DNA of 64,000 nt from positions 434,001 to 498,000 of the forward strand of contig NW_012236510.1 of assembly GCF_000787575.1 (NCBI RefSeq), written 5' to 3'. Origin of the DNA: Acytostelium subglobosum LB1. Lineage: Eukaryota > Evosea > Eumycetozoa > Acytosteliales > Acytosteliaceae. Below, piece by piece: positions 1-64,000 of this stretch. Positions within the stretch are counted from its first letter, which is position 1. Each line of letters opens with the position of its first letter. A program made the translations under genes and the position numbers. The notes under the pieces are model-generated. The model was not told the origin of the DNA and made no database searches. It saw only the letters and a program-made list of their open reading frames with translations.

Positions 1-543
1 GTCAAGGAGTTGGGCCGTGCACTATACGGCAACCAGAGCATCACCAAGCTGGTCCTGGACGGTTGCTTCCGCGGCAGTCCGGGTGCGCAGCGATCCAAAG
101 CCGTGTTGGCCATCTCCAACTTCTTGCAGTCGAGCAAGACGATCGAGGTGCTAAAGATGCGTGGAGGACCCAAGGCCCAACAACAGTTGCAGCGTTGCAT
201 ACTGCCTCTGCTCCTCTCGCTTGGATCCGTGCAGTCTCTCAAGAAGCTGGATATCTCGTGGCACATGATGGGCAACCAGGGCGCAGTGGCGCTGGCCAAG
301 GCCATCTATCAGAACCGATCGATCAGGACACTGTTGGTGGACAACAATGGCATTGGAAGCATGGGTTTGGCCAACATCAAGAACTCACTCAAACAGAACT
401 ATATCATCAAGGAGATGCCCATTCCAATCTATGACATCCACGATATCTATCGCAATGATAGTAGTACCGGAGTTGAACAAAAGAAGACCAGGTCACTCCT
501 ACTCAAGATTGAGTTGTATCTGTTGAGGAATCAACAATACTAA
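1..543 (+). CDS. Leucine-rich-repeat protein, C-terminal part
   Basis: The frame is open from the first base of the window, so the gene is cut at its 5' end; 180 residues up to a TAA stop are visible. It shows ribonuclease-inhibitor-type leucine-rich repeats, for example SLKKLDISWHMMGNQGAVAL followed by IRTLLVDNNGIGSMG, each about 28 residues. After the last repeat comes a short conserved-looking tail containing MPIPIYDI and ending in LYLLRNQQY. This layout resembles the LRR block of CARMIL-type actin regulators, but the domains that would confirm that family lie outside the window or are absent. An AATAAA-like signal sits about 16 bp after the stop. It is convergent with the next gene. Function is not assigned beyond an LRR scaffold. 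Confidence 0.75.
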   Translation, partial: VKELGRALYGNQSITKLVLDGCFRGSPGAQRSKAVLAISNFLQSSKTIEVLKMRGGPKAQQQLQRCILPLLLSLGSVQSLKKLDISWHMMGNQGAVALAKAIYQNRSIRTLLVDNNGIGSMGLANIKNSLKQNYIIKEMPIPIYDIHDIYRNDSSTGVEQKKTRSLLLKIELYLLRNQQY

Positions 544-685
544 TCATTCATTCATTCAATAAATCGATCAAATCAGTGCACTAACTATATCTTTATCATA
601 GATCTTGATCATAGATCTTGATCAATCAGTGCACAGCATATGGAATCATTCCATTAGTTAGATAAATAATATGATTGGTCGTGTA

Positions 686-2006
686 TTAAAGAATGAGTGA
701 GCCAATAAAAATGATGAGTATGGCTATGTGATAGTTTCCAAGAAGATGGATAGTTGATGATGGTGATCCATTGGAGGTGCTGTTGTTGCGGCTGAGTAGT
801 TTGGTAGCACATTGATAGTTTGTTGCTTGGAGTAGTGGATTGCCACACTTGTAGGCACAGCTCTCTGGTACGATATTCTTGATGTGATGACACTTGTTCT
901 TTTGTAGACATTGGAAGTAGTTGATGTAGTTGTACTTATCCTCTTGATAGATGTTGACATGTGTCAGACACACTCCACTACCAACATTGTAAGTGTCATC
1001 ACACATGCACATCATCAATCCTTTTGGATCTTCTGGCAACGTCTGGCAATCAGAGAAGGCTGAACATTTCTGGGCCAGGCTCCTACTCTGGCAAGTTCCA
1101 TTAATGCACTAAGTCATTGATTGATTGATTGATTAGTGTGAGGCGAGGGCTGGAATGGTTCCAATGTTGTTGGATTGAGTGATTGATTGGAGAGTGTGGG
1201 TGTGATTGATTGAGGGATGGAGTATATGATTGGAGTGTGGATGTGGGGGGCTGGAATGATTCCAATGTGGGGAGGATACTTACGGTGAGATTCTTGGATA
1301 CATCACATAGTTGAGCGGATGGAGCACAGTTGCCTCCAAGGTCCAGGGAGAACTTTTGAATACATTTGTTGTTGTAACATGCGCTTGATGGGAAGCAGGT
1401 GTCACTGGACTTGCAATCATCACCATCATTGGTGAATGGTACACAGATACCTTGTGATAGATCCGATGTACTACTACCACTACTAATATTATTGCTGCAG
1501 GTCTCGTTGTATCTGCACTGATTCGCGTTGCTACAATTTGGATATCGCTCATTCTGGCATATACCCAATTCACCTTTGACAAATGTTTGAAGTGGTATGC
1601 ATTGGAGACTATCGACACATTGATGGGTGATGTTTGTGTAGCAGTGTTCGCCAAGGCCTAGATAGTACTCGGGTGCACACACGCCATCGATGCACGAGTA
1701 GCTCAGTGCACATCTATAGTTGGTGGCCACGCAGTCGCCTCCTAGACCTGGCAGTGCAACACATCTTGCCCTCTTGTCCGCTTGAATAATACAAGTGGAC
1801 TCTGATGGACATCTTGAGCTGTCTGGCAAACATGAGTCATTCAATTGTAGGCACATCGGACATGTGTCGGTGAAGATTGCTGTGTTGGCTGTGTTGGCTG
1901 TGTTGGCTGGACTGGCTGCTGACAAGTTGGATACTGTCAACACCAACAACGTCGTCAACAAAATAATTGATAGTGATTGTGATTGAGATATATATTTATT
2001 AATCAT
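686..2006 (-). CDS. Cysteine-rich secreted or GPI-anchored surface protein
   Basis: Two exons (2006-1284, 1108-686) give 381 aa. The donor is GTAAGT and the acceptor TTAG, joined in phase 0 at KNLT/CINGTC, which keeps the cysteine spacing regular. The N terminus is a signal peptide (hydrophobic residues about 14-30). About ten Cys-rich modules follow, several with the pattern GLGGDC or GLGEHC plus paired cysteines about ten residues apart. The C terminus is S/N-rich followed by a purely hydrophobic tail (HIAILIIFIGSLIL), the usual layout of a GPI-attachment signal, although a membrane anchor is also possible. Many NxS/T sites are present. It resembles the large dictyostelid class of Cys-rich cell-surface proteins; no precise family is recognised and no enzyme motif is visible. 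The intron carries two GGAATNNTTCC palindromes and (TCAA)n. Confidence 0.8.
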
Positions 2007-2207
2007 TATGTGTATGTATGATTATGATTATGTGTCGGGGATGAATGATTGATTCTCAACGAACATGAACTTGAACCATCGTTTTCCCACGCGGACACGC
2101 TTTAATCTTGATGGTTTTTAAAGGGACCTGATCTTGGGAACACCCCAAAATTTTGATGGGTCACTTCATAGGTCCGCCCATCAATCAATCACTCACACAC
2201 ACACCCG

Positions 2208-4090
2208 TCACTTTAGTCGTGTGATTACCTGAGCGAATTGATTGTTGTAGGGTGGCTGACCAAGAACACTGTCTCCGCGCTCTTGGACGAATCGAAGAAG
2301 AATGTTTCGGTGTTGTTCGATGATCTTGGTCAATGTGGGATAGTCAGTGACCTTGGTCAATGCTGCCAGAACTGCATCAGTGAAGTCGGTCGACTTCCCA
2401 ACCTGATCCTGAACCACAATACAATTCAGATCGATCAGACCATCGATTATCTCTGCCAGCTCCTTGTTTGATATGTCAGGTTGTTTGTGTCCATGTACAT
2501 TTGGCTTGGCCAAAGAGTTGAAGCTGGTGGCATTGATTGACATTGAATACAACTTGTCCAATAACTTCCTTAATGTTGGTGTATCGTTGTTGTTGTTGTT
2601 GTTGTTGTTGGATGATGGTGTTCTTGTTGCTTTTCCAAAGCAATTAATAATACCTTTGAACATAATAAATGTATGTACTCCATTGTCAAGTGTATCAATG
2701 ATATACTCCTCGCAAAGTTGGTAGTACTACATGTATGATTGAGTGAGTTAGTGAGCGATAGTATATGAATGAATGTATGAATGCATACCTTTAGGAAGGG
2801 AGGTCCAATGAGAGTGATCAGAGTGTTGATACTCTGGTGGTCCAGTCGATGGAAGAATTGGAGACATTGTTCAATTGGTTCGATGAATTGATGTAGATGT
2901 TCGAACCATGTATCAGGCCAATGATTGGAAGTACTGTTGATCAATGATGTCAACAAATCAATCAAAACTACCTGATTGGCTTCCTTATTCTCTGGATCAT
3001 TCAATACTACACTCAGCACTCCACTTAGTCTCTGAGGTGATATCCTATCTACACTCTTAAGTAAATGACGTTGATAGAACCTGATTGATTGAGTGATTGA
3101 TGGAGTGAGTGATGTCAGTGATTGATCGGAATGATTCCAAGATTGATTGAGTGATTGAACTTACTTGAGTATGTATTGTTTGTTTTCTTGTAACAATTTT
3201 GATGCTGCCTTGTTGGGTATGGAGTTGAGATAGATTATACGATTGACTGTGAAGCCGACCATCTCTTTTTGCTCGGAATGTGATAGGTAGCCTTCGAAGC
3301 GGGGATCGAGTGGTATCATGAACCATTGATCCATGTGAAGCGATATAGCCTCCCAACCAAACAATTGGATCAACATTGGCATTATATCTACACTGTACTC
3401 TAGTAGTCGTATATACTTGTTGATGACCAGATTCCTTTTGTGATCATCATTCTCTGTCTCGTTGAGCAACGTGTTGATGTGCTCAGGGGTGGCGAGGAAG
3501 GGGAAGGTGTGCTCCTCTGTGCCAAAGTATCGATGAGATGGTATCTTTTCATCATCCAACTGAGACCTCCACAGGTCGAGCAATGCCAGTGTTATGTCCA
3601 TCAGGTTGACCTTGATACCAGGCAACGTGGACAGTTGTCTCCAGTCCAGAGTGCCATGCTCCACTGGCGGTCTTTGATATCCAAAATGCTGGCTATCTTG
3701 GGGCAATGGTTTAGGTGATGTTTGGAAACTCCAAGCATCATTCTTATACTTTACACTGTGTATCAATTGATGGATTTGAGTATGTAGTTGTCCAAAAGTC
3801 TGATTGCTTCTAATCTGTTTGATCATGGTGTGTGAGTGTGTGATTGATGATCAATCAGAGTCATAAGCGATGCCTCACTCTCGAGGACTTGTTGAACATA
3901 CTTGTGAAAGATAAGGAAGTAGATTGAGCAAGATAGCTACTTTGTCTTGATTCAAAGGTTCTAAATATTGTTGAAATGCAAAGAATGCACTATTTATTGT
4001 CAAGTGATCCTCGATACTGATTGTTGTCCCATAAGGTATACTGCTCAATCTCTCAATCACATTGATTGAACTTGATATAATCGTATCCAT
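2208..4090 (-). CDS. Tandem family copy 1, short form without F-box region
   Basis: Four exons (4090-3902, 3814-3165, 3080-2789, 2726-2208) give 549 aa with clean GT-AG sites and no internal stop. The order of conserved blocks matches the long copies to its right: a short first exon ending LLPYLSQ, a second exon with DAWSF and LDWRQLSTLPGIKVNLMDITL, a block PIEQCLQFFHRLD, then YYQLCEEYIIDTLDNG. An intron splits what is one exon in the other copies. The protein stops at FAQVITRLK, exactly where the long copies read AITRHSxLD, so the F-box-like and leucine-rich half is missing. It is also the most diverged copy. It may be a functional short paralogue or an old truncation. An 8-Asn run lies near the start of exon 4. 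Confidence 0.6.
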
Positions 4091-4218
4091 ATTATTATTA
4101 TTATATGTTAAGCTGTGTTGAGTGAATTATTACAATAATACACTTACATAGTTGATTGTCACATCAAATTATACTACCAAATGAGGGAAAAACGAATCCA
4201 AGAATATCTAGATTTTGA

Positions 4219-4443
4219 TCAAAAAGTTACAAAGGACCTCAAAAATTTCCATAATATTAGGATGTTATTGATGATTATTGAGTTGGATCGATAGAGATAT
4301 GCTGGACTTTCCGGGTTGACAAAAATGTAGATAAAAGTGGAGTACACTGCACTGTTTACTGACAACCTAACATCGAATGTTATACTTGTACAGTCTTTAT
4401 ACTTTAAACATAGTTGTTCTATTACTTTGAGTGTTATATCCAT
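4219..4443 (-). pseudogene. Tandem family copy 2, deletion remnant
   Basis: The first 30 or so codons are a clear copy of family exon 1 (MDITLKVIEQLCLKYKDC through NSAVYS). The frame then passes directly into IYIFVNPESPAYLYRS, which matches the extreme C terminus of the long copies (copy 3 reads IYMCVKPDSPNLYRSFQRC). The nucleotide sequence agrees: 4265-4330 resembles 4570-4645 of the neighbouring copy. The 5' end and the 3' end of a gene have therefore been joined with loss of about 3.4 kb between them. A 74-residue frame happens to remain open but keeps neither the middle domains nor the splice sites. Probably a relic of deletion or unequal exchange within the array. Confidence 0.75.
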
Positions 4444-4555
4444 TCTTGTTGGTTGATTAATTGAATGAATGAATGATCTTAGAGATCATCAACTGATTGA
4501 TCAATTTGGTTTCCCTCATTTCATATTTATTATTTTAATTTTGGAGATATTTTGT

Positions 4556-7500
4556 TTATTGATTGAGTTGGAAAGGACGACAGGGACAACGCTGGAATGA
4601 TCGATAGAGATTCGGACTATCTGGTTTGACACACATGTATATGGATAAGGTGGTCAGAGTTGAGGAGAATATTGTTTGATCCAAATGATTGAATAGTGTC
4701 TGCAATTGATTGTAAAATACACCAGTGACTGAATCTCGGGTCATCATATCTATATCATCTATATATATATTGAGTGTTCGTATTGATGTTGGCCAATACT
4801 CTGGAAGCAATGGTATACTATCACCCAATACCTCAACATTCAATCCTAATGTTGTGATCACAATAGCATCTGATGATTGATCACTAAAGTATTGATGGAG
4901 GTCTTTGGCATGCCTCTTCAGAGCTTGATAATGTTGAACAATGTCAAAGTCGTTTTTTTTGCGCTGGAAACTTCTTTTAAAGATGATTGGCCAATCAATC
5001 TCGCCAACATTGTTGAACATTGTTTATGGCACCTTAATAACTCCGTAGTATTCGTACCCGATCATCAGTCTGCTGACAAGTTGTGGATTGCGTGATGCCT
5101 GGATGTCAATGTTAAAGAAATCACGAGGTGAGTGATAATGAACATAATCTACAACTTTTCCTCTGAGAAGGAATTCGTCGTCATAAATAATAATATAATG
5201 GCCGTCGTCTATCCATTCCTCGCATTTTGACCTCAAATCCCATGTGAAGTTGAAGCGGCCCTTGAAGTGCTCAGGTGGAGTCGGTGGTCCAGCAGGTGAT
5301 CGCGAGACAATCTCAATCGATTGAACATTGCTACTGCTGTTGTTGGTGCCATCACCAAGGTAGAACTGGAACAATTGCGTGAAGAATTGGTCAGTGCAGT
5401 GACCCTCCACATCTCGATTCACTTGGCTTATTGATATGTTCGTTGTTGCAAACATATCACCGACGTTCACAATAAACATTAGTATTCTCCTTAGGTTCCC
5501 TCTGTGAGGGTGATCTCTGTTCCAGATTGGCTCCTCGAACTTGATGTGCTTGACATTTGGTGCTCGAACCTTGATCAAAACAATCCGGCAAATTGTTATG
5601 AGACTGATGGGCACCAACAATGATTCAAGTCGATCGAGGCATGTCTCGAGATGTTCTGATGGTATGTACTCCAAGTCAACTGCATTGAGATGAAGTGGTG
5701 GTGACTTGAACAGACAATGTTTGGACGGATCCAATGTGAGTGATCATCGATCGAATGCTCAATGTTGGTATCACATTGTTTGACAGAACACTGGACACTG
5801 CTTGATGGAACTGTGATGACACGGTGGACAGTGTGACAATCCACTTGGAGTCCCAGGCTCGATCAAACACCAGGAATGTCACAATGTGTTTGATGATCAA
5901 TCGTGAGAGTGATTGGAGCGTGATTGATGCCACACCATCAATTTGTGTTGAGTTTGGCTTTGATTGTGCCTTTGTGTGGTATGGCCTGGTCGCATTGATG
6001 TATGCAGTGGCAGGTGATATCCTCTTGAATTGTTTGTAGAGTTGTTGTTGATGTTCAAACACGTCATCTCGTTGGACATTCTCCAGAAGTTGGCTCTTTG
6101 TAGGGATACCTTTTTCGCGACCTTGGAACAGATGTTTGAGGACATGTCGATACTTGAGAAGATGGAAGATTGGTACAGGACGAGTGCATGCATCGGCAAT
6201 CTCGGTATAACCTTGATCGCCATAACAATCCATGCGAAGCTCACGGTCAATGTACTTCATCCATACTTGTCGGGGTTGGGACAGGCATCAAAGAAATGAC
6301 CATACTCCTTAAGTCTATGAAGTTGCGCCTCGGTGACCTTGTCTCTGAAGAGTTGTGCGTCCAACAATGAATGACGAGTAATTGCCAATATGAATGGAGT
6401 GTCAACAGGTGTCTTTTGGACAATATCTCTATGTCGAACAATGAATGATTCGATTGATTGTCTGTGCTTGTCGATGATGTCATCTTCATTTGGTGCACGG
6501 TATTGATTGACTCGCAACAATGCTGTGATGCCAGCATCCATGAAGTCTCTCCATTGATTGTATTTCTCTTGATTCATCATCATCAACTCGGCCACACCAA
6601 TCAATCCATCGATAATCATGCCAAGTTGAGTGTCCAAGATTCTATCATGGGGTCTGAATGAATATTGTGATCCAGGTTCAATCTTTGCCTTTATGGTCTG
6701 TTTGGCTAGAATGGAATATTGGCCCCAAGTTGAACTATATTGATTAGCAAGCTCCAACTGTCGTTGCTGCTCTTGATACTCTTTAAGTGCCTGTTCCTGT
6801 GTCTTCAATATTGCTTCCATTCCTTTGTCGGGATAAGACTTGACCAGACAGGCAAAGGTGTTGGTGTTGAGCGGTAGTCCATGAATATAGTTCCAGGATT
6901 GCACCACAGTCTTCCTCATTATTCTTGGACCCAAAGGACACTCCCAAGAATTTGGCGATACCTTGGAGCAAGATGAGTTCCTCAAGTCCCTTTTCAAGCG
7001 TCCCAACAATGAGTTGTTCGCAATGTTTGTAGTACTGATCATCATGTTAGATTGATTGGTTGATTGATTGATTGAGTAGGTGCGTGATTGAGGGTATGTG
7101 AGTGATAAAGTACTACTTACTTGTTTGAATGATGGACCCATGCGAGTGATGATTGTGTTCATGTTGGAGGTGTCGAGCAGATGGAAGAATCGAAGACATT
7201 GATCGATTGGTTGGATGAATGGTTGGAGCAGTCTGAAGCTAGGATCGATCGTATAAGTCTTCTCCAACATGTTGATCAACCATCTTTGGTTGATATCATG
7301 GTTCTGTGCGTCTTCCAAGACCATGCAGAGCACATCCGACATCTGTTTGAATATACTGTCAACACTGTAGCCATCTTGAAAGAGCAAGAGGTCCAGCACA
7401 TATTGTTTGTGGTTGGTCAACAATGGTGATGTGCACTTGTCGGGAATGGCCCAAAGGTACTCGAGCCTATCTCTATAATAATGCCTATCTTCGAATGCGT

Positions 7501-8307
7501 GACTCTTCCACACATCATCAACCGTGGGTTGCTCGAGGAACCATTGATCGAGCTCAGTCTGAACTTTCTCCAATCCAAACACTGATGTCACCTGTTGATA
7601 CAAGCTCATGTTGAGCTTCAACAACTTGATGTACATGTTGAAAATCTGTTCTCGTTGGGTATCACCATCACCATGTTTGGCGATCAAGAATTTGAATAGC
7701 TGATCAGAGAGCAGGTATAACTTGTCATATTGTCCACCCATACCTCGAGTTCCATTGTGTCCATTATTGGACCATATGTTCACAAGTGGAATGGACACAT
7801 CGATCAAACTGACTTTGATCTCTGGCGTTGATTCGAGGTGACGCCAATCGATTGTGATATCTGGTGTTGTTGGTGGTGGTGGGGGCCAGATGTCCCCTGT
7901 TCTTGGTGCCTTTGAGACCCATGCATCGGTTTCGAACTGGATAAGATTGATCATGTCAGTTGTCGCCAATTGATCGTTATGTCGTCTCTATGGACTGCCT
8001 GTGTTTGGTTGCGGTATGATGGATACTTGGCCACCCATGCAATCGAATCAAACTGGATGGACATGATCAAACTCTGGATTTGAGTTACCATCATATGATT
8101 GATGATCATCGGATCTCTAATCAACTACATTCATCATAGTGGCAATGCATTGATCAAATGCACTGCATTGTTGTTGATTGTTAGATCGGCATGTTTTCAT
8201 AATGAATGTAATGCGCTGTTAATCGACAACCTATGGGTCAATGTTATACTTGTACTCTCCTTGTACTTGATCCATAACTGTTCTATTTCTTTTAGTGTTA
8301 TATCCAT
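4556..8307 (-). pseudogene. Tandem family copy 3, multiply broken F-box-like gene
   Basis: All family blocks are recognisable in order: exon 1 (from 8307), exon 2 (from about 8060, donor at 7123), and a long last exon with the F-box-like segment LIIKHIVTFLVF and the leucine-rich half. The copy is clearly dead. Exon 1 has TGA where its neighbours have Cys (SL*KHADL). A roughly 100-bp piece of exon 2 is repeated and out of frame near 7970-8070. The frame shifts near 6900, near 6265 (a one-base loss at PNPD/KY relative to PNADQVW) and near 5733, and there is an in-frame TAA at 5024-5026. The family C terminus CRPFQLNQ is still present. Five or more independent lesions make sequencing error an unlikely full explanation. 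Confidence 0.85.
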
Positions 8308-8376
8308 TCATTCATTCGTTGATAGATTGATCACTCAAATTCAAGGAATTTATTTTTGTTGATTATTTTTGATCGA

Positions 8377-11300
8377 TCACTCGCATAACTTGAGTGCACA
8401 TCTTGGACAACATCTCTGGAATGATCGAATAAGAATTGGCTGATCTCTTTGGAACATCATGTATAAGGATACATTGGTCAGTGTTGAGAATATTGGTTGA
8501 TCAAGATGATTGATTAGTGATTGGATTTGAGTTTGAATTGTTCCAGCGATTGATTGTTTGACCAAAGTCTCCTTTTGATGTAAATAGATATTGAGTGACT
8601 TGGTCGATGTTGGAACCTCTGGAAGCAATGGTATACAGTCACTCAGCAAATCCACTTTCAATGTCAATGTTGCCAAGTGTTGTGATGCTGATCGATCACC
8701 AAGGTATCGATGGAGATCTCGTGCGGAGTCGTGAAGTGCCTGGACTCGATCGTTTTGTGGTTGGCTGTGGTAGTATAATGGCCATTGTAACTCGCGTATA
8801 TTGCTGAACATGGACAACGACTCTGTATTGATTTCACGGTCTCCAACAATGAGTGTGCTGACATGTTGTGGATTGCGTACAACTAGAACCTCGCCATCTT
8901 CCAAGTTAAAGTATTCGTACATTTCACGGTGAAAATTATCGTCGTATTCATCATTGAGACTGTATCTGTCATAGACCCATTCCTCAGAATCCACACGCTC
9001 CGACGATGTTTCCAGATCCCATGTGAAGTTGAAGCGGCCTTTGTAGTGCTCGGGTAGTGATGGTGGACCGACAGGTGAACGTGAGACAATCTCAATCGAT
9101 TGAACACTGCTACTGTTGTTGTTGTTGTTGTTGTTGTCGTTGAGGTAGAACTGGAACAGTTGTGTGAAGAATTGATAGGTGCATTGTTTATCACTATCAC
9201 GATTTACACTGTTCATTGATACTTGTACACCGAACTTGTGCCAGTGCTGAAGGTCATGTAACAACGCGGACTCTCTGGATTGCGTATTGCGATCCATTGT
9301 CTCGTTCCGATCCTCGAACTTGATGTGTTTGACATTGGGCGCGCGAACCTTGACCAACACAATCCGGCTGTATGTAAGGAGACAGATGGGCACCTGCAAT
9401 GATTCAAGTCGATCGAGGCATGTATCGAGTTGATCTGATGGTATATGTTCCAAGTCAACGGCATTAAGATGAAGTGGCGGTGACTTGAACAGACAATGTT
9501 TGGACGACGGCGATCCCAGGTGAGTGATCATCGATCGAATACTCAATGTTGGTATCACATTGTTTGTCAGAACACTGGACACTGCTTGATGGAACTGTGA
9601 TGACACGGTGGACAGTGTGACAATCCACTTGGAGTCCCAAGCACGATCAAACACCAGGAATGTCACAATGTGTTTGATGATCAATGTTGACAGTGATGGG
9701 AGTGCAATCATCGGCACATATTCATCAGTTGGTCCTGATTGTTCCTTGGTGTGTCCAATTCTTGTTGCGTCCAAGTAGGCCCTGGCGGGTGATATCCTCT
9801 TGAATTGTTTGTAGAGTTGTTGTTGATGTTCAAACACGTCATCTCGTTGGACATTCTCCAGAAGTTGTATCTTGGTGGGCATGTTCTGACGGCCATTGAA
9901 CAGATGTTTGTGGATATGTCGATACTTGAGAAGATGGAAGACTGGTACAGGACGGGTGCATACCTTGGCAATATTGGAATAGCTTTGAGTGACAAAATGC
10001 CAGTTTATCATTTTGTCGATGTATTTCATCCACACTTGGTCGGCGTTGGGACAGGCATTAAAGAAATGAACATACTGATCGAAGTAATAGTCTGATGCTC
10101 GTGAGATAAACTCACTTAGGGTTTGTTCGTCCAACATTGAGTGACGGGCGATAGCCACCAGGAATGGCTTGTCCACCCGAGAATGATGTCACGGTGCGCC
10201 ACAACGAATCGCTCGATTGATTGTCTGTGTTTGCTAATGATGTCATCCTCATTTGGTGCTCGGTATTGATTGGTTCGCAACAATGCTGTGATGGCTGCGT
10301 CCATTATATCGTTGGCTCGATCATACTTCTCGGGACTCTTCAGCATCAAATCTGCCACGCCAAGCAATCCATCGATCATCATGCCCAGTTTAGTGTCCGG
10401 GATGAATGCATATGGCTTTAACTCAAACTTTGATGGGGGTGGCTGTGGTACAACTTGTGGAGCCACGAACGGCAGTTGATTCGTTGGTGTCGCTGGTGTC
10501 GGTGGTGGTCTATGTGCCCTCGTGCCAATTTGATTACCATAGGTCTCCGATTTCAGACGTTCAAATGTGTTGGCATTGAGTGGCATCCTGTTCATTTGAT
10601 CCAAGAGTCTGTCAACAGCGTTCTCCTCCAGGATGCCATGCCTCTCATCCATTGCGCACAAGGATTTAATGATACTAGGTAACAGAACCAGTTCATTCCA
10701 CCCCTTATCAAGAGTCGCCAATATCAATGACTCGCAATGTTTGTAGTAGTGCTATTGATTATGTGGTGGAATGATTCCATGTGAGTCAGTGTTTGAATGA
10801 TTGAAGGAGTCATTTTACTTACCTGTTTGAATGATGTACCCAGAAGAGTGATGAGCGTGCACATATTTGGTATATCAAATTGGTGGAAGAATCGGAGACA
10901 TTGATCAATTGATCCAATCTGGGGATGGAGCAGTCTGAATCCAGTGTTGATATGACTCCAAATATGATTCCGCCCAGCCATCTCATCCAGCTTTTTGTTT
11001 AACCATCTTTGGTTGGCATCGTAGTTGGGTGCGTCGTCAAGGATGACGTTGAGCACTTTGAATAGTTCATTGAACTCCTCTCTTCCATCGTTGATACCAC
11101 CTACAAAGCGGTCCAAGAACTCAAGTACCTCTCGTTTGTGATTGATCAACAATCTTGATGTGGCCTTGTTGGGTATGTCCCATAAATATTGTTGTGTTGC
11201 CATGTAATAATATCTAGACTTGGATGATAAAGGCTTCACATAATCATGATCATTGTTTGTGTTTGGTTCGAGGAACCATTGAATGAGCTCAGTCTCGACA

Positions 11301-12008
11301 CGCTCCAAACCAAACACCGACGTCACTTTCTTGAACAAGTCCATGTCATTGTTGTGCTTCAACAACTTGATATACATATTGAATATCTGTCCTCGTTGAT
11401 CGTCATCACCAACTGCATTGGCAAGGAGGATATCGAATAGTTCACTTGTGAACAAGTATAGACATGTGCTTGATCTAGGTGACTCTCCAATGGCCTCCCA
11501 TATGTCTACAAGTGCCATTGACACTTCGAGCAAACTGACCTTGATGCCAGGTGTCGATGTGATTTGTCGCCAATGGATCGTGCTTTCTAAACTAGTGCTT
11601 TCCATCTTCTTTGAAGACTTGGCCACCCAAGCCACTGAGTCGAACTTGATCGAAGTGATCAATCGTTTGACTTTAGATACGAACTGATTGATCATACCAC
11701 GTCTGATCACCTACATGTATGTGTGTGCAGGGGGAGAGGGTAGGAATGATTCCAATCAATCATTATTGATTAGAAAGAGTTGATGATGATCATAGGCGCA
11801 ATGTCACAATGTTTATAGTCATACATACATTTGATAGGAGTGGCAATGCATTGATCAAGTGCACTGCATTGTTATCAATTGTTAAATCTGAATGTTTACA
11901 CAATGAGTACATTGCACTGTTCATTGACAGTCCAACATCAAAAGGTATTCTATCACAGTCTTTGTACTTGATCCATATTTGTTCTATTACTTTGAGTGTT
12001 ATATCCAT
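8377..12008 (-). pseudogene. Tandem family copy 4, long F-box-like gene with one frame break
   Basis: Exons are 12008-11829, 11710-10823 and 10751-8377, with intact phase-0 splice sites (exon 1 ends LLSN, exon 2 starts VIRRGM, exon 3 starts HYYKHCE). The only fault seen is near 10183: relative to copies 5 and 6 (RDIILKTPADNPF), about eight bases are missing between RDIIL and VDKPF, which shifts the frame. Downstream, 599 codons are open through the F-box-like segment (LSTLIIKHIVTFLVF, then LSTVSSQFHQAVSSVL) and the leucine-rich half to LKLCE and a stop. It encodes a polyN run near 9125. It is either a very young pseudogene, a gene making an N-terminal fragment only, or a gene with a local sequencing error. 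Without the break it would be about 1,150 aa. Confidence 0.6.
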
Positions 12009-12044
12009 TATATGTATGTTTGATTGATTGGTTGAATGAATGAA

Positions 12045-15000
12045 TTATAATTCACGATCGACCAAAACGAATGACCAATCAGTTTCCCTCATTTCAGTGG
12101 AATTTATTCTAATTAATTTTGGATATTTTGATCGTGCGCGATCGATCACACATAACTGGAATGGACATCTTGCACAACATCGATTGAATGATAGGAATAG
12201 TATTGGCCTATCTCTTGTGGAATTAGTAAATATTGATATGTTGATCATTGACGAGAATATTGGTTGACCCAGATGATTGAATAGTGATTGGATTTGAGTT
12301 TGGAGTTCATCGGTGATTGATAGTTTGGACAGTCCGGCCAGATCGTGGATATATATTGAGTGATTGGATTGATGTTTGAATCTTTGGAAGCATTGGTATA
12401 CAACATGTTATTGTTTTAACATTCAATACCAATGTTCTCAGGTGTTGTGATGCTGGTGACTGATCCTCATTGAAAAAGGACTGATGGAGCTCTGCACGAC
12501 TTTCCTTTCCACGAGCATTAAATCGACACAAGGGCCATTCTAACTCGCGAACATTGATGAACTCTGTTATTGGACACTTGTTGAATCTGCTATGCTGTCC
12601 AACAATGAGTGTGCTGACCAGTTGGAGATTGTTTGGTGTATTATCTTCAAAGTACTCTGATAAATCTATTTTATCATCTTCATCCTCATCTTGATATTCA
12701 TCATCATCCTCTTCATCTTCATCTTCATCATCTTCATATTCATCTTCATCTTCATGATAGTTATTGTGGTCATAATGCCATTCACTTGTTGAGAGACGAT
12801 TTGTTGCGGCCTCCATGTCCAAGGTGAAGTTGAAGTGACCTTTGAAGTGATGGGGTGGTGATGGTGGCCCAACAGGTGATCGCAAGACAATCTCAATAGA
12901 TTGAATACTGTTGGCGCCTTCGTCGTTGAGATAGAACTCGAACAGTTGTGTGAAGAATTGATCGTAGCAGTGACCCTGACGATCTCGCTTCACATGACTC
13001 ATTGACACATGCGGGCTGAATCGTGTCCATTTAGAGCAACGCGAAAACATGTACTCGTTGGTTCGATGATTCTGATCCTCAAACTTGATGTGCCTGACAT
13101 TGGGCGCGCGAACCTTGATCAGCACAATCCGTTCGTATGTTAAAAGACTGATGGGCACCAACAATGATTCAAGTCGATCAAGGCATGTCTCGAGATGTTC
13201 TGATGGTATATGTTCCAAGTCAATTGCATTGAGATGAAGTGGCGGTGACTTGAAAAGACAATGTTTGGCCATGGATGACGACGATCCAAGGTGAGTGATC
13301 ATCGATCGAATGCTCAATGTTGGTATCACATTGTTTGACAGAACACTGGACACTGCTTGATGGAACTGTGACGACACGGTGGACAGTGCGACAATCCATT
13401 TGGAGTCCCAGGCACGATCAAACACCAGGAATGTCACAATGTGTTTGATGATCAATGTTGATAGTGATGGGAGTGTGATCGATGTCGATGGCACACCATC
13501 ATCGAGTCTTAGACTTGGGCTTAACTGTTCCTTCTTGGTGTGATATGGCCTTGTTGCGTTAAGATATGCAGTGGCAGGTGATGTCATCTTGAATTGTTTG
13601 TAGAGCTGTTGATGTTCAAACATGTCATCTCGTTGGACATTCTCCAGAAGTTGTAGCTTGGTGGGCATTTTCTGACGACCATTGAACAAATGCTTGTAGA
13701 CATGTCGATACTTGAGAAGATGGAAGATTGGCTTGGCCCAAGTGCAGTTGCCAATAATTTTGGAATACCAATAATATGTGCTAGACCGGAGGGCTGGAAG
13801 TTTGTCAATGAATTCGATCCAGACTTGGTCGGCGTTGGGACAGGCATTAAAGAAAGGAACGAAAAGTTCAAAATTAAAGGTCGATGACTGGGAGCTGATG
13901 TCTATGATGAGTTGTGTATCCAACATTGAGTGACGGGTGATGGCCAACAGGAATGGATTGTCAGCTGGTGTCTTTAGAATGATATCTCTTTGCTCCACAA
14001 TGTATCTCTCAATTGATTATCTGTGTCTGTTGATAATGTCCTCTTCGTTTGGTGCACGGTATTGATTGACACGCAACAATCCTGTGATGGCTGCATCCAT
14101 GAGGTGGTGGAGTCGACCATACTTCTCTCTGTGTTGAGGATCGGCCATCATCAACTCGGCCACGCCCATCAATCCATCTATGATCGTACCTAGTTGATTG
14201 TCAATGATGTGTTCATACGATTTAAATACAAACTGTGATATGATCGGCTGGAGTGGAGTGTTCGGTGTTGGTGGCGGTCTTTCTGCCCTCATGCCACCAC
14301 TGACTTTGATTAGACATGCAAAAGTGTTGGCATCAAGAGGTATTGAGTTCATATGATCCAGGAGTAGCACTGATGAAGATACTATTGCATCCACTCCAAA
14401 GCACTTAATGATGCATGGTAACAGTATGAGATTCTTCAATCCCCCATCAAGCGCCGACAAGATGTATGGCTCACATTGTTTGTAGTACTGATTGACCATC
14501 ATCAGATTGGTTGATTGATTGGAAGTTAGTGATTAAAGTGATGATAATAATATCTACTGCTTGCAGTAGATACATACCTGTTTGAATGCTGGACCAAGAC
14601 GAATGATGAGAGTGTTGATGTTTGGTGCGAGCAGTCGATGGAAGAATTTGAGACATTGATCGATTGGTTGGATGAGGGGATGGAGGAGTTTGAATCCGTT
14701 GTTGATACAACACCAAGTATTATGCTGCAGCCCAGCCATCTCATCTAGCTTGTGGATCAACCATCTTTGGTTGGCATCCTTGTTGGGGGCGTCGTCAAAT
14801 ATAATGCTCAGGACATTGCAAAGTTGTTTGTACTCTTCATTTTCTTCATAGTATAAGCCTCTCACATTGCGGTCAACGAATGCGAGGACATATTGTTTGT
14901 GATTGATCAACAGCTGTGAAGTGGACTTGTTGGGGATGGCCCATAGGTGCTCCAGTCTTGCATTGACATAATGATCCTTGTTGAATGACTTCTTGTCACC

Positions 15001-15815
15001 ATTACATAACGGTGGTCGTTCCATGAACCATTGAACCAGCTCAGTCTCGACACGCTCCAAACCAAACACTGTCGACACCTGTTGATACAGGACCATGTTG
15101 AGCTTCAACAACTTGATGTACATATTGAATATTCGCTCACGTTGATCATCACCATCAACATTGTCTTGCATGTTGATGTTTGCAAGCAGGAAGTCCAAGA
15201 GCTCACTTGAGATCAGGTAGAAGTCGGTTTGTGATTGACCAACCCACGGTCGGTTACTTGGCTTCCCAGCAGTCCATATGTCTACAAGTGCAATGGACAC
15301 CTCGAGTAGACTGACTTTGATGGCTTGTGTCAATTTGAGGTGTCGCCAATCAATCGAAACTTGAGGATACAATCCTACATGTGTCTTTGTCCTGACTTGC
15401 CAAACTTCTCTATTGAACTGTATACATGGTATCAAATCATGTACTCTATAAGATATATGATAATGGATCAGATTACTACTCAACACCTTCACAGTGATTG
15501 AGTGATTTGAGTGATTGAGTGTTTGAATGGGTGGGGGTAGGTGTAGGGTGGAATGATTCCAGTACATGATCAGTAAGATAAATACATAATGAAAGATTAT
15601 AATGTGATGAGAGGCGAGATTGGTGAACAACATACATTTGAGAGGAGTGGCAAAGCATTGATCAAGTGTATTGCATTGTTATTGATTGTTAGATCTGTGT
15701 ATTTAGATAATGAAAGGATTTCACTATTCATTGACAATCGTGCATCAAAGGGTATGCTTGTATAGTCTTTGTACTTTAACCATAGCTGCTCTATTACTTT
15801 GAGTGTTGTGTCCAT
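12045..15815 (-). pseudogene. Tandem family copy 5, long F-box-like gene with stop and frameshift
   Basis: Exons are 15815-15636, 15486-14578 and 14487 onward, with splice phases matching copies 4 and 6. The last exon carries TAA at 14017-14019 where the paralogues have CAA (IINRHR*SIERY against KHRQSIERF). The frame then stays open through the F-box-like segment. Near 12330 one base is missing in an ATATAT run, after SLNIY, and the tail (QTQIQSLFNHLGQPIFSS) continues in another frame; the family stop is also lost, so that frame runs on to 12045. A long D/E run, encoded by GAT/GAA repeats near 12660-12760, is peculiar to this copy. The first 470 or so residues could still be made. Confidence 0.75.
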
Positions 15816-15941
15816 TCATTCATTCATTCATTAATGAAGTAGTTTGATCAAATTTGTTTGTTTTGTAGTGATCAAATAAGGTGTCTAGCAAGCAGTTCCC
15901 TAATTTCCAGATATTTATTAGATTTGATCAATCAATGAATC

Positions 15942-18900
15942 TTAGAATTCAAGGTGTAGTTGTAATGGACAACTTTGGCAACATCGCTGGATTGATGAAC
16001 AGAGTAGAGGCACACGAAGTTGATCAAATATATAGATGGATACTTTGACAAGTGTTGAGAAAATAGGTTGATTCAGATGATCCAGTAGTGATCTCAATTG
16101 AGCGATTAGTGTTCCATTGATAGAGTCTCTGGCCACACTGTGTACTTTGTTGATATATATGTCCAATGATTGAATGGTTAACCTTATCGTATTGTGCTCC
16201 TCCACATAGTCATTGTAATTGTCATGTGTAAACCATGTAATGCAATCAGACAATGAATCAACATTCATCTTCAATCTGGTCAAGTGTTGAGCTGTTGCAA
16301 GGGATTTCATCAGCTCTGATCCATGTTTCTTTGATACTGGTTCGCCATGCTGTCTTTCAACAAATGGCCAATATATCTCTCGAACATTGGGGAACGATGA
16401 TATTGGAGGGGGATTCTCGATGTTTAATCCCTCGTATGGCAGTTTGAGTTTGGTGACCTGCTGGAGATTGCGCATATTTTGTAGATCTGTCCCAAAGTAA
16501 TCATTAAATTCAATTACATTATAACCATCTTGATCATCGTTTCTTGGACCTGGCTCGTATATCCAACCACTATCTGTGCGATATTTGTCCAAAGACTCAA
16601 GATCCCATGTAAAGTCAATGTTGACGCGGCCATTGAGACGTGACGGTGGTGTTGGTGGGCCAACAGGCGATCGCGAGACGATCTCAATTGACTGAAGAAC
16701 GGAGGAGCCAGTGTTAATGGCATTTTGGCCGAGGTACAACTGGAACAGAAGTGAGAAGAATTGGTCATTGCAGCGACCCTCGCGATCACGCTTCACCTTG
16801 CTAAATCCAACTCGTGAGCCAAACTGTGCCCAATGTTTCCAATCATTCAATAACTTGTACTTGGCGGAACGGTCATTGAGAAAGTACTCCTTGAACTTGA
16901 TGTGGCGGACATTGGGCGCACGAACCTCGATCAAAACAATGCGATAGTACGACATGAAACACAATGGTATGACCAATGATTCAAGTCGATCGAGGCATGT
17001 ATTGATGTGAGTCTTAGGAATGTGTGAAAGCTCAAAGGCATCGATATGCAGTGGCGGTGACTTGAACAGGCAGTGATTGGAGCCCAGATGATTGATCGGC
17101 GAGTGAATGCGTAGTGTTGGGATCATAAAGTTCGACACGACATAGGACACTGCCTGATGGAACTGTGACGACACGGTGGACAGTGTGACAATCCAATTGG
17201 GCTTCGTAGTGCGGTCATCGTTAAACACCAGATACATGACAACGTGCTTGATGATCAATGTTGAGAGCGGTGGCAGAGTGTTGCCATCAACAGGTGGTGG
17301 ATGTTTCATCTTCCAATCTGGATATATTCTGGCGATTGATGTCTTTTTGAACTGTTTGTAGAGTTGTTGTTGTTGCTCAAACACGCCACCATCATCTCTC
17401 TGGACATTCACCAGTAGTTGACTCTTTGTTGGCATTGTTTGTCGATTGAAGAAGACATGCTTCTGGTAATGGCGATACTTGAGAATGTGGAAGATTGGTG
17501 CTGCGCGAGTGCACGCCGCAACAAAGTGGAGATACAGCTGATGGTCATGTGCGCTAAACTGAATATGTTTGTCGATTAGATCGATCCATACTCGATCACT
17601 GTTTGCAGGGCATGCATCAAGTATTTGTTTGTATGGGGCCAGGTTGTTGACTGCCCCAACGAAACCAATGTCTTTGATGAGTTGTGCGTCTAATAATGAA
17701 TGGCGAGTAATGGCCAGCAGGAATGGATTGTCGGCCGGTGTCTTTTGAACGACATCTCGATGTTTGGCGACGAATTGTCCAATTGATTGTCTGTGCTTGT
17801 TGATGATGTCATATTCGTTTGGTACACGGTATTGGTTGACACGCAACAATGCTGTGATCCAAGCATCCATGATGTCATTGACTCGATCATACTTCTCGGG
17901 ATGTAGCATCATCAACTCTGCCACGCCAAGCAAACCATCGATTATCATACCAAGCTTAACGTCTGAGATGCCAACATGATGATTCTTGAATACAAATTGT
18001 GATCCGGGTCCAGACTGAGGCTTAGCCGTTACTGTGGGTTGAGGCGGGATCGGAGTAGGGGCCGATGTCCGTCCATATGCTGTCTGTGCATTCTTTTTTG
18101 GTTGAGGGGTTGGTATTACATTCATTCCAGGTTGATTGCCAAAAAGAGACTTCTTGATCAGAAAGGCAAAGGTGCTGGCGTCGAGTGGCAACCGGTTCAC
18201 ATATTCCAAGAGATCACAAAGAGAATTCTCCGCAACATCTGATACTCCAAAGGATTTGGTAATACCTTGTAACATGGCTAGCCCCTCCAGTCCCCTGTCA
18301 AGAGTCACAATGATGAACGGCTCACATTTCTTGTAATGCTATTTGATTGATTGATTGATTGAATGAGTGAGTGAATGAATGAATCCGTGATTGATGGTCA
18401 GTAATACTTACTTGTTGGAATGATGGACCAAGACTAGTGATGAGGGTGCACATGTTTGGAGTGTCCAGTTGATGGAAGAATCGGAGAAAATGATCGATTG
18501 GTTGAATGAATTGATGGAATAGCCTAAATCCAGCGTTGGTGCGATACCATTGGCGAGACGATTGATTCATCTCCTCCAACATGCTGATTATCCATCTTTG
18601 GTTGGCATCGTTGTTGGTTGGATCATCCAAGATCACATTGAACACCTCGGCGAGTAATTGCTCTTGTTGATCTTGGAAATCTCCGGCATATGATTGCAAG
18701 AACTCTCTAACATATAGTTTGTGGTTGATCAATAACTGTGATGATGACTTGTTTGGAATTGCCCACAAGTACTGTAGTCTCCTATCAGAGTCTTTGCTTG
18801 GGAGCATGAACCATTGAGTGAGCTGTGTCTCAACACGATCCAATCCAAACACGGACGTCACCCGTTGGTACATGTCCAGGTTGTACCTCAGCAGCTTGAT

Positions 18901-19753
18901 GTATATGTTGAATACCTTGCTTCTTTGTTCATCAGCATCGCCATTGTCATTGTCTCGTGTGTTGGCGAGGAGTGTATCAAAGAGCTCAGGAGAGAGTAGG
19001 TACATTTTGGTTGTTTGTCCATACATCGACCGGTTTCTTATCTCTCCACTCATGTCCCATACGTCCATCAGTGCAGTGGACACATCAATCAGACTGACCT
19101 TGATGTCTGGCATTGAATGTATTTGTCTCCAATCGATTGTAACACCAGGCGTGGGTGGCGATGGCGATACGAATGATCCAGGAGTTTGAAACAAGGCGCC
19201 GCCCTGTCTAAAACCTGATGGCGATGGCGATGGTGATGGCGACGGTGATACGAATGATCCAGGAGTTTGGGATGGAGCGGCGCCCTGTCCAACTTCACCC
19301 GATGGCGATGACGATGGTGATGCGAATGATCCAGGAGTTTGAAACGGGGCTCCTCCCTGTCCAACTACACCCGATGTTCCTTTGGCACTCCAAGCCACAG
19401 TATCATACTGTACAGAATTGATCAAATTCTTGAGGTATTCGCAAAGCATGCCGTTATGATTGAACAAGTCACTGCAGAAGACCTATTGATGCATGGTATG
19501 GTGTTGTTGTGTGAGTAGTCTGCAACAACAACGTTGATGTATCGTCTCATCAGTATAATAAGCATACTTGTGAGAGTAATGGCAATGCATTGATCAAATG
19601 AACTAGATTGTTGTTATCCAATGTTATTAAGTCTTTGTGTTTGGTCAGTGCATAGACTGCACTGTTCATGGACAACCTAACATCGAATGTTATGCTTGTG
19701 CAGTCCTTGTACTTTAGCCATAATTGTTCGATTGACTTCAATGGTATATCCAT
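15942..19753 (-). CDS. Tandem family copy 6, intact F-box-like/leucine-rich protein
   Basis: Exons 19753-19568, 19482-18412 and 18338-15942 join in phase 0 to give 1217 aa without a fault; this is the reference copy of the array. Residues 1-62 are the conserved MDIPLKSIEQLWLKYKDC block. Exon 2 has a P/S-rich repeat and then WRQIHSMPDIKVSLIDVS. Exon 3 has a helical block (GMIIDGLLGVAELM, RHRQSI-like), CPANSDRVW and a conserved FHILKYRHYQKH. At about residues 775-830 LSTLIIKHVVMYLVF and LSTVSSQFHQAV look like an F-box. The last 390 residues are Leu/Ile-rich and repeat-like, as in dictyostelid F-box/FNIP proteins. Inference: a Skp1-linked substrate receptor. The 440-residue N-terminal region matches no family I recognise. 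It is head-to-head with rad51c, 168 bp apart. Confidence 0.75.
19150..19372 (-). repeat. Coding minisatellite in copy 6
   Basis: Three units of about 60-75 bp encode QTPGSFASPSSSPSG-like segments, each preceded by GQGGAPF, GQGAAPS or RQGGALF. Copies 4 and 5 lack this repeat at the same place, so it expanded after the array formed. The units also contain internal GATGGC hexamers that translate as SPSPSP. Confidence 0.8.
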
Positions 19754-19921
19754 TAAATGTAATAAAAAGTACAAAGGATAGAATGAATAAATGATTTCAA
19801 CAACTTGGTCCAAAGAAGAAGGGTGGTCATTTTCTTAGAACTTACCAAAATGGACACAAAGTCCACTTTTGTTCATTTACAAGTCATTCGAATCAATCAC
19901 TCAAACAGATACTACAACACG

Positions 19922-20890
19922 ATGGACGTGGACAACAACAATAATATCAATAATAATATCTATAACGATGGAGGTAGATCTGCTTTGGATTTACTAAAAG
20001 AAGAATCAGAATGTAATCATATTATATCATTCTGTTTGGCATTGGACACGATGCTACGTGGTGGCATACCTTTGAAGAAGATAACAGAGTTTTGTGGAGT
20101 ACCTGGCGTAGGCAAGACTCAAATGGCCTTCCAACTGGCTGTCAACTGTGCCATACCAATAGAGTTTGATGGCGTTGCTGGAAAATGTCTGTTCATCGAC
20201 ACTGAGGGCTCTTTCGCAGTGTCGCGCATCAGACAGATGGCCACGGCACTGATTGAACACCTGCATCTGGTCGCTGCCGAAGCCACACCAGAGCTACAGA
20301 ACATTGCCAACAACATGACGGTGGACCAAGTGATGGATTCAATATTCTATTATCGAGTACATCATTACATTGAGCAGATTGCCTTGGTCAACATGCTCCC
20401 TTCAATCCTGTCCAATAACCCAGACATCCGATTGATCATCATTGATAGCATAACATATCCGTTCAGACGCGTGTTCAAAGACAACTTCCTAAAGACACGA
20501 TGTCTGTCGTCAATGGCGCAGAGTCTACACAGTGTCGCGCAACAATACAATGTGGCCGTGGTGATCATGAATCAAGTGACAACCAAGGTCGTGGCCAACA
20601 GCGAAGAATCACTGCTCATCCCTACACTGGGCGAGAGTTGGTCACACACATGTACCAACCGAGTCTATCTCTACTTCAAGGAACACCAACGATACTGTCA
20701 TCTCTACAAGTCACCATCATTCCAATCGACCAACAGCGAGTTCTGCATTGGTCCCAATGGTGTGCGAGGCGCAGACGAAGAGCCACAACCACTGGAAGAC
20801 GAGGATGACGAGTTTGAATGGGAGGAAGAGGATTTTGGAGTTGGAGTTGGAGCGCCTGATTCTCATTCTCCTACACCGCCTGTACTGTGA
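19922..20890 (+). CDS. rad51c: RAD51C-type recombinase paralogue
   Basis: Single exon, 322 aa from the ATG that precedes an Asn-rich run; another in-frame ATG at 19850 would add 24 residues. RAD51C-like features in order: GGIPLKKITEFCGVPGVGKTQ (Walker A), GVAGKCLFIDTEGSF, SIFYYRVHHYIEQIALV, IRLIIIDSITYPFR (Walker B), VVIMNQVTTK, LGESWSH and LYKSPS. These match RAD51C better than RAD51 or DMC1. RAD51C acts in Rad51-paralogue complexes (BCDX2 and CX3 in animals) in homologous recombination and junction processing, in the nucleus. The N-terminal helix-hairpin part is short. The C terminus is a D/E-rich tail after PNGVRG. Its promoter is shared with family copy 6. Confidence 0.92.
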   Translation: MDVDNNNNINNNIYNDGGRSALDLLKEESECNHIISFCLALDTMLRGGIPLKKITEFCGVPGVGKTQMAFQLAVNCAIPIEFDGVAGKCLFIDTEGSFAVSRIRQMATALIEHLHLVAAEATPELQNIANNMTVDQVMDSIFYYRVHHYIEQIALVNMLPSILSNNPDIRLIIIDSITYPFRRVFKDNFLKTRCLSSMAQSLHSVAQQYNVAVVIMNQVTTKVVANSEESLLIPTLGESWSHTCTNRVYLYFKEHQRYCHLYKSPSFQSTNSEFCIGPNGVRGADEEPQPLEDEDDEFEWEEEDFGVGVGAPDSHSPTPPVL

Positions 20891-21077
20891 TGAGTGGCCA
20901 TCATCATCCTTCACATCTTCAGCCTTCATACCTGGAGACAATCATTCATTCAATCATTCTATCAATCAATCAATCATTCGGATCGATCAAAAATACATTA
21001 CATTGGATGGATAATAACAAACACTTTTATGTACATATATGGCATTAAACAACAATGTTGACAATCTGAGCCAGCCT

Positions 21078-21927
21078 TTAGTCTAAGGCTCTAGACACAA
21101 ACTCTTCGTTGGTATTCTTGTGATCTGACATTTGTGGACGACTTTCGTATACAGTCGTGAAGACCTCGCGTCTGGCATTGGTGTATGTACCCTTCAATCC
21201 AATGTACTGGATATTGGTGCTGTCTGCGCCAAAGTTGTCTGGGAAGTACAGCGTCAGAAGGTTGATATTGTTGAACTTTGTAATCCTTAGTTTGGATAAT
21301 GAACGTCGGTATGAAGTTAGACAAGCTTGGTTCCAAGATACCCCTACTACATCGAACGAACGAACTTACTTGGTGCCATAGGCAATCTTTCCATCTGGAT
21401 CCTCGTGCAGATTCCATTCTTGGATGGCAGCTGTGTTTGTGATGTTGCCAAAGTCCAAGTTCTCCTTGTTCAGGTATCTGTTGTGTTGAGGGTGGGTCAG
21501 TATATCCATCAAGTCAAAGGACTGGATGCGACAAATCAATCAACATACGCTTTCATCTTTGATGGCGATGATTTGTTTGGACCACCAATAACAATAATAC
21601 TCTTTATCTGACACATTCCATTGAATCTACCATTGTCAAGTAGAGTAGAGTACATGATATTAGCATGTGCCCAACGACGACCACGACCAAGACAACTAGA
21701 TAATAAACTTACGGTATGTTGATAATGAGTTCAGCATCATCACAACTCTCTACGACTCTGGATGTATCCAATCTATTCTCCCATTGTTTGAATATATTAC
21801 ATGCTGAACCTTTGACCTTCTCATTCAAACAAGTGACACGAGCAGAGTCAATATACTTGTTGAGACTGAACTCAACACCATCTTGAACATCATGTGAGTG
21901 ATTTGGGTCATTGCAATCATGTGACAT
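21078..21927 (-). CDS. pithd1: PITH-domain protein, PITHD1 homologue
   Basis: Four exons (21927-21713, 21626-21549, 21477-21370, 21285-21078) encode 202 aa. The start is MSHDCNDPNHSHDVQDGVEFSL, and the PITH domain fills the protein: YSL-like N terminus, KYIDSARVTCLNEKVKGSACNIFKQW, DDAELIINIPFNG, IKSIIVIGG, SKMKAYLNKENLDF, then ITKFNNINLLTLYFPDNFGAD and IQYIGLKGTYT. All three introns interrupt in phase 2 and rejoin conserved residues, which supports the model. PITH domains occur in TXNL1, where they contact the proteasome, and in PITHD1; here there is no thioredoxin domain, so PITHD1 is the better match. It is probably cytosolic. Confidence 0.92.
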
Positions 21928-22137
21928 TATTCTATATTTCTAATATATCTATGTATCTATGTATCTGTATCTCTATCTCTATCTTGGCTTGATATCAAAT
22001 GAGATGTTGAAGGATGTTGGAGAATACTTAGTCCTGACCCCCGACCCCACCCCACACACCAACACACTGTTTGGTGATCTTCACACGATTCGTCTGACTT
22101 GAAGTCACCCACACCCCCATTGACAGGATGACAAGAC

Positions 22138-22168
<31 letters not shown>

Positions 22169-22245
22169 TTGTCAATCATAACCTTTAATGATGGATGATG
22201 CGTGACAGCACTGAAGTGGACAGGAAGGAAGAGACTCAACTTGTC
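21928..22245. other. Spacer between pithd1 and alpha-tubulin 1
   Basis: This 318-bp spacer holds the pithd1 5' side and the tubulin 3' side. It has a TATC/TCTA simple repeat near 21948-21982 and a (GTT)9-like run at 22147-22172, plus a C-rich patch near 22030-22060. No gene is seen. Confidence 0.6.
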
Positions 22246-23589
22246 TTACATCTCCTCAACCTCCTCCTCTTGGTCGTCGTTGGCAACCTCTTGGTAGTCC
22301 TTCTCGAGGGCCATGAGATCCTCACGAGCCTCAGCGAACTCACCCTCCTCCATACCTTCTCCGACGTACCAGTGAACGAAGGCACGCTTGGTGTACATGA
22401 GGTCGAACTTGGTGTTGATGCGGGAGAACACTTGAGAGATGGCGGTGGTGTTGGAAAGCATGCAGACGGCTCTCTCGACCTTGGCCAGATCTCCGTCTGG
22501 GATGACGGTTGGGGCCTCGTGGTTGATTCCACACTTGAATCCAGATGGGGACCAGTCGACAAAAGTGACGGTCTTCTTGGTCTTGAGGTCGTTGACGGCC
22601 TTCTGGGCGTCCTTTGGAACGACGTTGCCACGGTACATGAGGCAGCAAGCCATGTACTTGCCAAGCTTTGGATCACACTTGGCCATCATGTTGGCCTGCT
22701 CAAACACGGCGTTGGTGAGAGCGTTGACAGAGAACTGCTCGTGGTCGGCCTTCTCCTTGTTGATGACTGGGGCGTAAGAGCAGAGCAAGAAATGGATTCT
22801 TGGGAATGGAACCAAGTTGGTCTGGAACTCGTTGATGTCAACGTTCAGAGATCCCTCGAATCTGAGCGAGGCGGTCAAAGAGGAGATGACCTGGGCGACC
22901 AGACGGTTGAGGTTGGTGTAGGATGGACGATCGATGTTCAATGAGCGACGGCAAATGTCGTAGATGGCCTCATTGTCGAGCATGAAGGCAACGTCGGTGT
23001 TCTCGAGCAGCGAGTGGGTGGAGAGCACAGAGTTGTATGGCTCAACGACCGAGGTGGAAACCTGGGGCGATGGGTAGATGCAGAAGTCGAGCTTGGACTT
23101 CTTTCCGTAGTGAATGGACAGCTGCTGGAGAAGGAGTGAACCGAAACCAGATCCAGTACCACCACCGACAGAGTGGAAGACCATGAATCCTTGGAGTCCG
23201 TCGCACTCGTCGACGAGCTTGCCAATGCGGTCCATGGTGACGTCGATCATCTCCTTGCCGACGGTGTAGTGACCACGAGCGTAGTTGTTGGCGGCATCCT
23301 CCTTGCCGGTGATGAGCTGCTCTGGGTGGAACAGCTGTCTGTAGGGACCAGTGCGCACCTCGTCGATGACGGTTGGCTCGAGATCGACAAAGACGGCACG
23401 GGGCACGACCTTGTTCTTCTGGGAAGCCTCGCTAAAGAAGGTTCCGAACGAGCTGTTCTTGGAGTGCTGGGCGGTGCCGGCGGTGTTGCCGTCCTTGCCA
23501 ATGCCGTGCTCCAGACAGTAGAGCTCCCAACAGGCGTTACCGACTTGGACACCAGCCTGACCGATATGAATTGAAACGATTTCACGCAT
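22246..23589 (-). CDS. Alpha-tubulin 1
   Basis: One exon, 447 aa, beginning [25 protein letters not shown]. The GTP-binding signature [10 protein letters not shown], the catalytic Glu in the [10 protein letters not shown] segment (which triggers GTP hydrolysis in the next beta-tubulin) and the [17 protein letters not shown] block identify alpha rather than beta tubulin. Two departures from the animal and plant consensus: the lumenal loop after GIGKDG has no Lys at position 40, the usual acetylation site (lysines occur only further along), and the C terminus is EEEVEEM, with no terminal Tyr, so the detyrosination cycle cannot act on it. Codon choice is strongly biased, as expected for a highly expressed gene. 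It is divergent from alpha-tubulin 2. Confidence 0.96.
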
Positions 23590-24263
23590 TGTTTGTTAAA
23601 GGTATTGAAGATAATAAATTTAATTGTCTTATAATGAAACAAGTAAATTAGATTGATATTGTATGTATGTTATATGATTGATTACAACAAAAAAGATAGA
23701 GATAAAGAAGAAGAATGAAGTGAATGTGAAGAGATCAAGTGAGGCTGAGGGAGGGATGAAACGTGAGTTAGAGAGCAAGGAACACACAAAAATCTGAAAA
23801 AATGATGAAAACAACAAGTTTACACGAAATCAGGATTGATTAGGTGATGTTCCAACAGTTAGTATCTGTATCTTATATGTAATAATTTATATATCTCAAC
23901 TATTAATATGAATGAATGAATGTCGGTATTACATTATTTTATATGATAAATAATTTTAAAGTATAAATTACAAGTCTTCATCACTTTATAATTTGTTTAA
24001 TGAGGAACAAACTTGGCGCCAAGACTTCAAAAAAATTAATAAAATGAACAAAATTTGAACAAACAGTTGATGATCTCTCACTTCATCTTGCAACTTCATT
24101 CAATTAAATCGCTTACTTATACAAACATACAGATACAATATATATATTTATATATCATTAGTTTATTCACGTTCATAATCAACTGAATAGGCTTATATCG
24201 GATTCAAAGACAACAACAGTTTAACAATCAACAACAATAGAATAGAATAGAATAGAATAGAAT
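23590..24263. promoter_or_regulatory. Bidirectional promoter of the two alpha-tubulin genes
   Basis: This 674-bp spacer separates the two start codons. It is AT-rich, with T and A runs typical of dictyostelid promoters. A perfect 12-bp palindrome, CTTGGCGCCAAG, lies at 24012-24023, about 240 bp upstream of alpha-tubulin 2; TTGGCGC matches the E2F/DP core. Five AATAG repeats (24234-24263) sit directly before the ATG of tubulin 2. Regulation by E2F is an inference from the motif only. Confidence 0.6.
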
Positions 24264-25640
24264 ATGGCACGTGAGATTATATCAATTCATATTGGTCAGG
24301 CTGGTGTACAGCTTGGTAACGCATGTTGGGAGCTCTATTGTATGGAGCACGGCATTGGTAAGGACGGTGTGGTCTCGGAAGCCTCACACAAGAAGGCTAG
24401 AGCCGATGTTGAGACCAAGGGCAAGAACACCGCCTCGTACAACACCTTCTTCACCGAGGGCTCAAACACCAACAAGGTGGTGCCCCGCGCTATCTTTGTC
24501 GATCTCGAGCCAACCGTTATTGACGAGGTGCGCACTGGCGCATTCCGCAACCTCTTCCATCCAGACCAGCTCATCACCGGCAAGGAGGATGCCGCCAACA
24601 ACTACGCTCGTGGTCACTACACCGTCGGCAAGGAGATGATCGACAAGACTATGGACCGTGTCGACAAGATGGTCGACGAGTGCGACGGACTCCAGGGCTT
24701 CATGGTGTTCCACTCTGTCGGTGGTGGCACTGGATCCGGTTTCGGCTCGCTCCTCCTCCAGCAGCTGTCCACCAAGTATGGCAAGAAGTCCAAGCTCGAC
24801 TTCTGCATCTACCCATCGCCACAGGTCTCCACCGCCGTCGTAGAGCCATACAACTCTGTGCTCTCCACCCACTCGCTGCTTGAGCATACCGACGTTGCCT
24901 TCATGCTCGACAATGAGGCCATCTACGACATTTGCCGTCGCTCATTGAACATCGATCGTCCATCCTACACCAACCTCAACCGTCTGATTGCTCAGGTCAT
25001 CTCATCGCTGACTGCCTCACTTAGATTCGAGGGATCTCTGAACGTTGACATCAACGAGTTCCAGACCAACTTGGTGCCATTCCCAAGAATCCATTTCTTG
25101 CTCTGCTCCTACGCCCCAGTCATCGGCAAGGAGAAGGCTGCCCACGAGCAGTTCTCTGTCAACGCTCTCACCAACGCCGTGTTTGACCAATCCAACATGA
25201 TGGCCAAGTGTGATCCAAAGCTTGGCAAGTACATGGCTTGCTGCCTCATGTACCGTGGAAACGTTGTCCCCAACGATGCCCAGAAGGCCGTCTCTGACCT
25301 CAAGACCAAGAGAACCGTCTCCTTTGTCGACTGGTCCCCATCTGGATTCAAGTGTGGAATCAACCACGAGGCCCCAACCGTCATCCCAGACGGAGATCTG
25401 GCCAAGGTCGAGAGAGCCGTCTGCATGCTTTCCAACACCACCGCCATCTCTCAAGTGTTCTCCCGCATCAACACCAAGTTCGACCTCATGTACACCAAGC
25501 GTGCCTTCGTTCACTGGTACGTCGGAGAAGGTATGGAGGAGGGTGAGTTCGCTGAGGCTCGTGAGGATCTCATGGCCCTTGAGAAGGACTACCAAGAGGT
25601 TGCCAACGACGACCAAGAGGAGGAGGTTGAGGAGATGTAA
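24264..25640 (+). CDS. Alpha-tubulin 2, extended lumenal loop
   Basis: One exon, 458 aa, starting [22 protein letters not shown]. From about residue 75 onward it is nearly identical to alpha-tubulin 1, including [10 protein letters not shown], the NEFQTNLVP catalytic Glu segment and the EEEVEEM tail. The main difference is the lumenal H1-S2 loop: after GIGKDG it carries about ten extra residues with several Lys/Arg ([15 protein letters not shown]), where other alpha-tubulins hold acetylated Lys40. Position 2 has an extra Ala. The pair looks like a tandem inverted duplication in which the body is conserved and the N-terminal loop has diverged. Not a beta-tubulin. Confidence 0.95.
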
Positions 25641-26075
25641 ATGTAGTGTAGCAGTGTAGTAGAGCCGAGGGTCGGCAACAACAAACAAATCAATCAACAA
25701 CAACAACATCAATGCAACATAAACATACAGCACAAGGTGAGGAAGTGTTTCCCCTTCAATAAATCAACCATCAACGTTGCACCAGTGTATCCCTTGAACG
25801 CCAGCTTATCAGATTGTTGATGTTCAATCAATGGTCCACACGATATACCTATCTTTATTGACGACTGGCGATGTTCAATCGCCAATCCAGTGTCCCTAAT
25901 ATGAGTGATGATGACGAATGTCTAATCGATGGCATTACATGTACCATCCATCCTAACAACTTGTGAAGTTTACAATGCATTGTTTAGTGATTGGCGAAGG
26001 AGATGTGAGCGGCAACAAGGTGTAACTTAACTTTGATGCATCGTTGTCTGTCTCTCGCGACAGACAAGTAGGCTT
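25641..26075. other. Convergent 3' spacer with two perfect stem-loops
   Basis: The spacer lies between the 3' ends of alpha-tubulin 2 and rbm42. It contains GGCGAT-GTTCA-ATCGCC (25867-25883) and a 9-bp stem at 26044-26067 (TTGTCTGTC / GACAGACAA), the latter only 9 bp past the rbm42 stop, so probably in its 3' UTR. No reading frame of interest is present. Confidence 0.55.
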
Positions 26076-26972
26076 CTACTTCTTGGCGGCAGACCCCGAC
26101 GATAATGGAGTGACGGACTCTGCACGGTCCTTCCAGGAGGACTTCCTCAGCTTGATTGGTCGATTGCCAACGTATTTGCCATTCATCTCGCGCATCGCCT
26201 TGACATAGTCGGTGGAGTCTGAGAAGGAGACAAAGCCAAAGCCTTTGGACTTGAGGGTGCGCTTGTCACGCAGCACCTTGGCCTTGAGGAACGAGGGGTA
26301 CTTGCAGAAGGACTGTCTGAGCATGTCATCGGTCACGTCATTGCCGAGATCTCCAACAAAGATGCGGTAGTCGTTCGGGTCCCATTCAGACAGCGAGGGG
26401 TCCTCCCACGTCTGGCCCGCAGCGCCCATCGTGTACTTTAACTTCTTAGGCTGCTCCATGGTGACCAATGGCTTCTCCCTTGTGATGTGCGAGTTGTAAC
26501 TGGGCATCCTGACCTCATTCGACTCTTGTAGCTTTGTAATAGTGTTGGCAGAGTATGTCACAGCCTTTGATGAAATGACTGCTGGTGATGATAATATCGC
26601 TGATGATGAAACCATTGGTTTCTTGATCACTGCCGATGATGCTGCTGCTGCTTTCTTCCTCATCAGACTTGGTGGGATCATCCTTGCATTGCTAATTGTT
26701 GATGTTGATGTTGATGTTGTGGGTGTAGATGTAGTTGTAGTAGTTGTGCCAGTGCCATTGCCATTGCCATTGCCATTGTCTGTGTTTGATGTTGATGTAG
26801 TTGTATCTGTTGTATTATTATCTATATCTTCATGTTTCCTCTTTAATGTTGATGTTGTTGATGTTGATGTACTACTACTTTGTTCATTCGTTGATGTACT
26901 GGCTATATCTGATAATGATGAATAGAAGTCATCCAACTCATTAGTCTCTTGTGTATCTGTTGATGACGTCAT
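26076..26972 (-). CDS. rbm42: RNA-binding protein, RBM42 homologue
   Basis: Single exon, 298 aa. Residues 1-110 are S/T/N-rich low complexity with GNGNGNGTG and T/S runs. From about 190, the segment TWEDPSLSEWDPNDYRIFVGDLGN leads into one RRM (RNP2 RIFVGDLG; RNP1 KSKGFGFVSF) and ends AMREMNGKYVGNRPIKLRKSSWKDR. The whole block, including the WEDPSL lead-in, is the hallmark of RBM42, an RNA-binding protein linked to hnRNP K and to mRNA splicing and translation in animals. A short tail ends SSGSAAKK. It is divergently arranged with the RBR ligase gene. Confidence 0.92.
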   Translation of the reverse strand: MTSSTDTQETNELDDFYSSLSDIASTSTNEQSSSTSTSTTSTLKRKHEDIDNNTTDTTTSTSNTDNGNGNGNGTGTTTTTTSTPTTSTSTSTISNARMIPPSLMRKKAAAASSAVIKKPMVSSSAILSSPAVISSKAVTYSANTITKLQESNEVRMPSYNSHITREKPLVTMEQPKKLKYTMGAAGQTWEDPSLSEWDPNDYRIFVGDLGNDVTDDMLRQSFCKYPSFLKAKVLRDKRTLKSKGFGFVSFSDSTDYVKAMREMNGKYVGNRPIKLRKSSWKDRAESVTPLSSGSAAKK

Positions 26973-27442
26973 CTCTGTTTATAAGTATATATATATTATT
27001 ATCTGTTTGATTATTTACTTCTTCGTCTTTGAGAACAATGAGCCACACACAGGAGCAAAGTGTGACTAACAAACTTTCAACTGTAGTAATGACTTACACC
27101 ACTCGTTTAGTCATTCTTCAAAGCAAGGAGAAACAAGGTTGTTCTGTTAATCAGAATCAGATTGAGGTCAAGTTCAATTCTTGAATAGGAATACTATCGA
27201 TAGTATATATGATGTCATTATGTCATGAAAGTAAGACTTGTACTTCATAATGGAAATAACACCCCACAACTAAGATCAGATCTAACTTTACCTGTTTGAT
27301 CAGAAATATCTGTGAAAGTCAGTTGGGTGTATTCTACAACACAATTCAATTTAATGATCATTAAACATCTTATAACAGATACAGAACCATACTTATATAT
27401 ATACACACATAAATATAAATATACATATATATATAAGCTGAT
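26973..27442. promoter_or_regulatory. Divergent promoter region, rbm42 and RBR ligase
   Basis: This 470-bp AT-rich spacer separates the two start codons. TATA-like alternations (27396-27437) sit directly before the RBR start. No other specific element is recognised. Confidence 0.45.
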
Positions 27443-29249
27443 ATGTCATACCTGGATTGTCTAACTATACGTTCATCAGCTGAATACTCTGATGACCCAA
27501 GTCATCAAGAGTTAGAGGTGCTCAAGACTATCTATGGTGATAGCTTTGTCCAACTAGATGACTACACATTCAATGTATGTCGATCATTCCAACATCCAAT
27601 GCAATGAATGGCTCTTGGTGACTAACTCAGTTGATTGAATGATTGATTGATTGATTGATTGATGGATGGTGTAGTTACGACTATCAGTCAACTTGCAAGA
27701 TGGCTTCACTGTTTCAATCAGGAATGACTTGGGACATCCAGACACACAGACTACCTCCACCACATCCACGACTACAACAACAACCACAACAAATACAACC
27801 GCGGCAGCAGCTGGAAAGAAGAAGGCAGATGAGCCAAATAAGTACTCGATCGTTGGATTGCCAGTGGTGTCATTGGGCTGGCAGTACCCTGATAGTTATC
27901 CATCATTCCCACCATCACTCTTTCTGAGTTGTTGTTGGATGACACCGGCAGACATGGATCGCGTCATAAAGAAGATATACTCAATGTGGGAAGAGGGCGA
28001 GTTGGTCATGTTCAAGTACGCCGAATGGATACGCGACGAGCTCATGCCATTCCTCTGCCAGGGCGGCGAGGACAACGAGTACCTACTCTCAAACAAGCCA
28101 ATCACAATAAGACATCCCGAAGATGATGACGATGTCGACGTCGCCACCATCGACGAGTCTGTCGACTCGGCCTCCAAGTCGGTGTATTGGGAGCACCAGG
28201 AGGGCTGGAGCTCCCTGGCCAGTGCACTGCCGTCGCTGCTGCAGTTCAACCGCCACGAGGCCAAGCAGCGCTTCCTGCAGACTTACCACACCTGCCCCGT
28301 GTGCTTTGATGAGCTGCCTGGCGCAGAGTTCAACTTGCTGGCGTGCGGACACCACCTGTGCACGGGATGCACCAAGCAGATCTGCCTGATCAACACAGAC
28401 TCGGGCGACATCCAACACATCAGATGCACAGAGCACAATTGCAATCAGCCACTCGATCAACAGGTCATCAAGCAGTACTTGGGCGCCGAGGCATACGCAG
28501 CCTACGAGAAGATGATGTCCATGTTCAAGGGCTACCGCGAGTGTCTGCGATGCCACGCGTTCACCGCGCGATTCGACAAGATCGCAGTGTCTTTCTGGTG
28601 CGAGACTTGCACATACTCCTCGTGCCCGCTGTGCTCAAGGAGCTGGCATCCTGGTGTGCCATGTAACTACCAGCCACCCAAGCGCGAGATCAACGTCGAG
28701 GAGAGCCGCCCATCAATGAACCTTGACAACTTTGTCACGCGCCAGATCAAAGAGACTGTGGGCATAATCGAGGGCGACACAGGCAAGTACCTGGCGGAGA
28801 CCAACAGCAGAATGTGTCCAAACTGCGGCGTCATCGTCACCAAGGTGGAGGGTTGCAACAAGGTGGTGTGCGCACTGTGCAAGAAGTACTTCTGTTGGAA
28901 GTGCCTCAGCATCATCGATGGATACAGCCACTTTGGCGGAGATTGTGGCACGTTTGAGACCACCACGGCGATGAGCAATGGTCAGCTAGTGGGCGTGTGG
29001 AGTGCTCGATTGATGCGCGAGAAGAATAAGTTGCGCGAAGCCTTTGCCAAGGAGTTCCGTGAAAAGGTCAAACTGATGCCCGCCGTTCTAAAGTGTGTCA
29101 ACTGCAAGACATTGATAGGACGCACCAACAACAACAATCATCTGAAATGCTACAACTGCAGCACACAGATGTGTTACATGTGCAAGCAGGCCATCCAGGG
29201 TACCAAACACTATTCAACCTCAGGATGCAAACAACATGGCGATCAATAG
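27443..29249 (+). CDS. RNF14-type RBR E3 ubiquitin ligase with RWD domain
   Basis: Two exons (27443-27574, 27675-29249) give 568 aa. The first exon supplies the start of an RWD domain (HQELEVLKTIYGDSF), which continues in exon 2 (LRLSVNLQDGFTVSI, then the PSFPPSL and W/Y-containing end). RING1 begins at CPVCFDELPG, an IBR with paired cysteines follows, and RING2 reads MCPNCGVIVTKVEGCNKVVC, where the Cys in GCNK is the expected thioester-forming residue. A further zinc module (CVNCKTLIGRTNNNNHLKC to HYSTSGCKQH) matches the C-terminal finger of plant RNF14-like ligases. RBR ligases accept ubiquitin from an E2 and pass it on via RING2. RNF14 in animals acts on stalled ribosomes; that role is not shown here. 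Confidence 0.9.
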
Positions 29250-29401
29250 TTTGTCCATTGACTTCATTCACATGATCACTCAAACTCATACTGGCATCCA
29301 CTCAATGTACAATCTCCAAACTCAAACTCGAATTCGAACTCAATCAATCAACCCTGGCACGACATAGATAATATTGATGGATAAACATGTTGAATGTTTA
29401 C

Positions 29402-29725
29402 TTAATCATCATATGACGATGATTCTTCATCGGAGTATGAGGACTCGTAATAGTCATCATAATAAATATCCGTGGTAGGGGCGGAGGAGTATGATGAATC
29501 ATCATATTCATCATCATCAGAGTTCCAAGACGAAGCCACTCCAAAGGTACTAATTAGAAGAAAGGAATAATTGATGGTCAATATTCCGTAAGGAATTAAT
29601 TATTGTAATATTCCAACTTACTTGGTTGGAGATGTTGGTGCCTCCTGAGCCATTACAACAATGCTGAATAAAAGGAATATGATTGTAAACAAACAAATAA
29701 AAAACTTTGTATTTAACTTAATCAT
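29402..29725 (-). CDS. Small acidic secreted protein
   Basis: Two small exons (29725-29622, 29549-29402) make an 83-residue protein. The first exon is a signal peptide (MIKLNTKFFICLFTIIFLLF, cleavage probably near VVMA/QEAP). GTAAGT and TTAG splice signals join PT to NTFGVASSW in phase 2. The mature part is very acidic and Tyr/Ser-rich, with runs such as DDDEYDDSSYSS and YYDDYYESSYSDEESSSYDD, and has no cysteine. It resembles many short dictyostelid secreted peptides of unknown role; the acidity suggests cation or polycation binding, which is only a guess. The short 72-bp intron is AT-rich and lacks the (TCAA)n seen elsewhere. Confidence 0.7.
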
Positions 29726-30562
29726 TCTATTATATTATTATACTTTTAATATTTATATATTATACAAGTTTGATATATCTTCCTAAGAGTTTATGTTTGG
29801 TATTTATAACATAATCAGTATTTGTTTAAATGATTGATTGACATATATGTATGAATTAGTCCATCAATAAATATGAATGTCTGAAGAAGATTGAATTGAT
29901 TTTCATCCTCCACTCTTGCTTCCCATGATTGTTAAAATACTTTGAATCAGATAAACCAAGGTTGGATCTTGATTAATGTATCTCTGGAAGTTATCCAATC
30001 CAATCGGTAATATTGATTGACATCATAGTGTTAGTGATGATGAGTGGTGCCAAGTGAGTGTGAGCGAGTGCGTGTGTGAGTGAATGATCGAGACAATCAG
30101 ACTAATGTTTGTAAATAAGTTCAATGTCATCAACACCATCATCTATTATTGATGTTCAAACAATGAATGATCATATGATGATATGTTTGTCTTTGGGTTT
30201 GGATAAGGTTTGGAGGTGATGTTGCGATACGCATACATCACCACTGCCACAAATTAAAAGTCCAACCAGTCTAACGAACTGGTCGCCACAACTAGTACCA
30301 AGGAGTGCAAGTTTGGTACGTGACGTTGCGTGAGACAATGGCCTGTATGATCACCACTGTCCCAACAATTGGTAAGTATGATTTACTTCAACAACATAAT
30401 CAACCATTATCTTAAACAATCCTAATCTCCAATATTATGGTTTATATTTAATTGATCACTTTTCCAGAATATATTATTATCATCGTCCACAGTCAATCAA
30501 ATAAATATTTATCAATGTAATTGATGAGATTGTTTGAATGGTATTATAATACCATTCATGGT
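29726..30562. other. Intergenic region with a structured segment
   Basis: This 837-bp spacer separates two minus-strand genes. Most is AT-rich with (GTGA)n-like text near 30040-30090. A GC-richer part at 30190-30340 contains three stem-loops, listed separately. The rest shows no convincing gene. Confidence 0.5.
30212..30322. ncRNA. Candidate structured RNA with three consecutive hairpins
   Basis: Three perfect or near-perfect stem-loops lie within 105 bp. The first pairs GGTGATGT with ACATCACC and TGCG with CGCA around an ATA loop (30215-30242), 12 bp with one bulge. The second pairs ACCAGT with ACTGGT (30265-30283). The third pairs GTACCAA with TTGGTAC (30295-30319). They are GC-richer than the flanks and not microsatellite. 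Strand is unknown, since the stems are symmetric. No tRNA, snRNA or class I RNA signature is recognised. Confidence 0.35.
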
Positions 30563-33467
30563 TTATACATAGGCTGAGGAGGACTCCTCTGCGGCTAACT
30601 TGAGGTCACCTTCTTGACTATCGATCAGTTTGAGATACTTGTGAATGGCCTCTGTTAACACCTCAAACAACATCTTGCCCTCGCCCTCGCGACAGATGAT
30701 CTTGCGCTTCTGTGGCTCTGACTTGTACTTGAGCCAAACAATGTCCTGGTTCTCAAAGTCCAGTGCCACCTCATCGATACCTGCAAACGAGTTCTCGCTC
30801 TTGATTCGCTGCTGATCGAGGTTGAGCAACGAGTCGATGGTCAACTTGAATGTGCGCTCCTGGTGTTTGCCAGCGTTGTTCACCTTGATCACTCTATACT
30901 CTGTGGGCAGGGGATATCCGAGGTGGCCGAATGATGAGTTTGGCGGAGGGTACTTTGCCAGGCCAACCTTGAAGCCTGCCTCAAATATGTCCTGAACGAT
31001 GTGGTCTCGTTCCAGCTCATCATTGCACACGTATCGTCTGTTTCCATCTGTCTGTGCCGCCGCCACTGCTGCCACCTTTGCTCCAATGTTCAAGAATCCA
31101 ATCCTTGATTTACTCGTGCTGGTGTTGTTGCCATTGGTGTTTCCGCTATTACTTTGATTGTCTGACAATGATGTACTTGAGTTTGACGAGTCTTTGAACT
31201 TCATTGTCATCTCGATTGAGCCTCGTGCAGACGTTATCTCCTCAATGTCATATATCCTCTTCTCATTCTGTATTCTCTTTGTACCTGGGTCGATATTCAA
31301 TAATGAGTTGCTTGTGAACTTAATCAATCTATGATGATCATCATCGATGAGTTAGTGTCCTTGTACCTTCATCCATCCATCAGTCCAAATGACACACATA
31401 CCTCTCTTGCCTCTTTCCCTTGGAGTTGACCTTGACTACTCGATAACTCTTGGTGATGTAGTCCTTGCTCGTCTCTGGTAGTGCTATATTCTCTGTATCT
31501 ATATATGTTGCCAACTGTTTCCAATTGTATACCTCGTGTATCTTACGCTTCAGCTTCCTACTTGTGAACGCCCTCATAAAGTAGACCACTGCTCTTGTAT
31601 ATGCTGATGGATGTACAATGAACATCTTATCAATGTTCTTCTTATATCTGTTGTGGCGGGGCATGTGTCAATCAATCAATCAATGAACATGACAACCATG
31701 ATTAGGATACATACTTCCTCGAGAACACCTCTGCCAACTTGGGAAGATGAGTGAATATGCCACGCTTCATGTCTGGTGAGATGCTGGCCCAGGACATATC
31801 GACGATTAGTGTGTATGATGATGTGTTGACACAGACATCCATGACCTTGAAGATGTGAGCGATCAGTGGATTGACATTGTCGAATACCTCGGGCTTGATT
31901 CGATTGACTATGAGGTAGAACACTGGCTTGTCATGCTTGTCATTTGGTCCTTGGAAGAGGAAACGTGCGCGCTCCAGCATAAAGGTCAGGTCGTCAAATG
32001 ATCCTGAGCCACCATTGATCAGGCCTGCTTGCTGCTTATCAAACACCTCGTCCGTCGTGTCATGTTTCCTCTTTCTCTCCACCTTTGTCTTTGGTGATGG
32101 ACCAAGCTGCTTGAGTATATCCAACACACTAGACACGGTGGGGTTGGTCGCCAACTGTGTTGCCAGCTTCTCCTTGTTCATGTCCAGTATACGATGTAGT
32201 TCAAACAGGTCTTGAATCTCAATGTTGCGCATATATGTCTCCCAGGGAGGTGGTTGTGTCACCTGTTTGGATGCTGCTGCCGCTGCCGCCGCTGCTGCTG
32301 CTGCTTGCTGTTGTTGTTGTTGCTGCTGTAGTAGTTGTTGTTGTTGAAGTTGAAGTTGTTGACTGTTTGGGAATGATGATGGTATTGTTACTGTCCATTT
32401 GGAGACTGGTGGTGTGGTGGAGGACGTTGCAGGAGACTTGGGTCCGCCACGAGAGTTGCCTTCCAGATCCCTCCACTTTTGAACGCGATTGAGTGGGTCA
32501 GTACAGATGAGGTTGAAGTATTGAGTCAGCTTTGTCCTGTTCTCCACGATGAAGCCATTCATACAAGTCATAAAGTCCTCCTTGACTCCAAACTCTATGC
32601 CATTCGATGTGTTCTGTAGTACCTTGGCCAGGAGCACCAGGTTGCGCTTTGCCCTCCGCGAAGGCACTATCTCGGGCGCGATCAACTTTGAGTACTCGGG
32701 CGTGACGATCGCCGGACAGAAGAACCGCAGCATGAGGAAGCCACCAACAAGCGGCGCTAGAGACTCTGGTGCATACTTGAGTGCCGACTCGGCCGTGTAG
32801 TCAGCAATGGCACGAATCTCACGCGGCATCTCCTCGACGACCATCGGGTCTGTGATGCGATCGATGAATGCCTGAGCCATGTCGATCAATGTCTTTTGAT
32901 TCTGAATGATGGCCAACTCTGGATTGATCAAGTTGACCTCATTGCCCTTGTCGTCCTGATCCTCCTCATCATCGCCATCGCCCGTTATCTTGCGCGGGTC
33001 AATCTCCATCCGCAAGTCTTTGTCCTGTACGATGCTTGTAACAAGATCTGAGAGTACGAAGCGCAGGTAGTTCGCGCCTACCAGTCTAACGTATGCTCCC
33101 TCAATCTTGTTGACCACATTGTTGCCACGTAGTATGCAGCCCTCTCCCTCTGAACACATCTTTGAGTTGAACTCATCATATATCAGATGTTTGATTAATG
33201 ACAATGTCTGTGACGCTGGTGTATACAAGTTTACAATGTTCTTTGCAAATGCATCCACCTCTGACATATCCAACAAGCCTGCTAATCCACTTGTGAATCT
33301 ATAATGTATAAGTTATGTATTAGAACATGATATGACCAAAGATGTTATTGTCGTTGTCATCATACATACTCTTTATCATTAACACATAGTTTAACCAAGT
33401 CATTATATAGTGTTGTTGAGTTTATCCAAGCATTACTACGCCATATCAATGACTTTGTATCATCCAT
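30563..33467 (-). CDS. Neurofibromin-like RasGAP with SEC14-like and PH-like modules
   Basis: Four exons (33467-33370, 33298-31715, 31647-31402, 31328-30563) encode 897 aa. The RasGAP domain (about 35-330) has the arginine finger in CILRGNNVVNKI (Arg91) and the FLMLRFFCPAIV motif, which corresponds to the FLR signature. A polyQ then polyA stretch follows. Residues about 480-620 (PVFYLIVNRIKPEVF, YTLIVDMSWASIS, VHPSAYTRAVVYFMR) look like the SEC14/CRAL-TRIO-like lipid domain that follows the GAP domain in neurofibromin. Two similar PH-like segments follow: YRVVKVNSKGKRQER and YRVIKVNNAGKHQER. It should stimulate GTP hydrolysis by Ras at membranes. It is much shorter than full neurofibromin. 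Confidence 0.85.
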
Positions 33468-33895
33468 GTTGTTATCTATCTGTATATATAATATGTATTA
33501 AACCATGAAGTGTATGAATGAATGAAAGAATGGCACTCAGACGAAGGGGCATTGCCCCATCATCTTGAATTTCAAACAAAGGGGGAATGAAATGAATGGG
33601 TGGGTTCGTCATCAACTCCGACATTTTTTGTCGGGATGGGATGGCATGGGTTGGGCAAGGGGATGGTGATGTCATGCACCCTTCATTCATTTATAATTAA
33701 TTGATGTTCATTGTGTTTGGGATTAATGATTGTATACATATAAGTTCCAAAAGCTGATATCTTCAATCCAAACTTATAAAATATTGATACTCTTGGAGTT
33801 GTCTCAATAACTTCTTGTTGTAATTTAGATGGTTGAGGTGTCCTTGAGGTAGGACACTGGTTAGGATAATAGAATATTGATTGATTGATTGATGT
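33468..33895. other. Spacer with GC-rich stem-loops
   Basis: Within this 428-bp spacer, 33530-33690 is GC-rich and holds two perfect hairpins: GGGGC-ATT-GCCCC (33546-33558) and CCGACA-T5-TGTCGG (33618-33634). The remainder is AT-rich and lies between the RasGAP start and the end of a GTPase-like gene. No gene is called. Confidence 0.45.
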
Positions 33896-34435
33896 TTACC
33901 TTTTAGATTTAATATCTAGAAATACTGATTCCAACATCTGATGGACATTATAACCAGTCTTGGAACTGCATTCATAATGTTTAATACTTTGATTTGATAT
34001 TGCTGTTAAAGGGTATGACATATTGACCTTTTTATCATCATATTTAGTACCAACAATGGCTATAGTACTTTTGGTACCGAATGGTGATAATGATATAATT
34101 GAATACCACCTTAATAAAGAATCTAATGATTTCTCATTAGATTGATCATATGTCAATATTATTGCATCTGGTATTATACTAATAATTGAGAATGCATTGT
34201 TTCCCTCGATCAATTGAAAGTTGATACAATATTCCTCTTTAACTAATACTCCAAGTGAGTCATCTCTACCTCCACATGAAGGTTCAAACCTATTAGTTAT
34301 ACATCTCTTTAACAATGACCTCTTCAGACTATGATTAATAAAGGTATATCTTTGTTCTAAGTGTATTCAACTTACCTTGCCACTATATTTAGCTCCTATT
34401 ATTAATATACTTATATTTATCTTTGGTGATACCAT
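33896..34435 (-). CDS. Degenerate Ras-superfamily GTPase-like protein
   Basis: Exons 34435-34376 and 34321-33896 encode 161 aa. The start MVSPKINISILIIGAKYSGK ends at the intron, and exon 2 resumes RSLLKRCITNRF, so the P-loop reads GAKYSGKR with Arg in place of the Ser/Thr that binds magnesium. The DxxG of switch II is absent (FQLIEGNNAF at that place). The G4 motif is a recognisable GTKYD and G5 is ECSSKTG. Overall length and order are those of a Ras/Rab fold. No C-terminal prenylation cysteine is present (ends DIKSKR). It is inferred to be a pseudo-GTPase that may bind nucleotide weakly or not at all. The next two genes upstream are also small GTPases. Confidence 0.7.
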
Positions 34436-34590
34436 TTATTTGTTTAACAATAGTAACTTAGCATCATATAAATTTATTTAATATATCAGCTCTGACTTTT
34501 AAGTTGGTACTGTATATTTAAGTGATCCTTCACCTGAAGATGACCAAATCCATCAACTTATAAAATTATGATCATCAACTTCATCATCAT

Positions 34591-35434
34591 TCATAACCAT
34601 GGACAACAACTAATACTTTTTTTCTCAGTTGACCTAAATAATAATAAAATTAATGAATATGTAATATATTTATAAATAATAATACTTACGCCTCTATTTC
34701 TACTACTCCTTCCTTTGACATATTCTTCAGTTTCAGTTGTTTCCTAAAATGATTAATATTAATAAACCATTGAAAATAATTGATTATATGTATTAGTAAT
34801 ACTTACCAATTCTCAAACAGTTCAACAACTTTGTCAAACACCTCAGTGACTCCAGTGTTTGTTGCCGAACTAACCTCCATGTAGGTCAGTCCAAGTTTCC
34901 TCACCTTGTACTCTACTTCTTGTTGACTCACTTCTCTGTTATCAACAAGATCAATCTTTGCTCCAACTATAATGACAGCAGCATTCTGCTCGGCACTGTA
35001 TAATCTCTCCATCCATGCCTCTATCTTGTAACATCAAACAATAATAGTACAACATGTGTACCTCTATAATATCCTTTTGCCAATGAATGGTATCTCTCTT
35101 GGCCTGCAGTATCCCATATGCTTAACTTGTATGATTGATCATCTGGCATTCCAGTAGGTATGTAAACTTTTGAACAAAAGTCTACACCAATAGTGAGTCC
35201 TTTGGTATATTTGAACTCATCAAATACAAATCTTCGAATAAGTGCACTCTAATAATATGATAAGTTATTATTAGTGGAAATAATTAAACTATATAAATAT
35301 TAAATAATACCTTTCCAACAGCCATGTCACCTATTAATATAGTCTTGATCAAATGCATCCTACTAATTTATTATTAATAAAAAAGTATTCCAGCTTATCA
35401 ACTTCTAGAATACTTACGCATCATGTTTACCCAT
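34591..35434 (-). pseudogene. Rab-like small GTPase with a mid-gene lesion
   Basis: Five exons are visible: 35434-35418, 35359-35311, 35248-34807, 34743-34690 and 34633-34591. Exon joins are clean and give a P-loop GDMAVGKS, switch II WDTAGQERYHSL, G4 GAKIDLVDNR, G5 EVSSATN, and a Rab-type tail ending SCCPWL with a dicysteine prenylation site. In exon 3, just after LLLFDVT, roughly 20 bases expected between VT and KIEAWMERL are missing, leaving a TAG in the original frame near 35017. No splice pair can bridge it. It is either a recent pseudogene or an assembly fault, since the rest is under evident constraint and Ns occur nearby. Confidence 0.65.
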
Positions 35435-35732
35435 TGTTTTATTATTCTATTATTTTTAATATTACTATTACTATTTCTATTACTACTAGATTAATTTAAT
35501 TTATAATGATCATTTTAAATGACTGTTGAAAGAATAAATAGATGTGTGTATGATAAATGATCAGTAACTTCTGATCTCAAGTTGTAAAACTCAATCCAAG
35601 AGTTGTGATTTGTGATCACAAATCCAATTTTGAGTTTCCCCTGGATGATCACCTCGTCAATTTCCATGATACAATACTTACCATGGTAACAAAGAATTAA
35701 ATATAATTATTTAATAATTTCTTTNAATANTT

Positions 35733-36559
35733 TTAATTGCAACACTTCTTCTTTTCTTCGAGAGTTAGATCCACTTTCTCAGGTGGAACTGTCGGGCCGG
35801 TAGTCCTAGGTATTGGTGATGTAGTTGGAGAAGTAGGAGTATGTGATGGACTACTTTGGACTCTAGTAGGAGCAATGCTTGGTATTTGGAAAGAGTTTGT
35901 ATGTTGCAATTTGGCTGTGTTGTAATTCCTAATAATAAAAATAATAAATTAATTTGAATAAAGGGGAATACTTTAAATCAATCAAATATATACATACCAA
36001 TCAATTTGATCACATGATTTCAAACAGAGATTAATGAAGAACTCTTGAATCTTGAATCGTCCTTCTTCACCTCTGGAGTTTGATTCATAGTAGAGGAAGC
36101 CTAGATCTTCGGCCAACTTGAGGCCTTCCTCCTTACTGACCATTCTTCCCTTTAGATCAATCTTATTTGCAATAAGGATCTTTATAGTTGGTTTCCTTTC
36201 ACCACAATTTTCCAACATATCCTTTGCCCACCATCTACAATTGTCAAATGTATCTCTACGTGTTGCCTCATAGAGTAGGAATACTATATGTTTGTCCCTA
36301 TAGTATGCTCTTGTGATTGCTCTAAACTTCTCTTGACCTGCTGTATCATACATTGTAACCTTTTTATCGTTTGGCAATGTAATACTATTCATCTCAATAC
36401 CAATCGTAGACATATCATCATAGAAAGGTTTCTTAAGGCATGCTGTACTAAATGCAGTCTAAATCATAATGATTGAATATTAATATATAATTGTTATCAA
36501 TGATTAAAAATATATACCTTTCCAACTCCAGAATCACCTAACATCAAACACTTTAACAT
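35733..36559 (-). CDS. Rab-like small GTPase with long P/T-rich tail
   Basis: Three exons (36559-36518, 36458-35998, 35928-35733) encode 232 aa. The first exon ends exactly at the P-loop (MLKCLMLGDSGVGK) and exon 2 starts TAFSTACLKKPFYDD. Switch II is YDTAGQEKFRAITRAYYRD, G4 is ANKIDLKG, and G5 is altered (ESNSRGE in place of the usual SAK). The last exon is a P/S/T-rich linker, followed by EEKKKCCN, a dicysteine prenylation signal that places it on endomembranes. The conserved F/Y-rich middle (WWAKDMLENCG) is Rab-like. The subfamily is not assigned. Two ambiguous bases just downstream (35725, 35730) do not affect the coding sequence. Confidence 0.85.
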
Positions 36560-36938
36560 TCTATGTTAGTCTCAAATATATGTTGTAGTAAATTATAAGT
36601 ATGGTTTAATGAATGAATTGGTAGTGAGGCTTAGGGTATAAAACATTAAATGGTAAAAGTGATCAGTGATCAATCAATACTTCAAGTTTGGTGATGTAGT
36701 TTGACAACTTGGAAACAGGAGTATGAAGTTTGAGACCGCACTTCCAAGTTTGTTGTTGTTGACCAAAATTGACTCCAAGCACATCTTTGCTCAACCCCTT
36801 CCTTGTTTTGAACCGACACTTCCAAAGCCTAAGTCGAAGCAAAGGTTGTTAACATGTAGAGAAAGAGATAGGAGATGATTATCATTTAATGTATTAGATC
36901 TATTTATAAATAATAATTGATTACTATATATTGTATAT
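36560..36938. other. Divergent spacer between GTPase and small membrane protein
   Basis: This 379-bp AT-rich spacer lies between two start codons. A TATA-like run precedes the ATG at 36939. Nothing else is recognised. Confidence 0.4.
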
Positions 36939-37407
36939 ATGAAAGTGAATAGAACATGGATTTTGGAGAATGGTGATAAGATCAATGTACTACATACTAT
37001 ATTCAAGACTGTTGTGACTGTCAATGATCAACAGGTCAAGCATGACTATGACTATAAGATGTTAGAGTATTCAATATGTGTATTCACATGGCAAACAGAT
37101 AACTTCGCTGTAACTTGGGGACCTGCCAAACACTTTGTATGAATCTATCTCATTCAATCACTCAATCATTCAATCACTCAATCTAACTCATTCAACTCAA
37201 TCAATATAGGGATATGGTCTTCATCTTTATAGAAACAATATTGATGTTATGGATAAGAGGACTTATGATGTATATAGAGTTGGACAGCAACAACGTAATG
37301 AAGTCTATCTTAAGATTGGTCTTGGAGCACTCATCTTGCCACTATTGGTCTACTATCCAGCCGTACTATTAATACAAAATAATAGGACAATCAAGGTTAA
37401 ACCTTGA
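36939..37407 (+). CDS. Small single-pass membrane protein, unknown
   Basis: Exons 36939-37136 and 37210-37407 give 131 aa, joined in phase 0 (AKHF/GYGLHLYR). The first 66 residues are soluble, beta-like and hydrophilic (KVNRTWILENGDKINVLH). Near the C terminus one hydrophobic stretch (IGLGALILPLLVYYPAVLLI) is a likely membrane segment, followed by a short basic tail NNRTIKVKP. There is no signal peptide, so it is perhaps tail-anchored. No family is recognised. The exon join is supported by the continuous frame, consensus GTATGA and TATAG sites, and (TCAA)n in the intron. Confidence 0.65.
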
Positions 37408-37505
37408 TCAATGTATGGACAAACAACACGACGAATGAACATTGGCCACTCACTCATTCATTCATTCATTCATTCATTCATTCAATCAATCAAACAATCA
37501 TTGGA

Positions 37506-38165
37506 TCATTCAACTTTTAAAGACACTCTCAGTTTATTACTTATGCCTCTTGTGGTTGAACCTCTTNGCTTCACCTCTTGGTCGTTCATCTTGAATGGGT
37601 AGAAATTGGGATAGGTGAATGGTGGATTTGGAAGTGGAACTGGAACTGGTACTTGGGGAAGGGATCCAATCTGCATGTTTTGAGCCTGGCAAATACCATC
37701 GGTGATCAATGTGGTCCAGTAGTAGTTCATACCGTCAAAGACAACGCCAACACCGAGCTCTCTGGCCAATGGGTTCAGCAGCACCTGGAGATTGCTGTAG
37801 TTCTGTGAGTAGAAGTAGACCACTTGGTTGTCGGAAACGTAGCCAGACGCCACGTTGATGCCGTAGGACGAAGAGATTTGGCCGTAGGCAGAGACCAGGT
37901 TGTAGGTGTTGCCATAGGTGTCGAACAAGGTCATCTGGTGAATGGATGCCATGTAGTTGGAGTGGAACATGGCGGCGTTCTGAAGACATGAACTGAGCAC
38001 CAGTGGATTAAGTCCACGCGACGCACGAACTTGGTTGACCAATGCAAGGTGTACACGTGGATCATGTTGCTGCATTGGGACAATGTCAGTGTCGGCCATA
38101 ACAACCACCGACGATGCCACGAACATCACTGTTGCCAGGAATATGAATAATTTATAATTAAACAT
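37506..38165 (-). CDS. Secreted CAP (SCP-like) domain protein
   Basis: 219 aa from the ATG that begins a good signal peptide (MFNYKLFIFLATVMFVASSV); an upstream in-frame extension looks like untranslated (TCAA)n sequence. After VHLALVNQVRASRGLNPLVLSSCLQNAA comes HSNYMASIHQMT, the helix pattern and His of CAP/SCP domains (the bacterial YkwD-like type rather than pathogenesis-related PR-1, which has more Cys). A Tyr/Ser-rich part and NYYWTTLITDG complete the domain, followed by a Pro-rich tail. One ambiguous base (37567) falls in the tail, so the last residues are uncertain. CAP proteins are extracellular and often bind sterols or metals. Its substrate is unknown. Confidence 0.8.
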   Translation of the reverse strand: MFNYKLFIFLATVMFVASSVVVMADTDIVPMQQHDPRVHLALVNQVRASRGLNPLVLSSCLQNAAMFHSNYMASIHQMTLFDTYGNTYNLVSAYGQISSSYGINVASGYVSDNQVVYFYSQNYSNLQVLLNPLARELGVGVVFDGMNYYWTTLITDGICQAQNMQIGSLPQVPVPVPLPNPPFTYPNFYPFKMNDQEVKXRGSTTRGISNKLRVSLKVE

Positions 38166-38224
38166 TGATTGATTGATTGATTCGTTGATTGAGGGAAACA
38201 AAGATATTATTATTTAGTTGGATA

Positions 38225-38271
<47 letters not shown>

Positions 38272-38889
38272 ATAGACTATTTTAAAGATTGGTTGGATGC
38301 GTAAATGATAAAGGTTACATTTATAAGTAAGTACTTATTATTATTACATCAAGTGGTAAGCTCATTGATATATCTTAATCTTAGATATAGCACCAATTGA
38401 GATGCGGGTGGATGAGTGTGAGGGATGAGGGTTGTACAGTGAACATTGGTGAAGTGAGTGTGAGTTGGATGAATGAGTGATAGTGTGTGAGTGTGTTGAC
38501 GACGATAATGACAATGACAATGAATTGAAGAATTACGTATCTGTTGAATGGAACAGATACATGTTGTAGACAGTGGGAAGAAGAGGGTGGGGTGATGGTG
38601 AATGTCGACATTATTCAGGGCAACATATGATCTCAATGGTCCGTCCATTAACTTTGACATTGCTTGCCAGCTCATCTTCCATTCATTCATACATCCATCT
38701 ATTCGATCTACTTACTGACTTCCCCTCCCCAGACTAACAAAGTGTACATACATACTCTGAATACCTTAATGGACACGTTAGGTGAATGGGTGATAGATTC
38801 CGATCGATGACTGTTAGAGTCGGTCAATGTCAGTGTCATTCGGGTCGGTCATTCCTTTAGCCATCTTACAATGCAATCTGACCGGCAAG
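38166..38889. other. Gene-free spacer with (AAAT)n microsatellite
   Basis: (AAAT)12 lies at about 38224-38272, upstream of the CAP gene. The remainder is a mixture of GTGA and CTCA simple text with short chance frames on both strands. No supported gene. Confidence 0.5.
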
Positions 38890-39131
38890 CTACTCCTTCA
38901 TATACCCTTCTTCAATGAATCTGAACAGATGTACAATCTCTCCCCAACAATTAGTAATACAAACATCTGTGTTCTTGTGTCGACAGAAACAAACAGGGGC
39001 GATGAAGGATGACAGGATATCAGATGTTCATCTCATCCCCTTCATCGATTCAGTTCATCGATCGACTTACCAACCCTCATCTTCGTAGACAAGTACTTGA
39101 ATAGTTGGAGAGAAGTATCCGAACAGGACAT
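38890..39131 (-). CDS. Possible 45-residue micro-gene
   Basis: Two short exons (39131-39071, 38966-38890) join in phase 1 with GTAAGT and CAG sites to give MSCSDTSLQLFKYLSTKMRV and then DVCITNCWGEIVHLFRFIEE, ending GYMKE. It begins with ATG and ends with TAG. The composition is that of a protein rather than of the local microsatellites. There is no homology that I recognise. Expression data or a conserved homologue would be needed to accept it; it could be the first two exons of a different model or chance. Confidence 0.3.
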
Positions 39132-39239
39132 GGCGGAGAGGAGAGAGATACACATATCATATGAGTGAGAGGAGACAGAAGAGAGGAGTTTGGAATGACA
39201 AGCCATTGGGATCAGGTTTATTCAGGTGAACGAATTGGT

Positions 39240-40801
39240 TTAGTTGATTCTGGACTTGGCGGTGGCCTCCTTGTTGGCAGCCTTGAGACGCTTGGCAATC
39301 ATGGCACGGGTTGGGCCAGACAGGATGTTTCCACCCCACTGCTTGCGGTGGTCAACGTTGTTGTTGTACATCTGCTTGGCAGCCTCGACGAGCAGACCGA
39401 GGTCGTGCTGGTCAGCCTGGGCGACAGAGGTGATGGCAACACACGAGGTCTTCTTCATGTGGACAACCTTGCCCAATCTGGACTTGGACTTGACGATGCA
39501 GTATGGGACGTCCATACGGCGGCAGAGGGCTGGGAGCCAGAGGACAACCTTTAATGATTGGCGAATGATGATTGTTGATTAGAACACGTGGACTGATGTG
39601 TGGTGATGGGAAAAGAATGGCAAGAGCAAAGGGCGGAAGACTTGGTTCGCGTACCATCTCTCATAGAGAGATGGCAGCGGTCACCAACCCCATCGACCAG
39701 GTTCTAACTACATAATCAGCAATGATGATGACCACTTTGGGGGAGGAGAATGGTAACATCATATCACCTAGTAGTGCAATCCCAGTCGATTGGTACCTTC
39801 GACAATGTCCTTGGACATCATCTAACTGATACAACTTCTTATCGTGGTCGAATAACAAGCGATACGCTACGTTTAAGGTGCATACGCTGGTACTTGACGA
39901 TGATAGAACAACCTAGATACCAAAGCCCTACCGAAGTAGTGACTTAAAGTAAGGCTGTACAAGAAGTATCACAGCACCGGTAAGTCCATTGTACGAATAC
40001 AATGACTTGGCCGTACCATTTAAAGTGGATAGGATAGAGAGTGTATGAAGTGGTGGATGGATAGAGGGTGGCGTAGGATGATGCATGCGAATGCTCGGTG
40101 AATGTGATTATACATACCTCAACTGGGTCGACGTCGTGGGCAATGACGACCAACTTGGCCTTCTTCTTCTCGACCAAACGGGTGACCAAGTCGATTCCGT
40201 GACGGACGGAGAGTGGCTTGGCGTCCTTGGTTGGCTTGGTTGGCTTCTCACCCTTTGGGGCGGCAGCCTTCTCGGAAGCAGCCTTCAGGAGACGGGCCTT
40301 CTTGGCGGCGGCCTCCTCTGGACGGTACTTGTCGAGCAACTTGAACAAGTTGGTGGCGGTGTTTTTGTCGAGGACACGGGTGAACTGGTTGATGGTTGGG
40401 GGAACCTTCAAACGTCTCAACAACACACGTCTCTGGCGCTGGATGCGCACGTAACGTGGCCACTTAACGAAATGGGTCAAGTCGTGCTTGGGGATGACAC
40501 CGAAACCAGTTCCGAAGACACGGACCTTCTTGGTGTACAAGTTGTTGAACAAAGTTCTTGGCTTCTTGGCACCCTTCTTGGCTGGGGCAGCAGTCTTGGC
40601 GACTGGCTTGGCGGCAGTCTTGGCGGCTGGCTTAACAGCGGCGGCTGGCTTCTTGTTCTTGTCAGTCTATAAATGATTATGAAGATGATACTAATGTCAA
40701 CATCTTCATGTTCTTTCTTTTTTTCTTTCTTGACTATTCTCCATCTATTCATCATCCATCCTGTATCGATATCGATGATAGAGCGAGGATACACATACCA
40801 T
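39240..40801 (-). CDS. rpl7a: Ribosomal protein eL8 (L7a)
   Basis: Three exons: the ATG alone (40801-40799), then 40666-40118 and 39548-39240, giving 286 aa. The first intron follows the start codon immediately. The protein has a K/A-rich N-terminal tail ([13 protein letters not shown]), [21 protein letters not shown], and the L7Ae-like core with [15 protein letters not shown] / [31 protein letters not shown] and the C-terminal [22 protein letters not shown]. It is a 60S subunit component that contacts rRNA. Intron 2 (39549-40117, 569 bp) is unusually long for this window and contains a structured RNA candidate on the opposite strand. Confidence 0.95.
39834..39976 (+). ncRNA. Candidate H/ACA snoRNA inside the rpl7a intron, antisense
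   Basis: The plus strand fits the hairpin-hinge-hairpin-tail layout. The 5' hairpin has lower stem TTATCGT/ACGATGA (39839-39845 with 39897-39903) and upper stem AGCG/CGCT (39858-39861, 39885-39888). A hinge AGAACA (39905-39910) fits the ANANNA box H. The 3' hairpin has lower stem GATAC/GTATC (39916-39920, 39966-39970), upper stem AGCC/GGCT, and apex CTAC-CGAA-GTAG. ACA follows at 39971-39973, three bases before the likely end. Upper stem to box distances are 16 nt (H) and 14 nt (ACA), as expected for pseudouridylation guides. No target is assigned. The host intron is on the other strand, so it would need its own promoter. Confidence 0.55.
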
Positions 40802-41155
40802 TCCTTCCTTGTTGTTGTGTGATCTAAACCTGTGTGACGAGATGGATAGGTATGTGATGAATGAATGAAACGTGGTGTTTGGTCGAGCCAAGGTGTGTTC
40901 GTCGTCTTCTCTTCTCGCTTGAAATGATTAAAAACTCAAATAAAATTGAAAGAATTCAAAAACCAAAAGTGACACAGATGTAACGTTTTCCAAAACTAAA
41001 GTTCAAAGATCTCCAAGATTGTGTCTCTTCGACATGAAGCAAGACAATTGCAAAGGTGTGTTTGAGTTAAGATTAATGAATTGTTCATTCATTTGATTGA
41101 TTAGTGATTGATCATACATATATATACATATACATATACTTATAATATAACAACA
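40802..41155. promoter_or_regulatory. Divergent promoter, rpl7a and nubp1
   Basis: This 354-bp spacer contains AT-rich runs (40920-40970) and a TATA-like tract before nubp1 (41115-41145). No defined element is seen. Confidence 0.4.
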
Positions 41156-42450
41156 ATGTCAGGTTGTGGTAAATCACAATGTTGTGGAGGTGGAGGATGT
41201 GGAAAACAACAACAACAACAGCCTGCAACTGCAGCACAATCACAAGAGGCATCAACGCCAAAGCCAACTATACTACCACCTGCTGATACATTGATTGCAA
41301 GTGATTCAGTGGAGATAAAGTATGGAGCAACAGATCAAATGGTTGCATTCAAAGGATGTCCATCTTCACAACAATCAGTCGGTGGCGAATCAGTCTGTCA
41401 AAGCTGTCCCGGCAAAGACACATGTAGTTCACAATCAGCAAACACTGGTATGTCCATGTACATGTATTTACATGATTGGAAGGCCAATACTAACACTCAT
41501 ACAAACAAACAGATAAGAGATCAATTGATATAAGAATGAAAGTTATAAAGCATAAGATATTTATAATGTCTGGAAAGGGAGGTGTTGGAAAGAGTTCAAT
41601 TGCTTCTTTGTTGGCATATTCATTGGCGAGTAGATCAAAGAAGGTGGCGATATTGGATGTTGATATATGTGGACCATCAATTCCAAAGTTGATGGCTGTC
41701 GAGGGTCAGTCCATCGTGAACTCGGATGCTGGATGGCTGCCGCTCAAACCCACAAATGGACACGATGACAACATTCGAGTCATGTCCATTGGTTCAATGC
41801 TGGCATCACAAGACGCCAGTGTGGTGTGGCGTGGACCGAGGAAGACCAACATCATCAACAGATTCCTAAAGGATACGTACTGGGGTCGTCAGGACTTTCT
41901 CTTGGTGGACACGCCACCAGGCACCAGCGACGAGCATCTGTCCATCGTCACGGCACTGTCCAGTTGCAAGCCGGATGGTGCAGTCATTGTAACATCACCA
42001 CAGAACCTATCAGTGGACACTGTCAAACGCGAGATCACCTTTTGTAAAAAGATGGGCGTTCCAATACTTGGCATCGTTGAGAACCTCAGTGGATATGCTT
42101 GTCCATGCTGTGATGAAGTGACCGATATATTCAGCAGTGATGGTGGCATTAAGCTTGCTGCCCAATTCAACATACCATTCCTGGGCAAAGTACCAATCGA
42201 TACTGTAAGTTGGTCATGAGATGATGTTGATGTCACAACCATGCTAATCAAACTTGGGATGATTCCAATCAATCAATCAATCAATCAATCATAGAATATT
42301 GGACACTGTATGGAGAATGGTAAATGTTTGATTTGTGATTGTCCCAACTCATCTGGTGCCAAGTCAATACAGTCCATCACTGACAAGTTGTTGGACATAC
42401 TTAGTGGCGGAGCAGGAGTGTCCACGGCAACACCATCCAACAACACTTGA
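41156..42450 (+). CDS. nubp1: Cytosolic Fe-S assembly scaffold, NUBP1/Nbp35
   Basis: Three exons (41156-41447, 41513-42204, 42295-42450) give 379 aa. The N terminus MSGCGKSQCCGGGGCGK is an unusual Cys/Gly-rich extension, followed by polyQ. The four-Cys N-terminal cluster of Nbp35 follows (CPSS...VCQSCPGKDTC). The deviant P-loop MSGKGGVGKSS (around residues 116-126), LDVDICGPSIPK, DTPPGTSDEHLS and the C-terminal cluster site YACPCCDE complete the family signature. NUBP1 with NUBP2 assembles 4Fe-4S clusters in the cytosol for target proteins. The third exon ends in a CLICDCP segment also rich in Cys, beyond the normal family end. Confidence 0.93.
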
Positions 42451-42502
42451 TATAACTTGTATATATTTGTAATTAATTAATACATAGTACTTTACTTTAA
42501 TC

Positions 42503-45011
42503 TTAGGCCATGTAGTTGTAAATCTTTCTGTCTTGCTTTGATCTCTCTAAGTACTCTCGTTCGATGAGCGACTCGATTCTCTTCTTTACAATAATTGGAT
42601 TGGGCACGAATCTTGATTGGAGCTGCTTGATCACCTCTGAAATCAAGTTGGAGTGGTCCATGGTCTTGCGAGCCTTCATAATACGTACAATGGAAGCCTC
42701 GATCTGGTGCTTCCTGTCCTCGTCGACCTTTTGTCTGGTCTCGGTTGCCTCGACCGGTGTCTCCTTCTGCACCACCGACATGATCTTGACCCTGAACAGC
42801 TTGCTCTTGAACTTGGAATTGAATATAAATACATCGGACTCCTCGATGGTCTTGTTCTGTGATTCCTTCTCCAATATCTTGTTCTTGGCACTTGTCAATG
42901 CCAGCAAGTTCCTCTTCAAGTCAGGTGGAGGTATGCCTGTTTGTTCAGCGATTTCTCTGTTGGTAGGTAGTTGAGCGAGTGAGTATGGTTGGTCTGTCTT
43001 CGATCAATCAATCATTAGCAACTTACTTGAATGTAAACTTAATGGCATCATTGAAGAGAAGTAGGATGACCATTTGGTAGGTGGATACTTGGAGTTCGTG
43101 TGTCTTTGATGGGAATGATGCCTTGAGTTCGGCGGTACCCATGTTGGTCTGCCAGATCAACAGACGTCCATTGTGGTTAGACAGGTAGTAGGCCTTGAAT
43201 GCTTCGCAGCAGTGCAGTATCTCGCGTTGTAGGTTGCAGTTGGATGCGTTCTGTGTGGGCCAGAAGCCGGTGGTCAGCACGTTGACACTCAGGTCGAACG
43301 CCAATGGCTTCTGCAGGTTCTGGATGTATGATTTGAAGCCGGTCATCGTGTCGACTGACAGCCTCATGTCGGTGAACATGCCCTCGAGCTTCGATGTGAA
43401 CTGGTAGCCGCACTCGGTCTTGAGCTTGGCGATCATGTTCCTCTCGGCATCGTCCGACACGCTGCGGCCCAGCAGCAGACGCTTGGCCAAATGCTGCTTG
43501 TAGTACTTCTCAAACACGTCCTTCTCTTGGATGAAGCGGAACAGCATCAGGATCTTGTCCAACAAGATATCCACCTCCTCCTCGCTCACACCTTTCAATC
43601 CCTTCTTCAACTTCTCATCGATGAACAGTGAAATGTACTCTGGCGACTTTGGATTGAGATTGATAAAGTACTCAAATGCCTATGTTGTCGGTTGTTGGTT
43701 GTTGTGCGTGTCAGTTACTAGTTGCCATCAATCAATCAATTGAACTACATACCCTGTAGAGTGAGTTCTGGAACTGCTTGTCATTGTAGAAGGCTTCAAC
43801 GTGAAGTCGGTCATATTTGTCTTTGAGATCCAGCAGGTTCTGGAAGTATGTGCCCTGCTCCTTTGTCTTCTCCTCGTCCATAACAATCTGTTTACCAATG
43901 TCTCTGATGTGATTGCTGATCACCTCCTTCATCAAGTTGAGTCCATCAGACACTCGACCAAACAAGTTATACATTCTCTTCAAGTCCTCTATCTTGTCCT
44001 CCTGGAGCATACTGATCAATCCAGAGTTCTCCATCTTTTCATATGATTGAGTTAGTGATTGAGCGAATGAGTGGATCACTCAAGAGTCACGTGTATACAT
44101 ACATGTATCAATGTCTTCATGTGATTGGAGATCAATTGCTTCTCGGTCACCTCCTTTACTCTGGCCTCTGAGCTGCTGTCGAGGTAGTGTGAGACTCTCT
44201 CCATCTCCTCCTTGAGACACACCTCAACCTTCTTCATATAGTCAGGACAGCTACACGACGAGATGAACGCCTGTGAACCCATCTGATAGTGAGTGGCGGT
44301 GGTCGTCAAGAAGTGACTCTCAAAGTCCTCCTCATACACAATCTTGGAGTTGACACCAAGATCGATAAGCATCTGTGTGATGTTCTTTACCAGGCCCCTA
44401 TATATGTATGTTGATCAATCAATCAAACATGTTAGTATACGATGATGCCCAACTACATCACATCCTCACTCATTCACTCACCTGTCAATCATCTCTCCAG
44501 TTCTCTCTTGTTGTATTAATGAGAGTAGGGTCTTGAGAAGACGGTCTTTGATCGATTTGGAATGGACGACGTCGTTGCGGAAGAGGATGAGACCCATTTC
44601 GTAGACGGTGGGTATCTTTGATTGCTCGACGTAGGTCCTGTCCATGTACATGAGGATGTCGCGCACCATTATCATTGAGGTCTTGTGATCGTTCCAGCTG
44701 GTGTTGAGCTCGCCCAAGAACGCCTCCTCCTTGGCGGCCTCGACGCGCTTGGCCACGTCCTTCAGGTGGCCATCGATCAGCTTGCTGAGGTTATTGTAGA
44801 GGAACTCACCGTTCTTGTGCAGCACCAGGTTGTAGGCGTTGCGATATAGTTCCTCGAATGACAATGAAGATGCATTCTTTAGATGTATAGTCTTTATAGC
44901 GTCCTCTAGCAGCTTCCATGCCTTCATATTTGCCTGAGGATCGGCATTACCTGCACCTGGGAAGAATGACTTTGATGACGTAGGTAACAATTTGCCTGGC
45001 TTTGTAGACAT
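42503..45011 (-). CDS. cul3: Cullin-3 scaffold of BTB-type ubiquitin ligases
   Basis: Five exons (45011-44482, 44397-44103, 44034-43753, 43679-43027, 42956-42503) give 737 aa. The N-terminal repeats start [21 protein letters not shown]. The [10 protein letters not shown] segment, [26 protein letters not shown] and [16 protein letters not shown] match CUL3 more closely than CUL1 or CUL4. The cullin-homology region binds the RING subunit. The winged-helix tail has the neddylation motif IVRIMKARK and ends KIYNYMA. CUL3 links BTB adaptors to Rbx1. Exon joins fall in conserved residues (TLIH/MENSG; LYR/AFEYF). Confidence 0.94.
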
Positions 45012-46103
45012 CTTGTAACTATTATCTATATTCTCTATATCTATATATATGTACTATTATATGTTTGTTGTGACTTGTATGATTGAGTTGAGTTGAGTTG
45101 AGTTGAGTTGAGTTGAGTTGAGTTGAGTTGAGTTGAGTTGAGTTGAGTTGAGTTGAGTTGAGTTGATGTTGATTGAGTTGATGCCTGTTATGTTATATTC
45201 TATACTGATACTACATGTATAAGTTAGTTAATTAGTTTGTTTGTTGATAAGTATGATTAATGTGCACAATCCAATCAATTCAATTCAATTCAATCCAATC
45301 AATAATAATAATTATAATTATGTTTGGTGAATGTAAACAGAACAGAGTTGAGTTGTTGTGTTGGTGAATGAATGAATGAATGAGTGAATGAGTGAGGTAG
45401 GTAGGTGTGGATGGTTGAATGGATTGATTGATGGACGGTGCTTTTTAAATGGCACACCACTCCTTTCTTAAACACAACATGTGCACTGCATACACATAGT
45501 ATGTCAACAACCCTGAGTGTGATCAAACATCTAAACAAACACACACAACATACACATAGACCACGCGTAACCACATCGATCAATCAATCAATTACCACTA
45601 TAACTACTACTATTACTAATACTCACATTTAATAATGATGATTACTATTGTTCTTCGTCTTTGAGATAAATAATATAAATAAATAAGATTGAGTTTTGTT
45701 GTTATATGTTATATGATATGATGGTGTAAATAATAATAAAGGGTCATAATATTAATGGTAAAGTGAACGGATATGGATGAAGAAAGGTGTTTTAATTTAG
45801 CAACTTTTGGTTCCCTTCCCCTTCATTTCACCGATTTGGACAATAATAACCAAGTGGTTGTGTTTTGATTCATACACTTCTTTTTTTATACTTATTTCCA
45901 TTCACACCACGAATGATCAACCACGCGTGTGTGTCCACATCGATCACAATGACAAAGGCATGCCATCTTCAACAGTGTCATCAGGTACACCAGGCCACCC
46001 AATGCCCAATAACAACAATGCAAAGGTTGATATCAGAGGAGTATTTATTATTTACATGTATACATCTGATCTGACTGATCGATCAGTCAGTCATCCATTA
46101 TGA
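45012..46103. other. Gene-free spacer between cul3 and mlh3
   Basis: This 1.1-kb stretch holds the cul3 5' side, a pentanucleotide satellite (listed separately), (TTCAA)n and GAAT runs, and AT-rich text. Several chance frames are microsatellite translations. No gene or RNA is recognised. Confidence 0.5.
45083..45166. repeat. (TTGAG)n microsatellite
   Basis: About 16 perfect repeats of the 5-mer TTGAG lie directly upstream of cul3, with a degenerate extension TTGATGTTGATTGAG. The 5-bp unit differs from the 4-bp TCAA repeats of the introns. Confidence 0.95.
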
Positions 46104-49100
46104 TCATCCGACAAGTTGTTCAATATCTTTGATACTCTGTGATAGTTTACCAAAGTCAACGAGTGACACTGAACTTGGTCGACCACTTGATTGATTGAGT
46201 GAGTGAGAAAGTGAGTTAGTGAATGTGATCACAATGAATGATTGATCGAGTGACCGAACTTAAAGATACATACTGAGCACAGTGGAATGGATCGCCACAT
46301 TTGGAAAGCTCTTTGAGCAAGGTGACCGCTCGCTCATTGGTGACCTTGTGACCGAATTTGATGGCTCGGGTACAGGCATGGGTTTGGCGAATGCGATGGA
46401 ATGCTGGTGGAGCGTTGACAACGCGATCACTCAGCGCAGACAAGAACTCGTGTAGATGGTCGACGTTGAGTGACTGCGAGCATACTTTGGGCACAGTCTC
46501 CACAGTGATCGTGGACTTGTGTGATTGCCAACGGAAGCCATACTTCTCAATGGCCGACTTATGCGATGCCAGCGTGTGCATCTCGTCGGGCGTCAGCGAC
46601 CAGCGTGTGCCATGCGGCATGGTCTGCGTGTCAAACTCTGGATCGAGCTTTGTGTAGTATTCCAGCTTGATGCGCTCAGACACTGCGTGCTGATCTAGTA
46701 CAAATAGAAGGCCCTTTGAGGCACACAACAAGAACTTCTTGTCCACCTGTGCGATGAATCGGACGTCGTCCAAGTGTGAGCGGGCCACCCTGTCGCCATC
46801 CTTTCGCAGCCGCTCCATTATCTTGCGCACCGCTTCACTGCGTTCTTTCATTCGTCTGGCCTTCTCTTGGTACTCCCTGGCAATCCTCTCCTTGGCCTCC
46901 TGGTCGTGGCCCTCGGGTGATCGATCAAAGTATGGGCTGAGTCGTGTTCCATCCTCCAGCTGCACAACTGGGCGCAGTTCAAATAGTGGCGCAGACATCA
47001 TGATTTGAGGTGTAGTTGGTAGGGCGGGCATACCACCGTCATTGCTGTTGTTGATGCCAGAGTTTGGCGAGTATGTGAACGACATGATTGATGGCGTAGA
47101 TGACACTGATTGACTAGGGCTGGACATGTTTGATAATGGCTGTGATTGTGGCTGGGATGGGCTCTCACCCTCTTCCTCTGTGCTGTCATCTTCGTCTTGT
47201 TCGATTGGTGTCATGATTGTGTCGTGATGATGATGGACGTCATCACAGAATGATGAGTCGTGCTCCTCAAACTCTTGGTCTGGCACCCATTCCAAATCAA
47301 TGATGTCCTCTTCACCATCCAGTGCAATTGGGTTCTCGCTCGAATTTGGGACGAATGGTGACATCTTCTGATCCTCACTTTTGACCAACTCGCTCTTGAT
47401 AGCAATGTCGTCGCGATTGAATGGTCTAACTTTCTCAATCGAGGCGAATCTTAGGCTCTTTGGTGACTTGGCGTGTTTGGAAACACCAATTGGAGAGGCT
47501 GTGGATGTAGCTGTGTTGTCATTGTCTGCGACCTTTGGCTGGTATTGGTCTTGGATTTTGACTGTTGGTGATATTGGAGTAGTTGGTGTTGTTGGAATTG
47601 TTGATGCTGTGGGTGTTGTTGGTGTGGATGGAGTCGAAGGGTATGTTGTTGCAAGGATAGATGTGATTGATTGTTGTTTCAGAGCTGGTTGAGTTGATGC
47701 AGGTGGAGGAGGAGTTGATTGGCTTGGACTTTTAAAGAACTTGGATGACGCGCCACCACCGCCAACAACATCAAAGTGTGGTGAGGTAGTGGTTGTTGGA
47801 CCATTGTCAAAGTACTTGGATCTTTGCTTCTTGTTGGGTGATGGACTTGTCTTCTTGAGAAGGAGACCACCTGCACCACCTGGTGACCTCTGAGTGATTG
47901 GTGACATACCACCAAACGACCACGATGGATCTGTCGATGGCCATCCTGTGTTGATTGATGGCCATCCAGGGTCTCCACCAGAGTCCGGTGCAGGTGATGG
48001 ACTGCGATCGGACGTAGAGAACATTGGCGGAGAGTGGGGCGGGGAGTCATTGAACAGGATGTCACTATCAATGTGCGACCTCTTTGGTGATTTTGACTTT
48101 GGTGAGGGAGTGCTGTTGAGGCCACCGCCGCTATGATTGTGAGATTCGTCTACACTGCTATCCATCTCCATCTTGACTTGTGTGAGGGGTGCGGGTGGTG
48201 GCGTGAGAGTTAGGTCGAGAGGCTTTGACACCACCTTTTTGTTTGTCATTGTCTTGATCACCGTTGTGATTGTTTTGATGTCAAGTGAATCGACATCAAT
48301 CACCTCATTCACCAGTGTCTCAGTCGTGCACTCCTCCAACTCCTCAACCTCTGAGTATAGTCTTGGTCCAATATCATACACTGGCTCGTCTTTGACCTTG
48401 ATATCCTCTTGGCTGGACTGATGTTGATGCTGCTGTTTCAGATGTGAGTTGGGTGTGGCTGGACTTGGCGGTACGCTACCGACACTACCACTATCAATGA
48501 TTGAGTGTGAATGTTGTGAGTCCATTGCGTCTCCATCATCACTCATATTGTTGATGTTGCCATCAGCACCAGTCGATGATGATGGAGTGCTGTTGGCGAC
48601 AATATTTGCCTGAGGTTGATGCTTGACCAGAACAGAGTGAGTGGAGAGAATGGATAGTGGTCTGATGTCAGATGCTTGAGAGAGTTGAGATAGAGGCACT
48701 GGCTCCAATGGCATTGCCTCATCTTCATCGTCACTATGATGTGTGGACCCTGAAAGGTTGCCAACATTGTCATCTACGTCCATGTCGAATCCACCTCCCA
48801 TGTGATCATGTGACACTCCCTCGCTATCAGACAACGCATGACCATCACGATCACCATCATGATCGTGGTCATTGTCACTGTTCTCCAACAACATTGATTG
48901 TTTGTCCAACAGCTCTTCGTTTGAGGTGTTGTGCGATACAGTGTCGACACGGTTCTTTGTCAAGAAGCGTGTGAGTGCCGAGCGGATCAGGTCTGTGGGG
49001 ATGTTCCAATTCTTGAACTCGAGGAATGTCCTTCCAGATGGATCATATGATCGCTCGTACTCTGTGAATGGGCACTCGATGAACAATACAAACAATGGAT

Positions 49101-50087
49101 ATACATCAATGACCTCTCGTCTAATCTTTCCACCATTCATCTGTGCCATCTTTTGTCCATTGAACATCCTAAAGTCCTTGTACAACTGGTTGATCTGTCG
49201 ATGTATCTTTGTCGCGAGTACTACCCTTTGATTGATGACTGGAGATGTTGTTGTTGATGTTGGGTCAGTTCAATGAATGATCGAACGATTGAATGAGCCT
49301 GGCGACACGTACAAACAAATTGGAGTGATTGATTGGGATGACCTTTCTTTGTGGGGATTGAGCAGTATCCTTTGATCTTGAAATCTGATGTGCGGCCATC
49401 TGTTTCGACGAGCTCCATCATGTCTGCTTTGTCAGGACCGTAGAACTTAGAGAACAGTGAGAGGAAGCTGTTGCGTTCGTGTGGCATCATTGATGGCGTT
49501 ATGAGTGGACCCTTGGACTCCTCAAACAGTGTGATGCTGATGTGTGGATGTGACAGTGCGATGATCTCCATGCGCTTGCGTACAGATTGTCTGAGCGTGG
49601 AGAAGTTGATGCTCTGGCGTCGAACGGGTACGAAGCGGAACAGGTCTCGGACCTTGACCAGCGTGCCATAGTCCTTGAGTGAATCGAGTTGCTTGACCTC
49701 CTCCTCGTTGCCAAAGCGTATCAGCTTGCTGCATGTTTGATTGGTCTCGCGTGGTGTTGTGACGATCTCCAGTGCAGAGATCAGGCCTATCGATGCCAAC
49801 GATTCGCCGCGGAATCCAAACGTGGCTAGATGTGCCAGGTCTTCGGTACTGTTGAGCTTGGACGTGCAGTTGCGGCTGCCAATCAACTTTAGATCTTCAT
49901 ATACTATTGCATTGCCGTCGTCCTTTACGTCGAATGACCATTGTGTCAAGTTGACATTTACAAATATAGTATGTGAACATGCATCTATTGCATTATACAC
50001 CACCTCTTCCAACGCCTGTTCATAAGATACAATTGACAATGTTGATCTTATTGCCTGAGCAACATCATCTGGTAATCTATTTATCAT
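46104..50087 (-). CDS. mlh3: DNA mismatch-repair/meiotic endonuclease subunit MLH3
   Basis: Three exons (50087-49313, 49238-46274, 46185-46104) encode 1273 aa. The GHKL ATPase half has EEVVYNAIDA (catalytic Glu and Asn), KDDGNAI, and FGFRGESLASI. The joins QFV/FINQRVVLATKIH and HCA/HGRPSSVSLVDF restore conserved MutL sequence. A long S/P/D-rich linker (about 370-1000) follows. The C-terminal domain has the nuclease motif LDQHAVSERIKLE, CTRAIKFGHKVT and the zinc-type end PFHCAHGRPS. With MLH1 it forms MutL-gamma, which nicks DNA in mismatch repair and resolves meiotic crossovers. The endonuclease motif is intact, so the nicking activity is probably retained. Confidence 0.93.
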
Positions 50088-50460
50088 TCTGTGTTTGGTT
50101 GGTATATTGTTGTTGTAGTATACTTATGGTGATGTTGTTGGATAGCTATTCATGAATGATTGGCCTTGTCGTGTATGTCTCTATCTCTGTTGCAATGAGG
50201 CAAGTCCATTCATTAAACACTGTTGTTCATCATTTCTGAGAACATGTATGACTGAATTTCGGATTTGTGATCCCAGCGCCAATGTTTTTTTTTTTGAACC
50301 CCAACACTCTTGTGGAAGATCGATTCTCTCTGAGTCCACTGACTGCAGACAACTTGAAGCCTGAACATCAGTTGATTGATAGACTACTCACACCTTACCC
50401 TACCCTTTATAACTTAACTTTGATTCAAAGTAGTAATAGTAGTAATATTACAAAACTACA
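50088..50460. promoter_or_regulatory. Divergent promoter, mlh3 and Rieske gene
   Basis: This 373-bp spacer is T- and A-rich, with a T10 run near 50285-50294. No known site is recognised beyond that. Confidence 0.4.
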
Positions 50461-51427
50461 ATGTTGTCAAGATTCGTCTCAAGATGTAAGTAACTACACT
50501 ACATGACCACTCAATCAATCAATCAGTCAAATCAATCAAAGTCATGTGTTAGACAGATCAATGAATGCAGACATGATGTCACCTCTTACGAACAACGATC
50601 AACAATTACGAAATATATGAAGATGACAACAACAACAACAACAACAGCAACAATGACCTCGATCAACAGCCAGCGCAATATTGAATGAATGATGAGTGAA
50701 CGAATGATCAGATGATTAACATGGCTACCAACCAACACCCAATCAATCAAACGACCGAACGAATGAACGAACGAACGAACGAATGAACGAACATACAATT
50801 ACAGGCAATGCATCATTGGTCAGAAACTATTCGACCTCTCACTTTATGACCAACAACACAACTACATTCCCAACTGGTCACTTTGAGAAGTACAAGACTG
50901 AGCCACAGACACTCGACCCAGAGGGACGCGGTTACTCCTACCTGGTGGTTGGTGGCGCTGCCGCCGGTCTGGCCGCGATGGCCAAGAACACCGTCGTCTC
51001 CGCTCTGTCGACAATGTCGCCAGGTCAAGATATTCTGGCGCTGTCCTCCGTGGAGATCGACCTGTCCTCGATCCCCGAGGCCACCGCCGTCACTTTGAAG
51101 TGGCGTGGAAAGCCTCTGTTTGTGCGTCATCGCTCTGCAGAGGAGATCGCCTTGGCCCAATCGGTCGATGTCAGCTCCCTTGTCGATAAGGAGGCAGACA
51201 ACGTTCGTGCCAAGGACCCAGAGTGGGTCATCCTGATTGGAGTGTGCACACATTTGGGTTGCATCCCCATTGCTGGAGGTGGTGACTTTGCCGGCTGGTA
51301 CTGTCCATGTCACGGCAGTCACTATGACAATGCCGGACGTATTCGCAAGGGTCCAGCTCCACAAAACCTCATCATCCCACCATACAAGTTCATTGGACCA
51401 CAACAGATCATTGTTGGAGACGAATAA
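50461..51427 (+). CDS. uqcrfs1: Mitochondrial Rieske iron-sulfur subunit of complex III
   Basis: Two exons (50461-50485 and 50805-51427) give 215 aa; the 319-bp intron lies within the transit peptide. The N terminus MLSRFVSRCNASLVRNYSTS is a mitochondrial targeting sequence. YSYLVVGGAAAGLAAMAK is the single membrane anchor. The 2Fe-2S motifs CTHLGC and CPCHGSHYD are complete, as is the Pro loop GPAPQNL. It transfers electrons from ubiquinol to cytochrome c1 at the inner membrane. Start chosen because the short first exon supplies the transit peptide and splices in phase 1 with consensus sites. Confidence 0.95.
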
Positions 51428-52071
51428 GCAATATCAAAGATCTGCGTAGTTGCAACATTTCAGTGACCGAACGTCACATCCTTCAATTCATTTACTTCAC
51501 CTTCAATGCTCGACATCGAACGAATCAATCATATCCAGCACCACCAACAATAACCAACATGTTACTATAACCTCACTCAATCAATCAATCAATCAATCAT
51601 TTTATCACCATCATTCACAACCAAGCCTCTGTCTTGCGTGCGCAACAGAGGGAAGTATGCCATCGCAACATCATACAAGACGATTGAATGGCCCTGTATC
51701 AATCAAGGTCACAACATCATTAATTAAACTTTTTTCTCTCTCTCTTTCCCTCTTCACAATACCAAAGTAATAATTTATTAATAATAATGTAATCTACAAT
51801 AATTATCGGTAAGTCATAGATAGACATTGATTCAAAGAGTAGTTTGTTGGTGTGATGTATAACGGTGTTTGTAGTTGGGGCCAATCGAGTTTGATCACTC
51901 GCTCGAATAACACAACATCGATACAAATCATTTGTAGATTGATTGTATATTTAAATTTCCGGTGTTTATTATTATTATGTCATATTGCCAAAGTATTTAA
52001 TGTGATATATAATAGTATTTAGATTTCAAGTGTTGGAATAATTATTATTATTATTACTAAATATATATATA
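51428..52071. other. Spacer upstream of a small secreted-protein gene
   Basis: AT-rich with TCAATC runs. The segment 51855-51885 (GTGTTTGTAGTTGGGGCC, then AATCGAGTTTGATC) has a diverged counterpart at about 52570-52605, suggesting a local duplication. A TATA-like alternation immediately precedes the next ATG. Confidence 0.45.
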
Positions 52072-52435
52072 ATGAAGTTATTTATTTTATTACTAATAAT
52101 GTTTGTTGCAACTACGATAATAAGAGCAGAAGAAATGTAAGTACTTGATCTAAATAATAATATTAAAGATATATATTAATCATATCATATTTTATATTTA
52201 TAGGAACTATAAATACAAACCAGGTACAGTCAATTAAGTATATGATAGTGATGTTGGAAGTGCTATAAACCATATGGCCAATTTAATCCAAGGTGAACCC
52301 GACAATCCTAATGTTGCACAAAGTTCTATTGACAATACCATCAACAACAATAATATTAATAACTATAACAATTTTCAACAATATAATGGAGGAGCAAACG
52401 TACTTAGTCAGCATACTGATTCCCAAAGTTCATAA
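52072..52435 (+). CDS. Small secreted Asn-rich protein
   Basis: Three-exon model: 52072-52136, 52204-52223 and 52293-52435 (75 aa). Exon 1 is a signal peptide (MKLFILLLIMFVATTIIRAEE). Exon 2 adds MNYKYKP, and a GTACAG donor with an AAG acceptor (69-bp intron) removes an in-frame TAA at 52235, giving KPGEPDNPNVAQ. The remainder is Asn/Gln-rich (INNNNINNYNNFQQYNGG) and Cys-free. The same unusual GTACAG donor is used by rps16. If that intron is not removed the product is only 32 residues. Its role is unknown; short secreted peptides of this kind are common in dictyostelids. Confidence 0.5.
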
Positions 52436-53059
52436 TAATAAACTACTTTATTCTTCAAATACCAATACATTGCCCGTGAAATCAATTCCCATTAAGTAGC
52501 TGAACACAATCATTCGGATTTCGAGTGTGATCGAAGAAGAGTTATGTTTGTAGATAGTAGTGGATAACGGGTGTTGTAGTTGTAGTTGGGCCCAAGGAGT
52601 TTGGTTAACCCTAGTGATCCTGGAAGTAATAGTAGAAATAACAATTATTTTCCCCGCCAAGGTAGTGGCGCCAACTCTCTTAATTATGATCAAACTTCTA
52701 ATGATAATTCAAACGACAACTACAACAGTAAATACAATGTTGATTACTAATAGTACTTAGGATTCCCAATGTTCTTAATAATAAACAATAATAATAATTA
52801 TTATTATTATTAAAAGATATCACATTTTTATATCAATGCCCGGGCAATCAATTCGAAAAGATGAAGCTAAAATTGGTAGGTCGTACTTCGAGTGTGATCG
52901 AGAAAGTTAATGAAAATGTATTTTTTTCAATTCTTTTTCATTTTTGAACGAGATGTGGGCGATAGTCGACTAACTCCCATCCAAGCTCGAGCTTGAAGTG
53001 AATCGTGCAAGACATTTGTATTCTTCCTTTACCTTACTTGTGATACAACGAACAGAGAT
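52436..53059. other. Spacer with decayed second copy of the small-protein locus
   Basis: Sequence after the gene (GATTCCCAAAGTTCATAATA ... TTTCGAGTGTGATCGA) recurs in diverged form at 52759-52900 (GATTCCCAATGTTCTTAATA ... CTTCGAGTGTGATCGA). Between them, 52603-52751 reads as an Asn-rich frame (NPSDPGSNSRNNN to NSKYNVDY, then a stop) without a signal-peptide exon. It is interpreted as a truncated tandem duplicate. The last 150 bp hold the rps16 promoter, with T- and A-rich text. Confidence 0.5.
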
Positions 53060-53909
53060 ATGTCGGCCTCAACCACCACCACTACCACTGCCACCGCTGC
53101 CCCAGCCAAGAAGTGTGTCCAGACACACGGAAAGAAGGTACAGTACAAAGATTGACATGTGATGCGATGCGATACGCTATGCGGCGATGACAACACAACA
53201 CAACAATCCTATTCCCCTTCCCAAGTAGCATAGGCAAGCAAACAGCAATGGGCGCTTGTTGCAAGCAGCCATCTCTGCTACACAGCGAGCACGCACATCG
53301 AGCCAGCAGCCAGCGACGCACTCTTTTATACTATAGAAGCAGCAGCGAGCAGCAGCAGCCAGCCGCATGCAACAAGCGCCTACTACTGTGCGCAAGCACA
53401 CGTCACTTGGGTAGTGGATTGTGTCGTTGTGTCTGTCGGAGAGTGGAGAAGAAGACAACACATATTGCTTAGGAACAGTCGTAACTCACACTTGTGTTCA
53501 TTCACACATCTATTAGAGAAACGCTGTTGCCGTTGCTTACACTACCCCAGGTAAGGGCTTAATCCGCGTCAACGGTGTCCCCCTCGAGTTGATCCAGCCA
53601 ACCACCCTCAGACTGAAGGTCTACGAGCCACTCGTCCTCTTGCCACCAGCTGCCTACAACCAGATTGACATCCGTGTCCGCGTCAAGGGTGGAGGTCCCG
53701 TCTCCCAGATCTACGCCGTGCGTCTGTCCATCGCCAAGGCCATCGTTGCCTTCCACCAGAAGTACGTCGACGAGCAGTCCAAGAACGAGATCAAGAAGGT
53801 TCTCCTCGCCTACGACCGCTCCCTCCTCGTTGCTGACCCACGTCGCTGTGAGCCAAAGAAGTTCGGAGGTCGTGGTGCCCGCGCGAGATTCCAGAAGTCC
53901 TACCGTTAA
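53060..53909 (+). CDS. rps16: Ribosomal protein uS9 (S16)
   Basis: Exons 53060-53137 and 53517-53909 encode 156 aa. Exon 1 is a T/A-rich N terminus followed by [10 protein letters not shown]; exon 2 starts [20 protein letters not shown], so the join restores the conserved [43 protein letters not shown] and the C-terminal RARFQKSYR, which reaches the decoding centre, are all present. It is a 40S subunit component. The intron is 379 bp, long for this window, uses GTACAG as donor, and contains a foldback element. Coding GC and codon bias indicate high expression. Confidence 0.95.
53242..53389. repeat. Foldback element in the rps16 intron
   Basis: A perfect 13-bp inverted repeat (GGCGCTTGTTGCA at 53251-53263, TGCAACAAGCGCC at 53368-53380) is extended outward by ACAG/CTGT with a few mismatches, so 148 bp can fold into one long stem with a GC-rich, AGC-repeat loop. 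The 7-mer GCAAGCA flanks both sides (53234-53240, 53392-53398), which would suit a target duplication of a MITE-like DNA element. A structured intronic RNA is the alternative. Confidence 0.6.
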
Positions 53910-54090
53910 GCCCCTGTACCTACCTCAGGTCACAGAAGGTTATATCGGTTTGGTTCATCTGTCCAATCACAATATACTCTCTCACATATCCTCTATGTGT
54001 GTTCACAAACAATCCATTCAATCGTTCATTCGTTCGTTCATTCTTTCGTTTTATTCATTCTTTCATTCAATCAATCATTCGATCGATCAA

Positions 54091-55388
54091 TCACTTTGTT
54101 TGTATTGTCTCAAAGTATTGTAGACGATTGAGAAGGCTTGCAGATATAGTTCGTCGAGGGCCAGGGGGCGAGAGTGAGGATGGACGGGATGATTCCATTG
54201 GTGGCGTGATTGAGCAACAAAGCTCACCAGAGTCGCCTCGCCACAGTTGGCGTGGTGGTGAGCTGGCTGATCCCGAGCCATCGCTGCCCGTCTCCATGTG
54301 AATATGTACAGATGTTGTTGTTGTGGAGCATTGTTCACCAGTCTCGGATGGTGACTCCATTAAGTTGTTGAGTGAATGTACATTGACTTGTGGGAGTGGA
54401 CACCAGTATTGGCCGTGATACTGGACGTCTCCCACTCCCATCGTGTTGCCCATGTTCTCGAGGTAGAATGACCGCATGATCTCGACGTCCAGGGTCTTTA
54501 GTTGGTACTCCTTGGCATTGGCAACACTCCTACAATAAAGATGATCGTACAATATCTTTCGGAACTGTTGTTTGGTCAACAGGCTATGTGGCGAAACAGA
54601 GAAATACAGGTCCTCACGTCCATTATCACACAACAATATTGGGCGGCCATCAGTCGTGAATCGATCGAAACCAAAGTAGAACGATACCTCTTCCACCTCA
54701 ACTTGGTAGTATTGCTTTATCAGTTCCTTCTTGGTTGGTGCTATAATATTTGATTGATTTAGTGAGTGGGATTCCTGATGATTACTTCGAAAGAATACAT
54801 ACCTCTATTATATTTACAGTAATGTTCGGTCGTTAGTTGGATGATGGTCTCGGATGGATCTTGGATAATGGTGCCCAGGAGTACTACTTTCTTGGTGTTG
54901 TGCTTGGTCAACTCCATGATGGTCTCAAACGTGTTGAGTAGTTTATAATCATTGACTCTCATCAGTAATTGTTTGTAATCACCATAGAATATTATACGAA
55001 CGCCAGAGTTGAGGTAGGCCTCTAGTAACAGGGCATTGTTGAGTAGTTCACCTAAGCCGCGGAGGTATCCAATGAACTTGGGCAGGTACTCTGGACCGCG
55101 TTGTTCCAAGGTGTAGAACCACATTGGATAGATGATGGTGTGGATGCCCTGATCAAACATCATCAACAGGTGGTCCAATAACTTTCGGATGGCACTCTGG
55201 GAGTAGATGTCATAGTCGATGCGTACATTGTCGTCGTGTGGATTTGAGTTTGAATTTAGGCCATGCTCCATCAGGTAACTTCGTCTTGTTCCATCGAACG
55301 CATAGACCACGGACTTTTTGGATCCGGTCGACGATACCAATTTGGCCACAGACTGATCAGATTGTTCCAGAAATTGAGTAAGCTCCAT
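54091..55388 (-). CDS. Rv3378c-like diterpene transferase (cis-prenyltransferase-type fold)
   Basis: Exons 55388-54803 and 54740-54091 encode 411 aa. By recall, the first 290 residues align with the mycobacterial enzyme Rv3378c (tuberculosinyl transferase) and the Herpetosiphon kolavelool synthase group. The shared blocks are VVYAFDGTRR (Asp32 is the catalytic acid position), a helix ending FDQGIHTIIYP, EQRGPEYL, VRIIFYGDYKQ, APTKKELIKQYY, FYFGFDRFTTDGRP, DLYFSVSP, RKILYDHLYCR and TMGVGD. The join R/APTKK is in phase 1. The last 100 or so residues are Ser/Pro-rich and have no bacterial counterpart. It is expected to act on a bicyclic diterpenyl diphosphate; the substrate here is unknown. An intron and typical codon use show it is a resident gene. 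Confidence 0.8.
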
Positions 55389-57980
55389 GATGTTGATATT
55401 ATTGGATTGGAAAATGTTGGTTGAATAATTATTGATTTGTTGATTGAGTGATTGGTGGAATAATTATTGATTGTTTGAATGAATGATTGGATTTAAAGGA
55501 GTTAAAGTTGAATGTGGTTGATCAGAATAAACTGATTGATGGACAGTGAGTGACGGTGACAGTGACAGTTGGCTGATTGGATTATGTTATGTATATTTAG
55601 TTGTTGTTGGCGAATATTCAGATTGATGGTTGACTACTACTTATTTGGATGGTTGACTGATTGACTACGTGATCAAACAATCAATCAATCAAATGGCAAG
55701 TTGGCAATGAGTAATAATATGTTGGTAGGAGTATACACTTGGGAAAGTAAATTGATGGATGGATGGTGCTGCTTTCCAGAGTTGATTATGAGTGAATCTG
55801 CCACAACTACACACCTCACTCTCACTTGCTCTCTTTGGTCAACTCCTCACTCACCCTCAAGTTGCTACACTCACTGTCTATTCACTCTCTCTCACTCACA
55901 CTCTTTCTATCACCTAGGTGTCCCCGCCCACGATAATATTGCAGTGACTCTCAGTATCTCGAGGTGACCTGGCCAAACCTAACCCGACTGAATGACTAGG
56001 ACTATTATGAACTGACTAACTGAGACTGACTGTGGGTGGTACTGGATGGATGGATGATGACGATTAACTGAATAGGTTGTGTTGTGTTGTGTGTCTATGT
56101 GATGATGTGAGATGAGATTGATGGATTATGAGGGTGGACTGGATTGATGTAGTTGACAAATACAATTGTGTACTGGATTGTTAGTTTGATTGATTGATTG
56201 ATTGATGGAATGGCGGGCACGTACTATAATGTGATGGTAATGAATGGTGTTGTTGGTCGATGATGCAGTCAGTCAGTACACGGTATAATAATGTAAGATT
56301 GGAATTAAGAGATGCATAGCATTCATCCATCCATCCATCAGTCTACCATTGTCACCTTCCTTCTCCTTTCCACCCATCATCATCTTTCAATCAATCCAAC
56401 GATCATCATTGTTTTTGCCAATGTTGCCAACACATTGTAGCGATCATTCTTTCATTCTTTCCTTTCTTTCATTCATTCATTCACCTTGGCGGGCAATAAC
56501 AAAACAAACACTTTGGCAAAGGAAAGGAGGGGGTAGACGGTAAGAAGGGGAGGGGATGCGACCTTAGTCTGGTACATTCGCACTTGTGCTCCACAATCTG
56601 TATATTGAATGAACGACATCCACATCAATCAAAGTGCGAGATTTAACTTGTTGATTGGAGCACGGGTGATTGACGGAGGGAGGGGGAGGATGTGGCGCCG
56701 CGGCCAATGTCAGAGTGATTGTTTCCCCTGGTGTGGTGGTGTCAGCTGATGGGGTAGTGTGAGTGTGTGTGGTAGTGAATGAGTGATCACAAGTGATCAC
56801 CCCCCGTCATGGCATTGCGTGTCCACTTGCCACCTATCCCAAGGTGATCGCATCGATGCGATGGAATGGCATCGCGGTGCGCCTCACACTGCGCCTCTTT
56901 GCAATCTTGTATAACAACTATAAGCACACTACCCCCTTAGGACAGGGTTTTAAACTTGATGTTCTGTTAATCGTTAATGTAGTCTTGTGAGTTAAGTGTT
57001 GTGTGTGTTATCTGTGTTGGTTGTGGATTGTGGTAGTTGTTGAGATTGAGTTGCAATCATGTGATTGAGTGAATTAGACCTGTGTGCGTGTGTGTGAGAA
57101 TGATCAAAGTGATCAGAGCGTGGTTATTTGTTGTCCATATCAATGGAGTTGGCGGGCAACCTGTAATATGATGGATGCCCTGTCAGAACTCTTAGTTTTG
57201 TTTGACGACACGGTATTTATGATCGGGTGTATTTGATTGATTGTTTGATTGGTTGGTTGAATAAGCACCCGCAATATGGTTGGTAACAATTTTATTATTA
57301 TTATTATACACACCTTCCATCCAATCCAGTGGTGTTACCAATTGAGAACTGGGAATTATTAATATATAGGGTTGTTGTTGTCGATTCCCTTCATTACAAT
57401 GACCTGATATTGACTACCCTTATACCCTTATGGCCATACTCTTACCTTAACCCCCCCCCCNNNNNNNNNNNNNNNNNNNNNNNNNNNNNNNNNNNNNNNN
57501 NNNNNNNNNNNNNNNNNNNNNNNNNNNNNNNNNNNNNNNNNNNNNNNNNNNNNNNNNNNNCATCATCACCATCATCATTCATCAGATCCTCAAAGGTTGA
57601 TCTGAATATGAATCATACCAGATTCACACATTGAGGTGATTGGTGTGCATTGAGTAATCATACTTCAATGGAGATGGGGAAATAGTACCAACATCATTGT
57701 AATTTGGTTGTGGCATCAATGAGCTAGCTCATTGTACTTGGAATATTTAAAACTCGGATATCTGATCATGATGATTGTGATGACAATGATGATGATGAGT
57801 ATGATGTTGATGACGATGATCGAGTTATCCAGAGATAGTTCCGTGCAGGGTGATACCAATCTCGTCCAATCCATCTCAATGTATTCCAACACAATCCAAT
57901 GCAATCCAGCGAAGTCCAGCGCAACTCGTTGATCAGATTGATTGTGTACATGTACAACAGATTGATGATGTTGTTGTGTT
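55389..57980. other. Long gene-poor region with an assembly gap
   Basis: 2.6 kb of GATT, CATT and TCAC simple text, with no supported gene on either strand. A run of ten Cs ends in 100 Ns (57461-57560), an unclosed gap of nominal size. Three copies of TGGCGGGCA occur at 56211, 56487 and 57150. A degenerate CAATCCA repeat lies at 57862-57920. Genes on the missing sequence cannot be excluded. Confidence 0.55.
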
Positions 57981-59307
57981 TTAGTATAATATCCTTTCAA
58001 GTTGTTCTACAACTTCCTCTGGCTGATCTGGTGTTGGTGCAAAGAAGTCTATGAACTCCCATTCCTCCTTGGATTCACCTTCGTCCAACGTGGTGTACTG
58101 AGTGCTGGTCGCCGGTGATTGTCCAGAGGCCAGTCGTTGATAAGTGAATGGACCCGATGAGCCAAGATTCGGTGAGGCCAACAGTTCGACCAAGTTGTGA
58201 AGGAAGTGCAAATGTGTGTCGGCAGGTGTCAGAATGCCCTGTTGGAAGCGCAAGTATGATATATTCTCTCCAAGCAGGAACAATGACTTTTGATAATCTC
58301 TAGTCTTGGTCTTGTTGTTAAAGTACAAAGGGTATTGTTGTTTCCTTTGTTGTTGTTGGGTGATGTACGCATGTTAATGAATGAATAGTGTCCATCGTTG
58401 GACGAGGGTGGGTTGGTACCTACGTTGGATCATCATTCTGTTGTATGGTCGACTTTGAGCCAATGAATCGCATCTTGTGAGGCAGGGGAATGGAGAGGAC
58501 TGTCGCTATCATGTCGGTAAGCTTGACAATATAGCCAAGTGTAGCTGATACAATGTCCTTTGGGTATTCTGATTGATTGATCGAGGGTCAGCATTGGGGT
58601 GTGTCCATGGCCACACTCACTCAATCCATTGTTATACATACTCTGTAGTTTCTTATCGTTAATTACAATATTTACAATGATCACGTTGTCTGGTTCAACT
58701 GGTGACTGCATGATTGGAAGTATCTGGTTGGTGATCTGGTCGATTACCTGTCGTCGTCGCAGAGTAAGCTTCATTCTGTTGTCATTGAGATCCAATCGTA
58801 TACGTTCAATGCGCTCAGGCAGTAGGGTACACTCTGACTTGTCCGAGTTGTCATATGTAGCCTTATTCTTTTTGAGTAGATTACGTCTTGAACTTAGATA
58901 TCGTTTCTTTGCTTCGATCATCTCGTGGTCGGCCTCTATCTCTTGTTTCATCGTATCATTCTTTTGTTTGAGTTGTGATAATTGAGCGCGACGACCAATA
59001 ATATAAGACATCTTGGTCTCCCTTTCAATATCCTTTCTATGTGATTCCAAGTGATCCTCAATCAATCTCTTCATTGCCGTATTTACAGCACGTTTCTCTA
59101 TAACATTCTCAATAAGTTCAAATACTCTGGTTTGATCTGTTGTTATCCTTTTGTATGTCATACATATAGTTGTTAATCAATCATTCATTCATTCATTCAA
59201 TCAATCAATCAATCAACTATTACATACTTTGTTAAACAATATTTACAATATGATTCTTGGAAGTTGTAATTTGTATTACATGAGCTACAGTTGAAGAAGA
59301 AGTCCAT
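57981..59307 (-). CDS. atg14: Autophagy PI3-kinase subunit ATG14
   Basis: Four exons (59307-59228, 59147-58642, 58568-58424, 58344-57981) give 364 aa. The N terminus has CSSCNT...YCKYC, the paired CxxC motif of ATG14. Residues about 30-150 are a charged coiled coil (LSQLKQKNDTMKQEIEADHEMI). The later part, TLGYIVKLTDMIATVLSIPLP, and ENISYLRFQQG then LHNLVELLASPNLGSSGPF, matches the BARKOR/UVRAG core, with GRSGPF in human ATG14. It recruits the Vps34-Vps15-Beclin complex to autophagosome initiation sites. The donor of exon 3 is a weak GTAGGT, but the frame and homology support the join. No amphipathic BATS-like tail is obvious. Confidence 0.85.
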
Positions 59308-59871
59308 CACTTGATATTATATATGTTGATAGCATTCTGCTGTCTATCTCTATAAAACTATTCTTTCTATCTATCTATCTGTCTATCTCTTTGTCCTTGG
59401 ACATGAACCATTTGTGTAAATGAAGACAACCTTGATCTTCTCAACTTATTTCATGACCTCCCCCCTTCATTTATTTCATTCCTCTCCTTACCAGTCAACA
59501 AACACACACAACTCATTCACACACACAACACAACTCCAATCAATCAATCACTCTACTCTAAGTTTAAATGTGGTGGGTGGAGTTGATTGAATGAGGGTGT
59601 ATTTATTAATGATAGTGTATGTGTGATTGTCATCCAAGTCACTACATGAGGCTTGGAGTAAAGCCAACATGTTGACTGGATGAGCACATATACACTCTCC
59701 AACAACTCTGACTCTCTCACAATGAATGTGTTGGAGTTGTGTTGTGTGTATGATGCTGCTACTATCAATCAATCAATCAATCAATCACTTAATCACTCAA
59801 TCATCTGATCATACTTACTTTCCTTTATTATTATTACATAGATATATATACATATTAGAAAGAAGTATAGG
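59308..59871. promoter_or_regulatory. Divergent spacer, atg14 and fucosyltransferase gene
   Basis: This 564-bp spacer contains (TATC)n near 59363-59384, CACACA and TCAATC runs, and an AT-rich stretch before each start codon. No specific site is recognised. Confidence 0.45.
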
Positions 59872-62142
59872 ATGAAAGGAACACGTAACTGGCCTCGTAG
59901 GCCAATACTTGTTCTATTCTTATTGATATTGATAATACTTGGATTCAGTGTTTCAAGGAATAATGCAGTCAGTGTATTAGTTTGGTCAGGAATAAATTGG
60001 TCTGGACTTGGTACCAGACCCTACAACACTCCCAACTATGTTGGTCAAGACATTGACAAAGAGAAGACATGCAAATACCACTGTGACTTTCTATGTAAGC
60101 CACTCACTCATTCACTCACTCATCCAATCAATCAATCACTCCGATCTCGAAATATTTCCACCAACCACACAATCCTGGAACAATTCCAAACACTCAATCA
60201 TACTAACTTTTGAAAAAATAGATGACAAGTCGAAGCTGCCTAGCGCTGATGTGATTATGTTGGAAGGTCAACCACTTACAAAGGGTCTGTTGTATGAGTA
60301 TCTTGAGAAGATACCGACGATTCCTCAAAAGGAGGTAGGCCAGACATTTTTGAATTATGGAGTGGAGCATGGTCGTTTCTTCCCAATCACTGAAGAGCCT
60401 AGATTCCTCGATCACATTGATCTCAACATGACCTATCGTCTAGACAGCCAAGTGCCCATAACCTACGCCTGCTCGTGGGGTATGTACGCCAATGGCTCCA
60501 TCAACAACTTCCCGGACGCCAAGGTCGTGCCCTTCAAGAAGAAGAAGAAGTCCGTCGCCATGCTCTCGTTCAACTGTGGTGTGGGCGGTGCCATCTTCCG
60601 AAGCTCGTACCTTGAGCACCTTATGGTGCACTTCCCGCTGGCCAGCTACGGCAACTGCATGCAGAACACCAAGTTGGACGCCGACGACAAGATGCCCGTC
60701 GAGACCTGGACAGACCTGGGTATGCAGCTCATGTACAAGTCAAAGACGATGAGCAAGCATCTGTTTGGCGTGGCGTTTGAGAACAACAACCTCACAGACT
60801 ACGTCACAGAGAAGGTGTACAACGTGTTGCTCGGTGGAACTGTTCCATTGTACATGGGTGCGCCCAATATCAACGAGTTTGTTCCAGAGAACAGTATCAT
60901 CAATGTGGCCGACTTTGAGAGTCCGGCTGCACTTGGCAAATACCTCAAATACCTCTCTGGCAATGAGACCGCCTACAACGAATACTTTGCCTGGAAGAAG
61001 AAGCCCCTACCCCAATACTTTATCGAGAAGTACGAACAATGTATCTTCTATCAAGGTGAATGTCGTCTATGCACACTCATCACTGACAGGTTAGTCAAGG
61101 TATGTTTGGACACTGGGTGGGTGGGATATTTCCAGCCTCCAGCCCTCCCCATCACACTCTCGCCCACACTAACCCAATCAATCTATCAATCAATAACTTG
61201 TAGGAACACTATGAGAAGATTGAGAGGAATGATAAGCATCGTATTGAGTTTGGTGAGCCTGCTGCCATCGCATCTCAACTCAAGGGTGTACTTATGAAGC
61301 CCGAAAGTTGTATCAAGACTGTTGCCAAGGATCATATTCAATCTATAGACGATCACTTCACATTCGAAGCATGGTTAATCCCCGTGAAGATGAAGAAAAT
61401 GAGGTATGTCAATCATCCTCCATCACTCTCCCATCACCTAACACTCACTCACTCACTCAATCAATCAATCATTCAATCAATTGATCAATCAATTAGGTTG
61501 TTCACAATTACAAAGGCATTGAGTGTTGAGATTATTACAGAGTTCAACAGGAACTATTTACAGGTGTGCCTGGATCAAGTTGGTGAATGTTTGGTCAGTG
61601 AGAGTCCATTGGAGTATGGTCAGTGGAGACATGTTGCCGTCTCAATTGAGAGAGTTACACAAGGTCAAATCCGCATCAGTCTCTACATCAATGCTGCACT
61701 AGACTATCAAAAGGATGTCCACTTCTCATCGTTCAAAGTATTGCCAAAGTTTGACATGTTAGTTGGATGTCACGAGGGTATGTACCATCACACTCAATCA
61801 CTCAATCACTCAATCACATTCACTTACTTTTTCAATCAAACAACTTTAGCTGGATATGATGGTATATTGGATGATGTTACCGTGTGGAATAGGACATTGA
61901 GTGAGAGGGAGATATCGAAATCAATGTTCAAGAAGTTTAGAGGTGATGAGGCTGGTTTGATGTTGTACATGACGTTCAATGGACCAGCACCATTCGATTA
62001 CTCTATCAATCGTCATCTGATCACTCATGAATCATTGGAGGTGATACCGTTGGATCACAAACCATTGAACCTAAATTGTTGCAGTCAATTGACCAACGAT
62101 ACAAAGATATTGAATCCATATAAACCAGAGACAATGGTATAG
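59872..62142 (+). CDS. GT10 fucosyltransferase fused to a LamG-like domain
   Basis: Five exons (59872-60094, 60222-61099, 61204-61403, 61497-61777, 61850-62142) encode 624 aa. A short cytoplasmic basic part and signal anchor (ILVLFLLILIILGFSV) make it a Golgi type II protein. The GT10 catalytic region has ITYACSWGMYAN and the donor-binding motif FENNNLTDYVTEKVYNVLLGG followed by VPLYMGAP, typical of alpha-1,3-fucosyltransferases. After about residue 390 a second domain (DHFTFEAWLIP, QWRHVAVSIE, YDGILDDVTVWNRTLSEREI) has the concanavalin-like LamG/pentraxin pattern, which may bind glycan or substrate. Introns contain (TCAA)n and join in conserved positions. Confidence 0.87.
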
Positions 62143-62418
62143 GTACCAGTCTCCAACATTCAATATCACTTTCCAAGTCTACTATTTATGGCGGTCCGCG
62201 TGGGACCCAAGAGAATCGTCGTTCTGATGAATGAATGCTTAGAGGTTAATAATTTCCTGAATAGGTGATTGGTATTCATTCCAATGATTAATTAATAGTA
62301 TAGTTTTATAATATAATTTATTAAGCTTCATCACTTTATTTAGTCAATCTCTTTTATAGATAGTGATATTTATATAATAGATAAATATATCATTAATATC
62401 ACATAATAATCAAAAGAC

Positions 62419-63152
62419 ATGGGATCCAGGAATAACTCACAACTTCAACAAGTTCAGTATTATCAATATCAACAACATCGCTTAACTTTCAAAGACTCAC
62501 TATATAACTTCTTAGGTATATTTATTGATATTTATGATTATTCTGTACATTGTTATACCAAGATAAGTAATTATTCTTAATATAATAGTTGATATATTTA
62601 GATTTTATTAACTTAAATATTCTTTAATTAGTATCAAAGTTTTGGTATGAGAGACATGTTAGGGATGTATTCAAAAGACTCAACTTCCCTCTACCAGATG
62701 GTCCAATGATTACAGCGATGAAACAAGCAATGAATGATGATTGCATACTTATTGTGATTGATCCAATTAATCAAGGTGTCCAGGCCAGAATAGATATGGA
62801 CTCCGTCCCTCCCCGTCCTGATTCTACCACAGTGTTGCACCAACTCAACACCATTTGGGATCGCTCAGGAGCCGTACCCCTTCTCCCTAACCAGGATCGA
62901 GTCTGGATATACTCAAGTCATCTTCACTTTGATATCGGATGGTTGTTCAATCATCAACAAGACTGGATACGACACCAGGAAGGTTCTCCTGATATGGCGC
63001 ACTTAATGGTCTGGTACCCTTTTGGAAAACGCCAAACCCAGAATCTCCAGCTCTTCAATGCCAACAACAAAGCTGAATTGAGAACTAGAATTCTGGAAGT
63101 GAATCCAAACCCAATCTCAACTAATACAATCACTTCAACTAAAAATGATTGA
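62419..63152 (+). CDS. Unknown 205-residue protein
   Basis: Exons 62419-62515 and 62632-63152 join in phase 1 (NFL/VSKFWYERHV). The N terminus is Q/Y-rich (QLQQVQYYQYQQHRL). The body has a hydrophobic strand CILIVIDPINQGVQARIDMD, and later DRVWIYSSHLHFDIGWLFNH and HLMVWYPFGKRQTQN. There is no signal peptide or membrane span. No family is recognised. It lies 127 bp upstream of the TFIIIC gene on the same strand. The intron is AT-rich and 116 bp. Confidence 0.65.
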
Positions 63153-63279
63153 TTGAACTTCAAAATTCAAATTAATAGACGATGAAGTAAAATGGGAGAG
63201 GGCAAGGGTTGAACTTAGGACAAGTTCATTTAATTCGCGCGCGCATTCATTACAGGGTACAGATAATATATAGATAGAT

Positions 63280-64000
63280 ATGGAGGACGACTCTAACAAC
63301 AACAACAATAATAATAATGTTGATGAACTTGGTGAGGAGGAGTTTGAGGATGACGAGGAGTTCGCAAGCTTGGATATGCGTATAGACTCTGCTGCTGCGT
63401 CTTCACGTAGCAAGCTCCCTGCACAGTTTGAAATTGACAATATACCAGGACTTTCTAGAAAGAAGAAATCAAAGAAGAAGGATGGAGAAAGCAATCCAGT
63501 ATGATCATCTATGTCAATCAATCATTCAATCACATCATTCACTCACTAGCTCACTCAATCAATCAATCAATGAATCAATGTATAGTTGACTAGACTACCA
63601 GAGAAGACAAAAGAACTTATTATGAAGGGAATGCAACAGTATACAGCCGGACAGTATCAAGAGGCATTGGACTCATTCTTTAAGGTGATGGAGTTGTCAC
63701 CTAGATATCCTAGAACATACACGATGATGTCACTCATCTATCAGGACATGGGCAATGATAAGAAGGTGGCGTGGGCATTGTACCTCGCCGCCGAGGTCGG
63801 TGGTCGTTTGCCCGAGCTCTGGAAGCGTGCGGCAAAGGCATCGGTCAAGGTCAACGACTATGCCACGGCGATCAAGTGCTACAAGAGAGTGCTGCGACAG
63901 GACAAGGAGGACCTTGAGTCAATCTACGACCTCTCGTGTCTTTATGCCAACGAGGGCATCTACGACAAGGCCTACCTTGGGTTCAAGTCCTTGCACGCTC
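63280..64000 (+). CDS. gtf3c3: TFIIIC TPR subunit (GTF3C3/TFC4-like), 5' part
   Basis: Exons 63280-63498 and 63586 to the window end give 211 residues of an incomplete gene. The N terminus is acidic and Asn-rich (EDDSNNNN, GEEEFEDDEEF), followed by a basic KKKSKKKDG. From exon 2, tetratricopeptide repeats begin: KGMQQYTAGQYQEALDSFFK, SPRYPRTYTMMSLIYQDMGN, AAEVGGRLPELWKRAA. The acidic start plus TPR arrangement with a GGRLPELWKR-like segment matches TFC4/GTF3C3, which recognises the A box and recruits TFIIIB for RNA polymerase III. Cell location: nucleus. The intron carries (TCAA)n. Confidence 0.8.

What the first reader, a model, noticed from the sequence alone, without database searches (positions are those of the whole stretch)
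54091..55388. A eukaryotic Rv3378c-type diterpene transferase
Blocks DGTRR, YGDYK, APTKKE, FGFDRF, LYFSVSP and RKILYDHLY line up with the Mycobacterium tuberculosis enzyme that transfers a tuberculosinyl group, and with the Herpetosiphon kolavelool synthase. As far as I recall these enzymes are known from bacteria, and dictyostelid terpenes are described only for class I terpene synthases. The gene has an intron and a new C-terminal tail, so contamination is unlikely. It would imply an undescribed route to a diterpenoid, or a terpenyl-modified small molecule, in a social amoeba, possibly acquired by horizontal transfer from soil bacteria.
Basis: partly seen in the sequence, partly recalled or inferred. 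Interest (0 to 1): 0.9.

Follow-up and report, generated by a model that had tools for sequence, protein, structure and literature searches.

The report
Tuberculosis-type terpene enzyme in social amoebae
A social amoeba carries, as its own intron-containing gene shared with other social amoebae, a relative of the enzyme with which the tuberculosis bacterium attaches a terpene to adenosine, but without the partner cyclase that usually sits beside the bacterial gene, so its product is unknown and can be looked for directly.

The parts
54803..55388 (-). Exon 1 of the Rv3378c-type gene (residues 1-195 and the first base of the next codon); holds the DGTRR diphosphate loop (D32, R35, R36), Y62 (= Rv3378c Tyr51), Y101 (= Tyr90) and YGDYK
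   Evidence: splice; alignment to Rv3378c; conservation
54741..54802 (-). Intron, 62 nt, GT-AG, phase 1, directly before the PTKKE block; the second copy P0129 (C20) has an intron at the same position and phase
   Evidence: the spliced reading agrees with the public proteins P0001 (SAMD00019534_097420) and P0129
54091..54740 (-). Exon 2: PTKKE, FGFDRF, LYFSVSP, RKILYDHLY, then a low-confidence Ser/Pro/Thr-rich tail to the stop codon
   Evidence: tail pLDDT below 50 from P0001 residue 343 = residue 330
54091..54147 (-). C-terminal end ISASLLNRLQYFETIQTK, resembling the ends of four dictyostelid relatives ([LY]SPxLLxR[MI]QPFL); absent from the partial NCBI protein model
   Evidence: window and P0002, P0003, P0004, P0006

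Best explanation
The gene encodes a dictyostelid member of the Rv3378c-type (Z-prenyl-synthase fold) allylic-diphosphate synthases. Shown: family, predicted fold, retained diphosphate-loop residues, one dictyostelid clade, and no detected class II cyclase other than a triterpene cyclase. Inferred: R35/R36 hold a prenyl diphosphate with Mg2+, D32 and the two tyrosines help the diphosphate leave, and the allylic cation is captured by water (giving a tertiary allylic alcohol) or by a small nucleophile (giving a prenylated metabolite), without chain elongation by IPP. Because the usual class II partner is missing, the substrate is most likely an ordinary acyclic diphosphate (GPP, FPP or GGPP) made by the cell's own trans-prenyl synthases, rather than a bicyclic halimane or clerodane diphosphate.
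Against: No activity, product or expression data. A class II cyclase too diverged for the SQHop models, or split by introns, could be missed; the bacterial cyclase protein and PF01397 found nothing, but no positive control rang for them. Several core positions differ from bacteria (W after DGTRR is S; the FD of bacteria is DG in TDGRP), so the chemistry may have shifted. One subclade lost the Arg pair, which shows that the family can leave this chemistry.
Confidence: 0.55

Rival explanations
1. True diterpene transferase: it acts on a bicyclic diterpenyl diphosphate as in bacteria, the cyclase being an undetected diverged gene, or the substrate coming from food bacteria.
For: Most bacterial relatives keep a class II-type cyclase close by: 24 of 26 loci, 15 of 21 further loci with short flanks, 6 of 9 actinobacterial loci with short flanks. 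D32 matches Rv3378c Asp34, whereas most bacterial relatives have Asn there (55 of 57 rows; 8 of 9).
Against: No class II cyclase in the genome except the triterpene cyclase; no terpene gene among the 10 neighbouring open frames tested.
Confidence: 0.15
2. Small-molecule prenyltransferase: the cation is passed to an acceptor such as adenosine, an aromatic or another terpene, giving the prenylated or geranylated dictyostelid metabolites whose enzymes are unknown to me.
For: Rv3378c itself transfers to adenosine and has a large product family (PMC11476799, passages). Dictyostelids make geranylated and prenylated compounds: firmibasiol from D. firmibasis (PMC7356884, passages), Pt-1 to Pt-5 and Ppc-1 (PMC6356392, passages). 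D. firmibasis carries P0019 and P0127.
Against: No evidence links this gene to those compounds; other prenyltransferase families were not searched for in the genome.
Confidence: 0.22
3. Ordinary cis-prenyltransferase or an NgBR-like accessory subunit of dolichol synthesis.
For: Same superfamily fold. The D. discoideum subclade without the Arg pair looks like a non-catalytic partner.
Against: No PF01255 match at E<=1. The genome has a separate canonical cis-prenyltransferase on C28. The profile hits no UPP or DHDD synthase up to E 10.
Confidence: 0.06
4. Bacterial contamination or very recent bacterial gene.
For: Outside dictyostelids every hit that carries an organism name is bacterial.
Against: Spliceosomal intron; 541-kb public contig; cullin, MutL homologue, Rieske and ribosomal S16 neighbours; second copy on another contig; relatives in eight further named dictyostelid species forming one clade.
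Confidence: 0.01

Closest known systems
Rv3378c, tuberculosinyl adenosine transferase / (iso)tuberculosinol synthase of Mycobacterium tuberculosis
   Different: No class II partner found; insert before the Tyr51 position; S instead of W after DGTRR; long low-complexity C-terminal tail; intron; eukaryotic
Kolavelool synthase of Herpetosiphon aurantiacus (HaKS)
   Same: The second hydrolysing enzyme of the cis-prenyltransferase family named in PMC8131916 (passage); accepts substrates of several lengths (PMC9440906, passages)
   Different: Converts bicyclic kolavenyl diphosphate from a diterpene gene cluster (paper title); its sequence was not compared by name here
Chloroflexota and Actinomycetota 'tuberculosinol synthase'-like proteins
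   Same: About 28-38% identity to P0001 in alignment A4; same conserved positions except Asp32 (Asn in 55 of 57 rows)
   Different: Usually near a class II cyclase; compact, mostly about 302 aa
DDB_G0275279 of D. discoideum AX4
   Same: Same dictyostelid clade; Rv3378c chains its only PDB matches to E 10; I-TASSER match to 3wqm printed in 2021 (PMC8280847, passage)
   Different: Belongs to the 7-row subclade without R35, R36 and Y62 counterparts, so probably not catalytic in the same way
Canonical cis-prenyltransferases (UPPS, DHDDS)
   Same: Superfamily fold; a related D-G-x-x-R loop (recalled)
   Different: No sequence match in profile search to E 10; Z lower by about 8
Dictyostelid class I terpene synthases (TPS)
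   Same: Both belong to prenyl-diphosphate metabolism in dictyostelids (PMC6156593, PMC6524965, passages)
   Different: Another fold and family (recalled); PF19086 does not match this protein but hits other loci in the genome

Membership tests
Rv3378c-type synthase/transferase protein family | Best sequence relatives are Rv3378c and its bacterial homologues over the whole catalytic domain | tested here: met
   only Rv3378c chains in PDB at E<=1 and as significant profile matches; the bacterial hits are in part named tuberculosinol synthase or tuberculosinyltransferase
Rv3378c-type synthase/transferase protein family | Rv3378c-like variant of the Z-prenyl-synthase fold | tested here: met
Rv3378c-type synthase/transferase protein family | [DN]GTRR loop plus the Tyr51 and Tyr90 positions | tested here: met
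   D32, R35, R36 in 15 of 16 main-clade rows (1 gap), Y62 and Y101 in 16 of 16; not met in the 7-row D. discoideum-complex subclade (Arg pair 0 of 7, Y62 0 of 7, Y101 4 of 7)
Rv3378c-type synthase/transferase protein family | Converts an allylic diphosphate to an alcohol or transfers it to an acceptor | not testable with these tools
   needs enzyme assay
Two-gene class II cyclase / Rv3378c-type diterpene pathway | Class II (DxDD-type) diterpene cyclase in the genome, usually adjacent | tested here: not met
   (one SQHop locus, a DCTAE triterpene cyclase); empty but without a positive control; neighbours
Canonical cis-prenyltransferase (UPPS/DHDDS) | PF01255 or UPPS chains as best match | tested here: not met
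   no PF01255 at E<=1; none to E 10; canonical enzyme found separately on C28
Class I terpene synthase | Terpene_syn_C_2 domain | tested here: not met
   no such match at E<=1

The most novel reading that the evidence does not exclude
Dictyostelids make prenyl or terpenyl nucleosides (or an equivalent lysosomotropic prenyl conjugate) with this enzyme from plain FPP or GGPP, as a signal or to adjust phagosome pH. The mycobacterial factor that blocks lysosomes would then belong to a chemistry that phagocytic amoebae have used since before their radiation.
Probability: 0.1. Interest if true: 0.95.

Novelty: new variant of a known kind. Interest (0 to 1): 0.72.

Why it matters
A 2021 paper names only two hydrolysing enzymes of this kind, both bacterial (PMC8131916, passage), and a 2024 study reports that its initial search for orthologues of the mycobacterial genes outside mycobacteria failed (PMC11476799, section 12). 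Here the family appears as an ancestral gene of social amoebae, with two copies in A. subglobosum and a subclade in the D. discoideum complex that lost its Arg pair. It predicts an unknown prenyl-derived metabolite in organisms with good genetics, made without the class II partner, and it makes the question 'what does such an enzyme do in a phagocyte' directly testable. It may also explain why the family went unnoticed in the model strain: the one AX4 copy named in my searches is the degenerate one.

Tried and rejected
Ordinary UPP/dehydrodolichyl synthase: rejected. Contamination: rejected. A local terpene gene cluster: I tested 10 of the 26 open frames of 110 aa or more that one search lists between 44 kb and 64 kb; nine match household or unrelated families (one of them, ATG14, below its cut-off) and one matches none. 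The window left of 44 kb was not examined. A class II partner in the genome: not found; the last two had no positive control. Naming a bacterial donor: not possible; the dictyostelids lie on one side of a branch and the Chloroflexota and Actinomycetota rows on the other, and where the divergent Chloroflexota group joins is weak (SH-aLRT 70). Pfam and NCBIfam have no model for this protein at their cut-offs. Paper searches: (listings; most hits were not opened). 'Rv3378c'+'Dictyostelium' gave one paper with one occurrence of each word, not opened; 'Rv3378c'+'Chloroflexi' gave none; 'DDB_G0275279' gave PMC8280847. PMC7839719 and PMC11070974 were looked at in passages and added little. The original structure and enzymology papers were not held, so the roles of Asp34, Arg37, Arg38, Tyr51 and Tyr90 are from recall and from PDB titles (Y51F, Y90F). 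Whether AX4 also has an intact copy was not resolved: clusters P0009 and P0010 are named after another D. discoideum assembly and may hold further members. Trees use a selection of bacterial rows: 21 P rows plus the loci; 21 of 91 rows were dropped for and 31 of 100.

Full report
What is there. On the minus strand of the window, 55388-54803 and 54740-54091 join across a 62-nt GT-AG intron (54802-54741, phase 1) to a 411-aa protein. The public copy is SAMD00019534_097420 of Acytostelium subglobosum LB1, marked partial: it begins upstream of the ATG and ends before the last residues seen here. The window lies in a 30.7-Mb genome of 56 contigs, at C34:434001-498000. Of 26 open frames of 110 aa or more between 44 and 64 kb I tested ten: one gave no match, and the rest are a cullin, MutL C-terminal and ATPase domains, a Rieske protein, ribosomal protein S16, a weak Vps38/Atg14 match, a family-10 glycosyltransferase, a Laminin_G_3 domain and TPR repeats. 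The gene is thus embedded in ordinary eukaryotic DNA, with no terpene cluster in that stretch; the left part of the window was not examined.

Active site. By the alignment (counted by hand), D32, R35 and R36 take the places of Asp34, Arg37 and Arg38, and Y62 and Y101 those of Tyr51 and Tyr90, the residues mutated in the substrate-bound crystals (titles; roles recalled). Across 91 rows, the 16 main dictyostelid rows keep D32, R35 and R36 in 15 (one gap, H. album) and Y62 and Y101 in 16. The 57 main bacterial rows have Asn at the Asp position in 55 and the Arg pair in 56 (one gap). In 11 divergent Chloroflexota rows the Arg pair is kept in 11 and Asp is found in 2. The 7 rows of a D. discoideum-complex subclade have the Arg pair in 0, the Y62 tyrosine in 0, Y101 in 4 and Asp in 4. 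This subclade includes AX4 DDB_G0275279 (P0021). Whether these residues face the pocket was not measured.

Relatives and history. Three protein searches gave 23 dictyostelid or dictyostelid-like proteins. The named ones are A. subglobosum (two: P0001, P0129), Heterostelium album, Tieghemostelium lacteum, Polysphondylium violaceum, D. purpureum, D. discoideum and a cf. discoideum, D. citrinum, D. firmibasis and D. dimigraforme. P0002, P0004 and P0005 (EukProt) and P0008 and P0128 (metagenome) have no species name and are called dictyostelid from their place in the tree. The 23 rows form one clade (SH-aLRT 100, 91 rows); 22 of them do so in a bootstrap tree of 70 rows, made after dropping 21 rows (100/100). 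With nine actinobacterial rows added and 31 of 100 rows dropped, 19 dictyostelid rows still form one clade (100). Acytostelium with Heterostelium, then Tieghemostelium, then Polysphondylium and Dictyostelium branch roughly in the order of the accepted groups (recalled), which points to one acquisition before the split of the sampled groups; some inner forks are weak, and one D. discoideum copy (P0009) sits with P. violaceum (82/27). The second A. subglobosum copy branches first and shares the intron position before PTK.

Bacterial setting. A scan of one genome per species found 26 loci: 24 Chloroflexota and 2 Rubrobacteraceae. 24 of 26 have a class II-type cyclase in the fetched flank: 21 downstream on the same strand and 3 on the opposite strand; the four examined with Pfam carry SQHop domains, one of them (L030) just under the cut-off. 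Of the other two loci, L021 ends at the end of the stored stretch and L026 has none in 8.2 kb. An exact DxDD is present in 15 of those 24 cyclases. In a sample of 400 genomes of the Chloroflexota phylum 23 have a match, some weak, and in 396 of the Rubrobacteraceae's phylum 11, one of them short. Among loci with only short flanks, 15 of 21 and 6 of 9 still show the cyclase. The usual Chloroflexota order, Rv3378c-like gene then cyclase, is that of Rv3378c-Rv3377c in mycobacteria (order recalled), and P0035 matches Rv3378c at 256 bits.

The missing partner. PF13243 and PF13249 find one locus in the A. subglobosum genome (C54), a 666-aa frame with the DCTAE motif of triterpene cyclases (motif recalled), most likely cycloartenol synthase. 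A bacterial class II protein and PF01397 find nothing, but these lacked a positive control. The genome has one canonical cis-prenyltransferase, about five trans-prenyl synthase loci and five Terpene_syn_C_2 matches, one of which overlaps a trans-prenyl synthase locus. Acyclic prenyl diphosphates should therefore be available; a source of bicyclic diterpenyl diphosphates was not found.

How it probably works. Shown: family, predicted fold, residues, one clade, absence of a detected class II partner. Inferred: binding of an acyclic prenyl diphosphate with Mg2+ by the Arg pair, ionisation helped by D32 and the tyrosines, and capture of the cation by water or a small nucleophile. Kolavelool synthase is described as promiscuous and turns over C16 diphosphates that did not come from a class II enzyme, so this is chemically reasonable. 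Rv3378c transfers to adenosine and has many downstream products, and dictyostelids make geranylated and prenylated compounds whose transferases I saw no report of in those passages. Acceptor transfer is therefore a serious alternative to water.

What was known. The I-TASSER note on DDB_G0275279 printed its structural match to 3wqm but listed decaprenyl-transferase terms (PMC8280847, passage read). The 2024 study of the mycobacterial locus reports that its initial efforts to find orthologues outside mycobacteria failed (section read). The two dictyostelid terpene papers that I read in passages concern the TPS enzymes. I found no paper naming a dictyostelid Rv3378c-type enzyme in searches; these cover an open-licence library only, and most listed papers were not opened.

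Verdict. The name 'diterpene transferase' goes beyond the evidence, because the partner that makes the diterpenyl substrate was not found. I rate it a new variant of a known kind.

Noticed in passing
L036 (own genome C20:157687-158756, minus strand): A second, three-exon copy (P0129, 367 aa, about 43-47% identical) with the DGTRR loop and an intron at the same place before PTK, ending in a basic tail.
   Followed up: partly
P0012, P0021 (DDB_G0275279), P0022, P0123, P0125, P0126, P0127: A D. discoideum-complex subclade has lost the Arg pair and the Tyr51 counterpart but stays conserved elsewhere: a likely pseudoenzyme or re-purposed protein.
   Followed up: partly
L007-L032, L059-L088: Chloroflexota and some Actinomycetota carry Rv3378c-like genes, usually near class II cyclases, a possible lead to the open question of where the mycobacterial terpene-nucleoside genes come from.
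   Followed up: partly
window 54091-54147 and C-termini of P0002, P0003, P0004, P0006: After a variable Ser-rich linker four relatives end in [LY]SPxLLxR[MI]QPFL (window: SASLLNRLQYF), a short conserved end of unknown use, not seen in the other dictyostelid proteins.
   Followed up: partly
P0124 (Heterostelium album PPL_07989): Public model of 787 aa, titled F-box, seems to join this gene to another protein and to lack the stretch with the DGTRR loop; probably a gene-model error.
   Followed up: no
L009 8367-14077: The Chloroflexota gene row also holds an ICMT-type methyltransferase and a sensor kinase beside the pair, suggesting an O-methylated and regulated product.
   Followed up: no
window 57461-57560: A run of 100 N, probably an assembly gap.
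   Followed up: no
   Followed up: no
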